A stretch of DNA of 64,000 bases from Burkholderiaceae bacterium (lineage in GTDB: Bacteria > Pseudomonadota > Gammaproteobacteria > Burkholderiales > Burkholderiaceae_D), in the NCBI GenBank assembly GCA_019232795.1, contig JAFANH010000107.1, forward strand, positions 1-64,000. The letters are read 5' to 3'. Made by a program: the position numbers and the translations under genes. Of the stretch, positions 1-64,000 are shown piece after piece. Under the pieces are notes generated by a model. The model made no database searches and was not told the DNA's origin. It saw only the letters and a program-made list of their open reading frames with translations. The stretch's first letter is position 1, and every line of letters starts with the position of its first letter.

Positions 1-19
1 ACATATGCTGTTGCGGCAT

Positions 20-87
20 GCTTGCGCACGATTCGCGGGACTGAGTCCGACGTGTGTGCAAGCTTGCACCAATTTCGGCGTGCAAGC
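20..87. promoter_or_regulatory. Cluster of GCTTGCAC half-sites upstream of the first PP2C gene
   Basis: A perfect 14-bp palindrome GTGCAAGCTTGCAC lies at 56-69. A further GTGCAAGC copy is at 80-87 and a near copy (GCTTGCGCAC) at 20-29. The 62-69 and 80-87 arms could also pair as an 8-bp stem. Repeated inverted half-sites just upstream of a gene suggest a protein-binding operator, but no regulator is identified. The rest of 1-178 shows nothing else. Confidence 0.4.
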
Positions 88-178
88 GAGACAGTGGGGC
101 AGTACATGCGCTACGATACAACGGTGCTGGCTTCAGGCGGCAATATCGATCGCGTCTTCTTCTCAAAGGGAGAACGTA

Positions 179-967
179 GTGCTGACAGATGCATTGCGGA
201 TGGTCAGTCTTAGCGATACCGGCATGGTACGCGACCTCAATGAGGATAGTGTGGCCTTGCGCCCGGAATTGGGCGTTGCAGTGCTGGCCGACGGTATGGG
301 AGGTTACAACGCCGGCGAAGTGGCGAGCGGCATGGCCGTGTCCACGATCGCCGACGGTTTGGTGCAAGACTGGAACAGCGAGGCTTTGCTGACTCTTGAC
401 CACAACGCCGCCATACGCCTGTCACAGTCGGTGTTGCAGACGCAGATCAAGGCTGCCAATGCCGCGATCCATGCGGCTGCGCAAAACGATGCGCAATGCG
501 AAGGCATGGGCACGACCTTGGTCGCCTGTCTGTTTTACGACAACTTCCTGACGGTCGGGCATCTCGGCGACTCGCGCCTGTACCGTTTGCGCGGCGAAAT
601 CTTCGAGCAGATCACGCGCGACCATTCTATGCTGCAAGAGCAGATCGACGCCGGCATGATCAGCAAGGAGAATGCCCATCTGTCCAATAATCGCAACCTC
701 ATTACGCGAGCCTTGGGGGTGGTCCCCGAAGAGGAGGCGGAAATGCATAGCTATGAAGTGCGGGCCGATGATTTGTTTCTGATCTGCTCCGACGGCTTGC
801 ACGGCATGATAGACGAGGCGCAAATCGCCGATACCCTGACCATGCTGCGTGCCAACCTGAACATGGCGGCACAACAGCTGGTGCAGGCGGCCAATGACGC
901 CGGAGGAAAAGACAACGTGTCGGTGATCCTGGTAAGGGTAATGAAGAGCTTTGCTGCAATGCGCTGA
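179..967 (+). CDS. PP2C-family Ser/Thr protein phosphatase (first of two)
   Basis: Predicted cytosolic metal-dependent phosphatase of 262 aa that would dephosphorylate Ser/Thr targets of the neighbouring kinase. PP2C motifs run in order: RDLNEDSV near the N-terminus, LADGMGG, GMGTTLVA, HLGDSRLYRLR, CSDGLHGM and GGKDNVSV. All metal-binding Asp/Gly positions look intact, so it should be active. I start it at the GTG at 179 because AAGGGAG sits just upstream and homology begins within a few residues; an upstream in-frame ATG at 5 would add a tail unlike any PP2C. It is followed by the FHA gene after 52 bp, and a paralogue lies at 4830-5627. Confidence 0.9.
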   Translation: MLTDALRMVSLSDTGMVRDLNEDSVALRPELGVAVLADGMGGYNAGEVASGMAVSTIADGLVQDWNSEALLTLDHNAAIRLSQSVLQTQIKAANAAIHAAAQNDAQCEGMGTTLVACLFYDNFLTVGHLGDSRLYRLRGEIFEQITRDHSMLQEQIDAGMISKENAHLSNNRNLITRALGVVPEEEAEMHSYEVRADDLFLICSDGLHGMIDEAQIADTLTMLRANLNMAAQQLVQAANDAGGKDNVSVILVRVMKSFAAMR

Positions 968-1019
968 CGCAAGCTGGCACGCATCCTGGTAGATACCGGA
1001 ACTTTATGAGGTCCAGTCC

Positions 1020-1727
1020 ATGGCAAAACTGATCTTAAGCTTCGAAAATACGGTGCTCAAGACGATTCCGCTCGATAAGGAGCGTATCACCATAGGCCGT
1101 CGGCCAGACAATGACATCCAGATCGACAACCTGGCGGTTTCCGGTTTGCATGCGGTGATCACGACCATCGTGAATGATTCGGTGATTGAGGATCACCAAT
1201 CGACCAATGGCACCATCGTGAATGGGCAGACGGTGCAAAAACATATGCTGCAGCATAACGATGTCATCGAGCTGGGCAAGCACAAGCTCAGGTTCCTGTC
1301 CGATGCGCCGGCCTACCAGGACTACGCCAAGACTGTCGTTATACGCAAGCCCGGTACTGCAGAAGCCACGGTGCGCGCCGCCGATGTGCCCACGGTGCTG
1401 CCGCCGGCGGCTCCGGCCGCACCCGCGGCGGCGCCTGCCGCTCCAGCTGCCGCGCACGCGCCGGTACGCGAAGCAACCTTGCAAGTCCTGTCCGGCGCAG
1501 CCGTCGGCCGCGTGCTCGAATTGAACAAGAGCCTCACCACCATAGGCAAGGCGGGCGTCCAGGTGGTCGCTTTCACACGCCGACCGGTTGGCTACTTCGT
1601 GGCCCAGGTCGAGGGCGAACAGCCGGCCTTGTTCAACGGCGAACCGCTCGGTGAGCATCCGCGTCAATTGAATGATCAGGATACGGTGGAAATCGCCGGG
1701 ACCAAGATGCGGTTCGTCTACAAGTAG
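1020..1727 (+). CDS. FHA-domain protein
   Basis: 235 aa phosphothreonine-binding adaptor. The N-terminal FHA domain (about residues 18-95) shows the canonical ITIGRRPDNDI, SGLHA and STNGT motifs, so the phosphate-contacting Arg, Ser and Asn are present. An Ala/Pro-rich linker (about 120-155) joins a second, C-terminal FHA-like fold (TTIGKAG onward) that lacks the Ser/His and Asn signatures and is probably a degenerate FHA. It lies between the PP2C and the kinase gene, so it likely docks phosphorylated kinase or substrate. Translation starts at the ATG at 1020. Confidence 0.9.
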   Translation: MAKLILSFENTVLKTIPLDKERITIGRRPDNDIQIDNLAVSGLHAVITTIVNDSVIEDHQSTNGTIVNGQTVQKHMLQHNDVIELGKHKLRFLSDAPAYQDYAKTVVIRKPGTAEATVRAADVPTVLPPAAPAAPAAAPAAPAAAHAPVREATLQVLSGAAVGRVLELNKSLTTIGKAGVQVVAFTRRPVGYFVAQVEGEQPALFNGEPLGEHPRQLNDQDTVEIAGTKMRFVYK

Positions 1728-1792
1728 TGCAGGGGAGGCGGTGCCATATGCGGCAGGGCGCTCGCGGGCCGGCGCTTGGCGCCAATTGATTT

Positions 1793-1875
1793 AGAGGACG
1801 TTTCGAAATGGACATGACGTTGTTGTCGGGAGCGGCCATCCGTCGCCTTGCCCTGCTCATTTTGAAACATCCTCT
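1793..1875. repeat. Palindromic intergenic element A
   Basis: Imperfect 18-bp inverted arms at 1793-1810 and 1858-1875 match at 16 of 18 positions, and both mismatches would be G-U pairs in RNA. The interior contains a GCGGCCATCCG segment and a CCTTGCC segment that recur in element B (4692-4808). It fills most of the gap between the FHA gene and the kinase gene. Any transcript through it should fold into a long hairpin. Confidence 0.7.
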
Positions 1876-1919
1876 TAGTTGATTCATTTATTCGACTCAT
1901 CTGATTTGCGGGAGGCTTC

Positions 1920-4688
1920 ATGGCAACGTCGGGTAAGGAAGGTAAAAAACGCGGCAGCAGTTATTGGAAGGCAGATTGGTTTGCCGGGGTACTGGTGGTG
2001 GTGGCGGTGCTCTTGCTGAACATGTTCAGCGACCTGTTCGGCACACTGGAGCGCCGCTATTACGATTTCGCCAGCACCAGTGCCGGCCGCCAGCCTTTTG
2101 CCGACATCGCCGTCATCGCCATCGACGACCAGAGCATTGCCAACATCGGACGCTGGCCGTGGTCGCGCGACGTGCATGCGAAGATGATCGATCTGCTGGC
2201 TGCGGCACATACCAAGACGATCGCCTACACAGTGTTTTTCTTCGAACCGCAAACCGATCGCGGTCTCGGTTACATCCATAAGATCAAGGACGCCTTGAAT
2301 GCCCCCGACGCGGCTGCCGGCAGTGCGGCGCCAACGCCGCTCAATAGCGCGCAAGCCAGTGCACAAGCCGCCGCGCATGCCGAAATGCAAACCTTGCGCG
2401 ACCAGTTGAACGGCATCATCAGTGAGGCCGAGGTTGGGCTCGATACCGACAGCATGCTGGCAGCAAGCATGAAAAAGGCCGGCAACGTCGTGATACCGTC
2501 GGCGTTTACCCTGGGCGAGCCTTTGGGCAAGCCGGATAGTCCGCTGCCGGCCTTCGCTCTCAAAAGCACTCTCGAGGACCCCAGCAATTTTTCGGTGCCG
2601 GCTCTCAAAGGGCAACAGCCCCTGGAAGCCATCGGCTCCAGTGCCGCCGGCATTGCTCACCTGAATCAGTATTTCGACGTCGACGGCGCGGTCAGGCAAG
2701 AACCCTTGCTGGTGAATTATTACGGCCGCGCGGTACCGTCGATGAGCCTGCTGGTGGCAGCCAAGAGTCTCAATCTCGATGCCGCCGACATACGCCTGAA
2801 TCCCGGCAAGGCGGTGCAGATCGGCAAACTGAAAGTCATGACCGACGAATCGGCCCTGATGCTGCCGCAGTTCTACAAGACTTCGGATGGCAAGCTCGCA
2901 TTTCCGGTCGATTCGTTTTACGACGTCATGACCGGCAAAATCCCCGCCGCCAAGTATGCAAACAAGATCGTCATCATCGGCGCCACCGCCGCCGGAGTCG
3001 GTAGTATTTTCGCCACACCGGCGGGGCCCGGCATGTCGCCGGCTGAACAGATCGCCAATGTCACCTCCAGCATCTTGAGCGAACATTTCATCGTCCAGCC
3101 CGAGTGGGGAAGCTGGGCTGCCCTGGGCGTGATGCTGCTGGTGGCCGCTTACCTGATTGCAGGCCTGCCGCACCTCTCGGCCGGCAAAGCGGCGCTGGCC
3201 ACGCTGGGCTTCTTCCTGGTTCTGCTGGTGGCTGAATTCGGCTTGCTCACCGCTTCGTCAATCTGGCTGAAATTCGTATTTCCGGCCGCGTTGCTGGTGA
3301 TCGGCCATCTGGGCCTGACCACGAAGCGCTTCCTGGTGACCGAGGCTGGCAAGCTCAAGTCCGATGAAGAATCTGCCGAGACCAACCGCATGATGGGCTT
3401 GGCCCTGCAGGGCCAGGGCCAGCTCGACGCGGCGTTCGACCGCTTCCGCCGCGTGCCCTTTACCGAAGCCTTGATGGATAACCTGAACAGCCTTGCGCTC
3501 GATTTCGAGCGCAAGCGCCAATTCAACAAGGCTGAAGCCGTGTACCAGCACATGGCGACCTACGACAAGGACTTCAAGGATCTGCAGACCAAGCTGAGCC
3601 GCGCCAAAAACCTTTCGGAAACCGTGATGCTGGGCGGGGGCGCCACGCATGCAGGCGGCACACTGATCCTGGAAGGCGGCGGCGTGGAAAAGCCCATGCT
3701 GGGCCGTTATCAGGTGGAGAAGGAGTTGGGCAAGGGCGCCATGGGCATTGTCTACCTGGGGCGCGACCCCAAGATAGGCCGCGTGGTGGCGATCAAGACC
3801 ATGGCCTTGAGCCAGGAATTCGAAGGCGGCGAACTCGACGACGCGCGTGCGCGCTTTTTCCGCGAGGCCGAGACCGCAGGACGGCTGCAGCATCAGAATA
3901 TCGTCACCATCTTCGATGCCGGCGAAGAGCACGATCTGGCTTATATCGCGATGGAATTCCTCAAAGGCAAGGATCTGGCAGAACTGGGCAAGCAGCATGG
4001 ATTGCTGCCGGTCGACCGGGTGGTGTCCATCGTGGCACGCGTGGCCGATGCACTCGCTTATGCGCACCGGCAGGGCGTGGTCCATCGCGACATCAAGCCG
4101 GCCAACATCATGTGCGACTTCGAGGCCGATACGGTCAAGGTGACTGACTTCGGCATCGCCCGCATCACGGATTCGAGCAAGACCAAGACCGGCGTCATCC
4201 TGGGCACGCCCAGCTATATGTCGCCGGAGCAGGTGGCTGGCGAAAAGATAGACGGCCGTTCCGATCTGTTTTCGCTCGGTGTGATGCTGTTCCAGATGCT
4301 GACCGGCGAACTGCCGTTCCAGGCCGACTCGATCGCCCGATTGATGTATCAGATTGCCAATCAAGCAGCGCCCAGCATACGGGAACTGCGCCCGGAATTG
4401 CCGGAGTCGCTGGCGGTGATTGTGGTCAAGGCGATGAACAAGGCGGCCGACGAGCGTTATCAGGATGGCGAAAAATTTGCCGCCGATTTGCGGGCCGCCA
4501 TGGCGCAGGCGCAGCAGGTGCCGGCGGCATCTCCACCGGCTGCACCCCCGTCGCAATCTTCTGTGACGGGCAGCATGGCTGCCGAAGATGCCTACGCCAA
4601 GACGACGCGCGTGGATAGTACCAGCGCATTCGAGAAAACTGTGCAAATGCCGACGCCTAACCAATCTTCCGAAGGAGCCGGAAGCTAA
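1920..4688 (+). CDS. CHASE2-domain membrane Ser/Thr protein kinase
   Basis: 922 aa receptor-type Hanks kinase. A transmembrane helix near residues 19-38 is followed by a large extracytoplasmic CHASE2 sensor region, then three hydrophobic helices (about 392-470). A TPR-like helical linker (about 485-560) precedes the kinase domain (about 595-865) with a glycine loop (LGKGAMGIVYLG), VAIKTM lysine, catalytic HRDIKPANIM, DFGIAR and SPEQ motifs, all intact. The Thr/Pro/Ala-rich C-terminal tail holds several TRV/TVQMPT sites that could be autophosphorylated and bound by the FHA protein. Start is the ATG at 1920 preceded by GGGAGG. The substrate and the CHASE2 ligand are unknown. Confidence 0.93.
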   Translation: MATSGKEGKKRGSSYWKADWFAGVLVVVAVLLLNMFSDLFGTLERRYYDFASTSAGRQPFADIAVIAIDDQSIANIGRWPWSRDVHAKMIDLLAAAHTKTIAYTVFFFEPQTDRGLGYIHKIKDALNAPDAAAGSAAPTPLNSAQASAQAAAHAEMQTLRDQLNGIISEAEVGLDTDSMLAASMKKAGNVVIPSAFTLGEPLGKPDSPLPAFALKSTLEDPSNFSVPALKGQQPLEAIGSSAAGIAHLNQYFDVDGAVRQEPLLVNYYGRAVPSMSLLVAAKSLNLDAADIRLNPGKAVQIGKLKVMTDESALMLPQFYKTSDGKLAFPVDSFYDVMTGKIPAAKYANKIVIIGATAAGVGSIFATPAGPGMSPAEQIANVTSSILSEHFIVQPEWGSWAALGVMLLVAAYLIAGLPHLSAGKAALATLGFFLVLLVAEFGLLTASSIWLKFVFPAALLVIGHLGLTTKRFLVTEAGKLKSDEESAETNRMMGLALQGQGQLDAAFDRFRRVPFTEALMDNLNSLALDFERKRQFNKAEAVYQHMATYDKDFKDLQTKLSRAKNLSETVMLGGGATHAGGTLILEGGGVEKPMLGRYQVEKELGKGAMGIVYLGRDPKIGRVVAIKTMALSQEFEGGELDDARARFFREAETAGRLQHQNIVTIFDAGEEHDLAYIAMEFLKGKDLAELGKQHGLLPVDRVVSIVARVADALAYAHRQGVVHRDIKPANIMCDFEADTVKVTDFGIARITDSSKTKTGVILGTPSYMSPEQVAGEKIDGRSDLFSLGVMLFQMLTGELPFQADSIARLMYQIANQAAPSIRELRPELPESLAVIVVKAMNKAADERYQDGEKFAADLRAAMAQAQQVPAASPPAAPPSQSSVTGSMAAEDAYAKTTRVDSTSAFEKTVQMPTPNQSSEGAGS

Positions 4689-4691
4689 CGT

Positions 4692-4808
4692 AGAGGCCGT
4701 TGAAAAATCACCCTGGCGGTGTTCCGCGGGGCGGCCATCCGACCTTGCCGTACTACTCGTACTGTCAGCGTCACGGCGCCTAGCCAGGCTAATTTTGCAA
4801 CAGCCTCT
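4692..4808. repeat. Palindromic intergenic element B
   Basis: A 117-bp imperfect palindrome between the kinase gene and the second PP2C gene. Outer arms 4692-4708 and 4792-4808 pair at 15 of 17 positions. Inside them lie a CCTGGCGGTG arm and a GCCTAGCCAGG arm, and at the centre a GTAC...GTAC inner hairpin. The core is clearly related to element C (5638-5743), whereas the outer arms are unrelated in sequence but still self-complementary. Confidence 0.8.
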
Positions 4809-4829
4809 AAGAAAACTAAATAGATAACA

Positions 4830-5627
4830 ATGAGCGTACAAATCTACGCGGAGACCGATCCAGGTTTGCAGCGCGCCCACAACGAGGACTCCGTTGCCTT
4901 TGATGTCCCCAGCGGTTTGTGTATCCTGGCCGACGGCATGGGAGGGCATAAGGCCGGTGAAGTGGCGAGCGGCATGGCGTCCGCCTTTTTGAAATCCGAG
5001 CTGCGCGAATGGGTCAATCAATCCGGCAGAAGCGCTTCCCGTGCCGAAGTCCGCATGGCCGTGGAACGTGCGATTGCCCAGGCCAATAGCGCCATCTACA
5101 ACATGTCGAAAAGCAGTGCGCGCTATTCCGGCATGGGGACGACACTGGTGACGGGCCTGTTCCATGAAAACGCACTGGTGCTGGCCCATATCGGCGATTC
5201 GCGCTGTTATCGCTTGCGTGGCGAACAGTTGGAACAGCTGACCAAGGATCATTCTGTGCATCAGGAACAGGTCGATGCCGGCCTGCGCGGCGCCGGCCCG
5301 GCGTCGCGCGAGCAAAAGCTGGTGACGCGTGCGCTCGGCGTCGATGAGCGCGCCGAGATCGATGTCGAAACGCTGGAAACTGCGCCCGGCGACATTTACC
5401 TCATGTGCTCCGACGGACTGTCGGACATGGTCGAGAATGGCGCCATCGCCGCCATCCTGCGCAATTCGGGCAATATAGCGCAGAGGGTCAAACATCTGGT
5501 CAATGCCGCCAATGCGGCAGGTGGGCGCGACAATATTTCCGTATTGATTGCCGAGGTCGACGCGCCGCGGGAACCGGGGCTGCTCAATGCAGCGCGTCGC
5601 ATGCTCAGCAGTGTCTGGTCAGGCTGA
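4830..5627 (+). CDS. PP2C-family Ser/Thr protein phosphatase (second of two)
   Basis: 265 aa, close paralogue of the phosphatase at 179-967. Motifs RAHNEDSV, LADGMGGHKAGE, GMGTTLVT, HIGDSRCYRLR, CSDGLSDM and GGRDNISV are all present, so it is predicted active and Mg/Mn-dependent. It follows the kinase gene, separated only by palindromic element B, and probably reverses its phosphorylations. Two PP2C enzymes flanking one kinase is unusual and suggests different substrates or timing. Confidence 0.92.
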   Translation: MSVQIYAETDPGLQRAHNEDSVAFDVPSGLCILADGMGGHKAGEVASGMASAFLKSELREWVNQSGRSASRAEVRMAVERAIAQANSAIYNMSKSSARYSGMGTTLVTGLFHENALVLAHIGDSRCYRLRGEQLEQLTKDHSVHQEQVDAGLRGAGPASREQKLVTRALGVDERAEIDVETLETAPGDIYLMCSDGLSDMVENGAIAAILRNSGNIAQRVKHLVNAANAAGGRDNISVLIAEVDAPREPGLLNAARRMLSSVWSG

Positions 5628-5637
5628 GTTATGATCT

Positions 5638-5743
5638 AAGAAACTCTAACAAAGGGAGCCTGGCGGTGTTGCCGCTCCTTGTCGTACAATTTGTACTGTC
5701 TGCGTCGCGACGCCTAGCCAGTCTCACTTTGTTAGAGTTTCTT
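5638..5743. repeat. Palindromic intergenic element C
   Basis: A 106-bp palindrome between the second PP2C gene and the LysE-family gene. Outer arms match perfectly over 17 bp (5638-5654 and 5727-5743) and continue imperfectly into CTGGCGGTG and CGCCTAGCCAG arms. The centre is a near-perfect GTACAATTTGTAC palindrome. The core aligns with element B, while the outer arms differ in sequence. As RNA it would form a very stable hairpin of about 100 nt. Confidence 0.85.
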
Positions 5744-5775
5744 GGCTTGTTATTCAAAATCCCACACAAATTCCC

Positions 5776-6378
5776 ATGATTTTTGCTTTCCTGAAGGGGC
5801 TGGGCATAGGCGCCAGCCTGATCGTCGCTATCGGCGCGCAAAACGCCTTTGTCTTGAAACAGGGCTTGTTGCGCCAATACGTATTGACCTGCGCACTGAT
5901 CTGCACGGCCTGCGATATGGGCTTGATCTATGCCGGCGTAACCGGCATGGGAGCGCTGATTTCCGCTTCGCCGAATTTGCTGACCGTAGCCAAGTGGGGC
6001 GGCGCAGCCTTCCTGTTTTTCTATGGCGCGCGTTCAGCCCGGGCGGCGCTCAAAGCCGATGGACTGATTGCCGCCGCCGAAGCGGCGCGCAGCCACATGG
6101 CCATCGTGATTTCAGCTTTCAGCTTCAGCCTGCTCAATCCGCATGTTTACCTTGATACCGTGGTCTTGCTCGGCGCCATCGGCGGCCAGCAAGTGGGTAT
6201 GGCGCGCAGCGCCTTCGCAGCCGGCGCCATGACGGCCTCGACCATCTGGTTTTTCGGACTGGCGTACGGGGCCAGGCTGCTGGCACCGCTGTTTGCCAAG
6301 TCGGCTGCATGGCGCATACTCGACGGCTTGATTGCCATTGTGATGTGGGCGATTGCTGCATCCCTGTTGTTAAGCTGA
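5776..6378 (+). CDS. argO: LysE/ArgO-family amino-acid exporter
   Basis: 200 aa inner-membrane protein with about six hydrophobic segments. The N-terminus has the family signature (VAIGAQNAFVLKQGLLR), and an NPHVYLDTVVLLG segment lies in the middle. These are typical of ArgO/LysE exporters of basic amino acids such as arginine or lysine. The length matches the family. It is monocistronic, with element C upstream and a strong terminator directly downstream. The exact substrate cannot be told from sequence, and no LysR-type ArgP regulator is adjacent. Confidence 0.85.
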   Translation: MIFAFLKGLGIGASLIVAIGAQNAFVLKQGLLRQYVLTCALICTACDMGLIYAGVTGMGALISASPNLLTVAKWGGAAFLFFYGARSARAALKADGLIAAAEAARSHMAIVISAFSFSLLNPHVYLDTVVLLGAIGGQQVGMARSAFAAGAMTASTIWFFGLAYGARLLAPLFAKSAAWRILDGLIAIVMWAIAASLLLS

Positions 6379-6384
6379 AAGCAA

Positions 6385-6416
6385 ACAAGGCCACCTGCGG
6401 GTGGCCTTGTTTTTTC
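6385..6416. terminator. Bidirectional Rho-independent terminator
   Basis: A perfect 11-bp stem (6385-6395 with 6400-6410) around a 4-nt loop is followed by six T residues on the plus strand, with A residues before the stem that serve the minus strand. It separates the converging exporter and aminopeptidase genes. Confidence 0.9.
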
Positions 6417-6445
6417 TGCGCTGGGTTACTGCATGAGTGCTGCGC

Positions 6446-9115
6446 TCAGTTCATGCGAGCGCTTTGCGCGCCGACGAAACTATCGGCTGCCTTGTCCAGC
6501 ATGGTCTTTTCCGCCAGTCGGAAGCGCGCCGTTTCCATGCCGCGCGCGATCTGCGGCGCCATTTCAGCCGGCACGTGGGCCTTGACCCAGGTTTCGAGCT
6601 GATCGAGCGGAACCGAGTTCCAGAAAATCGCGGGCCCGTACTGCGCGACCATGAAAGGACCGTTGGGCTGGAACGGCTCCAGCAGCGCGTCGACGTTGCG
6701 CGTGAACAGCGACCAGGACATCTCGGGATGTTCGTCGTGCAGCCCCATCACCAGATCGAGACGCAACGTTCCCGCCTGCTGCGGTATTTCCGAAGACATG
6801 ACGATAGCTGCAGCCTTGTCGGCCAGCGGCATCGGTCGTACCAGCATCAGCGCCCAATAATAGCGGCGCAGCTCGGTCTCGTTTTTCGCCGACTTGGCAA
6901 TCGCATGCAGCTGCTCGAAGTCGGCGTCGTTGGCGTTGCGCGCGACGATGTTCAGCACCACGCTCTGGTCGTCCGGGGACAGCGTCTTGCGGTCGGCGAC
7001 GAAGCCGGCGAAACGCTTGCGTGCCTCGGCAATCACTTCCTGGTCGCCCCAGGCGCCGAGATCCTCGATCACGGTGCGGCGCAGGTGCTGGATACCCGGT
7101 GTTTCGCCGGATTTTGCATCCCAGCCCAATTGCGTCGCCAAGGGCTTGATGATGGAACGCGCATAAGTCGTGTACGCATCGTGGCCGGGCGTGCCGCGTT
7201 CATCGGTCTCGATGGAGCCGAGTGCCGCGGTGATCTGCTGCCAGGCGCGCAGGTTCTGGTCCGTGCCCATGGCGGAGGCTAGCGCCAGGTAGCTCGGCAG
7301 CTTCTGCAAACCGGCTTCGACAAGGGCCCACTGGTCGTCCAGCAAGGCGATGCGGTCGCCGCTGGCCAGCGTGCCGAAGGCCTTGGTGTTGGTTGCCAGA
7401 GTGGCGTCGTCGTAGGCGACGCGGTAGTAGCCGATCGCATCGGCGTTCAGGTTTAGCGGTTCATCGCAGCGGCCGGCGTCCACGACCTGTCCGTCGTCTG
7501 TAAACAATACTGCTTGGCGGCTGCCGTTGACGCCTGAGCGGATCTGCAGAGGAATGCTCCAATGGGCCGGAGTGGAACTCGTGCCTTGTAGCAGGAAGCG
7601 TTGCTGCGACAGCGTCACCGTGCGCTTGCCGGCGGCGTCGCAGGAAGCTTTCGCGCTCACCAGCGGAAAGCCCGGCTGTGCCGTCCAAGTGGTGGCGATG
7701 GCGCCGACGTCGCGGCCGCTTGCTGCGCCGAGCGCGCTCCACAGGTCGGCGCTGGTGGTGTTAGAGTAGGCGTGCGCCTTCATGTAGCGGCGGATGCCGT
7801 CGCGGAAGGTGTCCGGTCCGAGATAGGCTTCCAGCATGCGCAGTACGGCCTGGCCCTTGTCGTAGGTGATGCTGGGGTCGAAGGCATTGGTGGCTTCGAG
7901 CTCGTCGGTCACGTGCTGCAGGATGGCGTGCGAGGTCGAACGCGCATCGGCGCGCATGGCGTTCTCCTTGCTCGCGTCCTCGCTTTCCCACCAGTGCCAG
8001 TCGGGGTGGCGCAGGTCGGTTTCCTTGGCGGCGCGCCAGGAGGCAAAGCTCTCGTTGAGCCACAGCTCGTCCCACCAGCCCATGGTCACCAGGTCGCCGA
8101 ACCACTGGTGCGCCATTTCGTGTGCCTGTACGCTGAATACCTCCTGGCGGTCACCCATGGTGGAGGACGGCGTCACCAGCAGGATCTGGTCGTTGTAGGT
8201 GATCGCGCCCCAGTTTTCCATGGCGCCACTGAAGCCGCCCGGCACGGCGATCGAATCGAGTTTCGGCAATGGGAAGGCGACGCCGAAATAATCGTTGTAA
8301 TCGGCCAGGATTTGCTTGGCATTGGCCAGCGCTTCGAGGCCGCCCTGTTCCTGTCCCTTGATGGTGACCACGCTGAGCTTGGTGCCGGCGCTTTCGCCGT
8401 CTACGTGGGCAAGATCGCCGGCGGAGAATTCGACCAGGTAGGACGACATTTTCGGCGTACGTGCGAACGCCGTGGTGGCCGACGCACCGTGTACGTCGCG
8501 TTTCGTGACCGGTGTATTGGAATAACTGGTCAAGGCAGCGGGCGTCGTCACGCTGAGCTGGTAGGTGGCGCGGAAAGCCGGTTCGTCCCAACATGGGAAC
8601 ATGCGGCGCGCGTCGGTGGCTTCGAACTGTGTCGACAGCAGCACACCCTTGCCGCCGTCAGGTTTGACGTACTCTTGCGCAAACAGACCGCGCGGTTCGA
8701 CTTCTATCTTGCCCGTGTAAGCGAAGCTGAGCGTGTGGCGGCCCGGCTGCGCGGCTTGCTTGAGCATGACTGTGGTCAATTGCAGCTTGTCGTCGGAGAC
8801 GACGCTCTTGACCGGTTTGCCGTCCAGCATGACCTTGCTCAATTTTTCATTGAGCGAGTTGAACTGGATCTTGTCGGCCGCTTCGGTGAAATTGAGGACG
8901 ATGGATTCGCTGCCCGCAATCTTGTGAGTCTTGGCGTCGGCGCTCAGTGCAATGGTGTAATCAAGCGGCACGACGTTTTTCGGCAAGCGGCCCGGGGTGG
9001 TTGCAAACGAGTAAGGACTGGATGCTGCCGTTGCCTGATCGGCGGCTGCGAAGGCGGCGTGCAAGGGAAAAGCTGCGGCAACTGCGGCACAAAGCGGAAA
9101 CATTCTCATACGCAT
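6446..9115 (-). CDS. M1-family metallo-aminopeptidase, exported
   Basis: 889 aa zinc aminopeptidase of the M1 (APN/ERAP-like) family that removes N-terminal residues from peptides. An N-terminal signal peptide (hydrophobic AAVAAAFPLHAAFAA) predicts export to the periplasm. The substrate motif GAMENWG lies near residue 295, and the zinc site HEMAHQW plus the downstream NESFASW glutamate lies near 330-355. The C-terminal half is an ERAP1_C-like helical domain, so it resembles the eukaryotic-type M1 enzymes rather than cytosolic E. coli PepN. An AGGAG ribosome site precedes the ATG. It appears monocistronic. Confidence 0.92.
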   Translation of the reverse strand: MRMRMFPLCAAVAAAFPLHAAFAAADQATAASSPYSFATTPGRLPKNVVPLDYTIALSADAKTHKIAGSESIVLNFTEAADKIQFNSLNEKLSKVMLDGKPVKSVVSDDKLQLTTVMLKQAAQPGRHTLSFAYTGKIEVEPRGLFAQEYVKPDGGKGVLLSTQFEATDARRMFPCWDEPAFRATYQLSVTTPAALTSYSNTPVTKRDVHGASATTAFARTPKMSSYLVEFSAGDLAHVDGESAGTKLSVVTIKGQEQGGLEALANAKQILADYNDYFGVAFPLPKLDSIAVPGGFSGAMENWGAITYNDQILLVTPSSTMGDRQEVFSVQAHEMAHQWFGDLVTMGWWDELWLNESFASWRAAKETDLRHPDWHWWESEDASKENAMRADARSTSHAILQHVTDELEATNAFDPSITYDKGQAVLRMLEAYLGPDTFRDGIRRYMKAHAYSNTTSADLWSALGAASGRDVGAIATTWTAQPGFPLVSAKASCDAAGKRTVTLSQQRFLLQGTSSTPAHWSIPLQIRSGVNGSRQAVLFTDDGQVVDAGRCDEPLNLNADAIGYYRVAYDDATLATNTKAFGTLASGDRIALLDDQWALVEAGLQKLPSYLALASAMGTDQNLRAWQQITAALGSIETDERGTPGHDAYTTYARSIIKPLATQLGWDAKSGETPGIQHLRRTVIEDLGAWGDQEVIAEARKRFAGFVADRKTLSPDDQSVVLNIVARNANDADFEQLHAIAKSAKNETELRRYYWALMLVRPMPLADKAAAIVMSSEIPQQAGTLRLDLVMGLHDEHPEMSWSLFTRNVDALLEPFQPNGPFMVAQYGPAIFWNSVPLDQLETWVKAHVPAEMAPQIARGMETARFRLAEKTMLDKAADSFVGAQSARMN

Positions 9116-9289
9116 GGGGTTATCTCCTGGAAATATTCTTGTCTATACCCGGTGGAAACAGCGCGCTATGACGCCGTCTCGAATCCGGTGTAGCAGAGAC
9201 ACTATAACCGGCGGTTTGCGGGCGCGTGAGTCTGTGCGACAGACCGCAGATTAATGCGGACGAAATGCGGGATTGCGGGGATAGGTGCG

Positions 9290-10212
9290 TCAGTTCAGCC
9301 GCGCCAGATGACGTCTGACGGAAAACAAGGCACCGAGCAGTCCCAGCGTCGCGCTGAGGGCGAGCAGGATCAGGCTGGCCACCGGCCCCAGAGGCGCGAG
9401 CTGGAACTCGGATGCGTACAGGTGCGCAAAATCGGCGATGGCGTCGTTCATGGGAACGAGCGCCAGCGCCACGGCGCCCAGGGCAACCGCGCCGGCGCAC
9501 AGACCGAGCAACGCGCCGCTATAGTAGAAAGGCCGGCAGATGAATGCGTCGGTGGCGCCGACCAGGCGCGATACCTCGATCTCTTCGCGCTGGGTCAATA
9601 CTTGCAGGCGTATTGTGTTGAAGACCACCACCACGACAACGACGCCCAGCGTCAGACCGAGGAAGAGCAAGGCAAGCTGCAAAATGTTGAGCAGCGCGGC
9701 GAGACGCTTGATCCAGGTCGAGTCGACTTGCACGTTGTCGACGCCGGGCAGGGATTTCAGTTTGGCGGCCAGCGTCTCCACATGCGCCGCTTCGTCGAGC
9801 TTGCGCAGGCCGGCCAATTTGAGCACATAGCTGTCCGGCAAGGGGTTGGCGCCGAGCGTGGCGACGACGTCGCCCAAGCCGCTCCTTGCTTGCAGGGCAT
9901 TGAGCGCTTTTTCGCGCGGAATGAATTCCACGCTTGCGTTGCCTTTGACCTCGCCCGCAATCTTGCGGATATTGGCGGCGAGGGCGGCGGCTTGCTCGCG
10001 CGGCGCATCGGGCGTCATGAAAATGCTGATCTCAGGCTCGACCGAAAGCTGTTCCGACAAGGGGCGCAGGTTTTCGAGCAGGTTCAGGCCGGCGAAAGGC
10101 AAAGCCAGCGCAATGGCAACCACGAAGGTATTGAGCAGGAAGCCGCTACGCGCGCGCAATAGCTGGCGCAATGCGCGGCCGAACGCAAAGCCATGCTGGC
10201 GCAGCAGAGTCA

Positions 10213-10216
<4 letters not shown>
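9290..10216 (-). CDS. ftsX: Cell-division protein FtsX
   Basis: 308 aa permease-like partner of FtsE in the divisome; FtsEX drives peptidoglycan hydrolase activation at the septum. One transmembrane helix near residues 28-50 is followed by a periplasmic domain (about 55-165) and three C-terminal helices, as expected for FtsX. The start codon overlaps the ftsE stop by 4 bp (ATGA), indicating translational coupling. Last gene of the ftsY-ftsE-ftsX operon. Confidence 0.95.
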
Positions 10217-10893
<677 letters not shown>

Positions 10894-10921
10894 CGTATTG
10901 GCAGTTTCTTGGGCAATCTGT

Positions 10922-11929
10922 TCAGTTCAGGATGGCGTCAACGAATTCGACGGCGTTGAACGGCTGTAAATCCTCTATGCTTTCGCCTACGCCGATGAAA
11001 TATACCGGCACCGGGCGGGTTCTGGCAATTGCTGCCAGGATGCCGCCCTTGGCCGTGCCGTCGAGCTTGGTCACCACCAGCCCGGTCAGGCCGAGCGCAT
11101 CGTCGAAAGCCTTGACCTGGGCCAGGGCATTCTGGCCGGTATTGCCGTCTATGATCAGCAGCACGTCGTGCGGCGCGCCTTCCAGGCCCTTGCCGATCAC
11201 ACGCTTGATCTTCTTCAATTCTTCCATCAAATGCAATTGCGTCGGCAGGCGGCCGGCCGTATCGACCATGACCACGTCGACCTTGCGCGCGCGCGCCGAC
11301 TGGATGGCGTCGAAAGCGACGGCAGCAGGATCCCCCGATTCCTGGGCGATCACGGTGACATTGTTGCGCTCGCCCCACACCGCCAATTGCTCGCGCGCAG
11401 CGGCGCGGAAAGTGTCGCCGGCGGCCAGCAGCACCGATTGCCGGTGCGCCTGCATATGCTTGGCCAGCTTGCCTATGGTCGTGGTTTTTCCTGCACCGTT
11501 GACGCCGGCTATCATCATGACTTGCGGCTGATGGCGGCCGAGTTCAAGCGGCTTTTGCAGCGGCGTCAGCAAACCGATCAGCAAGTCGCGCAAGGCGGTC
11601 TTCACTTGCTCGGCTTCGGTCAGCTTTTCCGCTCTGACCTTGTCCTTGAGCGCGTCGAGCAGGTATTGCGTGGCTTCCACGCCGGCATCCGCCATCAGCA
11701 AAGCCGATTCGAGTTCTTCGTACAGTTCGTCGCCGATCTTGGCGCCGACGAAAAGCGTGGTCAGGTTGGAAGAAGTCTTGGCCAGCCCGGCCTTGAGGCG
11801 CGACAGCCAGGAGCCGCGCTGTTCCGTCGGTGGCGTTGGTTCCGCATTCGTTACGGTAACGGGGTCCGTGGCTTGCGCTTCAGTGGGCGCGAGTGCTTCG
11901 GCAGGCTTTTTCTTGAAGAAGCTAAACAT
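10922..11929 (-). CDS. ftsY: Signal recognition particle receptor FtsY
   Basis: 335 aa SRP receptor GTPase that docks ribosome-SRP complexes at the inner membrane. The N-terminal MFSFFKKK is the usual start and lipid-binding segment, so I use the ATG at 11927-11929 rather than an in-frame GTG-type start further upstream. The acidic A-domain is short (about 40 residues). The NG domain carries GVNGAGKTTTIGKLA, DTAGRLPT and TKLDGTAKGG GTPase motifs. First gene of ftsYEX, divergent from rsmD. Confidence 0.97.
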   Translation of the reverse strand: MFSFFKKKPAEALAPTEAQATDPVTVTNAEPTPPTEQRGSWLSRLKAGLAKTSSNLTTLFVGAKIGDELYEELESALLMADAGVEATQYLLDALKDKVRAEKLTEAEQVKTALRDLLIGLLTPLQKPLELGRHQPQVMMIAGVNGAGKTTTIGKLAKHMQAHRQSVLLAAGDTFRAAAREQLAVWGERNNVTVIAQESGDPAAVAFDAIQSARARKVDVVMVDTAGRLPTQLHLMEELKKIKRVIGKGLEGAPHDVLLIIDGNTGQNALAQVKAFDDALGLTGLVVTKLDGTAKGGILAAIARTRPVPVYFIGVGESIEDLQPFNAVEFVDAILN

Positions 11930-12046
11930 CGAAATGGCGGCGAAAAAAAGTGAGGCGCCTGGCCGATGCGAAGGCAAGCCGGGCACGCAATTGGGTAAAA
12001 GAGGGTCGCCGCCATTCTAACAGAGCACGCCAGGCACCCCTTGAAT

Positions 12047-12080
12047 CGCCGTCAATTTTGACGCGGCGGTCGGCTATACT
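12047..12080. promoter_or_regulatory. Palindrome and possible -10 in the ftsY/rsmD divergent gap
   Basis: GTCAATTTTGAC (12051-12062) is an inverted repeat flanked by further complementary CGCC and GGCG. A TATACT hexamer at 12075-12080 could be the -10 of rsmD, 70 bp ahead of its ATG. No well-spaced -35 box is evident, so both assignments are tentative. Confidence 0.3.
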
Positions 12081-12150
12081 GCGCCAATTCCTTGGGTGCG
12101 ATGCCGGTGGCGCGGATCGCCCGACGATCATAAATAGACAAATTGGCACG

Positions 12151-12840
12151 ATGGCTGGATCAGCGAATAAAGCGAACAAAGCGAACAAGAAGCCCGCACA
12201 GGCAGCGCACGGAGCGCGCACTCACCAGGTGCGCATCATAGGCGGGCAGTGGAAGCGTACGCCCTTGACGGTGCTGGACGCCGAAGGCTTGCGCCCGACT
12301 CCGGATCGCGTGCGCGAAACGGTGTTCAACTGGCTCAACCACTTTTTTGACGGTGCGTGGGAGCGCGTGGCATGCCTGGACTTGTTTGCCGGCAGCGGTG
12401 CACTCGGATTCGAAGCGGCCAGCCGCGGCGCGGCGCGCGTCGTCATGGTGGAATCGAACGCGGCTGCGGTGCGCCAGTTGCAGGCCATGCAGGAAAAGCT
12501 CAAGGCGGAGCAAGTGGTCGTGATGCGTGGCGACGCTGTCGCGGCGGCACAGAGCCTGTCATCCGGCGCGGCCGAAGTTGCCCGCAATGGCAATCGGTTC
12601 AACCTGATTTTTCTCGATCCCCCGTATCATCAGGATTGGTTGGCAAAGATGTTGCCGATTTGCGACGGGTTGCTGGTCGAGGGCGGCTTACTGTATGCCG
12701 AGGCTGAACAAGCTTTCGACAACGAGGCTCTGCCAGAGTGGTTGAAGAAAGGACCGAATGAGTGGGAAGTGGTGCGTGCAGGCAAGGCCGGCATGGTCTT
12801 CTATCATTTGCTGCAACGCAAAATAGGGACCTCAAATTAG
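12151..12840 (+). CDS. rsmD: 16S rRNA (guanine966-N2)-methyltransferase RsmD
   Basis: 229 aa SAM-dependent methyltransferase that modifies G966 of 16S rRNA during 30S maturation. VRIIGGQWKR near the N-terminus, the SAM-binding LDLFAGSGALG and the catalytic DPPY (LIFLDPPYHQDW) are present. I choose the ATG at 12151; in-frame upstream sequence is low-complexity and unlike the family. The N-terminus has a Lys/Asn-rich basic tail before the fold. Neighbouring coaD and ferredoxin genes form a common beta-proteobacterial order. Confidence 0.95.
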   Translation: MAGSANKANKANKKPAQAAHGARTHQVRIIGGQWKRTPLTVLDAEGLRPTPDRVRETVFNWLNHFFDGAWERVACLDLFAGSGALGFEAASRGAARVVMVESNAAAVRQLQAMQEKLKAEQVVVMRGDAVAAAQSLSSGAAEVARNGNRFNLIFLDPPYHQDWLAKMLPICDGLLVEGGLLYAEAEQAFDNEALPEWLKKGPNEWEVVRAGKAGMVFYHLLQRKIGTSN

Positions 12841-12847
12841 GGCATAA

Positions 12848-13432
<585 letters not shown>

Positions 13433-13467
13433 GCAAGGTAGGCAGAAGGCAGAGAATAAAGCAGTAA

Positions 13468-13776
<309 letters not shown>

Positions 13777-13812
13777 CTCATGTCACCTACTTAGTTGGAG
13801 TTTCTTCCGCGC

Positions 13813-14931
13813 TCAGTTTTCGCTGACGCACACGCGGTTGCGCCCGCTCTCCTTGGCTTGATACAAGGCCTGGTCGGCTCGGGCAACCAGCCTTTGGCCA
13901 GACGCCTCGGCGGTCTGGTCGGGCTCGCTGCCGCGCAGAGTGGCGACACCTATCGAAGCCGTCACTTGCTTGCTCTGCCCGCCCAGCATGAACGGGCGGC
14001 CGCTGATGCCGGCCCGAACGCGTTCCGCTACCTGGGTGGCGTCGGCCGAGTGCGTGTCGGGCAGCAGCGCCACGAACTCCTCACCGCCGAAACGGCCCAG
14101 CGTATCAGACAGGCGCAGCTCCACCTTGATGCGCGACGCGACTTCGCGCAGAACATCGTCACCGCTTTGGTGGCCGTAGGTATCGTTGATCTTCTTGAAA
14201 TGGTCGATGTCGATATAGATGCAGGACATGACGCCGGCATGGCGGCGCGTACGCACGACTTCCTCGGCCAGGCGCGTGGTGACGTAGCGGCGATTGTTGA
14301 CGCCGGTGAGCGGATCGGTCAGGCCGAGATGCTTGAGGCGCTCGATATTGATGACATTTTCCAGGCAGATTGCGACAATCGACCCCTTGTGCTCGAGGAA
14401 GTCGGTGGCCATGCCGGACTGGAAGCGCGCGCGGTCGAGGCTGCCCAGGCCGAGCAAGCCTATCATCCCGTGATGGCGCCACAGCGGCACGACGGCGACA
14501 CTGGCCGGCGTCAGCACTTGCGCCGGGAACATGTAGCTGTTGCGCTTTTCGTCGAACGGTCCCAGCTCAGGCATCTTCAGGCTGCGCAGGTGGCCGAATT
14601 CGGCGGCATCCTGTGCGAAGAACAAGTTGGGGAAGTCGCTGAGGTCGATGTTCAAGCCTTCCAGGATGCGGCGAACCTCGTACTTCGAGTCGAGCAGCAC
14701 CAGGGTCACGACGTCGAGCTTGGAAGAGGCCGACAAGGCGTCGAAGATGCTCTCTATCAGTTCGCGGAAACTCGAAGCGCTGATGAAGGCCAGGTCGAAC
14801 TCCTGGTGACGGCGCATGATGTCTTCGTTGCGGCGCACCTGCTCGATCAGCGTCGACAATTGCTCGCGCAACTGCAGGTTTTCAGCCTGCAGCTTGGTCG
14901 AGGTCGCGAGCGGTTCCGGGATCGGCTTCAT
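13813..14931 (-). CDS. Diguanylate cyclase with N-terminal DUF484/GAF-like sensor
   Basis: 372 aa predicted cyclic-di-GMP synthase. A short coiled-coil (LQAENLQLREQL) leads into a GAF/DUF484-like sensor domain (about residues 50-200), then a GGDEF domain (about 205-370) with an intact GGEEF active site. There is no EAL domain and no membrane helix, so it is cytosolic. I see no complete RxxD inhibitory site before the GGEEF. Start at 14931 is preferred because a promoter (14954-14982) lies just upstream and would make an upstream TTG start impossible. The signal sensed is unknown. Confidence 0.9.
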   Translation of the reverse strand: MKPIPEPLATSTKLQAENLQLREQLSTLIEQVRRNEDIMRRHQEFDLAFISASSFRELIESIFDALSASSKLDVVTLVLLDSKYEVRRILEGLNIDLSDFPNLFFAQDAAEFGHLRSLKMPELGPFDEKRNSYMFPAQVLTPASVAVVPLWRHHGMIGLLGLGSLDRARFQSGMATDFLEHKGSIVAICLENVINIERLKHLGLTDPLTGVNNRRYVTTRLAEEVVRTRRHAGVMSCIYIDIDHFKKINDTYGHQSGDDVLREVASRIKVELRLSDTLGRFGGEEFVALLPDTHSADATQVAERVRAGISGRPFMLGGQSKQVTASIGVATLRGSEPDQTAEASGQRLVARADQALYQAKESGRNRVCVSEN

Positions 14932-14953
14932 GGGTCGGGAATTTTCCGCATCG

Positions 14954-14982
14954 ATTATAACCGTGCGGAAGCTGGCGACCAA
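14954..14982 (-). promoter_or_regulatory. Sigma70-type promoter of the diguanylate cyclase gene
   Basis: On the minus strand TTGGTC (14977-14982) and TATAAT (14954-14959) are separated by 17 bp. The start of transcription would fall near 14947, giving a leader of about 16 nt before the ATG at 14931. Confidence 0.6.
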
Positions 14983-15000
14983 AGGGCAGCGAAGGATTCG

Positions 15001-15852
15001 CTAGAAAGCGAGTTCCACGGCGCATTCCTGTCCCACTTCGAGCATGGTGCCCGCACCGTCGAGCAGATAGACATTCATGCCGAAAGTGACGGCGCCGTCC
15101 AGCAGGGGATTGGCGCGATAGGTCTGCAGTATGTCGAGCGGGTCGGGGCCGACCAGCCCGGTGGCTTGGTCGATCGAGGGGATAGGGCAACGCGGGCAGG
15201 GCTTGGCTGGGCGCAGCAGCGCATCGCCGATGCGGAGCGTGGCTGCATAGTCTTCTTCAAAGGCTTCTACGCCGTCTATCACCAGGTTGGGGCGGAATCG
15301 GTTCATGGCCAGCGCTGCGCGCCCCTGCGCGGTCAGTCTGTGGTTCAGGTCGGCCAGCGAGGCCTGCGAAATCAGCAGCATGGGGAAGCCGTCGGCGAAC
15401 AGGGTGCGCACTTCGCTGCCTCCGGTCCACTTGACGTTTGCCGCGCGCGCCGATTGTGGCGGGCAGCGTACCAGGCGGCAAGCGGTGCCTAAAGCGCGGG
15501 AAAACCAGGTTGAGACGGATTCTGGGCAATCGTAAGCGGTAACCGTGTCGTCCCAGATGGCGACGGTCGAAGCGGGAGAGTTTTCCGGCAAGGCCGCGAT
15601 CGAAATGGCCAGTGGCGCCATATCCGGCGCATGCACTTCGAGCGTGTCGCCGCGCAGTTGCGGAACGACGCGCGCCATGGCCGGGCATTCGCGTTGCGTG
15701 AGGAACTGGCCGTTGGCATCGACCAGCATCCATTCGCGATCGCGGATGCCCGCGCTCATCAAGCCGAAGGGGGTAACGACTGCGCGCGGCAGCGAAATGC
15801 CTGTGCAGGATTTGATCGGGTATAGACTGAGCTCGGTCAGTACAGGCATCAT
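15001..15852 (-). CDS. MOSC-domain protein with beta-barrel N-terminal domain
   Basis: 283 aa protein of the MOSC (molybdenum cofactor sulfurase C-terminal) superfamily. The N-terminal beta-barrel domain has the usual LYPIKSCTG and REWMLVD features. The MOSC domain contains FRPNLVIDG and the conserved PCPRCPIPSID Cys motif that in this family is linked to cofactor or sulfur handling. Related proteins include YcbX, a Moco-dependent reductase of N-hydroxylated compounds. Its ATG overlaps the stop of the 73-aa gene upstream (ATGA), so the two are coupled. Precise substrate unknown. Confidence 0.85.
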   Translation of the reverse strand: MMPVLTELSLYPIKSCTGISLPRAVVTPFGLMSAGIRDREWMLVDANGQFLTQRECPAMARVVPQLRGDTLEVHAPDMAPLAISIAALPENSPASTVAIWDDTVTAYDCPESVSTWFSRALGTACRLVRCPPQSARAANVKWTGGSEVRTLFADGFPMLLISQASLADLNHRLTAQGRAALAMNRFRPNLVIDGVEAFEEDYAATLRIGDALLRPAKPCPRCPIPSIDQATGLVGPDPLDILQTYRANPLLDGAVTFGMNVYLLDGAGTMLEVGQECAVELAF

Positions 15853-16070
15853 GCGTGATCCAGCCTCATGACTTCGGAATTGTTCGGCCTGGCATGTTCA
15901 TGGAACAGGTCGGCCAGATACAGACCCAATTGATTTTCCTCAATATCATTCGGAATTACAAAATCCGCTGGCCGCTTCACGCCGTTGTCACTGCCATAGT
16001 AGACGCGCCAATCGTTCCCATGTCTTTCCACGATTACAAACATGCCAAACACGTTGAATCGGATTGGCAT
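15849..16070 (-). CDS. Small conserved protein of unknown function (73 aa)
   Basis: 73 aa with a pattern I recall from small beta-proteobacterial proteins of a DUF type (possibly DUF7661): an N-terminal RFNVFGMFVIVER strand pair, WRVYYGSDNG, then FVIPNDIEENQLGLYLADL and a C-terminal FHEHARP helix. No signal peptide, membrane helix or catalytic motif is visible. Its stop overlaps the start of the MOSC gene by 3 bp, which argues for joint expression. I do not assign a function. Confidence 0.75.
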   Translation of the reverse strand: MPIRFNVFGMFVIVERHGNDWRVYYGSDNGVKRPADFVIPNDIEENQLGLYLADLFHEHARPNNSEVMRLDHA

Positions 16071-16100
16071 GTTCTGACCCGCGATTTATAGCGGCGGCGA

Positions 16101-17192
16101 TCAGACGTTGAACAGGAAGTTCAATACGTCGCCGTCCTTGACCACGTATTCCTTGCCTTCGGCGCGCATCTTGCCCGCTTCCTTGGCGCCGTGTTCGCCC
16201 TTGTAGGCGATGAAGTCGTCGAAGGAAATCGTCTGCGCGCGGATGAAGCCGCGTTCGAAGTCGGTGTGGATCACGCCGGCTGCTTGCGGCGCGGTGTCGC
16301 CCTTGTGGATGGTCCAGGCGCGCACTTCCTTGACGCCGGCGGTGAAATAGGTCTGCAGGCCGAGCAGCGTATAGCCGGCGCGGATCAGGCGGTTCAGGCC
16401 CGGTTCTTCCATGCCCATGTCGGCCAGGAAATCGGTCTTGTCGGCGTCGTCAAGGTCGGCGATCTCCGCTTCGATGGCAGCGCAGATGGCGACCACGGGC
16501 GCGTTTTGCGCCTTGGCGTAATCGGTCAGCTGGTCGAGCAGCGGGTTGTTCTCGAAGCCATGGTCGGACACGTTGGCCACATACATGGCCGGCTTGGCCG
16601 TGATCAAGCACAGCGGCTTGATCAAGGCCATTTCTTCGGCATCGAGGCCCAAGGCGCGCACCGGCTCGGCATTGTTCAGGTGAGGCACGATGCGTTCGAG
16701 CAGCGCGACCAGCTTGGCGGCGTCCTTGTCGCCGGAACGGCCTTTCTTGTTTTCGCGGTGGATGGCTTTTTCGACTGCGGCCATGTCGGCCAGCGCCAGT
16801 TCGGTCTGGATCACGGCGATGTCGTCGAGCGGGCTGATGCGGCCGGCTACGTTCACTACGTTCGGGTCTTCGAAGCAGCGCACTACGTTGACGATGGCGT
16901 CGGTTTCGCGGATGTGGGCCAGGAATTGGTTGCCGAGACCTTCACCCTTGGAGGCGCCCGCCACCAGGCCCGCGATGTCGACGAATTCGACCGTGGTCGG
17001 CACGATCTTTTGCGGCTTGACGATCTCGGACAGCGCAGCCAGGCGCGGGTCCGGCACTTCGACGATGCCGACGTTGGGTTCGATGGTGCAGAACGGGTAG
17101 TTCTCGGCGGGAATGCCGGCCTTGGTGAGCGCGTTGAAAAGCGTCGACTTACCGACGTTGGGGAGGCCGACGATGCCGCATTGGAGACTCAT
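16101..17192 (-). CDS. ychF: Redox-regulated ATPase YchF (OLA1 family)
   Basis: 363 aa TRAFAC P-loop protein that binds the ribosome and prefers ATP over [18 protein letters not shown] (Walker A) and [16 protein letters not shown] (switch II) are intact. The G4 position, usually NKxD in GTPases, reads NVSD here (YVANVSD), in keeping with ATP use. A TGS domain lies at the C-terminus ([12 protein letters not shown] onward). Located downstream of pth and the patatin gene on the same strand, the usual pth-ychF neighbourhood. Confidence 0.96.
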
Positions 17193-17248
17193 GGAATTCT
17201 TTCTGAATCAGATGTTTAATAAGGTGAGATTGTAAACCGTCCGCCGTT

Positions 17249-18343
17249 TTATAACGGCCGAACCAGGCTCAGGTCCGGGTTTTCCGCAAAGGCGGCAAAT
17301 TCATCGCGCAGGCGCTGCGCTTCGCCTATCGCTTTCTTCCAGTTGCGGATGCGGGCGGCATCGTCCGTACCGTAGTGATAAAGGTCTTCACGATCGGGTA
17401 ACTTGCCGCGCGGCAGCGTCTGCAGGAAAGCCTTGGAGGGCGAAACCAGCAGCATGTTGTCGAACCAGTGGCGCTGACGCTTGAGTTCGCGGCGCCATGG
17501 CAATGACTTGTCGAGCCAGCCCGGCACGATTTGCGGTCCGAAGTGCGGGTAGAGAACGAGATTCGATGCTGCCGTTTGAGGGGCGATGCGCGCATAGGGC
17601 AGGGCCAGGTGGTAGTCGATCAGTCCGCCGTCCCAATACGTGCCGGGAGGCGCGTGCCTCACGCCGGGGACCGGCAACATCACCATGGGCAGAGTACCGG
17701 AAGCCAGCAATGCTTCTTCGACGTTGTCAGCCGAGAGTGGTGCGAAATGGGTGGTGAAGCCGTCGAACGGCGTCTTCAGCCAGTCGGCGGCGTCGCGCGG
17801 ATCGCCGATGACAACGCGTTCAAGGTGGCCGGCCAGGCCATTGCGCGAGCGCAGGTTGGCGAGCGCAGCGCCGGCGAATCCGACAGCCATGGTCATGCGG
17901 CGTTTTGGCGCTTTCAGCAGGCCGCGTCCGCGTACGGCGAGTATGTGCAAGCGGTTGCCGGGATGACTGACGATTTCCGCTTCGTGACCGCCGATGATGT
18001 CGTGCAGGAATTGCTTGAAAATTGTCGTCACCAGGTGTGGCGGCGGTTTGGCCGGGTAGGTCTGGCCGCAATATAAGTCGCCGAGACGCTGGAAAGCCGC
18101 GACCGGGTCGGTATGGCAGGCCGCCGCCATGCGCCAGGAGCCGACCGAAGCGCCGATCAGGGTACGTGTACGGGGCGCAGCCGGCAGCCAGGTGCCGAAC
18201 AGCCATTGGTCGAGCGCCTGGAGGATCAGGCCCTTCGGCCCGCCTGCGGCGGCAGGGATGGCGGCAACGTCGTGCGCGCGCAAGCCGTGCTGCCGCAGAT
18301 GCGCAAGTGCTTGCGGACCTGCACGGAATTCCAGCGCTTTCAT
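17249..18343 (-). CDS. Patatin-like phospholipase
   Basis: 364 aa predicted lipid acyl hydrolase. The catalytic dyad motifs are visible: GASVG (GxSxG nucleophile elbow, preceded by the oxyanion GGPKGL) and [11 protein letters not shown] (DGG Asp). No signal peptide is seen, so it is probably cytosolic or membrane-peripheral. The start is the ATG at 18343, overlapping the pth stop by 4 bp; longer in-frame extensions are antisense-like sequence within pth. The position between pth and ychF is not explained by known function. Confidence 0.85.
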
Positions 18344-18933
18344 GATGCTGCCTTTGCGGTATGCAATTGCATCATCGCCGCTTCGGGCTTGCCTTCGCAC
18401 AGCAGGGGAATGACATCGAGAGACTTTTCCAGCGCCTCGTCGATCAAGCTCTGTTCTTCCTTGCGCGGCCGGTGCAGCACATAGTCGGCCACCGCTTGCT
18501 GCAAGTTGGCCGTGCGCGGGTGGCCGATGCCTAAACGCAGCCGCCAATAGTCTTGCGTCCCGAGGGCTGCGGTAATGTCCTTCAAGCCGTTGTGGCCGCC
18601 CGAGGAGCCGCCTTTTTTCAGGCGGGCGGCGCCGGGCGCCAAGTCGAGCTCGTCATGCACCACAAGTATCTCGTCGGCGGCAATCTTGTAGAAGCGCGCC
18701 AGTGCGCCGACCGATTGCCCTGAGCGGTTCATGAAAGTTAGCGGTTCCAACAGCCAGACTTCAATGCCGGCCAGGCGCGTCTTACCAGCCAGGGCGTTCA
18801 GCTTGGTTTCGCGCGAGAGCGAACAGCCCAGTCTGGCAGCGAGATTATCGACCAGCCAGAAACCGGCGTTGTGGCGGGTCTGTTCGTATTCGGGGCCCGG
18901 ATTACCGAGGCCGACGATGAGGCGGATGGGCAT
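18340..18933 (-). CDS. pth: Peptidyl-tRNA hydrolase
   Basis: 197 aa enzyme that recycles tRNA by cleaving the ester bond of peptidyl-tRNA released from stalled ribosomes. Catalytic His lies in [17 protein letters not shown], with the conserved LTFMNRSG Asn and the LVVHDELD and GGHNGLK motifs. Standard length. It follows rplY and is translationally coupled to the patatin gene. Confidence 0.97.
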
Positions 18934-19064
18934 GGTGCTTGTTTAGAAAAGCTGGGCTGACAAAACGATGATTATCCCGGATGCGGACATGGTTCGTCTA
19001 TTTGCGCCGTCTTTCGCCGATGCGCGGGGTAAGGGCAACTATGGGCAACAAGCACGGGCAACAA

Positions 19065-19088
19065 AAAACCCGCCATGCGGCGGGTTTT
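19065..19088 (-). terminator. Rho-independent terminator after rplY
   Basis: A 10-bp stem (19065-19074 with 19079-19088) around a 4-nt loop is followed by a T-run on the minus strand. It lies 33 bp beyond the rplY stop and suggests that part of the transcript ends before pth. Confidence 0.85.
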
Positions 19089-19120
19089 CTGGTCCGGCCC
19101 GCAGGTCGGGCAATACTGCA

Positions 19121-19762
19121 TTACTTCTTGGCAGCAGGTGCAGCCGGAGCGGCAGCAGCCGGGGCGGCAGCTGCAGCAGCGGCTTCAGCTTCCGCTTCGA
19201 CCTTGCCAGCGGGAACCGATGCGGTGGCAACGGTCGGGTTGTCGCCGTGGGCAACGGCGGCCACACCGGCCGGCAGCTTGATGTCGGAAACGTGCAGCGA
19301 GGCGCCGACGTCCATGCCTGCCAGGTCAACCTGGACGAACTCAGGCAGATCCTTCGGCAAGCAGCTGATGTCGAGGTCGGACATCACGTGGCTGATGATG
19401 GCGCTGTGCAGCTTGACGGCTGGCGAAACGTCGGCGTTGACGAAGTGCAGCGGCACCTTGACGTGAATCTTCTGGTTCTCGTCGACGCGCTGGAAGTCGA
19501 CGTGCAGCACCAATTGCTTGTAGGCGTGCATCTGGAAGTCGCGCAACAGCACTTTTTCCACGGCGCCTTCGACTTCGAGGTCGAGGATGGACGAGTGGAA
19601 CACTTCCTTCTTCAATGCGTGGTACAGCGCATTGTGGTCGAGCGCGATATTGACGGGGGCCTTGGTGCCGCCGTAGACGATGCCAGGAGTCTGGCCGGCA
19701 TTGCGCAGGCGGCGGCTCGCTCCGGACCCCTGCTCTTTGCGGGAAAATGCAACTACTTTCAT
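19121..19762 (-). CDS. rplY: 50S ribosomal protein L25 (long CTC form)
   Basis: 213 aa 5S rRNA-binding protein of the large subunit. The N-terminal L25 domain ([17 protein letters not shown] onward) is joined to the C-terminal TL5/CTC domain, as in most bacteria outside the enterics. An Ala/Pro-rich basic tail ends in AAKK. The start is MKVVAFSR at 19762; an upstream in-frame start would add an atypical leader. Lies between prs and pth in the conserved cluster. Confidence 0.95.
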
Positions 19763-19864
19763 GTTGATGCTCCAGTGAGTGCAGGGCAAAATGCCCTGCG
19801 GTAAAAATCCCCCGCGACCAGGGGATTCGAAAATGGGTGCTGCAATGCAGCCCCCGCTTGTACT

Positions 19865-20815
19865 TTATTCTGCAAACAGCGACATCACCGAGTCGCCCTT
19901 GCTGATGCGCTTGAAGGTTTCGGCCAGCAAATCCGCGCTCGTCAATTGGCGGATGCGGTTGCAGGCCTTGGCGGCGGCCGACAGCGGAATGGTGTCGGTC
20001 ACGACCAGTTCGTCAAGCGGCGAATTCGAGATGCGCTCGATCGCCGGGCCGGACAGGACTGGATGCGTGCAATACGCCACCACTTTCTTGGCGCCGCGCT
20101 CTTTCAGCACTTCTGCGGCCTTGACCAGGGTGCCGGCCGTGTCGACCATGTCGTCCATGATCACGCAGTTGCGGCCTTCGACTTCACCGATAATGTTCAT
20201 CACTTCCGACACGTTTGCCTTCGGGCGGCGTTTGTCGATGATGGCCAGATCGCAATTGAGGCGTTTGGCCAGCGCACGTGCGCGCACCACGCCGCCGACG
20301 TCGGGCGAAACTACGAGCAAGTCGTCGTAGTTCTTGCTGACCAGATCGCCCAACAGGATGGGCGATGCGTAAATGTTATCGACCGGGATGTCGAAGAAAC
20401 CTTGAATCTGGTCCGCATGCAGATCCATGATCAGCACGCGTTCGACGCCGGCTTCCTGCAGCATGTTGGCGACCACTTTGGCCGAAATGGCAACACGCGC
20501 CGAACGCGGGCGGCGGTCCTGGCGCGCATAACCGAAATACGGGATGGCAGCGGTGATGCGGCCGGCCGAAGCGCGCTTGAGCGCGTCGACCATCAGCATC
20601 AATTCCATCAGGTTGTCGTTGGTCGGTGCGCAAGTCGATTGCAATACGAACACGTCCTTGCCGCGCACGTTCTCGTTGATTTCCACGGCGATTTCGCCGT
20701 CCGAGAACTTGGAAATATTGGCTTTCCCCAAGGGGAGGCCGAGATGCTTGACGACTCCTGCAGCCAGCTCCGGATTGGCGTTTCCGGTAAAGACCATCAT
20801 GTTTTCGAGTGCCAT
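19865..20815 (-). CDS. prs: Ribose-phosphate pyrophosphokinase
   Basis: 316 aa enzyme making PRPP from ribose 5-phosphate and ATP for nucleotide, His and Trp synthesis. Conserved [26 protein letters not shown], the divalent-cation site [11 protein letters not shown] and the PRPP-binding [10 protein letters not shown] are all present. Standard length for a class I PRPP synthetase. It is preceded by tRNA-Gln on the same strand and followed by rplY. Confidence 0.97.
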
Positions 20816-20928
20816 GGGGGTGTCCTGGTGCGGTCGTTAATTAATCAAAAACTGGTGAGCCTTTAGTTTAAAAAGCCGCCCTATCCGAATGTCGGTGGCG
20901 GCTTTTCAACGCTCTTGCTCAAATTAAA

Positions 20929-21005
20929 TGGCAGGGGAAGAAGGATTCGAACCTTCGAATGCTGGAATCAAAATCCAGTGCCTTAACCAACTTGGCGATT
21001 CCCCT
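20929..21005 (-). tRNA. tRNA-Gln (anticodon UUG)
   Basis: A 77-nt cloverleaf including encoded CCA (complement of 20929-20931). Anticodon loop is TTTTGAT-like with the TTG anticodon, the T-arm reads GGTTCGAATCC, and the acceptor 5' end AGGGGAA pairs with TTCCCCT. The first pair is A1-U72 with discriminator G73, a weak pair of the kind GlnRS prefers. It sits between ispE and prs on the same strand, the usual place in proteobacteria, and is probably processed from a joint transcript. Confidence 0.95.
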
Positions 21006-21077
21006 ACACAACCGGGTTGTTTGCCGCCGCACTTTCGCTGCTTTCAGCGTCTCATGCAACGTCAAACCAATTCTTGA

Positions 21078-21956
21078 TTACGATAGCAAATCAGCGAGCG
21101 GATGGCGCTTCAAAGCTTGCGCTTTCCAAGCCTTCCAGTGCGCGGGTGTTTTCGCGAGCACTTCATCGGCCTGGGCCTCCTGCTCGAAGCGGCAAAATAC
21201 GCAGGCTCCGGAACCGGTCATTCTCGCCTTTCCAAATTGCGTCAGCCATGAAATGGCATCGGCGACAGGCGGGAACGAGCTGCATGCCACGACTTGCAAG
21301 TCGTTTTTCCCAAAACTGCTTTTTTCAGCATCGGTAGCTTGGGAAAAGTCCGTCATTATGACTGGCTTCGTGTCCCTTGTCAATTGCGCTGATGAAAATA
21401 TTGCAGCGGTTGGCACGCTGACGCCGGGTTCGAGCACCACAAACCAGCCGCCCGGAGTATTGACTGCCTGCAGCTCTTCGCCCACGCCTTCCGCGAAGGC
21501 ATTGTGTCCGAAAATGAAAAAGGGAACGTCGGCGCCCAGTTGCAGGCCCAGGGCCATCAATTCCTTGCGCGTCAGGCCGGTTTGCCACAAATGATTGAGC
21601 GCCATCAGCGTGGTGGCTGCGTCGGAAGAGCCGCCGCCCAAGCCGCCTCCCATGGGCAGGTGTTTATCGACGGCGATATCGGCGCCGTAGGCCATGCCCG
21701 GCTGCCGCTCGCGCGCTTTTGCTTGCAACAGACGGGCCGCGCGCACGATCAGGTCCGACTCGGCCGGCACGCCGGCCAGCTCGGTGGTGCGCATGATCCG
21801 GCCATCGTCGCGCAGCGTGAAATGCAACAGATCGCCATGGTCGAGCAATTGAAAGACGGTCTGCAGCAGGTGGTAGCCGTCCGTCCGCCTGCCGGTCACG
21901 TGCAGAAAAAGATTGAGCTTGGCCGGTGCGAGGCAGTTTTGCAAACTTGATAACAT
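21078..21956 (-). CDS. ispE: 4-diphosphocytidyl-2-C-methyl-D-erythritol kinase
   Basis: 292 aa GHMP kinase of the non-mevalonate (MEP) isoprenoid pathway that phosphorylates CDP-methylerythritol. The [16 protein letters not shown]-terminus and the ATP-binding [14 protein letters not shown] glycine loop are diagnostic. Begins 7 bp after lolB on the same strand, followed by tRNA-Gln and prs. Confidence 0.97.
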
Positions 21957-21963
21957 GAAATAT

Positions 21964-22587
21964 TCAGTGTACTTGCCAGTTGCTGATCACCAGCCGCATT
22001 TGCACCTGGCCCGCTTCGACGGTTTCGCGTTCCATATCGATGCGCTTGGGGACGTCTTGTCCGGCATATTCGTTATTTTCTTGCCAACTGATGTAGCGGA
22101 TATGCCAGCCATCTGGGGTCGTGATGACTGCTGTCGCCTGCGGCGTAGCCGCAATCATTTGGCCATCGGCGCCTTTTGCATAGCCTTGCAGCCAGTTGCG
22201 CAAATTCGATACGGGCAGCGGCCATCCCAAGGTGTCTTGGGCGAGGGAGTCGACGTCGGCAGCGCGGCGTGGTGCCCGGCCGGATTGGGTCAGCGTGGCG
22301 CTATCCGGATCGACGACGATGGTGGCCAGAGTTTGCCCCAGCGGCGAATGCAGCGTCACAGTGGTGAGTTGAGGTGACTGCGACCAATCGAAGCCGCCGC
22401 TCCAGCTTTCCGGCTTGCCATTGCGCTGGAATTGCGCAGAAAAGCGACCAGAGATATCAATATTCTCGCGATATGTACGTGGGCCCGTCGTCTGCGTCAG
22501 CGGGCGCGGTGCCGGGCTGGCGCAAGCGGCAAGCAGGGCGAGCAGCACGATGCTGCTCGCAGCGAAGCGGGCGCGCAAGTTACTCAC
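21964..22587 (-). CDS. lolB: Outer-membrane lipoprotein receptor LolB
   Basis: 207 aa outer-membrane lipoprotein that accepts lipoproteins from LolA. A signal peptide ends in the lipobox LLAAC, with the mature Cys near residue 22. The body has the LolB pattern with [15 protein letters not shown] and [15 protein letters not shown]. The start overlaps the stop of the TPR gene by 4 bp. Gene order tpr-lolB-ispE is conserved in beta-proteobacteria. Confidence 0.93.
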
Positions 22588-24398
22588 AGGTTGACGTGCA
22601 GGCGCGCAAGCGTGCTTTTGAGCGAGTCGTTATCGGGATCTTTGGCGCCCACTTCGCGCCAGACCTTGTGGGCGTCGGCCTTTTGTCCGCGGGCCCACAA
22701 TACCTCTCCCAAGTGCACGGCGATTTCCGGGTCCTGCCGGATCGAGTAGGCATGGCGCAGCAGCTCTTCGGCTTCTTTGAGCTTGCCTCGCCGGAATTGC
22801 ACCCAGCCCATGCTGTCGATGATGAAGGGATCGTCCGGCGCCAGCTTCAGCGCGGTTTCAATGAGGGTGTAGGCCTCATCGAGGCGCATGTTGCGATCGG
22901 CGAAGGTATAGCCCAGCGCGTTATAGGCCTGCTGGTTCTTGGGCGACAGTTCGATGACTTTGCGTAGCGTCGTTTCGCAAATCTCAAGCTGGTCGAGCTT
23001 CTCGGCGTCCATCGCGTAGTCGTATAGCAAGTCGGTGTTTTCCGGGAATCGCTTGATGCCGGCTGCGAGCACATCCATTGCCTGCCGGGTCTGGTTGGCG
23101 TCGCGCAGGATTTGCGCTTCTACGGCGACGACCTGGATCTGCTGCGGCTCGTCGCCCGGCGTCAGCTCGGATAGCAGCTTGCGGGCGCCGGCCAGATTGC
23201 CTTGTTTTGCAAATATTTCGGCACGCCGTATCTGGACGCCGATATAGGCCTCCGCCGACTCCACCTGGTCCAGCCATTTGAGTGCGGTGTCGTTATCCTT
23301 GCGCTCTTCGGCGATCTGGGCAAGCAGCAGCAGTGCGGAAGTAGGATCGCGGTCATCGTTCGGATGTTTTGCAAGTATGTCGAGGAAGGCGGTCAGGCGA
23401 TGTTCGGCATCCTTGGTGTCGCCTGTCTGTATTTCGAGTACGCCGAGCATATAGAGCGCCGACAGGTTTTCGGGCTGGGACTTCAACAAGGTCTTGAACT
23501 CCTGCTCCGCCTCCTTGTAACGCTTTTGGTCGATCAGGATGCGCGCATAGGCGATGCGCAATTCTTTAGTGTTCGGATGCGCAACGACAAATTTGTTCAA
23601 GAACCTGAGGGCGTTTTCCTTGTCCGGGTCGGTTTGCGCCAGAATCAGCGCAGCCTGCTCGGAGTCGGGCCTTTCCTTTATGACGATTTGCGCCTCGCTC
23701 TGCGCGCGCGCATTGTCGCTTTTTGCGTAAGCGCTGAAAGCCAGGGCCAAGTGCGCCTCCGGCATGTCGGCATAAGGGGCAAGCAGGCTGTCCAGCATGG
23801 CGAATGCCGAATCCCTGTCCCTGGCGTGCGACAGCAGGCGTTCAATCTGGAAAATCATGGGGCCGCGCATGGCGGGCTGCGCTTCCTTCAGGCCTTGCTC
23901 GAATACGGCGCGGGCTTCGTCGAGGTGATCGGCGAATACGATCGCATTCAGATAATTCTGCGTTGCCTCCTCCGAATGCGGAGCGAGTATGCGCCACAGG
24001 CGGGCTGAGCCCAGCGCTTCCTCCGGGCGCTTGACGGCCCAGGCCATTTCAAAGGCACGCTGCGCCAGGCGCGGATCGCGTTCACGTTGTGCGACCGCCA
24101 TCGTGGTGGCATAGGCGGATTGCCAGTCGCCACGCTGGAAAGCGATTTCCGCCGCCAGCAGCTGGAACATGGTTTCGCGCGTCAATTGCGCAGACGGTAA
24201 TGCGTCCGCTTGCGCGGCAGCCGTATTCGGTTCCGCCTCACGCCCAGCATCATGCTCTGCTCCAGGCTGCGCCTGTGCAGCGAGCGTCGGCGGTGCGGCG
24301 TCGCCCTCAGCCGATGCAGACTGGACTGGCGCGCGATGCAAACCGGCGCAAGCCGTCATCAGCATTGACAGGGTTACAATAGCGAGAGCGTTTTTCAA
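22584..24398 (-). CDS. TPR-repeat lipoprotein
   Basis: 604 aa protein with a lipoprotein signal (MLMTAC lipobox near residue 17), a variable Ala/Pro-rich stretch, then many tetratricopeptide repeats covering most of the chain. The last ones (LSPKNQQAYNALGYTFADR and similar) are classical. TPR lipoproteins like this act as scaffolds in the envelope, but the partner is unknown. It overlaps lolB by 4 bp (ATGA), so a link to lipoprotein sorting is plausible but inferred only from coupling. Divergent from mutM. Confidence 0.85.
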   Translation of the reverse strand: MKNALAIVTLSMLMTACAGLHRAPVQSASAEGDAAPPTLAAQAQPGAEHDAGREAEPNTAAAQADALPSAQLTRETMFQLLAAEIAFQRGDWQSAYATTMAVAQRERDPRLAQRAFEMAWAVKRPEEALGSARLWRILAPHSEEATQNYLNAIVFADHLDEARAVFEQGLKEAQPAMRGPMIFQIERLLSHARDRDSAFAMLDSLLAPYADMPEAHLALAFSAYAKSDNARAQSEAQIVIKERPDSEQAALILAQTDPDKENALRFLNKFVVAHPNTKELRIAYARILIDQKRYKEAEQEFKTLLKSQPENLSALYMLGVLEIQTGDTKDAEHRLTAFLDILAKHPNDDRDPTSALLLLAQIAEERKDNDTALKWLDQVESAEAYIGVQIRRAEIFAKQGNLAGARKLLSELTPGDEPQQIQVVAVEAQILRDANQTRQAMDVLAAGIKRFPENTDLLYDYAMDAEKLDQLEICETTLRKVIELSPKNQQAYNALGYTFADRNMRLDEAYTLIETALKLAPDDPFIIDSMGWVQFRRGKLKEAEELLRHAYSIRQDPEIAVHLGEVLWARGQKADAHKVWREVGAKDPDNDSLKSTLARLHVNL

Positions 24399-24495
24399 GA
24401 GATGATCCTGGCTATTTACATAATGACCGATTGTACGCCCAACGACTGCGCCACGCGCGCGCTACGGGGCGCGATCCAGGCAGAATTGGATGCCC

Positions 24496-25317
24496 ATGCC
24501 TGAATTGCCCGAAGTGGAAGTGACCCGCCGCGGGGTCGAGCCTCATCTGCGCGGCCGCAAGGTCAGCGGCGTGACCTTGCGCCATGATGGCCTGCGATGG
24601 CCATTTCCGGATGACTTGCAAAAGACCTTGCGCGGCAAGGAAGTGCGCAGCGTCGGCAGGCGCGGGAAATACCTGCTGCTGCATTTCGACCACGGCACCC
24701 TGATCATCCATCTCGGCATGTCCGGGCACCTGCGCGTGCTTCCTCGCGACACGGCCGCGCAGAAGCACGATCATTTCGACTTGATGCTCGGCGACTGCGT
24801 CTTGCGCTTGAATGATCCGCGCCGTTTCGGCGCGGTGTTATGGCATGCCAATGCAGATGGCGCGATCGAGCGGCACGTGCTGCTGCGGGATTTGGGCGTC
24901 GAGCCCCTGGAAGATGCCTTTTCGGCCCAATTGCTGTATGAGATGACGCGAAAACGCAACGCTCCCATTAAGCAGGTCTTGCTGGCCGGTGATGTCGTGG
25001 TCGGGGTCGGCAACATCTATGCTTCCGAGAGCTTGTTCCGGGCCGGAATCAACCCCAAGACGCCGGCTTGCCGGATAGGCCTGGAGCGCTATCTCAGGCT
25101 GGAACAGGCTATACGGGCGGTTTTGGCCGAGGCCATCGTACAGGGCGGCAGCAGTTTGCGCGACTTTATTGCCGTAAACGGGCAATCGGGGTATTTTCAG
25201 CAAAGTTATTTTGTCTATGACCGGGCCGGGCAGCCTTGCCGCGTTTGTGGAGCGGCGGTGCGGCAAGTCAAACAGGGCCAGCGTTCGACCTTTTACTGTG
25301 TAAATTGTCAAAAATGA
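24496..25317 (+). CDS. mutM: Formamidopyrimidine-DNA glycosylase
   Basis: 273 aa DNA repair enzyme that excises 8-oxoguanine and FaPy lesions with beta,delta-lyase activity. I start at the second ATG (24496) because Pro directly after the initiator Met is the catalytic nucleophile in MPELPEVEV; starting at 24490 would bury it. A C-terminal zinc finger ([15 protein letters not shown], then CVNCQK) has all four Cys. Begins the mutM-dynamin-mutY unit. Confidence 0.97.
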
Positions 25318-25350
25318 TCGCCGGTGCTAGTGTAGCGAAGTAATATGCAA

Positions 25351-25373
25351 AAATTGGGGACCTAAATTGGGGA
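25351..25373 (+). repeat. 13-bp-period direct repeat at the dynamin gene start
   Basis: AAATTGGGGA occurs at 25351-25360 and again at 25364-25373. The second copy contributes the GGGGA that serves as the ribosome binding site before the GTG start at 25378. Confidence 0.5.
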
Positions 25374-25377
25374 AAAA

Positions 25378-27306
25378 GTGAGCAATTTAGTTCAAAATTT
25401 CCAAGAGTACAGCAACTGGCGCCGCAACGTGGTGAGCGCCCTGGACGGCTACCGCCAGCACGTGTCGACTTCCGAATTGGCCGATCCTGCCAGCGATCAG
25501 CGTTTTTCGCGTGCGATCGCGCGTCTTGAAGAGGACAAACTGTCGGTCGCGTTTGTGGCCGAGTTCTCTCGCGGCAAGTCTGAACTGATCAACGCCATTT
25601 TCTTTGCCGACTACGGGCAGCGCATCCTGCCGTCGTCGGCCGGCCGCACGACCATGTGCCCGACCGAGTTGATGTATGACGACGCGTTTCCGCCGTCGAT
25701 CCGGCTGCTGCCGATAGAGACGCGGGCGCTTTCGCAATCGACCAGTGAACTCAAGGAGCAGAGCAATGCCTGGACGGTGTTGCCGCTCGATGTCGAGTCC
25801 AGCGAGGGCATGCTGGAAGCATTCAAACAAGTCAGCCTGACCAAGCGTGTGCCCGTCGACGAGGCCAAAAGCTATGGCCTGTTCAATGAAGATGACCCGG
25901 ACGCGGCCTTGACGGTCGACGACCAGGGTATGGTGGAAATCTCGCAATGGCGCCATGCGATCGTCAATTTCCCCCACCCTTTGCTGAAGCAAGGTCTGGT
26001 CATTGTCGATACGCCGGGCCTGAATGCGATCGGCACCGAGCCTGAACTGACGCTCAACCTGATCCCGAATGCGCATGCGGTGCTGTATATCCTGGCCGCC
26101 GATACCGGCGTGACCAAGAGCGATATCGATGTCTGGCGTTCGCACATCAACGGCACCGGCGCGGCGCGCCTGGCCGTGCTGAACAAGATCGACAGCATGT
26201 GGGACGAATTGCGTTCGCCGGAAGAGGTGGCGGACCAGATCGGGCGCCAGATCAGCGGCGTCGCCCACAATCTGGGATTGACGGAAGACCAGATTTACCC
26301 GGTTTCCGCACAAAAGGGCTTGGTTGCAAAGATCAACGGCGATCACGACTTGCTCGACAAGAGCCGCCTGCCGGTGCTTGAAAATGCGCTATCGAACCAG
26401 TTGATTCCGGCCAAGCAGCAAATCGTCCGCCAACAGTTGGCGACCGAGATCGGCGAGCTGACCGCTTCGAAGCAGGCCCTGCTCTCTTCGCGCATGCGTA
26501 ACGTGGTCGAGCAACTGGTCGAGCTGAAGAGCCTGCGCGGAAAAAACACGAACATCGTCGAGCACATGATGAAGCGCATCGACATCGAGAAAAAGGAATT
26601 TGACGGCAGCCTGATCAAGCTGCAGGGTACGCGCGCCGTGTTTGCACGCCTGTCGAACGATGTCTTCAGCAGCCTGGGCATGAATGTCTTGAAGGAAGAA
26701 ATCGACAAAGCGCGTGAAGCGATGGACAAGAGCCGCTTCTCGCCGGGCCTCTTGAATGCCGTCAAGCAGTTCTTTTCCCAGGCACGCGCGAACCTCGATG
26801 CTTCAGGACGCAAGACCGACGAAATTACCGAGATGATGACGGTGATGTATCGCAAATTCTCCGCCGAACATGGCTTGGCCCTGTCGGCGCCGATGCCGTT
26901 CTCGCTCGACAAGTATCGCAACGAATTGACCCTGATCGAGGATGTTTATCACAAGCAGTTCGGGGTCGCGACTTTCAAGGTCGTGTTGATGCAGAAATTC
27001 TTCGATTCCATTGCGGCGCGCGTCAAGCAAAGCTTCCTGCAGGCCAACCGCGACGTCGAGGCATGGCTCAAGGTCGTGATGGCGCCGCTGGAAGCGCAGA
27101 TAGGCGAGCACAAGCTGCAGCTGAAGCGCCGCTGGCAATCGATAGAGCGCATTCATGTGGCCACCGAGAGCCTGGAAGAAAAGGTGCAGACGTTCGAGCA
27201 GATGCAAGCCGATCTCGAAACGCAGAAAAAGAAATTGCTCGCACTCGAAGAAGAATTGAAGAACACTATCGATTCGACCTTGACGACGCTGCGCGTTGCG
27301 GCCTGA
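25378..27306 (+). CDS. Dynamin-like GTPase
   Basis: 642 aa large GTPase of the bacterial dynamin superfamily. The G domain shows FSRGKSELIN (G1, about residue 65), DTPGLNAIG (G3, about 211) and LNKID (G4, about 269). The C-terminal half is long and helical and ends in a Lys/Glu-rich coiled coil. I see no strong membrane helix. Begins at a GTG with a good ribosome site. Its stop overlaps the mutY start (TGATG), so the two are coupled. E. coli CrfC, a dynamin-like protein linked to replication forks, is one possible functional analogue, but no function can be assigned. Confidence 0.88.
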   Translation: MSNLVQNFQEYSNWRRNVVSALDGYRQHVSTSELADPASDQRFSRAIARLEEDKLSVAFVAEFSRGKSELINAIFFADYGQRILPSSAGRTTMCPTELMYDDAFPPSIRLLPIETRALSQSTSELKEQSNAWTVLPLDVESSEGMLEAFKQVSLTKRVPVDEAKSYGLFNEDDPDAALTVDDQGMVEISQWRHAIVNFPHPLLKQGLVIVDTPGLNAIGTEPELTLNLIPNAHAVLYILAADTGVTKSDIDVWRSHINGTGAARLAVLNKIDSMWDELRSPEEVADQIGRQISGVAHNLGLTEDQIYPVSAQKGLVAKINGDHDLLDKSRLPVLENALSNQLIPAKQQIVRQQLATEIGELTASKQALLSSRMRNVVEQLVELKSLRGKNTNIVEHMMKRIDIEKKEFDGSLIKLQGTRAVFARLSNDVFSSLGMNVLKEEIDKAREAMDKSRFSPGLLNAVKQFFSQARANLDASGRKTDEITEMMTVMYRKFSAEHGLALSAPMPFSLDKYRNELTLIEDVYHKQFGVATFKVVLMQKFFDSIAARVKQSFLQANRDVEAWLKVVMAPLEAQIGEHKLQLKRRWQSIERIHVATESLEEKVQTFEQMQADLETQKKKLLALEEELKNTIDSTLTTLRVAA

Positions 27307-28436
27307 TGAAGCGTCTGGTTGTTGCTGGCAGGCGCGAGCCGGCGCCTGCGGTTTCCGCTTTCACCGATGGTTCGCCGGTCGATGGATGCGACCCCGGTTT
27401 TTCCGAAGCAGTCATCCATTGGCAAAAAAAGCACGGCCGCCACGGCCTGCCGTGGCAAAACACGCGCGATGCCTATCGCATCTGGCTGTCGGAGATCATG
27501 CTGCAGCAGACCCAGGTGGCGGCCGTCATTCCTTATTACGAACGCTTCCTGAAACGCTTTCCCGATGTCGAGAGCCTTGCTTCGGCGCCGGCCGAAGATG
27601 TCATGGCGCATTGGAGCGGACTCGGCTATTACTCGCGCGCGCGCAATCTGCACCAATGCGCGCAACGTGTGGTCACCGAATTCGGTGGCCGTTTTCCGGA
27701 CGATGCCGAAACCTTGGCGGATTTACCGGGAATCGGGCGCTCCACCGCTGCTGCGATCGCTGCCTTCGCTTACGGCAGGCGTGCCGCCATCCTTGACGGC
27801 AACGTCAAGCGCGTCTTTGCCCGCGTATTCGGCGTCGACGGCTATCCTGGCGACAAACCTGTCGAAAACCTGCTGTGGCAGCGCGCGGTCGCGCTGTTGC
27901 CGGTAATGGGCGTGGAAGCGTACACCCAGGGATTGATGGATCTCGGCGCCACACTTTGCTCGCGCAGCAAGCCGGGTTGCGCGGCATGCCCGCTTGCAGA
28001 CCGATGTGCGGCTCTACAAGCCGGGCGCGTCGACGAGCTGCCGATGCGCAAGCCGAAAAAATCGATCCCCGAGAAGCAGGCCACGATGCTGGTGGTAATC
28101 GATCGTAACCAGGTTCTGCTCCAGCAGCGTCCGCCACGCGGGATTTGGGGTGGCCTGCTATCGTTGCCGGAAATCACCTGCGAGGTAACGGATCACGAAC
28201 TTGCGTTTGCGCAGACCTTGGCGCCCTTTGGCGTGGTGAAGGCCGCTGAGCGTCTGCCCGGTTTTTCCCATACGTTCACCCATTTCAAACTGCATGTGAT
28301 GCCCTACCGGGTAACATTGTCGCGCCGCTTGCATGTCGCCGGACAGAGCGATCATGTCTGGTATCAAGCCGGCGCGCTGGCCGCAGCTCCCCTGCCTGCG
28401 CCGGTCAAGAAATTGTTGTTGTCTCTGTTCACCTGA
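27306..28436 (+). CDS. mutY: A/G-specific adenine DNA glycosylase MutY
   Basis: 376 aa glycosylase that removes adenine mispaired with 8-oxoguanine. Catalytic Glu lies in SEIMLQQTQ, the helix-hairpin-helix is LPGIGRSTAAAIAAF, and the [4Fe-4S] loop CSRSKPGCAACPLADRC is intact. A C-terminal NUDIX-like domain reads the 8-oxoG (PPRGIWGGLLSLPE). The ATG at 27306 shares one base with the stop of the dynamin-like gene. The N-terminal extension of about 30 residues ahead of the catalytic core is longer than in E. coli. Confidence 0.96.
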   Translation: MKRLVVAGRREPAPAVSAFTDGSPVDGCDPGFSEAVIHWQKKHGRHGLPWQNTRDAYRIWLSEIMLQQTQVAAVIPYYERFLKRFPDVESLASAPAEDVMAHWSGLGYYSRARNLHQCAQRVVTEFGGRFPDDAETLADLPGIGRSTAAAIAAFAYGRRAAILDGNVKRVFARVFGVDGYPGDKPVENLLWQRAVALLPVMGVEAYTQGLMDLGATLCSRSKPGCAACPLADRCAALQAGRVDELPMRKPKKSIPEKQATMLVVIDRNQVLLQQRPPRGIWGGLLSLPEITCEVTDHELAFAQTLAPFGVVKAAERLPGFSHTFTHFKLHVMPYRVTLSRRLHVAGQSDHVWYQAGALAAAPLPAPVKKLLLSLFT

Positions 28437-28442
28437 AGCGCC

Positions 28443-28496
28443 AGGGCCTGTTAACACGCAATTTGGGCACTCCCAAATTGCGTGTTAACAGGCCCT
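28443..28496. repeat. Perfect 25-bp inverted repeat (4-nt loop)
   Basis: Arms 28443-28467 and 28472-28496 are exact reverse complements around the loop CACT. The stem would form a very strong hairpin immediately after mutY and probably stops transcription, although no T-tract follows. The distal end reads GTTAACAGGCCCT, and a near copy of this segment (GTCAACAGGCCCT) is found at 34487-34499, suggesting a dispersed repeat family. Confidence 0.85.
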
Positions 28497-28513
28497 TGTG
28501 TCCGAAAGGATAC

Positions 28514-28543
28514 TTGAACGGCCTTTCAGGCTGCGAGCATAAT
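28514..28543 (+). promoter_or_regulatory. Candidate promoter of the TonB receptor gene
   Basis: TTGAAC (28514-28519) and CATAAT (28538-28543) are 18 bp apart. The predicted leader before the ATG at 28648 is about 98 nt and could carry regulation. Confidence 0.5.
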
Positions 28544-28647
28544 ATATCGAGGCCCTGACTGCGTCGAACCCCGCTTCGTCAATGCGGGAATGGCATCCCG
28601 TGCCCGGGACTTGCAATTGAGGGAACGTCGAAAACGCCTTCGCTCAT

Positions 28648-31065
28648 ATGACAGAACACCGGAATTCATTGGATCGCTGCAAGCATGGCCTGGACGGCAA
28701 AGGCGTTGCCGGAATTGTCGCTTTCCTCCTGGCTGCGAATGCGCAGTCAGTCTTTGCACAGGTAAGTCCAGCTCCGCAGGGGCAGGATACCGGCGGCATT
28801 GTCGAGGTCATCGTGACTGCGCAAAAGCAAAGGGAAAATGCGCAAGATGTACCGATCTCCATCGGCGTCGTGTCCGCCCTGACGATAGAAAAGCAAGGCA
28901 TCGTGAATATCGACGACCTTGGCTCCAAAGTGCCCAATGTCCAGGTTCTTCTCCCATATGGTCCGCAGGATCCGCAATTCACCATACGTGGCGTTAACGG
29001 CACAGACTTCCTGCCGCCGCAGACCAGCCCTATAGGCGTCAACGTCGATGGCATATTCAAAAGCGTGCCCGCCTTGCAGGCACTGCAGCTTTACGACATT
29101 GACCACGTGGAAATCCTGAAGGGCCCGCAGGGAACAACCGAGGGCAGGAACGCGACCGGCGGCTCGGTCGATATTTTTTCAGTGGCCCCAAGCTTTGACA
29201 ATTCGGGTTATGTGACCGCTGGTGTGGGTAACTTCAGTCGCGAAGAGATCAAGGGGGCGGTTAACGTTGCGGCCATCGAAAAACAATTGGCCCTGCGTGT
29301 AGCCTGGACCTACACCAATGTTCCGGGTTACATCAACAATCCGCTTCCTGATGCGGCTTATGACGGCAAGCTGAGCGGTGTGCGCGACTTCGGCCTGCGC
29401 CTGAGCACTCTTTGGAAGCCGACCGACGATGCCAGCTTTCTGCTGCGCCTGCATTCCGATCGTTCCGATCCCGTCAATTACGGCGAATATTCGATCGGAT
29501 TGTGTTGCGGAGGAGAGGGCATTCCGCCCGGTTCCTTCGCCGGCTATACGACCAGTTCGGGCCTGTCGATTCCGCAATCGTTCTATCCGCCGACCGGCTA
29601 TTTGCGGCAGGGTCTTGCCTATGGCGATACCGCCGCAACGGATGTGCACAGACGCGACATCGATAGCCAGGGCTTGGCGCTCGAAGCGAATATTCAGTTG
29701 AGCAAGTCGCTGAAGCTGACTTCAATCACCGGCTACGATCAGGGACAATGGGACACCAACGAAAACGACGGCGGCTCGCCGATGAGCATCAACGAAGCCG
29801 ACCTGTTTTCGCGCGTCCATGCCTTCCAGGAAGAACTGCGCCTGGCATCGTCCTACCCGGGAAGCTACAACTTCATTCTCGGCGCCTTGTACAGCCGCGA
29901 ATCGCTGTTCTTCCGGCAGAGTACGGCCTGGACGGCCTACCAGCCCGTGATCTATACGGCGCCCGACGGCTCGACTTTCAATACCTGTCTGGCCACCGGC
30001 TTTTACGGCTGCGACTTGTACGACGCGTTCGACCAGATGCGCAATGACCGCGCGCTCTACCTGAACAACATCTACAAGTTCAGCGATGCATTGAAGCTGA
30101 CCGCGGGGGCGCGTTATACCGACTACACAATCGCCATCCACAACTACCAGGAGCAGGTCAGCTACATCGACAATACCAACAACAATAATATCGTCAGTTT
30201 CGACGGCTATCCCGGGCCCGGTGTCACTCAACCAGACCAGAAGCTGGTCAATCGCAAGTGGATAGAGCGTGTAGCGCTCGATTACCATATCACGCCGCAT
30301 AGCATGCTGTACGGAATTTACAGCACTGGATTTCGAGGCGGTGCATTCAATGCCTCGGCACAGGGCGGGCCCACCAATGGTGTGCAGCCCGAGGAATTGA
30401 CCGACTACGAAATCGGCATCAAGAACGATTTTTTCGACCACCGGCTGCGCGCAAATTTCGGCGCCTTTTACTACATCTACAAGAATCTGCAATTTGCCGG
30501 CCTGGGCGCCAATGGGTTGGCCGACGAGACCAATATTTCTAAATCCTGGAGCAAGGGCCTGGAGGCTGAGCTCAGTGCGCGCCCGATGAAGGATCTGGTG
30601 CTGAACTTCAATTCCGGTTTTCTGCTCGCGACCTATGGACATGGTTTCATACCCAACCCTTTGGCTGGCTACAATACGCCGAATCAGCCGGCGACGGTCG
30701 ATATCGCCGGCCGGCCCGTGTACGCTTCGCCGCATTGGTCGTTCGGCGCCAGCGCCGACTGGACCCTGTTCCGGTCGGCCAACGGATTGGCGATCGACCT
30801 TTACGTCGATGGCAATGGCGTGTCCAAGCAATACCTGAATGCCGCCTACTCGCCGATTTCGCTCGAACCCGGATATGCATTGTGGAATGCGCGCCTGGAC
30901 CTGCGATTGCCCGCATCGAACGTGAAATTCTCGATGTGGACTCAAAACGTGTTCGACCGCCAATACCTGACGGCTATCTATGACGTCAATGCCATCCTCA
31001 ACTACACCTATGCGCAGCGCGCGAATCCGCGGACCTTCGGCGCGACGCTGACGTATTCGTGGTAG
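28648..31065 (+). CDS. TonB-dependent outer-membrane receptor
   Basis: 805 aa outer-membrane beta-barrel importer. A cleavable signal (VAGIVAFLLAANAQSVFA) is followed by a TonB-box-like IVEVIVTAQK, a plug domain (about residues 60-180, IRGVNGTDF and VEILKGPQGTTEGRNATGG) and a 22-strand barrel ending in the aromatic TLTYSW. Closest in style to the iron-siderophore/sugar-polyphenol type receptors, but the substrate cannot be told. No FecI/FecR pair, ExbB or TonB is adjacent; a lone periplasmic binding protein follows 164 bp later. No clear ribosome site precedes the ATG. Confidence 0.9.
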   Translation: MTEHRNSLDRCKHGLDGKGVAGIVAFLLAANAQSVFAQVSPAPQGQDTGGIVEVIVTAQKQRENAQDVPISIGVVSALTIEKQGIVNIDDLGSKVPNVQVLLPYGPQDPQFTIRGVNGTDFLPPQTSPIGVNVDGIFKSVPALQALQLYDIDHVEILKGPQGTTEGRNATGGSVDIFSVAPSFDNSGYVTAGVGNFSREEIKGAVNVAAIEKQLALRVAWTYTNVPGYINNPLPDAAYDGKLSGVRDFGLRLSTLWKPTDDASFLLRLHSDRSDPVNYGEYSIGLCCGGEGIPPGSFAGYTTSSGLSIPQSFYPPTGYLRQGLAYGDTAATDVHRRDIDSQGLALEANIQLSKSLKLTSITGYDQGQWDTNENDGGSPMSINEADLFSRVHAFQEELRLASSYPGSYNFILGALYSRESLFFRQSTAWTAYQPVIYTAPDGSTFNTCLATGFYGCDLYDAFDQMRNDRALYLNNIYKFSDALKLTAGARYTDYTIAIHNYQEQVSYIDNTNNNNIVSFDGYPGPGVTQPDQKLVNRKWIERVALDYHITPHSMLYGIYSTGFRGGAFNASAQGGPTNGVQPEELTDYEIGIKNDFFDHRLRANFGAFYYIYKNLQFAGLGANGLADETNISKSWSKGLEAELSARPMKDLVLNFNSGFLLATYGHGFIPNPLAGYNTPNQPATVDIAGRPVYASPHWSFGASADWTLFRSANGLAIDLYVDGNGVSKQYLNAAYSPISLEPGYALWNARLDLRLPASNVKFSMWTQNVFDRQYLTAIYDVNAILNYTYAQRANPRTFGATLTYSW

Positions 31066-31107
31066 CCCCGTCCCGTGTTCGAGATTTTCAGTTGCTCCGG
31101 GATGGGG
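31066..31107 (+). terminator. Hairpin after the TonB receptor gene
   Basis: Arms 31066-31075 and 31098-31107 are complementary in 9 of 10 positions, starting right after the stop codon, with a 22-nt loop. No T-tract follows, so termination is only a possibility. Confidence 0.35.
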
Positions 31108-31229
31108 ATTGTTGGTAGCGCATCGAGATCAATGTGTCTCCTTGCGATAAAATTATCCACGCACAGCGAAATAAATCTTTCGCCGCTCGTGGTGCGTCAA
31201 TACGAGCGGCTCAACCTTCAGAAGGTCGC

Positions 31230-31982
31230 ATGATGTGGCGCTTGTGTAGATGCCTGCTGGCCGCACTGCTGCTTTTGTCGCAGTCATCCATTGCGGAGAC
31301 CGCGCCGATCGTGCGTATTGGTCTCGATCCCTGGCCGCCGTTTTCCGGACAGGGCCTGCCCGACCTCGGCATGTCGGCCGAAATTGTCAGCCGCGTATTC
31401 AAGGAAGCCGGTTATCAAGCCGAAATCGTCATCCAGCCGTGGAGCAGGGTGGAGGCGTCAGTCAGGTCCGGCGATCTCGAAGTGATGGGAAATTTGTATT
31501 ACATCGACGATATCGCCAAATGGGCCGACTACAGCACGCCGTATTATCGGTCCAGGGTCAGGTTTGTCGCCTTGCGTGACCGTCACATACATTGGAAAAC
31601 GCTGAGCGACTTGAAGCCGTACGAAATCGGCGTGGGAAATGGCTATTCGTTCGGAGATGTATTCGATCGCGACGCCGGTTTGAAGAAGCATCTGATCCCG
31701 CTGACTTCCAACGGCATGCGCATGATTCTAATGGGGCGCCTGGACTTGGTGATCGATAGTGAAGAAGTCATTTATTACCACCTTGCGCATGACTTCGCCG
31801 CCGACGCAAAGAATTTCGAAGTATTGGATACGCCGGTGATAGTGCAGCCGATGAGCATAGGGGTCAGCAAGACGAATCCGCATGGCCGCCAGCTCATCGG
31901 CGATTTCAATGCCGCGTTCGCCAAGTTATGGAAGGACGGCACTATTCAGGAAATCATCCATCGCCATGTGCCGCAACTCTGA
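31230..31982 (+). CDS. Orphan periplasmic substrate-binding protein (SBP_bac_3 type)
   Basis: 250 aa solute-binding protein of the HisJ/amino-acid type. A signal peptide (CLLAALLLLSQSSIAETA) is followed by the type 3 fold with VRIGLDPWPPFS, GMSAEIVSRVFKEAGY and a second-lobe YEIGVGNGYSFGD. No ABC permease or ATPase is near, so it may be an orphan binding protein or a sensor component. Start at the ATG at 31230 preceded by AGAAGG; the next codon is also ATG. Ligand unknown. Confidence 0.82.
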   Translation: MMWRLCRCLLAALLLLSQSSIAETAPIVRIGLDPWPPFSGQGLPDLGMSAEIVSRVFKEAGYQAEIVIQPWSRVEASVRSGDLEVMGNLYYIDDIAKWADYSTPYYRSRVRFVALRDRHIHWKTLSDLKPYEIGVGNGYSFGDVFDRDAGLKKHLIPLTSNGMRMILMGRLDLVIDSEEVIYYHLAHDFAADAKNFEVLDTPVIVQPMSIGVSKTNPHGRQLIGDFNAAFAKLWKDGTIQEIIHRHVPQL

Positions 31983-32000
31983 ACCAAGAGCCAGCACATG

Positions 32001-33158
32001 CTAGTGAAAGTAGGGAGAGGCAGTATGTTCCATCCATAGCATGGAGGCCTGCCGCATCATCTCGCTCAGGGTCTCATGCCGGCGGTAACTCTCGCGCAGC
32101 CAGCTTGCGTCGTTGACGTGTTCGTAGACCATTTGCCGCAGGCGCCGCAAAACGTAACGCTCGACATCGCTTTGCGTATAGCGTTCTAAATTCTGCAAAC
32201 GTTCCAGGATGTCGAGTCGCAACATCCACTTGGAGTCGGTCGGCGCCAGTCCTGCCTTGGGGAGGGTGGCAATTTCGCCCTCGTATCCGAAGCGGCTCGC
32301 TTCGAAACGGTTGTGGCGGTAGAGCAGGTAATGCCGCTCGTCTACGGAGATGGGGCGCTCGTTCAATATCCAGCGTGCCAGCAATTGTGCGTAGCCGGCC
32401 AGCAAGCCCGCATGCTCGATGCTGAGCGGCGTATCGCATACCCTGATCTCTACCGTCCCATATTCCGGTTTGGGCCTGATATCCCAATAAAAGTCCTTGA
32501 TGCTGGCGATGATTTCCATTTGCAGCAATTCATCATAATAGGCCTCGAAATCGGTCCAGCGGGTTATGGGAGGCAGCGTGCCGGCCAGGGGGAAGGCCGA
32601 GACAACGTTGCTGCGCGAGGAATCGAAACCGGTGTCCATGCCCTGGTAAAACGGTGAAGAGGCAGATAGGGCGATGAAATGCGGCACAAAGCAGGCCAGC
32701 GCATGGGTGAGATAAATGGCGTCGTCGCCGCTTTCGACGCCGATATGGATATGTTGGCCGAACACGGTGAAGGTCTTGGCCAGATAGCCATACCTGTCGT
32801 GCAGATGATGAAAGCGCTGGCTGGGCGTAATGCGCTGATCGCCCCAGTGCTGAAATGGATGGGCGCCGCCGCCGGCGACATCGATGTTCAGGCGCTGGGC
32901 GGCGCCGACGATGGCGTCGCGCAATGCCTTGAGTTCGTCCACCAGTTCATCGGCCCGGGTATGGATCGATGAATTGAGTTCTATCATGCCTTGCGTGATT
33001 TCAAGCTTGATCTGTTCCTTCAGATCTGCCGAGGAAATGCCCTCCAGCAGATCGACGGCATCGGTGGCCAGATTGTAATTGCGGCGATTGAGCAATTGCA
33101 GTTCGAGCTCTACACCCATCGTCAACGCGCGTGAAGTCTTGAAGGGCAGGGAAGTCAT
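32001..33158 (-). CDS. YbdK-type carboxylate-amine ligase (GCS2 family)
   Basis: 385 aa ATP-dependent ligase related to gamma-glutamylcysteine synthetase type 2. Family motifs include TMGVELELQLL at the N-terminus, ELNSSIHTRADEL, HPFQHWGDQRI and GVESGDDAIY. The E. coli relative YbdK has weak glutamate-cysteine ligase activity in vitro and its true substrate is unclear. Its start overlaps the stop of the antiporter gene by 4 bp, so the pair is co-translated. Product unknown. Confidence 0.87.
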   Translation of the reverse strand: MTSLPFKTSRALTMGVELELQLLNRRNYNLATDAVDLLEGISSADLKEQIKLEITQGMIELNSSIHTRADELVDELKALRDAIVGAAQRLNIDVAGGGAHPFQHWGDQRITPSQRFHHLHDRYGYLAKTFTVFGQHIHIGVESGDDAIYLTHALACFVPHFIALSASSPFYQGMDTGFDSSRSNVVSAFPLAGTLPPITRWTDFEAYYDELLQMEIIASIKDFYWDIRPKPEYGTVEIRVCDTPLSIEHAGLLAGYAQLLARWILNERPISVDERHYLLYRHNRFEASRFGYEGEIATLPKAGLAPTDSKWMLRLDILERLQNLERYTQSDVERYVLRRLRQMVYEHVNDASWLRESYRRHETLSEMMRQASMLWMEHTASPYFH

Positions 33159-34381
33159 GGGCGTCCTTTATCCTTCCCTATATCGCTGCCCTCGCCTGAT
33201 TGGATCAGTGCGAATTTCGTGGCAATCGGCCCCATGAGCTCGAGTAGCATCAGCGTGCCAGCGAACAAGGGATGAAGTTCGTTGACCGTATTGGGGTAGA
33301 TCGCCGAGATTTGCACCAGTCCAAGGCCGGATTCCGTCACGGGCAGGCTGCCGACGGCAAGCAGCGCCGCCTGCCTCCAGCTCAATTTGGCCGGTCTGGC
33401 CAGGGCGAAGATGCTGCCGCCTATGGCTGTGCTGCGCGCCAGGAATAGCAATGCGACCGAACTCAGCACGAGCGGCGCGCTGGGCAGACGCATGGTTGCG
33501 CCGAAGGTGACGAACAGCAGCACAATGAAAAGTTCGCTGACGATGCCGAATTCCAGGTCCATCAAATCGCAACGCCGGTCCAGGTTCCTGGACAGCACGG
33601 CGAAGGAGAGCATGGTCAGCAGCACCGGCAGCTGCAAGGCATGTGCGATTCCCAGAGTCAAGGCAATCATGCCGATGACCAGCACGAATTGCTGCTGGCG
33701 TTGCCGGCCCAGCCAGCGTGCCATCGGCTGCATCAAGCGATAGGCGCACCACGCCAGCAAGAGGGACGCGCCGATGGAATAGGTGGCGTGGCGTATCAGT
33801 TCTTCCATGCGTTGCGGGTCTTCCGGCGCCAACACCGGCAGCAGCGCATAGGCGGCAAGCAGCGCAAGGAAATTGTTGAGCATGCAGGTGGCGGCCAGGC
33901 GGCGCGTGACGTGGCCTTCGGCGCCGACGTCGCGCATGACGGCAACGAAGATGGCGGGTGACGACCCGATCGCGAAAAGGGCGGTGAGCATGGCGGTGGG
34001 GCGCGAGGCGCCGTTCCATTCCAGCACCAGCCACATCAACAGGAAACTCAGCAGCGAAGAAACGACTATCGTCAACAGCAGCCATTTTTCCCGCATCAGC
34101 CAGGGCAAGTCGACATAACGCCCCAGCTGATAGACGAGCAGCGCGATGCCGATATCGGCGAAGGTATGCATGATCTCGAACACATCGGCCGATATCCAGT
34201 TGAATCCGCCCGCGCCGAGTGCGAAGCCGATCAGCAGGTAGCCGGTGATGCGAGGTATCCAGCGTATGCGCGCGACGATTTGCGCGCCGATCAGACCGAC
34301 CAGCAACATGGCGCCGAACAATGGAAGTGCACTCCATTGAAGCGGTTGTGCGTCGGGAAGAAAGGAAAGCTGCCAAGGCAT
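33155..34381 (-). CDS. CPA2-type cation:proton antiporter (Kef-like, membrane domain only)
   Basis: 408 aa inner-membrane protein with about 11-12 hydrophobic helices, of the Na+/H+ or K+/H+ exchanger (CPA2/KefB-like) family. GYLLIGFALGAGGFNW and TFADIGIALLVYQLGRYVD are typical of the N-terminal part. It stops after the transport domain: the TrkA-N/RCK regulatory domain of KefB/KefC is absent. It is coupled to the YbdK-type ligase, which may make a gamma-glutamyl compound. KefB/C are gated by glutathione adducts, so the pairing is suggestive. Confidence 0.85.
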   Translation of the reverse strand: MPWQLSFLPDAQPLQWSALPLFGAMLLVGLIGAQIVARIRWIPRITGYLLIGFALGAGGFNWISADVFEIMHTFADIGIALLVYQLGRYVDLPWLMREKWLLLTIVVSSLLSFLLMWLVLEWNGASRPTAMLTALFAIGSSPAIFVAVMRDVGAEGHVTRRLAATCMLNNFLALLAAYALLPVLAPEDPQRMEELIRHATYSIGASLLLAWCAYRLMQPMARWLGRQRQQQFVLVIGMIALTLGIAHALQLPVLLTMLSFAVLSRNLDRRCDLMDLEFGIVSELFIVLLFVTFGATMRLPSAPLVLSSVALLFLARSTAIGGSIFALARPAKLSWRQAALLAVGSLPVTESGLGLVQISAIYPNTVNELHPLFAGTLMLLELMGPIATKFALIQSGEGSDIGKDKGRP

Positions 34382-34460
34382 GCGCTCCTCCTTGTTTTTT
34401 GGATACGGCTTGCCCGGATTAATCGTTTGACGACAACAGGTCGGTGTGGTTCCCTTGGCT

Positions 34461-34499
34461 CGTACTTTACGAGCGGAAACGTGAGCGTCAACAGGCCCT
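34461..34499. repeat. Partial repeat between the antiporter and LON-domain genes
   Basis: GCTCGTA and TACGAGC (about 34459-34475) form a 7-bp hairpin, and GTCAACAGGCCCT up to 34499 is a near copy of the outer part of the 28443-28496 inverted repeat. The copy overlaps the stop codon of the LON-domain gene. It looks like a decayed member of the same repeat family. Confidence 0.45.
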
Positions 34500-35112
34500 A
34501 GACAACCTTGTGCTGTTGCAGGTATTGATGAACAGCGGAGAGCCTGCTGTAGATATCGTCCAGCTCAAGCAACTTTTGCCTGGCTTTGAGGGGGATGGGA
34601 AGGATCTCGCACCAGCGGTTTGCCACCCAGGCCGCATCGTCGAGCTTGAAGGGTTGGGGGAATACCTTGTCGAACGCGGCTCCCGGTTCGACGCGGGAGC
34701 GGAGATCCTCGATCACCAGCTTGAGCGTCTGCGCGCAACTGACATGAATATCGCTGATAGGCTGCGTCGCGTCCTGGCGTTGCATCTCGATCCGCCCTTC
34801 GATACGCTGGTCGGGCAATACGCGTGTCTCCAGGATGCGGAAGCGTTGCCCACCCTTGGTGTGCAATAGCAACACACCGAGTTTTTCCATATCCCACTCG
34901 ATAATGTGTGCAAGTGTCCCGACTTCTTCCGGTTCGGCGGCCGTGCCGACTTCGGAGCCTGACTTGATCAGCACGACGCCGAATGGCGCATCGTTTTTCA
35001 TGCAGGCGCGCACCATATCGATGTAGCGCGCCTCGAATACTTTCAAAGGCAGGACGCCGCCCGGAAACAAGACGGTGTTGAGCGGGAAAAGCGGAAGCCA
35101 GTCGTCGCCCAT
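34498..35112 (-). CDS. Free-standing LON N-terminal-like domain protein
   Basis: 204 aa protein that is only the substrate-binding (LAN/PUA-like) domain of Lon protease, with no AAA+ or Ser-Lys protease domain. WLPLFPLNTVLFPGGVLPLK and the FEARYIDMV motif are typical. The short length is normal for stand-alone members of this family. I start at the ATG at 35112; upstream in-frame sequence overlaps rapZ. The gene lies 10 bp after rapZ, so it probably belongs to that operon. Its substrate is unknown. Confidence 0.85.
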   Translation of the reverse strand: MGDDWLPLFPLNTVLFPGGVLPLKVFEARYIDMVRACMKNDAPFGVVLIKSGSEVGTAAEPEEVGTLAHIIEWDMEKLGVLLLHTKGGQRFRILETRVLPDQRIEGRIEMQRQDATQPISDIHVSCAQTLKLVIEDLRSRVEPGAAFDKVFPQPFKLDDAAWVANRWCEILPIPLKARQKLLELDDIYSRLSAVHQYLQQHKVV

Positions 35113-35122
35113 ACGCGATCCG

Positions 35123-35995
35123 CTAAGCGAGTTCCCGATGGCGCAATACGACGCGTTCCGAGTCGCGGAAATGGGCAGCGAGTTGCTCGGCCACATAAAC
35201 GGAGCGGTGCTGGCCTCCGGTGCAGCCTATCGCCACGGTCAGATAGCTGCGATTGTCCCCTTTGAATGAGGGCAGCCATTTTTCGATGAATCCGCGGATA
35301 TCGGCGATCAGCTCGGCCACGTTGGGCTGGCTTTCGAGGAAGGCGCAGACCGGCGTATCCTTGCCCGTGAGCGGACGCAAGGCCGCATCATAGTGCGGAT
35401 TCGGCAGCATGCGCACGTCGAACACAAGATCGGCATCGAGCGGCACGCCGTATTTGAAGGCGAACGATTCGAACAGCAGTGTCAGCGGCGTCAGCGGATC
35501 ATGGCGCGTTTCAACCAACTCCTTGATCCAGGTGCGTAGTTTGTTGACACCCATGCCCGAAGTGTCGATCAGCTGTCCCATCCCTTCGATGGTCACCAGC
35601 ATTTCGCGTTCTTTCAGAATGCATTCGACCAGCGTCGGGCCGTCGCCGGTACTCTGGGCGGTACGTAAGCGATGCGACAGCGGATGGCTGCGCCGGGTTT
35701 CGGAAAAGCGCGCAATCAGCGACTCGGTCTTCGCCGTCAGGAACAGCACCTTGACATCGTGACCATCGTCCCTCAGACGCTGGATATCGGCTGGCAAGCC
35801 GGCAAGCGACGTGGCGCTGCGGGCATCCATGGCCACGGCCAGCGTTTCGGTGCCCTCTTCGATGCGGGTTTCGACCAAGGCGCGCAACAGCGAGGGCGGA
35901 AGATTGTCGACGCAGAAATAGCCGGCGTCTTCCAAGGCATTCAATCCGACGGATTTGCCGGAGCCGGAGATGCCGGTAATGATGATGATTCGCAT
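35123..35995 (-). CDS. rapZ: RNase adapter protein RapZ
   Basis: 290 aa P-loop protein of the YvcJ/RapZ family. GISGSGKSVGLNALED is the Walker A. The C-terminal part carries HDPLTPLTLLFESFAFKYG, FDVRMLPNP and IGCTGGQHRSVY. In E. coli RapZ senses glucosamine-6-phosphate and guides RNase E to GlmZ; the function in beta-proteobacteria is less studied. It lies 73 bp downstream of hprK. Confidence 0.95.
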   Translation of the reverse strand: MRIIIITGISGSGKSVGLNALEDAGYFCVDNLPPSLLRALVETRIEEGTETLAVAMDARSATSLAGLPADIQRLRDDGHDVKVLFLTAKTESLIARFSETRRSHPLSHRLRTAQSTGDGPTLVECILKEREMLVTIEGMGQLIDTSGMGVNKLRTWIKELVETRHDPLTPLTLLFESFAFKYGVPLDADLVFDVRMLPNPHYDAALRPLTGKDTPVCAFLESQPNVAELIADIRGFIEKWLPSFKGDNRSYLTVAIGCTGGQHRSVYVAEQLAAHFRDSERVVLRHRELA

Positions 35996-36068
35996 AACGA
36001 AAGATCATACCGCAAGCTGTCCGGACTTGTGCTGCAGGAGAAAGAGCAAAACGGCGGCTATTCAGTTC

Positions 36069-37007
36069 CTAGTCGCCGCTCATGGCCTTTTGCTGGCGTT
36101 CCATGAACTCGCCCAGCGTATCGATGCCGCGCAACTGCAGGATCGTATTGCGTACGGCGGCTTCGAGCAGCACCGCGAGGTTGCGGCCGGCCTCGACCGG
36201 GATGATGACCTTGCGTATCGGCAGGCCGAGCACTTCCTCTGTCTGCGAATGCAGAGGCAGGCGTTCGTAGTTTTCTTCGAGCGTGCTGCGCCGGACCAGG
36301 TGCACGATCAGTTTCAGGCGCATCTTGCGGCGCACTGCGGTTTCACCGAAGATGGTGCGGATGTCGAGCAGACCCAGGCCGCGCACTTCGAGCATGTTTT
36401 GCAGCAGCGGCGGGCAACGCCCCTCGATCATGTTGGGCGCGATGCGCGCGAACTCGACGGCATCGTCGGCCACCAGGCCGTGGTTGCGTGAAATCAGTTC
36501 CAGGCCCAGCTCACTCTTGCCCAGGCCGGACTCGCCGGTGATCAGCACGCCTACACCGAGCACGTCCATGAAAACGCCGTGCATGGTGATGCGTTGCGCC
36601 AGCTTCTTCGACAGGTAGACGCGCAGGTAGTCGATCACCTGCGCGGCCGGCAGCGGCGTGGAAAACAGCGGAATGTTCTTTTCGTCGCAGACTTCGAGTA
36701 TGTAGGGCGGTGTTTCCAACCCCTGTGCAATGATGAAGGCGGGCGGTTCGGCCGCGACCAGTTCACCGGTCTGGTGCACGCGCGACTGTTGCGACAGACG
36801 GCGGTAGTAAAGAATTTCCTGGTGTCCGAACACCTGGATGCGGTTCGGGTGGATCAGGTTCAAGTGGCCAACCTGGTCGGCCGCCGAAGTGGCGTCACCC
36901 GAAATCAGGCGTTCACCGCCGGGAAAGCCGGCAAACCAGCCAAGCTCCAGCGCCTCGCGGTTCTCGTCGTACAGTTGCTGAATGCTGAGCGGCGTGGAGA
37001 GCGGCAT
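36069..37007 (-). CDS. hprK: HPr kinase/phosphorylase
   Basis: 312 aa bifunctional enzyme that phosphorylates and dephosphorylates HPr at its regulatory serine. The P-loop [15 protein letters not shown] and the HprK signature around [15 protein letters not shown] are intact. In proteobacteria it belongs to a PTS branch that regulates rather than transports. It sits 10 bp downstream of ptsN. Confidence 0.96.
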
Positions 37008-37017
37008 GAAAAATGGA

Positions 37018-37491
37018 TTACGCGATGCTTTGCAGACTCGGTTGCCAGGTGATCAGGCGTGCATGGATGGTGGCGGCGTCTAGCGCGGTGGTCAGCACGT
37101 TGCGGAACGCCTCATCGGAAAACATTTCGGCAATCTCGGACAGAATCTCGAGGTGCTGTTGCGTCACATGGTCGGGAATCAGCAGAAACACCAGCAGCTT
37201 GACCGGTTCGCCGTCGGGCGACTCGAAGGGGATCGGCTCCGCCAGGCGCACGAATGCGGCGAGCGGCGCCTTCAAGCCCTTGATGCGACCGTGCGGAACC
37301 GCGACGCCGTGGCCGAGGCCGGTGGAGCCGAGGCGCTCGCGCGCGAAGAGATTGTCCGACACAGTAGAGCGGGCAATGCCGCAATGGTTTTCGAACAGTA
37401 GCCCCGCTTGCTCGAACGCGCGTTTCTTGCTGGACACGTCCAAGTCAAGCAGCACGTTTTCCTGGGACAAAATCTGACTGAAGTGATTCAT
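37018..37491 (-). CDS. ptsN: PTS IIA-like nitrogen regulatory protein (EIIA-Ntr)
   Basis: 157 aa EIIA protein of the PTS-Ntr phosphorelay that receives phosphate from NPr and controls potassium transport and other targets. The phosphorylated His lies in [15 protein letters not shown]. Start at the ATG at 37491, where homology begins; no good ribosome site is visible. It opens the ptsN-hprK-rapZ-LON run. rpoN and hpf, often just upstream of ptsN, are not here. Confidence 0.95.
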
Positions 37492-37650
37492 GGTGCAGCG
37501 CACAAATTGTATTCTGTGGGCAATTATAGGCTCATTTTGTGCCGATTGCTCCTGAAAAGCAAAATCTATTCGTGACTATTTCTTTCGGTAAATAATTGTT
37601 TTTTAGGCCAATTTTCCTTTTTCCCGGCTTCATTGGAGTGCTTCCTGGGC

Positions 37651-37689
37651 ATGCCTCATTGGCGTGCCTCACCGTCGTGCCTCACTGTC
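37651..37689. repeat. Three 13-bp tandem repeats at the queF 3' end
   Basis: ATGCCTCATTGGC, GTGCCTCACCGTC and GTGCCTCACTGTC follow head to tail, with a decayed fourth unit after them. The third unit contains the queF stop codon. The gap from 37504 to 37650 is AT-rich and shows nothing else. Confidence 0.6.
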
Positions 37690-38527
37690 GTGCATTACGC
37701 AGATTGAGCGGTGGCCTAGCGGTGGTGAAGTTGCTGCGCCAGGGGTTGATGTCCAAACCGCCGCGCCGCGTATAGCGTGCGTACACCGACAGTTTTTGCG
37801 GGCTGCATTGGCGCAGGATGTCCATGAAGATGCGTTCCACGCATTGTTCGTGAAATTCGTTGTGTTCTCGAAAACCGATCAAATAGCGCAGCAGGCCCTC
37901 TTGGTCGATCTGCGGCCCGGCGTAGCTGATTTGCACGCTGCCCCAGTCGGGTTGCCCGGTCACCAGGCAATTCGACTTCAGCAGATGCGACAGCAAGACT
38001 TCCTCGACCGGCTGCTCATCTTTATAGGCTTTCAGCAGCTTGGGGTCCGGCGTGTAAGTGTCGACGTCGATATCGAGGCGGTCCAGCAGCAAACCGTCCA
38101 ATTCGGTCACCTGGATCTTGCCGAAATTTTCAGGGGCGGTGAGCAAGACGCGCACCGGCGCGCCGAAGCCTGCGGACAGGTCCGCACGCAAGAGGTCGAG
38201 CAAGGCTTCGGGACCGGCAAGCCGGGTCTGGTTGAACGAATTGAGGTAGAGCTTGAACGACTTCGATTCGATGATATTGGGCGAATCGGCCGGCACGGTC
38301 ACAGTGACGATCGCCACGTGCGGCTTGCCACGCAGGTTCAGCCAGGACACTTCGTAGGCGTTCCATATATCGACGCCGAAGAAGGGCAGGGTGCCGGCGA
38401 TGCCAAGCTCGTCGCGCTTGCTTTGGCGTGCGATCGGGAACAGCAGGCTGGCGTCGTATTGTGTCTGGTAGGCCGAAGCCTTGCCCAGCGGCGAGGCTTC
38501 CGGCGAACGCGGGTCGTATGCTGACAT
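37682..38527 (-). CDS. queF: NADPH-dependent preQ0 reductase QueF (long form)
   Basis: 281 aa enzyme that reduces 7-cyano-7-deazaguanine (preQ0) to preQ1 in queuosine synthesis. The long unimodular form has two T-fold domains; the active-site Cys is in [12 protein letters not shown], with the substrate-binding [11 protein letters not shown]. It lies downstream of the VUT transporter on the same strand. No other queCDE gene is present in the window. Confidence 0.95.
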
Positions 38528-38546
38528 GATAAAAAGGCAGAAGCGG

Positions 38547-39281
38547 TCAGGTCTTCAGTTTAAACGGATTGAAGTTGGTGTGCCGGTCGTAGTAATCCTC
38601 GTTTTCCCTGTGCTTGAGGAATGCGACGATGCGGTAAGTGACCGGCGTCATGAGGACTTCCCAGCCGGTTTTCAACACGTACTGGGTAACGATTACCACC
38701 ACCAACTGGTGATTGGGCCAGATGCCGAGGAAGGCGATGACGTAAAACAGTGCCGAATCGACGAATTCACCACATACGGTCGAGCCTATGATGCGCGTCC
38801 ACAGGCGCCGGCCTTCGCTCGCGATCTTCATTTTCGCCATCACATAGCTGTTGACGAAGCTGCCGCACCAGAAAGCAATGACGGAGCCGGCGATGATGCG
38901 CGGCGTGTTGCCGAACACGGCCTGTAAATGGGTTTGGTATTCGCTGTTGAAAGGATCTGCGGCCGGCGTCAGCGCCAGCACGACCATGGACATCACGGCG
39001 GCAAACACGAGAGCGGCAAAACCGGCCCAGATGACGCGGCGATCGCGTCCATAACCATAGACTTCGGTGAGGATGTCGCCAAAGATATAGGACACCGGGA
39101 AAAACAATACGCCGGCGCCAAAGGTCACCGTGCCGACCAGCGGCAGCGTCATCTGCGCCGCCTTGGCCGCACCGATAAGATTCGAACACAACAGGATGGC
39201 GACGAAAGCCGCCATCACGAAGTCGTAGTATCTGTATTGCCCCACCGGTCTTTGCATCGCAGGTTCTGTCACCCTAGTCAC
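38547..39281 (-). CDS. yhhQ: Queuosine precursor transporter (YhhQ/VUT family)
   Basis: 244 aa membrane protein with about six hydrophobic helices and the family signature [21 protein letters not shown]. YhhQ of E. coli imports preQ0 or preQ1 for queuosine. Adjacent queF supports that role. The start is uncertain: the GTG at 39281, just past the ilvA stop, or the ATG at 39257. Confidence 0.9.
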
Positions 39282-39284
39282 CCA

Positions 39285-40808
39285 TTACAGGAACAGCTTG
39301 TAGACCGGATTGTCGCTTTCGTCCCAATAGCGGTAGCCGAGCGTGGCGAGGAATTCGCGGAAGGCCCGCATCTCCTTTTTCGGCACCTGCAAGCCGACCA
39401 GGATGCGGCCGACGTCGCCGCCCTGGTTGCGGTAGTGGAACAGGCTGATGTTCCAGTTCGGCGCCATGCTGTCGAGGAAGCGCATCAGTGCGCCGGGACG
39501 TTCCGGAAATTCGAAACGATAGATCAGTTCGTCGTGCGCCAGCGGGCTCTTGCCGCCGACCAGGTGCCGGATGTGCAGTTTGGCCAGCTCGTCGTGCGTC
39601 AGGTCCAGCGTCTTGAAGCCGTGTTTCTCAAAATTGCGGCTGATCTTGCCTGGTTCGTCACGATTCGACACCTGCATGCCGACGAATACGTGGGCAGCCT
39701 GGGCATCGCTGATGCGGTAGTTGAACTCGGTGACGTTGCGCGGGCCGATCAGCTCGCAGAAACGCTTGAAGCTGCCGCGCTCTTCGGGAATCGTGACGGC
39801 AAACACCGCTTCGCGTGCTTCACCGACTTCGGCGCGCTCCGACACGAAGCCGAGACGGTCGAAATTCATGTTGGCGCCGCAGGCGATCGATACCAGCGTC
39901 TCGTTCTTGATCGGCTTCTTGTTCGCCCTGGCCCGCTCGACATAGGCTTTGGCGCCAGCCACGGCCAAGGCGCCGGCCGGCTCCAGAATGCTGCGCGTAT
40001 CCTGGAATACATCCTTGATGGCGGCGCACACGGCATCGGTATCGACCAGGATGATGTCGTCCACGTACATCTTCGCCAGACGGAAGGTCTCTTCGCCCAC
40101 CAGTTTCACCGCGGTGCCGTCCGAGAACAGGCCGACGTCGGGCAGCGTTACGCGCCGGCCGGCTTTCAGGCTGCGCGCCATGGCGTCGGAATCGGTGGTT
40201 TGCACGCCGATGATCTTGATGTCGGGGCGTACCGCTTTGACGTAGGCTGCCACTCCGGAAATCAGGCCGCCGCCGCCGATGGCGACGAAAATGGCGTGGA
40301 TGGGGCCGGGGTGCTGACGCAGGATTTCCATGCCCACCGTGCCTTGGCCGGCGATCACATAGGGGTCGTCGAAGGGATGGACGAAAGTCAGCTTGTGCTT
40401 CTTTTCCAGCGCCAGCGCGTGCTGGTAGGCGTCGGAATACGAATCGCCGAACAACACGACTTCGCCGCCGCGCGCCTTGACCGCTTCAATCTTGACCGGA
40501 GGCGTCGTGGTTGGCATGACGATCACCGCGCGGCAGCCCATCTTGGCGGCGGAAAGCGCCACGCCTTGCGCATGGTTGCCGGCCGAAGCGCAGATCACGC
40601 CGCGTTTCAATTGCGCCGGCTCCAGGTGGGCCATCTTGTTGTAGGCGCCGCGCAGTTTGAAGCTGAACACGCTTTGCATGTCTTCGCGCTTGAAATAGAT
40701 GCGGTTGTCCATGCGCTGAGACAGCGTAGGCGCAAGTTCGAGCGGCGATTCGATGGCGACGTCATAGACGCGGGCGGTCAGTATTTTCTGCAGGTAGTCG
40801 GTGCTCAT
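39285..40808 (-). CDS. ilvA: Threonine ammonia-lyase (biosynthetic)
   Basis: 507 aa PLP enzyme that deaminates threonine to 2-oxobutyrate, first step of isoleucine synthesis. The PLP Lys is in FSFKLRGAYNK and the phosphate-binding loop in FVAIGGGGLISG. Two ACT-like regulatory domains at the C-terminus make it the long, feedback-inhibited form. It precedes the VUT gene by 3 bp. Divergent from the FAD-oxidoreductase gene, whose start is 176 bp away. Confidence 0.96.
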   Translation of the reverse strand: MSTDYLQKILTARVYDVAIESPLELAPTLSQRMDNRIYFKREDMQSVFSFKLRGAYNKMAHLEPAQLKRGVICASAGNHAQGVALSAAKMGCRAVIVMPTTTPPVKIEAVKARGGEVVLFGDSYSDAYQHALALEKKHKLTFVHPFDDPYVIAGQGTVGMEILRQHPGPIHAIFVAIGGGGLISGVAAYVKAVRPDIKIIGVQTTDSDAMARSLKAGRRVTLPDVGLFSDGTAVKLVGEETFRLAKMYVDDIILVDTDAVCAAIKDVFQDTRSILEPAGALAVAGAKAYVERARANKKPIKNETLVSIACGANMNFDRLGFVSERAEVGEAREAVFAVTIPEERGSFKRFCELIGPRNVTEFNYRISDAQAAHVFVGMQVSNRDEPGKISRNFEKHGFKTLDLTHDELAKLHIRHLVGGKSPLAHDELIYRFEFPERPGALMRFLDSMAPNWNISLFHYRNQGGDVGRILVGLQVPKKEMRAFREFLATLGYRYWDESDNPVYKLFL

Positions 40809-40980
40809 GAAATATGCGCAAATGATGGATCAGGCGCACCCTGGAGTGCGACAAAGTCATGGTTGAACGGACGGCAATGAACTGGTGATTATAAGCGCAC
40901 TTATTACGTCAGATTGCCGGAAATGCCCGCAATTCCCTGCAAATTGTGGGGGAGTTGGGTGCTGGTGCGTTGCAATAAGC

Positions 40981-40986
40981 TAGAAT
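40981..40986 (+). promoter_or_regulatory. -10-like TAGAAT overlapping the oxidoreductase start
   Basis: TAGAAT at 40981-40986 would place a transcription start close to 40994, where an in-frame ATG begins. That would give a leaderless mRNA. No convincing -35 lies at normal spacing (TTGGGT at 40955-40960 is 20 bp away). Confidence 0.3.
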
Positions 40987-43900
40987 GGGCCGTATGAATG
41001 CTCCCGCCCAACTCCACACGCTGCTGTCTGACGCCCCGGAAGACCTTGCTCCCACGCGCCTGCGCGAGATACCGTACAACTATACGTCGTTCTCCGATCG
41101 CGAAATCGTGATCCGGCTTTTGGGCGAGGATGCCTGGGCCTTGCTGGCAGAGTTGCGCAGCGCGCGTCAGACCGGCCGTTCGGCACGCATGCTGTACGAG
41201 GTGCTTGGCGATATCTGGGTGGTGCGGCGCAATCCCTACCTGCAAGACGATATGCTGGACAACCCGAAGCGGCGTCAGGCCTTGATCGATGCGCTAAACC
41301 ATCGACTTGCGGAAGTGGACCGTCGCCGCGCGACCACAGAAATTTCGGTAGCCGGCGACGACCAGGCGAAGCAGCGCGACGCCAGCGTCGGCACGCTGCT
41401 GCAGCATGCGCGCAAGGCGGTGGCAGAGTTCGGCGAGGAGTTCCGCAAGATTTACGACCTGCGCAAGCGCAGCCTGCGCGTGCTCGGCCGTTATACGGCC
41501 AAGGACAATATCAAGTTCGACGGCCTGTCGCGCGTCTCACACGTAACTGATGCGACCGACTGGCGCGTCGAATATCCGTTCGTGGTGCTGACGCCGGACA
41601 GCGAAGATGAAATGGCGGGCTTGGTCAAGGCCTGTATCGAACTGGGCTTGACCATCATTCCGCGTGGAGGCGGAACCGGTTATACCGGCGGCGCGATTCC
41701 GCTGACGCCTTGGTCGGCCGTGATCAATACCGAAAAGCTGGAGCAGCTCGGTGCCGTCGAAATGACAAGGCTGCCCGGCGTCGAGCGCGAATATGCGACC
41801 ATTTATTCGGGCGCCGGCGTGGTCACCAAACGCGTGTCCGACGCCGCCGAAAAGGCGGGCTTCGTGTTCGCGGTCGATCCGACCTCTGCCGAAGCCTCAT
41901 GCATAGGTGGCAATATCGCCATGAACGCTGGCGGCAAGAAGGCCGTCCTGTGGGGCACGGCGCTGGACAATCTGGCGAGCTGGCGCATGGTCGATCCGAA
42001 TGGCGACTGGCTGGAAGTGACGCGCCTCGACCACAACCTCGGCAAGATCCATGACGTGGAGCGGGCCCGCTTCAAGCTGGAATGGACCCATCCTGTCGAA
42101 CGTGGCTGGAGTGCCGAATCCGCCGAGCCCTTCAAGACCGAAATCCTCGAAATCCCGGGCGGCACTTTCCGGAAAAAAGGACTGGGTAAAGACGTCACAG
42201 ACAAATTTCTGGCCGGCTTGCCCGGCATTCAGAAAGAGGGATGCGACGGCCTGATCACTTCGGCGCGCTGGATTCTGCACAAGATGCCGAAATACACGCG
42301 CACCGTCTGCCTCGAATTCTTCGGTCAGGCGCGCGAAGCGATTCCGTCCATCGTGGAGATCAAGGATTACCTCGATGCCGAAACGCGCAAGGGCGGCGCC
42401 ATCCTTGCCGGCCTCGAACACCTTGATGAACGCTATTTGCGCGCGGTCGGGTATACGACCAAGTCCAAGCGCGGCATCCTGCCGAAAATGGCCCTGTTCG
42501 GCGACATTGTCGGCGACGACGAGAACGCCGTGGCGCAGGCCGCGTCGGAAGTGGTGCGCATGGCCAACCGCCACGTCGGCGAAGGCTTCGTCGCGATCAG
42601 CCCGGAAACGCGCAAGAAATTCTGGCTCGACCGGGCGCGTACGGCGGCCATCTCACGCCATACCAACGCCTTCAAGATCAACGAAGACGTGGTGATCCCG
42701 CTCGACCGCATGGGCGAATACACGGACGGCATCGAGCGCATCAACATCGAGTTGTCGATCCAGAACAAGCTCGACCTGCTCGACGCCTTGCGCGAGTTTT
42801 TCCGGAAGGGCAATCTGCCCCTGGGCAAGAATGAAGACGCGGAAGGCGACGACATTCCACCCGCCGAATTGCTTGAAGACCGCGTCAACCAGGCTGAACA
42901 ACTGATAAGCGAAACACGCAAGCGTTGGGCCTACTTGCTGGCCGGGCTCGACAAACCCTTGCAAGAAGCACGGGCGGAACTGGTCGATCTGGGCGCAGCG
43001 AAGTCGGCTTCGCCTTTCGATGAACGTCTGCAGCGTCAGCCCGCTGCGACGGTATTCCACCTGGCCCAGGACCGCACCATCCGCGTGTCGTGGAAAACCG
43101 AAGTGCGCGCCCAATTGCGGCAGATTTTCGGCGGTGCCGCGTTCAAGCCCATACTCGACGCCTGCCTCGACATCCACAAAAAAGTCTTGCGCGGCCGCGT
43201 GTTCGTGGCGCTGCACATGCACGCCGGAGACGGCAACGTGCATACCAACATCCCGGTCAATTCCGACAATTACGCCATGCTCAAGGTGGCGCACGAAGCC
43301 GTGGCGCGCATCATGGTGCTGGCTCGCTCGCTCGATGGCGTGATCTCGGGCGAGCACGGCATCGGCATCACCAAACTCGAATTCCTGACCGAGCAGGAAA
43401 TTGCCACTTTCCGCGCCTACAAGGAAAAGATCGATCCTGAAGGCCGCTTCAACAAGGGCAAGCTGCTGAATCTGCCCGGGATCGGCGCCGATCTGCGCAA
43501 TGCCTATACGCCGTCGTTCGGCTTGATGGGGCACGAGTCGCTGATCATGCAGCAAAGCGACATCGGCGCCATCGCCAATAGCGTCAAGGATTGCCTGCGC
43601 TGCGGCAAATGCAAGCCGGTATGCGCCACCCACGTGCCGCGCGCCAACCTGCTGTATTCTCCGCGCAACAAGATCCTGGCGACTTCGCTGCTGGTCGAAG
43701 CCTTCCTGTACGAAGAACAGACACGGCGCGGCATCGCCATCAAGCACTGGGAAGAATTCGAGGGCGTGGCCGACCATTGCACGGTATGCCACAAGTGCCT
43801 GGCGCCTTGTCCGGTCAACATCGATTTCGGCGACGTCTCGATGAACATGCGCAACCTGTTGCGCAAGATGGGCAAGAAATCGTTCAATCCCGGCACCGCG

Positions 43901-45004
43901 GCCTCGATGTTCTTCCTCAACGCTAAAGACCCCGCTACCGTCAACGCGGCGCGCAAGGTGATTTTCGGCCTTGGCGTCGGCATGCAGCGTTTCGCCCACG
44001 ATATGTTCAAGGCGGCCGCCAGGAAGCAGACCAAGGCGCCGCCTTCGTCGGTCACCAAGGCGCCCATCAAGGAGCAGGTGATTCACTTCATCAACAAGAA
44101 AATGCCGGGCAATCTGCCGAAAAAGACGGTACGGGCACTGCTCGATATCGAAGACGACAAGATCGTGCCCATCATCCGCGACCCGCTCAAGACCACGGCC
44201 GACTCGGAAGCCGTGTTCTATTTCCCCGGGTGCGGCTCGGAGCGCCTGTTCTCGCAAGTCGGCCTGGCGACCCAGGCCATGCTGTGGAATGTCGGCGTGC
44301 AAACCGTGCTGCCGCCGGGCTACCTGTGCTGCGGCTATCCGCAGCGCGGCTCGGGCGACTACGACAAAGCCGAAAAGATCATCACCGACAACCGAGTGCT
44401 GTTCCATCGCATGGCCAATACGCTCAATTACCTCGACATCAAGACTGTCGTCGTGTCCTGCGGCACTTGTTACGACCAGTTGCAGGGCTACCAGTTCGAC
44501 AAGATTTTCCCGGGTTGCCGCATCGTCGACATCCACGAATACCTGATGGAAAAGAACGTCAAGCTGGAGGGTGTGAGCGGTACGCGCTACATGTACCATG
44601 ACCCCTGCCATAGTCCGATGAAACTGCAGGACCCGCTGAAGACGGTCAATGCCTTGATCACCATGGACGGCCAGCAGAAAATCGAAAAGAACGACCGCTG
44701 CTGCGGCGAGGCGGGCACGCTGGCCGTGTCGCGGCCCGACATTTCCACGCAGATCCGCTTCCGCAAGGAAGAGGAAATGACCAAGGGCGCCGACAGGCTG
44801 CGCGCCGACGGCTTCGGCGGCGACGTGAAAATCCTCACGTCCTGCCCGGCATGCCTGCAGGGTTTGAGCCGCTACAACGAGGACGCCGGCACGGACGCCG
44901 ACTACATCGTGGTGGAAATGGCGAAGCACCTGCTAGGTGAAAACTGGCTGCCGGAATACGTGGCCCGAGCCAATAACGGCGGCATCGAAAGGGTGCTGGT
45001 CTGA
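40985..45004 (+). CDS. Large FAD- and Fe-S-containing dehydrogenase (DUF3683, D-lactate/glycolate dehydrogenase type)
   Basis: 1339 aa multidomain oxidoreductase. An N-terminal DUF3683-like segment (about 1-150) leads to the FAD-binding PCMH domain ([19 protein letters not shown], about 225) and the FAD-oxidase C-terminal domain ([14 protein letters not shown] and [10 protein letters not shown], about 750-800). Then come two 4Fe-4S motifs ([11 protein letters not shown] about 870, [12 protein letters not shown] about 932) and two CCG domains ([30 protein letters not shown], about 1080-1300). The architecture fits GlpC/GlcD/GlcF-like and D-LDH enzymes merged into one chain. Substrate not determined. 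The ATG at 40994 is an alternative start. Confidence 0.88.
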
Positions 45005-45423
45005 TGGCTTGCGATCTATGCACCGCCGACGGCGGCGAAGTCATCCATCGCGCCGAAAAATACCGCGTTGTGCTGGTGCACGATGCCCATTACCCCGGTT
45101 TTTGCCGCGTGATCTGGAATGGCCATGTGCAGGAAATGACCGATTTGCCTCCTGCCGAGCGCAGCGAGCTGATGCAGGCGGTGTGTAAGGTCGAACAAGC
45201 GGTGCGCGACATTCTGCGCCCCGACAAGATCAATCTGGCCAGCCTGGGCAATGTGGTGCCGCACCTGCATTGGCACGTCATCCCGCGCTACCGCGACGAC
45301 ATGCATTTCCCCAATCCCGTATGGGCGACCGCCCAGCGCGAGGCCGATGCATCCGGGTTGGCATCGCGTTCGGCCCTGTTGCCGGCGTTGCGGGCGGCGA
45401 TTGTGCGAGCCTTTGGCGCATGA
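45004..45423 (+). CDS. HIT-family protein
   Basis: 139 aa nucleotide-binding hydrolase/transferase of the HIT superfamily. The catalytic histidine triad appears as HLHWHVIPRY. Short form without a second domain. The start shares one base with the stop of the upstream oxidoreductase (TGATG), and the end overlaps the DUF971 gene by 4 bp, so all three are co-translated. The natural substrate is unknown. Confidence 0.87.
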   Translation: MACDLCTADGGEVIHRAEKYRVVLVHDAHYPGFCRVIWNGHVQEMTDLPPAERSELMQAVCKVEQAVRDILRPDKINLASLGNVVPHLHWHVIPRYRDDMHFPNPVWATAQREADASGLASRSALLPALRAAIVRAFGA

Positions 45424-45803
45424 TAATGGTCAAAACGGCGACTCCAACCGATATCAAGGTGCGCAAACAGTCGCGCGTGCTGGAAATTGCCTTTGAAGAC
45501 GGCAAGACGTTTTCCTTGTCCTTTGAATTCCTGCGTGTCCATTCGCCCTCGGCCGAAGTGCGCGGCCACGGCCCGGGACAGGAAGTGCTGCAGACCGGCA
45601 AGCGCGAGGTCCTGGTGACGGCGCTCGAGCCGGTCGGCAATTACGCCGTGCAGCCGCATTTTTCCGACGGGCACAATACCGGCATCTATTCCTGGGAATA
45701 CCTGTATTCCTTGGGAAGCAACCAGGACAGGCTGTGGGCGCAGTATCTGCAAAAGCTCGAGAAGGCGGGTTTTGCCGGGGAATCCGGGCGCGATCCCAAG
45801 TGA
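45420..45803 (+). CDS. DUF971 (GBBH-like N-terminal) protein
   Basis: 127 aa protein of the domain found at the N-terminus of gamma-butyrobetaine hydroxylases (DUF971). [35 protein letters not shown] and EYLYSLG are the conserved blocks. Stand-alone members often sit near ubiE or Fe-S genes, as here. Start at the ATG at 45420, overlapping the HIT gene; ATG 45426 is the alternative. Confidence 0.85.
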
Positions 45804-45878
45804 TTCCTCGGGGCGGCCGGCGCCTGCCGGCCGGAGCAACGGACTTGTGCCGCGAACCAAACAGAGCATCCCACCCGG

Positions 45879-45884
45879 TATAAT
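45879..45884 (+). promoter_or_regulatory. Probable -10 of the ubiE operon
   Basis: A consensus TATAAT at 45879-45884 lies 29 bp before the ubiE ATG at 45913. No recognisable -35 at 17 bp. It supports a separate start for ubiE-ubiJ-ubiB. Confidence 0.4.
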
Positions 45885-45912
45885 TTCCCTTTGCACGAAA
45901 ACAGGCCGTCCC

Positions 45913-46647
45913 ATGACCAACACTACCCATTTCGGTTATCAAACCGTCGCCGAAGAAGATAAGGCGCACAAGGTTGCCGAGGTTTTTCACTCGGTGGCGG
46001 CCAAGTACGACGTCATGAACGACGTGATGTCGGCCGGATTGCATCGCGTGTGGAAACTGTTCACCATCGCTCAGGCCGGCATCCAGCCCGGCTTCAAGGT
46101 GCTCGACATTGCCGGCGGCACGGGCGACCTGGCCAAGGCGTTTGCCAAGAAGGTGGGGCCCAGCGGCGAAGTCTGGCACACCGACATCAACGAATCGATG
46201 TTGCGCGTGGGGCGCGACCGTTTGCTCAATCAAGGTCAAGTCTTGCCGACCCTGATTTGCGACGCCGAAAAGCTGCCGTTCCCGAACAATTATTTCGACC
46301 GCGTCAGTGTCGCCTTCGGCTTGCGCAACATGACGCACAAGGACGCGGCGCTGGCTGAAATGACACGCGTGTTGAAGCCCGGCGGCAAGCTGCTGGTACT
46401 CGAGTTTTCCAAGGTGTGGGAGGGACTCAGGAAGCCCTACGACTGGTACTCGTTTTCAGTGCTGCCCTGGATGGGGCAGCGCATCGCCGGCGACGCCGAA
46501 AGCTATCGCTACCTGGCCGAATCCATACGCGTGCACCCCGACCAGGACACGCTCAAGGGCATGATGCAGGAAGCCGGCCTCGACCGCGTCGAATACTTCA
46601 ATCTCACGGCCGGCGTGGCTGCCCTGCACATGGGGACCAAGTATTGA
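45913..46647 (+). CDS. ubiE: Ubiquinone/menaquinone C-methyltransferase UbiE
   Basis: 244 aa SAM-dependent C-methyltransferase of quinone synthesis. [17 protein letters not shown], the SAM site [11 protein letters not shown], and [10 protein letters not shown] plus [11 protein letters not shown] motifs are diagnostic. Its stop overlaps the ubiJ start by one base (TGATG). Starts the ubiE-ubiJ-ubiB run. Confidence 0.97.
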
Positions 46648-47255
46648 TGGTTACCCCCCTGCCGCATCTGCCAAAGCCGCCATTGGCGGTTGTCCCCGCT
46701 GTGATCAATCACTTGCTGGCACAGGAACATTGGGCGCGCGCCAAACTGGTTCCGCACGCGGGCAAGGTGGCGCGCCTGGATGCCTCGGTGCTGACGCTGA
46801 ATCTAAAGATTCTGGCCGACGGCATGCTGACTCTGGCTCAGGAAGACGAAGCTCCCGCGGTCAGCGTAGCCGTCAAGCCGGCCAACCTGCCCTTGATCCT
46901 GCAAAATCGCGAGCGCGCATTTTCCTACGTCACGGTCGAAGGCGACGCCGATTTCGCCAACGCCATTTCCCAGGTGAGCCAGGGCCTGCATTGGGAAGCG
47001 GAAGAAGACTTGAGCAGGCTGGTCGGCGACATTGCCGCCGTCAGAATCGTGGCCGGCGCCAAGTCGGCGCTGCATCACGCCAAGCGGACACAGCAAAAGC
47101 TGGCCGAGAACCTGGCCGAATATTTTCTTGAAGAGAAGCCCTTGCTGATGCGTCCGCAGGCCATAGCAGAATTTGCCGGCGACGTCGCCAGGATGCGCGA
47201 CGACGTCGAGCGCCTGGCCAAGCGCATCGAGAAGCTGGAAAGGTCGGCTCAATGA
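46647..47255 (+). CDS. ubiJ: Ubiquinone biosynthesis accessory factor UbiJ
   Basis: 202 aa lipid-binding (SCP2-like) protein of the Ubi complex that presents hydrophobic intermediates to UbiE and the hydroxylases. The SCP2 fold covers about residues 20-110, then a C-terminal helix with a coiled coil ([16 protein letters not shown]). Overlaps ubiE by one base and ubiB by 4 bp (ATGA), all coupled. Confidence 0.9.
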
Positions 47256-48820
47256 TCCTGAAGTTTGCGCGTGCTCTCAAGATCGTGCGCGTGGCGCTGC
47301 GCTACGGTCTGGACGACATCGCCATGGCTGGACTGGCTTTCCCGCGCACTATCTGGCTGATCAGCAAGCTGACCTTCTGGCGCGACATTTCGGCGCCGCG
47401 CGGCCAGCGGCTGCGCCGCGCGTTGGAAGATCTGGGGCCGATTTTCGTCAAGTTCGGCCAGGTATTGTCGACGCGGCGCGATCTGATGCCGGCCGACATT
47501 GCCGATGAGTTGGCGAAACTGCAGGACCGCGTGCCGCCTTTCGATTCCGAACTGGCGGTGAAGCTGATCGAGAAGGGTCTGGGCGCCCATCCGGAAGATT
47601 TGTTCGCCGCCTTCGAGCGTGAGCCGGTGGCTTCGGCTTCCATCGCCCAGGTGCATTTCGCCACGCTGAAAAACGGCAAGGAAGTCGCCGTTAAGGTGTT
47701 GCGGCCCGGCATGAAAAAAGCGATCGAAGAAGACGTGGCCTTGATGCGCATCGCCGCCGGCTGGGTCGAAAAGCTGTGGGCCGACGGCAAGCGCCTGAAG
47801 CCGCGCGAAGTGGTAGCCGAGTTCGACAAATACCTGCACGACGAACTCGACCTGATGCGCGAAGCGGCCAACGGCAGCCAACTGCGCCGCAACTTCCTCG
47901 ACTCCGATCTGTTGCTGGTGCCGGAAATGTACTGGGACTATTGCTCGTCGTCGGTGATCGTGATGGAACGCATGCGTGGCATCCCGATTTCACAGACCGA
48001 GCGCCTGCTCGCGGAAGGTGTGGACCTGACCAAGCTGTCGCGCGACGGCGTCAAAATTTTCTTTACCCAGGTATTTCGCGACGGCTTTTTCCATGCCGAC
48101 ATGCACCCTGGGAATATCCTGGTCTCGGTGGAACCGGAAACCTTCGGCCGCTATATCGCGCTCGATTTCGGAATCGTCGGCACCTTGAATGATTTCGACA
48201 AGGACTACCTGTCGCAAAACTTCCTGGCCTTCTTCCGCCGCGACTACAAGCGTGTCGCCGAAGCCCATATCGAATCGGGTTGGGCGCCGAAAAATACACG
48301 CGTTGATGAGCTGGAAGCCGCGGTGCGCGCTTGCTGCGAGCCGATTTTCGACCGGCCCCTGAAGGATATTTCCTTCGGCCAGGTCCTGCTGCGCCTGTTC
48401 CAGACTTCGCGCCGGTTCAATGTCGAAGTGCAGCCGCAGCTCGTGCTGTTGCAAAAAACCCTGCTGAATATCGAAGGTCTCGGTCGCCAGCTCGACCCTG
48501 ACCTCGACCTGTGGAAAACGGCCAAGCCCTATCTGGAAAACTGGATGGCCGAACAAGTCGGCCTGCCCGGCCTGTTCTCGCGCCTGAAGACCGAGTGGCC
48601 GCGCTATATCCAGTTGCTGCCGCATGTGCCGCGCCTCGTGCACCAGGCGCTGACTCAGGTCACCGACCAGCCGCACGGACAGACCGAAGTGTTGAAGCGT
48701 CTGCTCAGGGAGCAGAGGCGCACCAACGTATTGCTCGGCACCGCAATCTATGTCGGCACGGGCCTGCTGGCGGGCCTGGCGTTGGCCGGACTGTGGATGG
48801 CCTGGCAGTACGGGTATTGA
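47252..48820 (+). CDS. ubiB: UbiB, ABC1/ADCK-family atypical kinase
   Basis: 522 aa membrane-associated protein needed for ubiquinone synthesis. [14 protein letters not shown] is the KxGQ motif that replaces the glycine loop, [11 protein letters not shown] is the Ala-rich loop, and [12 protein letters not shown] and ALDFGIVG are the kinase-like catalytic motifs. Two hydrophobic helices occur at the C-terminus (about residues 490-520). Follows ubiE and ubiJ. Confidence 0.95.
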
Positions 48821-48848
48821 TTTCCAGCTTGCCGGCGGCTCTATACGA

Positions 48849-49457
48849 ATGAGCGACGAAAAGACGCCAGACTTCCTGTTTCGCGACCCCGCGGCCCCAA
48901 CCTTCTGGGACGAGAGGTTCGAGAAGGCATTCATGCCTTGGGACCGGGCCGGCGTACCGGCGGCGCTGCGCGATTTCGTCGAACGCTCCGCTCCTATGGT
49001 CACCCTGATTCCCGGCTGTGGCCTGGGCCATGAGGTGGCCTTGTTCGCAAGTGCCGGCTGGGACGTGACAGCCATCGATTTTTCTGCCGCGGCAGTGCGT
49101 GCGGCGCGTGCCAACCTTGGCTCCTTGGCCGAACACGTGATGGAAGCCGATTTCTTTAGCTTCGAACCCCCGCATCGGCCGCAATTGATTTACGAACGCG
49201 CTTTCTTGTGCGCGCTGGCCCCAGCACTGCGAACAGCCATTGTCGAGCGCTGGGCTGCGTTGTTGCCGCCTGGCGGCCTGCTGGCGGGGTATTTCTTTTT
49301 CGGCGAGACCATGCGCGGACCTCCCTTCGGCATAGGCGCTGCACAACTCGAAACCTTGCTGCAACCCCATTTCGCGCGTATCGAGGATGCCGAAGTGCAG
49401 GACTCGATCCCGGTATTCATCGGCAAGGAGCGTTGGCAAGTCTGGCGTCGGCGGTAG
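48849..49457 (+). CDS. TPMT-like SAM-dependent methyltransferase
   Basis: 202 aa methyltransferase related to thiopurine S-methyltransferase. FWDERFEKAFMPWDRAG and the SAM site IPGCGLGHEVALFASAGW fit the TPMT family. It starts 28 bp after ubiB and could be co-transcribed. The substrate is uncertain; bacterial TPMT members modify thiopurines, tellurite or selenium compounds. Confidence 0.85.
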   Translation: MSDEKTPDFLFRDPAAPTFWDERFEKAFMPWDRAGVPAALRDFVERSAPMVTLIPGCGLGHEVALFASAGWDVTAIDFSAAAVRAARANLGSLAEHVMEADFFSFEPPHRPQLIYERAFLCALAPALRTAIVERWAALLPPGGLLAGYFFFGETMRGPPFGIGAAQLETLLQPHFARIEDAEVQDSIPVFIGKERWQVWRRR

Positions 49458-49604
49458 AAATCGCGTCGCGGCGGACTGACCCCTCCTGTCGACACTCCGC
49501 AGCATTGGCCGAAAGGAATGCCGGGCCGAAAAGGAGAGTTTTTCGGACATTGTGGACGCCGCGGCGGTAGCACGTGAGCGGCTCTGCAGAGGGGCAATTT
49601 CCGG

Positions 49605-49631
49605 TTGTGCCAAGACTGGTTTTGCTATAAT
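49605..49631 (+). promoter_or_regulatory. Probable promoter of the polyamine transporter operon
   Basis: TGC followed by TATAAT (49626-49631) is an extended -10. TTGTGC at 49605-49610 is a weak -35 only 15 bp away. The ATG of the ATPase gene is at 49675. Confidence 0.5.
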
Positions 49632-49674
49632 TTCCCGCTTTGTAATTAAACCTTCTGAGTCCCGGGTCTGTGAG

Positions 49675-50760
49675 ATGGCGCTCCTCGAAATCCGTAATGT
49701 CCGCCGCCGTTTCGGCGACTTTACCGCTGTTGACAATGTCAGCCTTTCCATAGAAGCAGGGGAGTTCTTCACCTTGCTGGGGCCGTCCGGCTGTGGCAAG
49801 ACTACGCTGCTGCGCATGATCGCCGGCTTCGACCAGCCCGACGAAGGCGAAATCCTGCTCGACGGCGTCAGCCTGGCCGGTACGCCGCCTGAACACAGGC
49901 CGGTGCACACCGTCTTCCAGAGCTATGCACTGTTCCCGCACATGACGGTGGCTGCCAACATCGCCTTCCCGCTCAAGATGGCGAATCGTCCGGCCGATGA
50001 AATCAAGAGCAAGGTGGCCGAGGCCCTGGAAGACGTACGCCTGTCTGAATTCGCGGCACGCTATCCGCATGAATTGTCGGGCGGCCAGCGTCAGCGCGTG
50101 GCGATTGCACGCGCCCTGGTCAACCACCCCAAGGTGTTGCTGCTCGACGAGCCGCTGTCTGCTCTCGATGCCAAGCTGCGCGAGCAGATGCAGATCGAAT
50201 TGATCAATTTGCAAAAGGAAGTCGGCATCACCTTCGTCTACGTCACGCACGACCAGGGCGAAGCGCTGGCTTTGTCGCACCGCATCGCCGTCATGAGCCG
50301 CGGCCGCGTCGAGCAGCTGGACGAACCGGACAAGATCTACAGTTTCCCGCGCAACCGCTTTGTGGCCGACTTCATCGGTACTTGCAATCTCTTCGACGGC
50401 AAGATCGAAGCTGCCGAAAACGGCATCGGCAAGCTCAAGGTCGAAGGTCTCGGCGTCGTGAGCCTTGCCTTGGCGGCCGAGGAAGCGAAGGCAGGCAACG
50501 CGGGTTTGCTGGCCCTGCGCCCGGAGAAGGTCAAGATCGCCAGCGACGATCAGCCGGGGGAAGGCAATTGCTTCCAGGGCGTGGTGCGCGAGCTGCTGTA
50601 TCTTGGCGACGTGACCGTCTATGCCGTGGAAATCGCGGGTGGCGTGCGCGTCAAGGCCTTGTTGGCCAACTTTGGCGCGGGACGCACGCGCTTTTTCGAG
50701 GTGGGCGACACAGTGACGGTCGCCTGGGCCGTCGATGCCGGGCACTTCCTCCATGAGTAA
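49675..50760 (+). CDS. potA: Polyamine-type ABC transporter ATP-binding protein
   Basis: 361 aa ATPase. Walker A GPSGCGKTTLLR, signature [15 protein letters not shown], Walker B LLLDEPLSALD and H-loop THDQGEA are intact. A C-terminal TOBE-2 regulatory domain starts near residue 280. Together with the next three genes it forms a complete spermidine/putrescine-type importer. Start at ATG 49675, where homology begins, downstream of an extended -10 promoter. Confidence 0.93.
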   Translation: MALLEIRNVRRRFGDFTAVDNVSLSIEAGEFFTLLGPSGCGKTTLLRMIAGFDQPDEGEILLDGVSLAGTPPEHRPVHTVFQSYALFPHMTVAANIAFPLKMANRPADEIKSKVAEALEDVRLSEFAARYPHELSGGQRQRVAIARALVNHPKVLLLDEPLSALDAKLREQMQIELINLQKEVGITFVYVTHDQGEALALSHRIAVMSRGRVEQLDEPDKIYSFPRNRFVADFIGTCNLFDGKIEAAENGIGKLKVEGLGVVSLALAAEEAKAGNAGLLALRPEKVKIASDDQPGEGNCFQGVVRELLYLGDVTVYAVEIAGGVRVKALLANFGAGRTRFFEVGDTVTVAWAVDAGHFLHE

Positions 50761-51676
50761 TTCCGCTCAGCCACCCGCTGCAGGAGGCCGCAGCCGCTCC
50801 TTGGCACGCTGGCTGGTCAGTGGCCCGCCGCTGCTGTACCTGACCATCTTCTTCGTGCTGCCCTGCCTGATCATGGTGCTGGCCTCGTTCCGCTCGCCGG
50901 GTGATTATGGCGGCCTCGCGCCGCTGCATGACGAGAATGGCAATCTTGACCTCTCTTTCGACAACTACACGCGTTTCGTGTCGGATTTCATCTATGCCAA
51001 GGTCTTCCTCAAGTCGCTGACCTATGCGCTGACCACTACCGTGGTCTGCCTGGTGATGGCTTACCCGGTGGCGATGCTGATCGCACACAGCTCGAAGAAG
51101 TACCGCGACCTGCTGTTGCTGCTGGTGATCCTGCCGTTCTGGAGCAACTTCCTGATCCGCGTCTACGCCTGGATGATCATCCTCGGCCCGCAGTCGGCGC
51201 TGTCGCGCGCCGTCAATGCGGTGCTCGCCTTGTTCGGCATGCAGCCGGTCGAAATGCTGTTCTCGGGCTTTGCCGTCATTGTCGGCCTGGTTTATGTGCA
51301 CCTGCCTTTCATGGTGTTGCCGTTGTATGCCAACCTGGAAAAGCATGACCCGGCCCTGCTCGACGCCGCGCAAGACCTCGGTGCGAACGCTTGGCGCCGT
51401 TTCTGGCGCGTGACCTTTCCCTTGTCCTTGCCCGGTGTGTTCGCCGGCGCTGCGCTGGTCTTTATTCCGGCGCTCGGCATTTTCGCCGTGTCCGACATCC
51501 TGGGCGGCACCGGCGGTATCATGATCGGCAATGTCATCAAGCAGCAGTTGCTGGAGACGCGCGACTGGCCGTTCGGCAGCGTGCTGTCCATCATCCTGAC
51601 CGCGGTCGCCCTGCTGGTAGCCGGCGGCGCGGCCTGGGTGGCGCGTCCCAAGCGCGAAGGGGTAGAGCATGTATAA
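50753..51676 (+). CDS. potB: Polyamine-type ABC permease, PotB-like
   Basis: 307 aa inner-membrane permease with six hydrophobic helices. The EAA loop (DAAQDLGANAWRRFWRVTFP) is at about residue 205. Overlaps the ATPase gene by 8 bp and the second permease by 8 bp. The N-terminal about 25 residues are low-complexity and cytoplasmic. Confidence 0.9.
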   Translation: MSNSAQPPAAGGRSRSLARWLVSGPPLLYLTIFFVLPCLIMVLASFRSPGDYGGLAPLHDENGNLDLSFDNYTRFVSDFIYAKVFLKSLTYALTTTVVCLVMAYPVAMLIAHSSKKYRDLLLLLVILPFWSNFLIRVYAWMIILGPQSALSRAVNAVLALFGMQPVEMLFSGFAVIVGLVYVHLPFMVLPLYANLEKHDPALLDAAQDLGANAWRRFWRVTFPLSLPGVFAGAALVFIPALGIFAVSDILGGTGGIMIGNVIKQQLLETRDWPFGSVLSIILTAVALLVAGGAAWVARPKREGVEHV

Positions 51677-52439
51677 GCGTTCCAACTGGCTGTGGGCGAT
51701 TTCTGCCGCGGTCTATGCCTTCCTGTACGTGCCGCTTCTGATCGTGATCGTGTATTCGTTCAACGATTCCAAGCTCAATGCCGAATGGGTCGGATTCACC
51801 TTCGACTGGTACCGCAAGCTGTTCCATCACGACGAAATGATCCAGGCTGCCGGCAATTCGCTGGGAATCGCGCTGGTCACGAGCGCGGTGGCGACCACGC
51901 TCGGCACCATGGCCGGATTTGCCATGCACAAGTATCCGTCCAGGATTCTGCAACTGCTGGTGCTGACGCCGATCGCCATTCCCGAGATCCTGATGGGCGT
52001 GTCCCTGTTGCTGTTCTTCGTCATGATCAACATGACGCTGGGCCTGGTTTCCATCACCTTTGCCCATATCGCGTTTTGCATAGGTTTCGTTGCCATCGTG
52101 GTGCGCTCGCGCCTGGCCGGCATGGACGAAAGCCTGACCGAGGCGGCGCGCGATTGTGGCGCTTCCCCCTGGCAAGCGTTTCGCCTGGTGACGCTGCCGC
52201 TGATCATGCCTGGCGTCATTGCCGGTGCCTTGATGGCATTCACGCTGTCGATCGACGATTTCGTCATCACCTTCTTCACGGCCGGCGCCAACGCTTCGAC
52301 GCTGCCGCTGCAGATTTATTCGATGATCAAGATTGCCGTGACGCCCGAAGTCAATGCCGTTTCCACCTTGTTGATGGGATTGACGCTGGTGTTGATCGTC
52401 GTTGCCTCCAAACTTTCTCCCAATGCCCTCCGTTCCTGA
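51669..52439 (+). CDS. potC: Polyamine-type ABC permease, PotC-like
   Basis: 256 aa inner-membrane permease with six hydrophobic helices. The EAA loop (EAARDCGASPWQAFRLVTLP) and the AFTLSIDDFVITFF segment are typical of PotC/PotI. Partner of the PotB-like protein. Ends 12 bp before the binding protein gene. Confidence 0.92.
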   Translation: MYKRSNWLWAISAAVYAFLYVPLLIVIVYSFNDSKLNAEWVGFTFDWYRKLFHHDEMIQAAGNSLGIALVTSAVATTLGTMAGFAMHKYPSRILQLLVLTPIAIPEILMGVSLLLFFVMINMTLGLVSITFAHIAFCIGFVAIVVRSRLAGMDESLTEAARDCGASPWQAFRLVTLPLIMPGVIAGALMAFTLSIDDFVITFFTAGANASTLPLQIYSMIKIAVTPEVNAVSTLLMGLTLVLIVVASKLSPNALRS

Positions 52440-52451
52440 TAGGGAAATGCC

Positions 52452-53513
52452 ATGAAAAAGCTGCTTGCCCTCGTTCCCTTCCTGTTCGCCTCGATGGCGG
52501 CGCAGGCGGCCGACGAATTCCACCTGTACAACTGGAACAACTACATCGCGCCCGAAACCGTGACGCGCTTCGAAGCGTTCTGCAAATGCAAGGTGGTGCA
52601 AACCTATTACGGCGATAACGAAGAGATGCTGGCCAAGCTGGCCGCCGGCGCCAGCGGTTACGACATGATCGTCCCGACCGGGAATGCGCTCGAGCCCTTG
52701 ATCCGCCAAGGTTTCCTGAAGCCGCTGGACAAGACGCAGCTGCCTAACCTGAAAAACGTCAATCCGGTCTACCTGAACACCGATTTCGACAAGGGCAACC
52801 AGTATTCGGTGCCTTACGCCTACACCATCACCATGCTCGGCTATAACGACCAGAAGATGAAGGAACTTGGCATCCCGGTCGATAGCTGGGCCGCGATTTT
52901 CGACCCGGCCATCCTGGCCAAGATCAAGGGCAAGGTGACCGTGCTCGATTCGGCCAACGAATTGATGGCCGCCGCACTCAAATACCTGGGCTATTCGGTC
53001 AACGACACTGACGAGAAGCACTGGCAGCAAGCCAAGGACGTGATCATGAAGGCCAAGCCCTACTGGGCGGCGTTCAACGGTACCAGCTACATCAAGGAGT
53101 TGACTGTCGGCAACATCTGGATGTCGCATGGTTATTCGAACGACTTTTTCCAGGCCGAGCAAGACGCCCAGGCTGCGGGCCGCAAGTTCCATATCCGCCA
53201 AGGCTTGCCCAAGGAAGGCGCCGTGCTGGCACTCGACAATATGGTGATTCCGAAGTCGGCGCCGCGCCCTGATCTGGCGCTCAAGTTCATGAATTTCATG
53301 CTGGAAGGCAAGAATTCGGCTGAATTGACGAACTTGATCGGTTCCGGCAACCCCAACCTGGAAGCGATGAAATCGATCAAGCCGGAAATTGCCAAGAATC
53401 AGGCGATTTTCCCCGACAAGGCTACGCTGTCCAAGCTGGAAATGTTGAAGGACCTGGACAGCAAGAAGCGCCGCGTGCGCAATAAAATTTGGACCGAAAT
53501 CCGAGCAAGTTAG
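52452..53513 (+). CDS. potD: Polyamine-type periplasmic binding protein, PotD/PotF-like
   Basis: 353 aa solute-binding protein. A signal peptide ends at AAQAADEF, then FHLYNWNNYIAPETVTRFE starts the mature fold. Aromatic and acidic residues that cage polyamines (for example the WMSHGYSNDFF segment) are visible. The usual TGIKV after the first helix is replaced by CKCKVV, giving a Cys-x-Cys pair that may form a disulphide or bind metal. Substrate putrescine or spermidine is inferred from family. Confidence 0.9.
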   Translation: MKKLLALVPFLFASMAAQAADEFHLYNWNNYIAPETVTRFEAFCKCKVVQTYYGDNEEMLAKLAAGASGYDMIVPTGNALEPLIRQGFLKPLDKTQLPNLKNVNPVYLNTDFDKGNQYSVPYAYTITMLGYNDQKMKELGIPVDSWAAIFDPAILAKIKGKVTVLDSANELMAAALKYLGYSVNDTDEKHWQQAKDVIMKAKPYWAAFNGTSYIKELTVGNIWMSHGYSNDFFQAEQDAQAAGRKFHIRQGLPKEGAVLALDNMVIPKSAPRPDLALKFMNFMLEGKNSAELTNLIGSGNPNLEAMKSIKPEIAKNQAIFPDKATLSKLEMLKDLDSKKRRVRNKIWTEIRAS

Positions 53514-53552
53514 CAGTCCGTCAACAGGCTGCGCCTATCCCCCAAAAACCGT

Positions 53553-53558
53553 TATAAT
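53553..53558 (+). promoter_or_regulatory. Probable -10 of the FmdB-family gene
   Basis: TATAAT at 53553-53558 lies 35 bp before the ATG at 53593. The -35 is not clear. Confidence 0.4.
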
Positions 53559-53592
53559 TCAGGGTTTTGGATGATTTTTGCGGGGACTTTCG

Positions 53593-53916
53593 ATGCCGAT
53601 TTACGCTTATCGCTGTGAGGCCTGCGGTTTTGCCAAGGATGTCTTGCAAAAGATATCGGACGCGCCTTTGAGCGACTGCCCGAACTGCGGCAAATCCACA
53701 TTCAAGAAGCAATTGACCGCTGCCGGCTTTCAGTTGAAGGGAACAGGCTGGTACGTCACCGATTTCCGTGGGGGCAGCGGCAATGCCGGCACGGCATCAG
53801 CGTCGGCCAAGACCGATTCGGGCACGGCTGCATCCACGCCTGCGCCAGCTTCTGTGCCGGCCTCGACTCCGGCGCCTGCAGCATCGAGCGGCGACGGCTC
53901 CAAATCGGCTGCTTGA
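53593..53916 (+). CDS. FmdB-family zinc-ribbon protein
   Basis: 107 aa. The N-terminal half is the CxxC...CxxC zinc ribbon (YRCEACGF, then DCPNCGKSTFKKQL) of the FmdB family, predicted regulatory or nucleic-acid binding. The second half is a low-complexity Ala/Pro/Ser/Thr tail. Start at the ATG at 53593; a short in-frame start 15 bp upstream is less likely. A common neighbour of DUF502 and aspS in beta-proteobacteria. Function not established. Confidence 0.88.
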   Translation: MPIYAYRCEACGFAKDVLQKISDAPLSDCPNCGKSTFKKQLTAAGFQLKGTGWYVTDFRGGSGNAGTASASAKTDSGTAASTPAPASVPASTPAPAASSGDGSKSAA

Positions 53917-53950
53917 GTCTTCTACCCCTACGTCTCTTTCCTAGAAAACG

Positions 53951-54589
53951 ATGCGTAAATACTTCGTCACCGGTTTGCTGATCCTGGTTCCGCTGGTCAT
54001 CACGGTCTGGGTCATCAGCCTGATCGTCGGTACGCTGGACCAGTCGCTGCTGTTGCTGCCCGTCGGTTGGCGTCCGGAAGCGATCGTCGGCTTCCATATC
54101 CCGATGCTGGGAACGATTTTTACGCTGCTGATCATCTTCCTGACCGGTCTCGCGACGCGCAATTTCATCGGCAACCAGGTGGTGCGCGCCTGGGAACTGG
54201 TCTTGAACCGCATCCCGGTGGTCAACTCGATCTATTCGAGCGTCAAGCAAGTGTCGGACACTCTGCTGTCTTCTTCGGGTAACGCGTTTCGCAAAGCCGT
54301 GCTGGTGGAATATCCGCGCCGCGACAGTTGGACCATCGCCTTCGTCACCGGTGTGCCGGGCGGTGACGTCAAGAATCACCTGATCGGCGATTACATCAGT
54401 ATTTACGTGCCGACCACGCCGAACCCGACTTCGGGTTTTTTTCTCATGGTTAAGCGTGAAGAGGTGGTCGAACTCGATTTGAGTGTCGATGAAGCCTTGA
54501 AATATATCGTCTCGATGGGCGTGGTGGCTCCCGACCTTCCTGCGAAAAAGACGGAATTGGAGCCGATTCAGGCGCAACCCGCGCAATGA
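53951..54589 (+). CDS. DUF502 membrane protein
   Basis: 212 aa inner-membrane protein of DUF502. Two N-terminal helices (about 5-30 and 55-75) are followed by a soluble beta-rich domain with NRIPVVNSIYSSVKQVSDTL and GDYISIYVPTTPNPTSG. Highly conserved family next to aspS in many beta-proteobacteria. Function not established. Confidence 0.88.
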   Translation: MRKYFVTGLLILVPLVITVWVISLIVGTLDQSLLLLPVGWRPEAIVGFHIPMLGTIFTLLIIFLTGLATRNFIGNQVVRAWELVLNRIPVVNSIYSSVKQVSDTLLSSSGNAFRKAVLVEYPRRDSWTIAFVTGVPGGDVKNHLIGDYISIYVPTTPNPTSGFFLMVKREEVVELDLSVDEALKYIVSMGVVAPDLPAKKTELEPIQAQPAQ

Positions 54590-54651
54590 TGCCGGCGCAC
54601 AGCGGCGTTTCCGCTACTGCAAACGAATTGAAATAGAAACTGGAAAACAAT

Positions 54652-56457
<1,806 letters not shown>

Positions 56458-56484
56458 GCGGTTTGAACGATGTGAGATAGTTTG

Positions 56485-56516
56485 AAAAGGCGCAGGCGAC
56501 TGCGCCTTTTCTTTTT
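56485..56516 (+). terminator. Rho-independent terminator after aspS
   Basis: Perfect 11-bp stem (56485-56495 with 56500-56510) around a 4-nt loop, followed by CTTTTT. It ends 10 bp before the next ATG at 56527, so the nudB-like gene depends on readthrough or its own promoter. Confidence 0.9.
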
Positions 56517-56526
56517 CCTCAGCCGC

Positions 56527-57006
56527 ATGAAGCCACCATTCAAAATTCCCGAATCGGTACTGGTCGTGATCCACACCGAAGCACTCGAGGTTTTGCTGAT
56601 CGAGCGCGCAGACCGGCCCGGCTTCTGGCAATCGGTGACCGGTTCCAAGGATGCGGAGAGCGAGCCGCTGCGCGAAGTCGCGATCCGGGAAGTGCGGGAG
56701 GAAACCGGCATCGTCGTCGGGGCAAATGAAGTGCCGGCCCATGCCCTTCAGGATTGGAATCTGTCCAACATCTATGAAATCTATCCCGTGTGGCGCCACC
56801 GTTACGCACCCGGCGTCACGAAAAATACCGAGCACGTGTTCGGCTTGATGGTGCCGCGCAACATCGCTATCACCCTGAATCCGCGCGAGCACATGCGCCA
56901 TGTCTGGCTGCCTTGCCGCGAGGCTGCCGACCACTGTTTTTCACCGTCGAATGCCGAGGCCATCCTGCAACTACCGCAGCGATCGCAAATGCCTCCCGTA
57001 GATTGA
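56527..57006 (+). CDS. nudB: NUDIX hydrolase, dihydroneopterin triphosphate diphosphatase type
   Basis: 159 aa NUDIX enzyme. The Nudix box runs over about residues 40-62 (GSKDAESEPLREVAIREV then EETGI). VLVVIHTEALEVLLIERAD, GFWQSVTGS and WRHRYAPGVTKNTEH match NudB, which hydrolyses dihydroneopterin triphosphate in folate synthesis. It follows aspS, as in many beta-proteobacteria. Start ATG 56527 lies just after the aspS terminator; a longer form would begin inside it. Confidence 0.88.
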   Translation: MKPPFKIPESVLVVIHTEALEVLLIERADRPGFWQSVTGSKDAESEPLREVAIREVREETGIVVGANEVPAHALQDWNLSNIYEIYPVWRHRYAPGVTKNTEHVFGLMVPRNIAITLNPREHMRHVWLPCREAADHCFSPSNAEAILQLPQRSQMPPVD

Positions 57007-57030
57007 TAGCCGGCGAAATCGCGGAGTACA

Positions 57031-57828
57031 ATGAATCGTATGAAGCTCCGCATTGCCACCTACAATATTCATAAGGGCGTGTCGACTTTCCGCAGCCTGC
57101 CGCGCATTCATGCGCTCAAGCATGCGGTCAACGCCATGGAGGCGGATTTCGTCTTCCTGCAAGAAGTCCAGGGGCGGCACGACTGGCATGCTGCACGCCA
57201 CGCCCAGGCATGGCCCCAGGAAGCGCAGCATGAATTCCTGGCCGGCGATTCGCACCACAGTGCCTACGGCATGAATGCCGTCTACGATCACGGTCACCAC
57301 GGCAATGCGCTGCTCAGCAGTTATCCGATCAACGCTGTCCGCAATCAGGATGTGTCCGACCATATCTTCGAGCAGCGCGGCATCCTGCACTGCATGGTGC
57401 AGGTTCAAGAATGCATTGTCCACTGCTACGTGGTGCATCTCGGCCTGTTCGCCGGCGGCAGGCGACGGCAGACTCGGGCACTGATCGATGCCGTACAGAG
57501 TTCCGCACGCGGCGACGATCCGGTCATCATCGCCGGCGATTTCAACGACTGGGGCAACCAGCTCAGCCCCATGCTGCGCAACAGCCTGGGTGTGGCCGAA
57601 GTCTTCGATGATCAACAGGAGGCTGCCGCCGCATCTTCGTTGCTGCCGAACTGGCCGTCGTATCCAGTACGCCCGGCGCGCACCTTTCCCGCGGCGTTCC
57701 CCTGCCTGCCGCTCGACCGCATCTATGTGCGCGGATTTGCCGTTGACTCGGCGCGCGTGCTGCACGGGCCGCAATGGGCTAAACTTTCCGATCACGCGCC
57801 CATTGTGGTGAACGTTCAACTGAATTGA
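57031..57828 (+). CDS. Endonuclease/exonuclease/phosphatase-family protein (YbhP-like)
   Basis: 265 aa metal-dependent hydrolase of the EEP superfamily. TYNIHKGVS, the catalytic EVQGRHD, AGDFNDWG and SDHAPIVV motifs are intact. In E. coli the homologue ybhP precedes clsB, the arrangement seen here: the stop overlaps the start of the phospholipase D gene by 4 bp. A role in phospholipid metabolism is inferred from position. Start at ATG 57031 or 57040. Confidence 0.85.
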   Translation: MNRMKLRIATYNIHKGVSTFRSLPRIHALKHAVNAMEADFVFLQEVQGRHDWHAARHAQAWPQEAQHEFLAGDSHHSAYGMNAVYDHGHHGNALLSSYPINAVRNQDVSDHIFEQRGILHCMVQVQECIVHCYVVHLGLFAGGRRRQTRALIDAVQSSARGDDPVIIAGDFNDWGNQLSPMLRNSLGVAEVFDDQQEAAAASSLLPNWPSYPVRPARTFPAAFPCLPLDRIYVRGFAVDSARVLHGPQWAKLSDHAPIVVNVQLN

Positions 57829-58994
57829 AACAGCTGCGTTTTCTCCCTTCCAACGAGGTGCGGCTGCTGCACAACGGCGCCGAATTTTTCCCTTCTTTGA
57901 TCGATGCCATTGATCAAGCTGCCGTCGAAATATTCCTTGAGTACTACATTTATGCCGACGACGACGTTTCGGCCGACGTCAGCGATGCACTGGTACGCGC
58001 TGCCGCGCGCGGCGTCCGGGTGCATGTCATTTCCGACTGGTTGGGAACCGGGCGCCTGCATACCGCCTTGCTGAAGCAGAAGCTGGCAGGAACCGGCGTG
58101 CTGCACCGGACCTTCAATCCATGGTTTCGGCGCGGCATCGCCCGCACGCATCGCAAGCTGTGTGCGGTGGACCGTAAAGTCGGCTTCGTCGGCGGCATCA
58201 ACATCGTCGACGACATGTTTTCCGACGACGGCGTGTATCTGGCCCTGGCCGAGCCGCGCTGGGATTTCGCCGTGCGCATCGAGGGGCCATTGGCTGCGGC
58301 GATCCACAAGGAAATCGAAGCACAGTGGTTGCGCATGGGCAGTTTGAAGATCAAGGAGCGCATTGGCCTGTACCGGGAATTGCGCTCCGGCCCGCCGCTT
58401 GTTCAGGCCGGTATGGGCGAGGTATCGGCCGCACTGGTGGTGCGCGACAACTTGCGCAACCGGCGCACCATACAGCGCGCCTACCTGCAGGCCCTGGGAC
58501 ACGCGCGCAGGAAGGTCGTGTTTGCCAACCCCTATTTTGCGCCCGGGCGCAAGCTGCGCCGCGCCCTCGAGGCTGCGGCGGCGCGCGGCGTCGACGTCAC
58601 GGTACTGCTCGGGGTAGGGCAATTTCTCCTGCAGGACGCCGTTGCCCATTCGTTCTATCCGAAACTGTTGCGTGCCGGTGTCAAGATCGTCGAATACCGC
58701 AAGACGCAACTGCACGCGAAAGTCGCCGTGGTGGACGAGGACTGGACCACGGTCGGCTCCAGCAATTACGACGGCCTGAGCCTGTTCATAAACCAGGAGG
58801 CGAACGTGGTGATACGCGACGCGAAATTCGCCGTCGCCTTGCGCGCACAGATAGAGAAAGGCATTGCCGACGGTGTGGCAGTTCATCTGGCTGACTACGC
58901 CAATATCCGCTGGTACAAGCGGTTCTGGTATGGTGTGGCCTTCATGCTTTACGAAACCATCATCCGCGTCGCGACCTGGAGCAAGTACACGTGA
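57825..58994 (+). CDS. clsB: Phospholipase D-family cardiolipin synthase (ClsB-like)
   Basis: 389 aa enzyme of the PLD superfamily. Two HKD motifs are visible: HRKLCAVDRKVGFVGG (about residue 110) and HAKVAVVDEDWTTVGSSN (about residue 300). It would transfer phosphatidyl groups to form cardiolipin or phosphatidylglycerol. Begins at TTG (57825) overlapping the upstream stop by 4 bp, an uncommon start codon consistent with coupled translation. Hydrophobic segments are weak; a C-terminal membrane-type region is present. Confidence 0.88.
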   Translation: MKQLRFLPSNEVRLLHNGAEFFPSLIDAIDQAAVEIFLEYYIYADDDVSADVSDALVRAAARGVRVHVISDWLGTGRLHTALLKQKLAGTGVLHRTFNPWFRRGIARTHRKLCAVDRKVGFVGGINIVDDMFSDDGVYLALAEPRWDFAVRIEGPLAAAIHKEIEAQWLRMGSLKIKERIGLYRELRSGPPLVQAGMGEVSAALVVRDNLRNRRTIQRAYLQALGHARRKVVFANPYFAPGRKLRRALEAAAARGVDVTVLLGVGQFLLQDAVAHSFYPKLLRAGVKIVEYRKTQLHAKVAVVDEDWTTVGSSNYDGLSLFINQEANVVIRDAKFAVALRAQIEKGIADGVAVHLADYANIRWYKRFWYGVAFMLYETIIRVATWSKYT

Positions 58995-59374
58995 CCAAGC
59001 TGGAATCCGTCCGCATCGACAAATGGCTGTGGGCCGCGCGCTTCTTCAAGACGCGTTCGCTGGCTACCCATGCAGTCGAGTTGGGGCGCGTGCGTTTGAA
59101 TGAGGCGCGCGTCAAACCGGCGCGTAGCGTCAGGCCCGGCGATGTGCTTGACATCGACAACGGCTCTGTCGAGTGGCAGGTGCAGGTCATCGGTTTGGCC
59201 GAGGTGCGCGGCTCGGCGACGGTGGCGCAAACCCTGTATCGCGAAACTGAAGAAAGCATCGCCAAGCGCCAGGCGCAGGCCGAACAGCACCGTTATTACC
59301 AGGAGCCAAGTGCAGCCCTCAAGGGAAGACCTACCAAGCAGGCGCGCCGGCAAATGAATAAATCGGGGTTTTGA
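58991..59374 (+). CDS. hslR: S4-domain RNA-binding heat-shock protein Hsp15
   Basis: 127 aa protein with an S4 domain (RIDKWLWAARFFKTRSLA) and a basic C-terminal tail. Hsp15 binds 50S subunits carrying peptidyl-tRNA after stalling and helps recycle them. Starts at a GTG that overlaps the clsB stop by 4 bp. The length matches E. coli HslR. A stem-loop at 59393-59417 lies after it. Confidence 0.9.
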   Translation: MTKLESVRIDKWLWAARFFKTRSLATHAVELGRVRLNEARVKPARSVRPGDVLDIDNGSVEWQVQVIGLAEVRGSATVAQTLYRETEESIAKRQAQAEQHRYYQEPSAALKGRPTKQARRQMNKSGF

Positions 59375-59392
59375 CCCGATCCAAAATCGCCT

Positions 59393-59417
59393 TCTATTGC
59401 TGCGACGCAGCAATAGA
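59393..59417. repeat. Stem-loop downstream of hslR
   Basis: Arms TCTATTGCTG (59393-59402) and CAGCAATAGA (59408-59417) are perfectly complementary around a 5-nt loop. No T-tract follows, so it may be a Rho-dependent terminator aid or a binding site. Confidence 0.6.
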
Positions 59418-59453
59418 GCTTAGGCTCTAGTGGCACACCTCTAAAGTTCCAAG

Positions 59454-59493
59454 TTGACTTTCAGCTTTGGGTGCATAATAGTACGAGCGTTCG
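59454..59493 (+). promoter_or_regulatory. Promoter and possible TetR-type operator before the regulator gene
   Basis: TTGACT (59454-59459) and CATAAT (59474-59479, preceded by TG) give a promoter-like pair with a short 14-bp spacer. Immediately downstream CGAGCGTTCG (59484-59493) is an imperfect palindrome (8 of 10) of the size and place expected for autorepression. Confidence 0.45.
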
Positions 59494-59517
59494 ATTAGTC
59501 TTCAACAGTTTTTTACG

Positions 59518-60201
59518 ATGGGAATGAAAGTGGCAACCACGACTGCGCCGACCGCCCAGAAATTCATGCGCAAGGGTGAACTGACGCGCGCCGCGATACT
59601 GGATGTGGCGCTCGATCTTTCCTCGCGCGATGGCCTGGAAGGTCTGACCATCGGTTTGTTGGCCGACAAGATGAACATGAGCAAGTCCGGCGTGTTCGCG
59701 CATTTCGGTTCGCGTGAGGATTTGCAGATTGAAGTGGTGAAGCTCTACCACGAGCAATTCGAACAGGAAGTGTTTTATCCGAGCCTGAAAGAACCACGTG
59801 GCTTGCCGCGCCTCGAATCAATGTTCGAACGTTGGGTCAAGCGCGTCACGGTGGAAATCGCTTCGGGGTGCATCTATATCAGCGGCGCATTCGAATACGA
59901 CGACCGGCCCGGCGCCGTGCGCGATGAACTGCTGCACATGGTGCAGGCTTGGCAAGGAGCGCTGTTGCGTTGCGTGCAGCAGGCTGTTGACATGGGTCAT
60001 TTGCGCGCCGATACCGATCCGCAGCAAATCACCTATGAGATGTATGGCCTGATTCTGGCCCTGCATCACGACGCGCGTTTCATCAAACGGCCGGGCGCCA
60101 TAGACCGTGCGCAGATTGGTTTTGAACGCTTGCTCGAGGTGTACAAGAATCCGCAGTCGGCAAGGCAGGCTGCGGCCCAGAGCGCAAAAAAGTCGGCATA
60201 G
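59518..60201 (+). CDS. TetR-family transcriptional regulator
   Basis: 227 aa repressor. The N-terminal helix-turn-helix (about residues 20-66) includes RAAILDVALDLSSRDG, IGLLADKMNMSKSG and VFAHFGSREDL. The C-terminal part is a variable ligand-binding domain. Located next to acyl-CoA dehydrogenase and the HAD/ECH gene, so it is likely a fatty-acid-degradation repressor of the FadR/PsrA type, with an acyl-CoA effector inferred only from context. A TetR-like operator lies at its own promoter. Confidence 0.88.
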   Translation: MGMKVATTTAPTAQKFMRKGELTRAAILDVALDLSSRDGLEGLTIGLLADKMNMSKSGVFAHFGSREDLQIEVVKLYHEQFEQEVFYPSLKEPRGLPRLESMFERWVKRVTVEIASGCIYISGAFEYDDRPGAVRDELLHMVQAWQGALLRCVQQAVDMGHLRADTDPQQITYEMYGLILALHHDARFIKRPGAIDRAQIGFERLLEVYKNPQSARQAAAQSAKKSA

Positions 60202-60230
60202 GTCCCTGCTTGCGCTCAAACGTCAATCAA

Positions 60231-60279
60231 AAATCGCTTACAAATCGCTTATCAAATCGCGGTTATTAAATCGAGTTTA
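60231..60279 (+). repeat. AAATCG direct repeats upstream of the acyl-CoA dehydrogenase
   Basis: Four AAATCG units, the first two being AAATCGCTTA copies, follow at spacings of 11-14 bp (60231, 60242, 60254 and about 60268). They occupy the AT-rich gap before the ATG at 60297 and could bind a regulator. Confidence 0.4.
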
Positions 60280-60296
60280 CAAAACGGGAGAAAGTC

Positions 60297-62087
60297 ATGG
60301 GTCAATATAACGCACCACTGCGCGACATGCACTTCGTGCTGCATGAGCTGCTTCAGGTCGAGTCCGAGCTCAAGCAGCTGCCGGCACATGCCGAGGTCGA
60401 TGCCGACATCATCAATCAGGTGCTCGAAGAAGGCGGAAAGTTCACGTCCGAGGTGTTATTCCCGCTGAACCACGTAGGCGACCGCGAAGGCTGCAAGCTC
60501 GACAAGACGACCCACGTGGTCACCACGCCGACTGGCTTCAAGGAAGCCTACAAGCAATATGTCGAAGCGGGCTGGGCGGCGCTGTCTTGCGATCCCGAGT
60601 ACGGCGGTCAGGGCCTGCCCCTGGTGTTGAACAATTCGTTCTACGAAATGCTGAACTCCTCGAACCAGGCCTGGACCATGTATCCGGGTCTGTCGCACGG
60701 CGCCTACGAGTGCCTGCACGAGCACGGCACGCCGGAACAGAAGAACCTGTATTTGCCCAAGCTGGTCAGCGGTGAATGGACCGGCACGATGTGCCTGACC
60801 GAACCGCATTGCGGCACCGACCTCGGCATGCTGCGCACCAAGGCCGAGCCGCAGGCTGACGGTTCCTACAAAATCACCGGCGGCAAGATTTTCATTTCGG
60901 CCGGCGAACACGACATGGCCGAGAACATCGTGCACCTGGTGCTGGCGCGCCTGCCCGATGCCCCCAATGGCACCAAGGGAATTTCCCTGTTCATCGTGCC
61001 GAAATTCCTCCCGAATGCCGACGGCAGTCTCGGCGCGCGCAACGGCGTGACCTGCGGCGCGATCGAAGAGAAGATGGGCATCCATGGCAATTCCACGGCG
61101 CAGATCAACCTCGACGGCGCGCTCGGCTGGATGATAGGCCAGCCGAACAAGGGCTTGAACGCCATGTTCGTAATGATGAACGCAGCTCGCCTTGGCGTCG
61201 GCATGCAGTCGCTGGGCTTGACCGAAGTCGCATATCAAAACGCTCTGGCCTATGCCAAGGACCGTATCCAGTCGCGCAGCCTCACGGGCCCGAAGGCGCC
61301 GGACAAGCAAGCCGACCCCATCATCGTCCACCCCGACGTGCGTCGCATGCTGTTGACGGCGAAAGCCTATGCAGAAGGCGCGCGCGCTTTCTGCTCCTAT
61401 GTCGCGCTGGCCATCGACAAGGAATTGCACCACCCCGACGAAGAAGTGCGCAAGGATGCCGCCGATGAAGTGGCGCTGCTGACACCCATCATCAAGGCCT
61501 TCATCACCGACAATGCCTGGACCGCCACTTCGGAATCGATGCAGGTGCTGGGCGGCCACGGCTTCATCGCCGAATGGGGCATGGAGCAATACGTGCGCGA
61601 TGCGCGCATCAACATGATTTACGAAGGCACCAACACCATCCAGTCGCTCGACCTGCTGGGCCGCAAGATCTTGAGCGACAACGGCGCCAAGCTGCGCAAG
61701 TTCGGCGCCAAGGTGCAGGCCTTTGTTGAGGAAAACGGCACTGACGAAGCCATGAGCGAATTCATCACGCCCTTGGCCGACCTGGGCGAGAAAGTCACCA
61801 AGCTGACCATGGAAATCGGCATGAAGGCTTTCCAGAACCAGGACGAAGTCGGCGCCGCCGCCGTGCCGTATCTGCGCGTATGCGGCCACCTGGTCTATTC
61901 CTACTTCTTTGCCCGCATGGCAAAGATCGCCCTGGAAAAGCAGAACTCCGGCGACAACTTCTACACATCCAAGCTGGCCACGGCGCGTTTCTATTTCGCG
62001 CGCCTGCAGCCCGAAACTGCCATGCTGATCCGTCAGGCGCGTTCGGGATCGAAGAATCTGATGGAACTCGATGCCGAGTTGTTTTAA
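60297..62087 (+). CDS. Acyl-CoA dehydrogenase (large, with C-terminal extra domain)
   Basis: 596 aa FAD enzyme of fatty-acid beta-oxidation. Longer than the typical 380-aa enzymes: the conserved core (MCLTEPHCGTDLG, ITGGKIFISAGEHDMAE) is followed by the catalytic Glu region YEGTNTIQSLDLLGRKIL and a C-terminal helical domain typical of the large proteobacterial long-chain form. It oxidises acyl-CoA to enoyl-CoA. Placed between the TetR gene and the HAD/ECH gene, probably one operon. Confidence 0.93.
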   Translation: MGQYNAPLRDMHFVLHELLQVESELKQLPAHAEVDADIINQVLEEGGKFTSEVLFPLNHVGDREGCKLDKTTHVVTTPTGFKEAYKQYVEAGWAALSCDPEYGGQGLPLVLNNSFYEMLNSSNQAWTMYPGLSHGAYECLHEHGTPEQKNLYLPKLVSGEWTGTMCLTEPHCGTDLGMLRTKAEPQADGSYKITGGKIFISAGEHDMAENIVHLVLARLPDAPNGTKGISLFIVPKFLPNADGSLGARNGVTCGAIEEKMGIHGNSTAQINLDGALGWMIGQPNKGLNAMFVMMNAARLGVGMQSLGLTEVAYQNALAYAKDRIQSRSLTGPKAPDKQADPIIVHPDVRRMLLTAKAYAEGARAFCSYVALAIDKELHHPDEEVRKDAADEVALLTPIIKAFITDNAWTATSESMQVLGGHGFIAEWGMEQYVRDARINMIYEGTNTIQSLDLLGRKILSDNGAKLRKFGAKVQAFVEENGTDEAMSEFITPLADLGEKVTKLTMEIGMKAFQNQDEVGAAAVPYLRVCGHLVYSYFFARMAKIALEKQNSGDNFYTSKLATARFYFARLQPETAMLIRQARSGSKNLMELDAELF

Positions 62088-62100
62088 GTAAGCGCTGAAG

Positions 62101-62126
62101 CGATTACCGGTGAGTACCGGTAATCG
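62101..62126. repeat. Perfect 11-bp stem-loop before the HAD/ECH gene
   Basis: CGATTACCGGT (62101-62111) and its reverse complement (62116-62126) flank GAGT. There is no T-tract. It lies 14 bp after the acyl-CoA dehydrogenase stop and may attenuate or mark the boundary between the two genes. Confidence 0.6.
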
Positions 62127-62243
62127 GTCGGTAACAAAGATATGACAACATGGCTTGGCATCCCTGGTTGTACGTCGTTGCACATTGTTACGCTTAGTGG
62201 CCGACCGCCCACTTGCAAATTTTAAGTAAAGAGGTTAACTCCC

Positions 62244-64000
62244 ATGTCCAATTTCATCGTCAAAAAAGTCGCCGTGCTCGGCGCGGGCGTGATGGGTGCG
62301 CAGATCGCCGCGCACTGCGTCAATGCCAAGGTCCCCGTGGTGCTGTTCGACCTGCCGGCCAAGGAAGGTCCGAAGAACGGCATCGTGCAGCGCGCTATCG
62401 AAAACCTGAAGAAGCTGAACCCGGCGCCGCTCGGCAACAAGGATGATGCCGCACTGATCGAAGTCGCGAACTACGAAGACAATCTCGACGTCCTCAAGGG
62501 TTGCGACCTGATCATTGAAGCCATCGCCGAACGCATGGACTGGAAGCACGACCTGTATAAAAAGGTTGCGCCGCACATCGCGCCGAACGCAATCTTCGCT
62601 TCCAATACCTCCGGCCTGTCGATCACGGCCCTGTCCGAAGGTTTTGATGCCGAGCTGAAAGCGCGCTTCTGCGGCGTGCACTTCTTCAACCCGCCGCGCT
62701 ACATGCACCTGGTCGAACTGATTCCGACCGCGACCACGCGCCCCGAAATTCTCGATCAGCTCGAAGGTTTCCTGAGCTCTACACTGGGCAAGGGCGTGGT
62801 GCGTGCCAAGGATACGCCTAACTTCGTCGCCAACCGCGTCGGCGTGTTCGGCATGTTGGCCACCATCGCTGAAGCCGAGAAGTTCGGCTTGTCCTGCGAC
62901 GTGGTCGACGACCTGACCGGCAAGAAGCTGGGCCGCGCCAGCTCGGGCACTTTCCGCACCGCCGATGTGGTCGGCCTCGATACGCTCGGCCACGTCATCA
63001 AGACCATGCAAGACTTCTTGCCGAACGACCCGTTCGCTCCGATCTACAAGACGCCGGAAGTGCTGGCCAAGCTGGTGGCAGCCGGCGCGCTCGGACAGAA
63101 GTCGGGCGCCGGCTTCTACAAGAAAGTCGGCAAGGACATTTTGCGTATCGACGCGGCAACCGGCCAATACGTCGCCGGCGGCGCCAAGGCCGAAGACATC
63201 GTCGTGCGCATCCTGAAAGAGAAGGATCCGGTCAAGCGCATGAAAGCGCTGCGCGAATCGACCAATAACCAGGCGCAATTCCTGTGGGCGATCTTCCGCG
63301 ATTCCTTCCATTACGTTGCCGTTCATCTCGAGTCGATCGCCGACAATGCGCGCGATGTCGACTTTGCGATCCGTTGGGGCTTCGGCTGGAATCTCGGTCC
63401 GTTCGAATCCTGGCAAGCCGCCGGTTGGCAGCAGATTGCCACCTGGGTCAAGGAAGACATCGATGCCGGTAAAGCACTGTGCAATGCGCCGCTGCCGGCC
63501 TGGGTGTTCGATGGCCGCACTGGTGTCCATGCCGCCGACGGTTCCTGGTCGCCGGCCAAGAAAGCCAACGTCGGCCGCTCCGACTTGGCTGTCTATCAGC
63601 GCCAGGCCTTCCGCGCATCGGTATTGGGCGAAGGCTCAGCCGACGGCAGGACTGGCGGTACGACCATCCATGAAGACGACTCTGTACGTATCTGGCATCA
63701 GGGCGACGAGGTGCTGATCCTGTCGCTCAAGACCAAGATGCACGTGATCGGCCCGGGCGTGATCGACGGCCTGGCCAAGGCCGTGGCCGAAGCCGAGAAG
63801 AATTACAAGGGTCTGGTGATCTGGAACGCCGATGCGGCCGAAGGCGGCGCCTTCTCGGCCGGCGCCGACCTGCAGTCGATGCTGCCGCTGTTCATGTCGG
63901 GTGGCGTCAAGGCGATCGAACCGGAAGTGTCGCGCTTGCAGCAGGCGCACCAGGCGCTCAAATACGCAAACGTGCCCGTGGTTGCTGCCGTGGCCGGCCT
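62244..64000 (+). CDS. 3-hydroxyacyl-CoA dehydrogenase/enoyl-CoA hydratase (HAD-first), cut by window end
   Basis: At least 585 aa; the gene runs past base 64000. The NAD-binding LGAGVMGAQIAAHC, FASNTSGLSITAL and HFFNPPRYMHLVE of the 3-hydroxyacyl-CoA dehydrogenase come first, and an enoyl-CoA hydratase-like region begins near residue 500 (GGAFSAGADLQ). This order is reversed compared with E. coli FadB (hydratase first) and matches FadN-type enzymes. It carries out two consecutive steps of beta-oxidation after the acyl-CoA dehydrogenase next door. Start ATG 62244. Confidence 0.93.
   Translation, partial: MSNFIVKKVAVLGAGVMGAQIAAHCVNAKVPVVLFDLPAKEGPKNGIVQRAIENLKKLNPAPLGNKDDAALIEVANYEDNLDVLKGCDLIIEAIAERMDWKHDLYKKVAPHIAPNAIFASNTSGLSITALSEGFDAELKARFCGVHFFNPPRYMHLVELIPTATTRPEILDQLEGFLSSTLGKGVVRAKDTPNFVANRVGVFGMLATIAEAEKFGLSCDVVDDLTGKKLGRASSGTFRTADVVGLDTLGHVIKTMQDFLPNDPFAPIYKTPEVLAKLVAAGALGQKSGAGFYKKVGKDILRIDAATGQYVAGGAKAEDIVVRILKEKDPVKRMKALRESTNNQAQFLWAIFRDSFHYVAVHLESIADNARDVDFAIRWGFGWNLGPFESWQAAGWQQIATWVKEDIDAGKALCNAPLPAWVFDGRTGVHAADGSWSPAKKANVGRSDLAVYQRQAFRASVLGEGSADGRTGGTTIHEDDSVRIWHQGDEVLILSLKTKMHVIGPGVIDGLAKAVAEAEKNYKGLVIWNADAAEGGAFSAGADLQSMLPLFMSGGVKAIEPEVSRLQQAHQALKYANVPVVAAVAG

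Follow-up and report, generated by a model that had tools for sequence, protein, structure and literature searches.

Correia elements (CREE, or nemis) have the 26-bp Correia repeat, TATAGYGGATTAA..., at each end. Their short form is 104-108 bp long (PMC2649163), lengths of 153-157 bp also occur, and the long form has an IHF site. Their target is duplicated, with TA at the termini (table of PMC2229807). In transcripts, the CREE hairpin is cut by RNase III (PMC2649163 and PMC10969869). The elements have been described in print as unique to Neisseria (PMC5039591) and as only found in Neisseria (PMC2649163).

ERIC, RUP, QMITE, and other bacterial MITEs are likewise small and non-autonomous. By description, they and the elements reported here are alike in their terminal repeats and hairpin transcripts (PMC2229807 and PMC10969869). 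Quasipalindromes homogenised by template switching show similar mirrored arm changes but are not mobile by themselves (PMC8794818 and PMC8604942). REP/REPIN sequences and CGTC-tagged palindromes are likewise intergenic palindromes in head-to-head pairs. According to PMC3733652, REPs are 20-40 bp with a GTAG/CGTC tag at one end, whereas the present elements are ~100 bp with a long core, have CGTC inside that core, and, unlike REPs, show target duplication in the copies of relatives. REP/RAYT was set aside on element length and these duplications. Integron attC sites, considered because of GTTAGGC-like arms, were provisionally set aside on the conserved core, arm symmetry, and dispersed positions of the present elements.

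The window is the whole 64-kb stretch of DNA analysed, part of a 2.95-Mb draft genome. It contains three elements, A, B, and C, which are very probably ~100-bp non-autonomous MITEs that share ancestry with the Correia element and have lineage-specific terminal repeats. Scores below are from R1, a covariance model made from 7 copies in this genome; a second model, R2, was made without Neisseria sequences.

1020..1727, + strand: FHA-domain gene, upstream of A (Pfam PF00498, E 4.4e-20)
1791..1793, no strand: TTA, left copy of the putative 3-bp target duplication of A
1794..1874, + strand: element A, shortened and probably Correia-type, 81 bp (R1 35.8 bits, E 1e-5, whole genome)
1794..1874: arms of A, GAGGACGTTTC... 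on the left and ...GAAACATCCTC on the right
1875..1877, no strand: TTA, the matching triplet on the right of A (putative 3-bp target duplication)
1920..4688, + strand: CHASE2 - Ser/Thr protein kinase gene, between A and B (Pfam PF05226, PF00069)
4693..4807, + strand: element B, full element, 115 bp (R1 91.3 bits, E 3e-21, whole genome)
4743..4787, + strand: conserved core of B, CCTTGCCGTAC..GTACTGTCAGCG..GCGCCTAGCCAG
4830..5627, + strand: PP2C phosphatase gene, between B and C (Pfam PF13672)
5640..5741, + strand: element C, full-length, 102 bp (R1 113.8 bits, E 1.5e-27, whole genome)
5640..5741: arms of C, GAAACTCTAACAAAG / CTTTGTTAGAGTTTC; the palindrome reaches 5638-5743
5677..5721, + strand: conserved core of C
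5776..6378, + strand: LysE-type transporter gene, downstream of C (Pfam PF01810)

All three elements are sense-oriented between co-directional genes, and B sits between the kinase stop codon (4686-4688) and the phosphatase start (4830). Element B is missing from 6/6 other loci where the kinase and phosphatase genes occur together, an absence that says little because only two of those genomes, G039 and G003, have any R1 match. The apical GTAC hairpin is missing from A, and B contains an insert, GGGCGGCCATCCG, at 4729-4741. At E≤0.001, the window has no copy beyond A, B, and C. The sole Rfam match in the window at the gathering score is a tRNA (20932-21005), and at E≤5 there is no match at A, B, or C. 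Scans for terminator- and promoter-like sites found none within the three elements.

The first-pass annotation of this DNA described three intergenic, self-complementary elements, and this is borne out. Their arms pair, and fold z-scores against dinucleotide shuffles are -4.07 for A, -3.37 for B, and -7.79 for C, with 0/200 shuffles folding as well in each case. The core said to be common to B and C is also present (77% identity over 66 nt). The outer arms had been called unrelated between elements, which is correct for C only, since the arms of A resemble those of B: the two align at 71% over 51 nt, left arm included, and 12 of their first 18 letters are identical by eye. The arms of A are also like those of L017 and L018, full-length copies at other places in this genome.

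The earlier statement that no named family matches was wrong, as the core is that of the Correia/nemis element. R1 finds CREE retrieved by published terminal-repeat patterns (best match 39 bits, E 5.6e-8), and R2 finds TAGTGGATTAA-ended CREE in two genomes (E 2.2e-16 and 4.3e-16). Aligned directly to CREE, element C has a local score of 56 over 49 aligned core columns (maximum of 2000 mononucleotide shuffles, 27), and the core of B scores 43 (maximum of 2000 shuffles, 28). The directional core characteristic of CREE was found for the family, C, and B, and for A directly at chance level only (1/2000 shuffles as high), so the membership of A rests on R1 and its arms.

The CREE core, GTTGCCTCGCCTTGCCGTACTATTTGTACTGTCTGCGGC..CGCCT, is common to the present elements. 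Its borders are CCGGTACGG and TCAGGACAA, those in the window are CCTGGCGG and GCCAG, and the window arms are GAGG.../GAAAC... instead of the Correia repeat. The lengths of C, B, and A are near the short form of CREE and outside its range. Flanks are TTA/TTA for A and TA on both sides for B (4691-4692 and 4808-4809; the flanking triplets differ, GTA/TAA); C has no target duplication (TAA/TTG). Relatives have TTA/TAA or TAC, and CREE has TA. Like CREE, the elements have paired terminal repeats, no gene, target duplication (here in relatives), and no known transposase. Unlike CREE, they have hosts outside Neisseria and different inserts, deletions, and double elements. Literature on the family outside Neisseria was not among the matches listed, and an earlier description is possible; the taxonomic reach, end replacement, and 266-282-bp double elements are apparently new.

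A covariance search of the draft genome, as the first-pass annotation had proposed, found not just three copies but at least 27 distinct places at E≤1e-4. Both strands of one palindrome were counted as one, and 150 of the 483 candidates from the initial pass of the search were scored, which makes this count a lower bound. Covariance-model matches occur in 51/97 genomes at the family level and 97/300 at the order level, the present genome included in both. Copy numbers per genome are likewise lower bounds, with 150 candidates scored in the own genome, 41 at family level, 13 at order level, and 21 in a further search. The core is directional, GGCGTTGC..CTTGCCGTAC-loop-GTACTGTCTGCG..GCGCCTTGCC, and is common across beta-proteobacteria; the ~18-bp terminal inverted repeat that encloses it varies by lineage. 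Among 33 diverse elements, mean pairwise identity is 0.75 in the core and 0.46 in the arms. The double elements are present in 14/17 loci of one genus. A plasmid collection gave no match to element B, a double element, or a relative's element, and a core pattern search of viral contigs returned 1 stretch.

Mobility rests mainly on relatives. Terminal inverted repeats, dispersed multiple copies, and a lack of room for a transposase gene, as expected of MITEs, were all found. Duplications and empty sites were found in relatives; in the own genome, only 2/23 copies (A and L023; 22 loci plus A were compared) have equal flanking triplets. Equal triplets flank 19/20 copies in the genome G075 (TTA 11, TAA 8) and 7/7 in G065 (TAC). 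The AGGACTTACGC-type copies of G103, G085, G072, and G071 have no obvious duplication and variable terminal base pairs. At locus L249, two related species, G578 and G616, have the uninterrupted site, the stops of two convergent genes overlapping there by 4 bases, and G075 has TTA-element-TTA. This comparison matched 57/60 genomes, G075 included, of which three others were examined (G578, G616, and G571); in several further genomes, the halves lay apart or only one half matched. L249 was the second locus tried, chosen as a convergent pair with probable synteny, and one of the two attempts succeeded; the first, at L252, gave no junction-spanning match in 29 compared loci. The earlier suggestion of a mobile element with rebuilt ends is supported by the duplications and empty sites of relatives and by a conserved core with divergent arms.

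A search of the own draft genome (G000), G075, G103, and G072 for an autonomous element sharing these ends found none, so the transposase is a conjecture. The search used 18-nt ends with ≤3 mismatches (G000 and G075) or 14-nt ends with ≤1 (G103 and G072), and the resulting lists, judged by eye, held no end pair 0.5-3 kb apart. Of the stray ends inspected, one in G075 is half an element; a further three in G075 and a single one in the own genome had no element-sized partner by eye. PMC2649163 likewise gives the autonomous partner of CREE as undetermined.

The arms show strong covariation, with 25/35 pairs changing on both sides. Pairing at homologous positions, another expectation of the first-pass annotation, is found in 88.1% of cells among the 33 diverse elements, a value reached by 0/500 shuffles (the structure being the fold of row L008 plus one pair from the consensus). 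Selection on RNA would explain this by compensatory mutation in intercistronic hairpins that serve mRNA processing or stability. The strong folds, the covariation, and the sense orientation of the window copies between co-directional genes agree with it, as do the tandem contexts in named loci (23 sense, 8 antisense); the sense bias is not upheld in G075 (3 vs 5), and relatives show insertion signatures. Moreover, if a single RNA strand were under selection, G.T mismatches should be better tolerated than A.C, yet the two are equally frequent on the element strand (74 and 78 in 133 elements with unique arms, from 144/213 elements used at a stem score ≥24). RNA structure as the source of covariation, which the first-pass annotation had raised, is thus unsupported and unlikely; the counts speak for matched DNA ends rather than one RNA strand. 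A somewhat doubtful, though more plausible, alternative is template switching (quasipalindrome correction), described in PMC8794818, PMC8604942, and PMC7202029. It would make arms complementary passively, with no transposase reading the ends. Within one genus, 14 double elements vary among themselves at outer-arm sites 13, 14, and 16, which are mirrored in 14/14, and L253 has one mirrored change. The same 14 elements differ in one arm only at sites 8, 20, and 22 (site 22 in 6 copies), with site 23 mixed, and arm changes in young copies are mostly one-sided (16 vs 1 mirrored in the 20 copies of G075; 1 vs 0 in G065). Template switching also leaves the duplications and copy number unexplained.

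That the family consists of bidirectional transcription terminators multiplied at gene ends is improbable. In named loci, 87/116 elements were placed by rough ORF calls, 17 inside an ORF and 70 flanked by genes, and 27/70 of the latter lie in convergent-gene gaps; in G075, 11/20 copies lie between convergent genes and 16/20 adjoin a stop codon. However, placement at stop codons follows from the TTA/TAA target (in G075, 19 boundaries are ≤12 nt from a stop and 1 is at a start), and, as seen from the empty site, the element inserted where two stops overlap. A, B, and C have no terminator-like site inside and lie within a co-directional gene row. That the core arose by convergence, its likeness to CREE being chance, is scarcely credible. 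Any hairpin model can score strong palindromes, 5/8 class-level matches listed have a different apical hairpin, and A is at chance level against CREE; but C and B score well above every shuffle, and two models from different sets both find CREE.

On the preferred reading of mobile elements with Correia ancestry, a DNA transposase would act in trans on both element ends. If one protein must bind both ends, only copies with matching ends would found new families, and the ends could drift or be exchanged between lineages, but only together. Copying of one arm onto the other may be aided by template switching within the hairpin during replication. Once transcribed, the hairpin may be an RNase III substrate, as is stated for CREE, in which case B and C might separate the kinase, phosphatase, and transporter messages. 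Tentatively, the heritable unit may be an ancient ~50-bp core across beta-proteobacteria, possibly beyond, which repeatedly acquired new matched ends by transposase switching. The core may also have given rise to elements with two cores, a three-way junction, and a third end pair, and Correia would then be one branch of a modular superfamily.

In Neisseria, Correia elements affect gene expression, and their mobilising mechanism is given in print as undetermined. Should they belong as one branch to a class-wide family, the enzyme could be looked for by comparison of many genomes and assayed in harmless bacteria, and it is the conserved core that would need explanation. The family also shows that a palindrome with strong covariation does not necessarily function as RNA, a point of importance for covariance-based RNA discovery.

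The family to which elements A, B and C belong shares a homologous core with the Correia element of Neisseria (Correia repeat enclosed element, CREE, or nemis). CREE sequences were fetched with the Correia-repeat patterns printed in PMC2649163, which take in the ends together with a small number of core letters; Neisseria as their host is inferred from the Correia repeat. A 106-bp element enclosed by Correia repeats carries the core of the family and is scored at 39 bits (E 5.6e-8) by R1, a covariance model built from seven copies in the genome of the window. R2, a model built from 33 diverse elements with no Neisseria sequence among them, detects the same kind of CREE in two genomes, G139 (E 2.2e-16) and G351 (E 4.3e-16). 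In direct alignments against 2000 mononucleotide shuffles, C matches CREE over 49 columns with a score of 56 (shuffle maximum 27) and B scores 43 (maximum 28), while the score of A, 29, equals its shuffle maximum of 29. PMC5039591 describes CREE as unique to Neisseria spp., and PMC2649163 gives the Correia repeat as known only from Neisseria, with its mobilizing mechanism undetermined.

The three intergenic elements fold strongly as single strands.

Element A, window 1794-1874: shortened copy, apical hairpin absent; -33.2 kcal/mol, z -4.07
Element B, window 4693-4807: -47.7 kcal/mol, z -3.37
Element C, window 5640-5741: -53.9 kcal/mol, z -7.79

None of 200 shuffles equals any of these folds, and the reverse strands of B (z -4.79) and C (z -7.10) also fold strongly. 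A scan for terminator- or promoter-like sites inside A, B or C found none. The first-pass annotation had proposed a core common to B and C, and outer arms unrelated between all elements. Repeat finding in the window bears out the core as a 66-nt family (77% identity). The arms of C are indeed unrelated to those of A and B, but this does not hold for A against B, which have a 51-nt family in common (71% identity). All three, out of ~27 copies in the genome, fall within a 4-kb stretch (window 1794-5741) and are sense-oriented in a single gene row; a second PP2C-type phosphatase gene, at 5-967, precedes the FHA gene. A short GGGCGGCCATCCG-like insert is present in B (window 4729-4741) and in copies L007, L019, L020, L021, L293 and L425 of the same genome, on the 5' side of the apical hairpin in some copies and the 3' side in others.

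The genome is a 2.95-Mb draft, 86.6% complete. The exact core pattern occurs at 7 places in it and at none in 19 other genomes searched. With 150 of 483 candidates scored, R1 finds at least 43 matches at E<=1. At E<=1e-4 there are at least 27 places, including A, B and C and counting both strands of one palindrome once, so the genome-wide collection called for earlier extends well past the original three. Arms are of the GAGGCTGTTGCAAAATTA, GAGGATGTTTCAAAATGA and GAAACYCYAACAAAATGC types, plus those of double elements. Locus L293 (674-868; G000:C27:11673-11867) holds a 195-bp variant whose ends are of the GAAGCTGCTGAAAAATTA type and which has an additional internal segment, a change of length reminiscent of the long CREE form.

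Double elements (266-282 bp) are composed of two core-bearing hairpins head to head, a CCTCCGGG-like linker, and a further enclosing repeat, GGGCCTGTTCACATT... or TAGAACTCATTTCATAAATA....

Double elements: L222:7953-8223, L222:16357-16627, L223:5275-5546, L224:180-640, L410-L420, L422-L424

In the window's genome, contig 31 holds two copies in inverted orientation, and contigs 99 and 47 hold one each; others are found in G036, G068 and G090. TA stands on both flanks in 10 of 15 printed GGGCCTG-type copies. Three copies from the window's genome, folded singly, reach -170.9 to -175.4 kcal/mol. The predicted structure is a three-way junction, with two Correia-type hairpins inside a third inverted repeat.

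R1 matches occur in 51 of 97 family genomes at E<=0.01, the window's own included, with up to at least 41 per genome (41 being the number scored). The core pattern is found in at least 116 stretches of named genomes. Genera among the 80 matches listed, as named in record titles, are Janthinobacterium, Glaciimonas, Undibacterium, Herbaspirillum, Herminiimonas, Ralstonia, Rhodoferax, Vogesella, Chromobacterium, Aquitalea, Crenobacter, Azonexus, Aromatoleum, Uliginosibacterium, Methylophilus and others. At E<=1e-5 and again including the window's genome, R2 matches 97/300 order genomes and 23/185 genomes of the class sample. The core is recognizable in 21 of 22 printed high-scoring order-level elements and 3 of 8 class-level ones. 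The other five (L342-L344, L346, L347) have only GGCGTTGC- and GCGCCTTG-like parts with a different apical hairpin between, possibly a still wider superfamily. Janthinobacterium sp. 344 (L114, 5958-6659) carries four direct tandem elements with core starts 228, 228 and 217 bp apart, and J. lividum PAMC 25724 (L141) an element whose apical hairpin is duplicated internally.

The elements are ordinary in kind, namely MITEs, small non-autonomous mobile elements. Flanking duplications and empty sites are present in relatives. The 20 copies fetched from G075, out of 24 matches, each measure 101 bp and hardly differ in sequence; the flanking triplets are equal in 19 of them (TTA 11, TAA 8). In G065, TAC flanks 7/7 copies. 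At L249 in G075, TTA-element-TTA lies between two convergent genes; the element is absent from G578 and G616, where the convergent stops overlap by 4 bases (TTAG, CTAG), and also from G571, but with stops 26 bases apart. By rough ORFs, the 20 G075 copies have 19 boundaries within 12 nt of a stop codon vs 1 of a start, at least one stop-adjoining boundary in 16 copies, and convergent genes on either side of 11. Against mobility count the window's genome, with equal triplets in just 2 of 23 tested copies (A, L023), and the AGGACTTACGC-type copies of other genomes, which have no clear duplication. R1 gives no match at E<=1 close to any of 29 further phosphatase loci; kinase and phosphatase are adjacent in six, and of these six genomes G039 and G003 alone have any R1 match. 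A transposase acting in trans would move the elements; no parent element sharing their ends was seen in the window's genome, G075, G103 or G072.

The arms covary. Among the 33 diverse elements, mean pairwise identity is 0.46 in arms and 0.75 in core. Paired cells make up 88.1% vs 68.9 in shuffles, in an alignment built without structure but biased toward pairing by ends taken from model matches and a structure taken from one row's fold. Changes on both sides affect 25/35 pairs (18.5 in shuffles). Covariation is 0.552 vs 0.194, with 0/500 shuffles as high, and shifting the pairing partner by 1-3 columns abolishes it. At first pass such pairing had been read as a sign of selection on RNA (or cruciform) structure, or of a mobile element with rebuilt ends. 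Selection on one RNA strand should give an excess of G.T over A.C mismatches, yet the counts are 74 vs 78 in 133 unique-arm elements and 81 vs 80 in all 144, which argues against the RNA reading. The matching of the arms is more probably a matter of DNA: one enzyme that needs equal ends, copying of one arm onto the other, or both. Among 14 double elements, variation from copy to copy at outer-arm sites 13, 14 and 16 is in every case shared by the two arms; sites 8, 20 and 22 have one-arm differences (site 22 in 6 copies), and site 23 is mixed. Young arm changes in G075 are mostly one-sided (16 vs 1 mirrored). Matching is thus kept over longer times and not by rapid conversion.

By analogy with the CREE literature, transcripts of the elements may be cut by RNase III. 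With its ends replaced, the family considerably widens CREE, which the literature confines to one genus.
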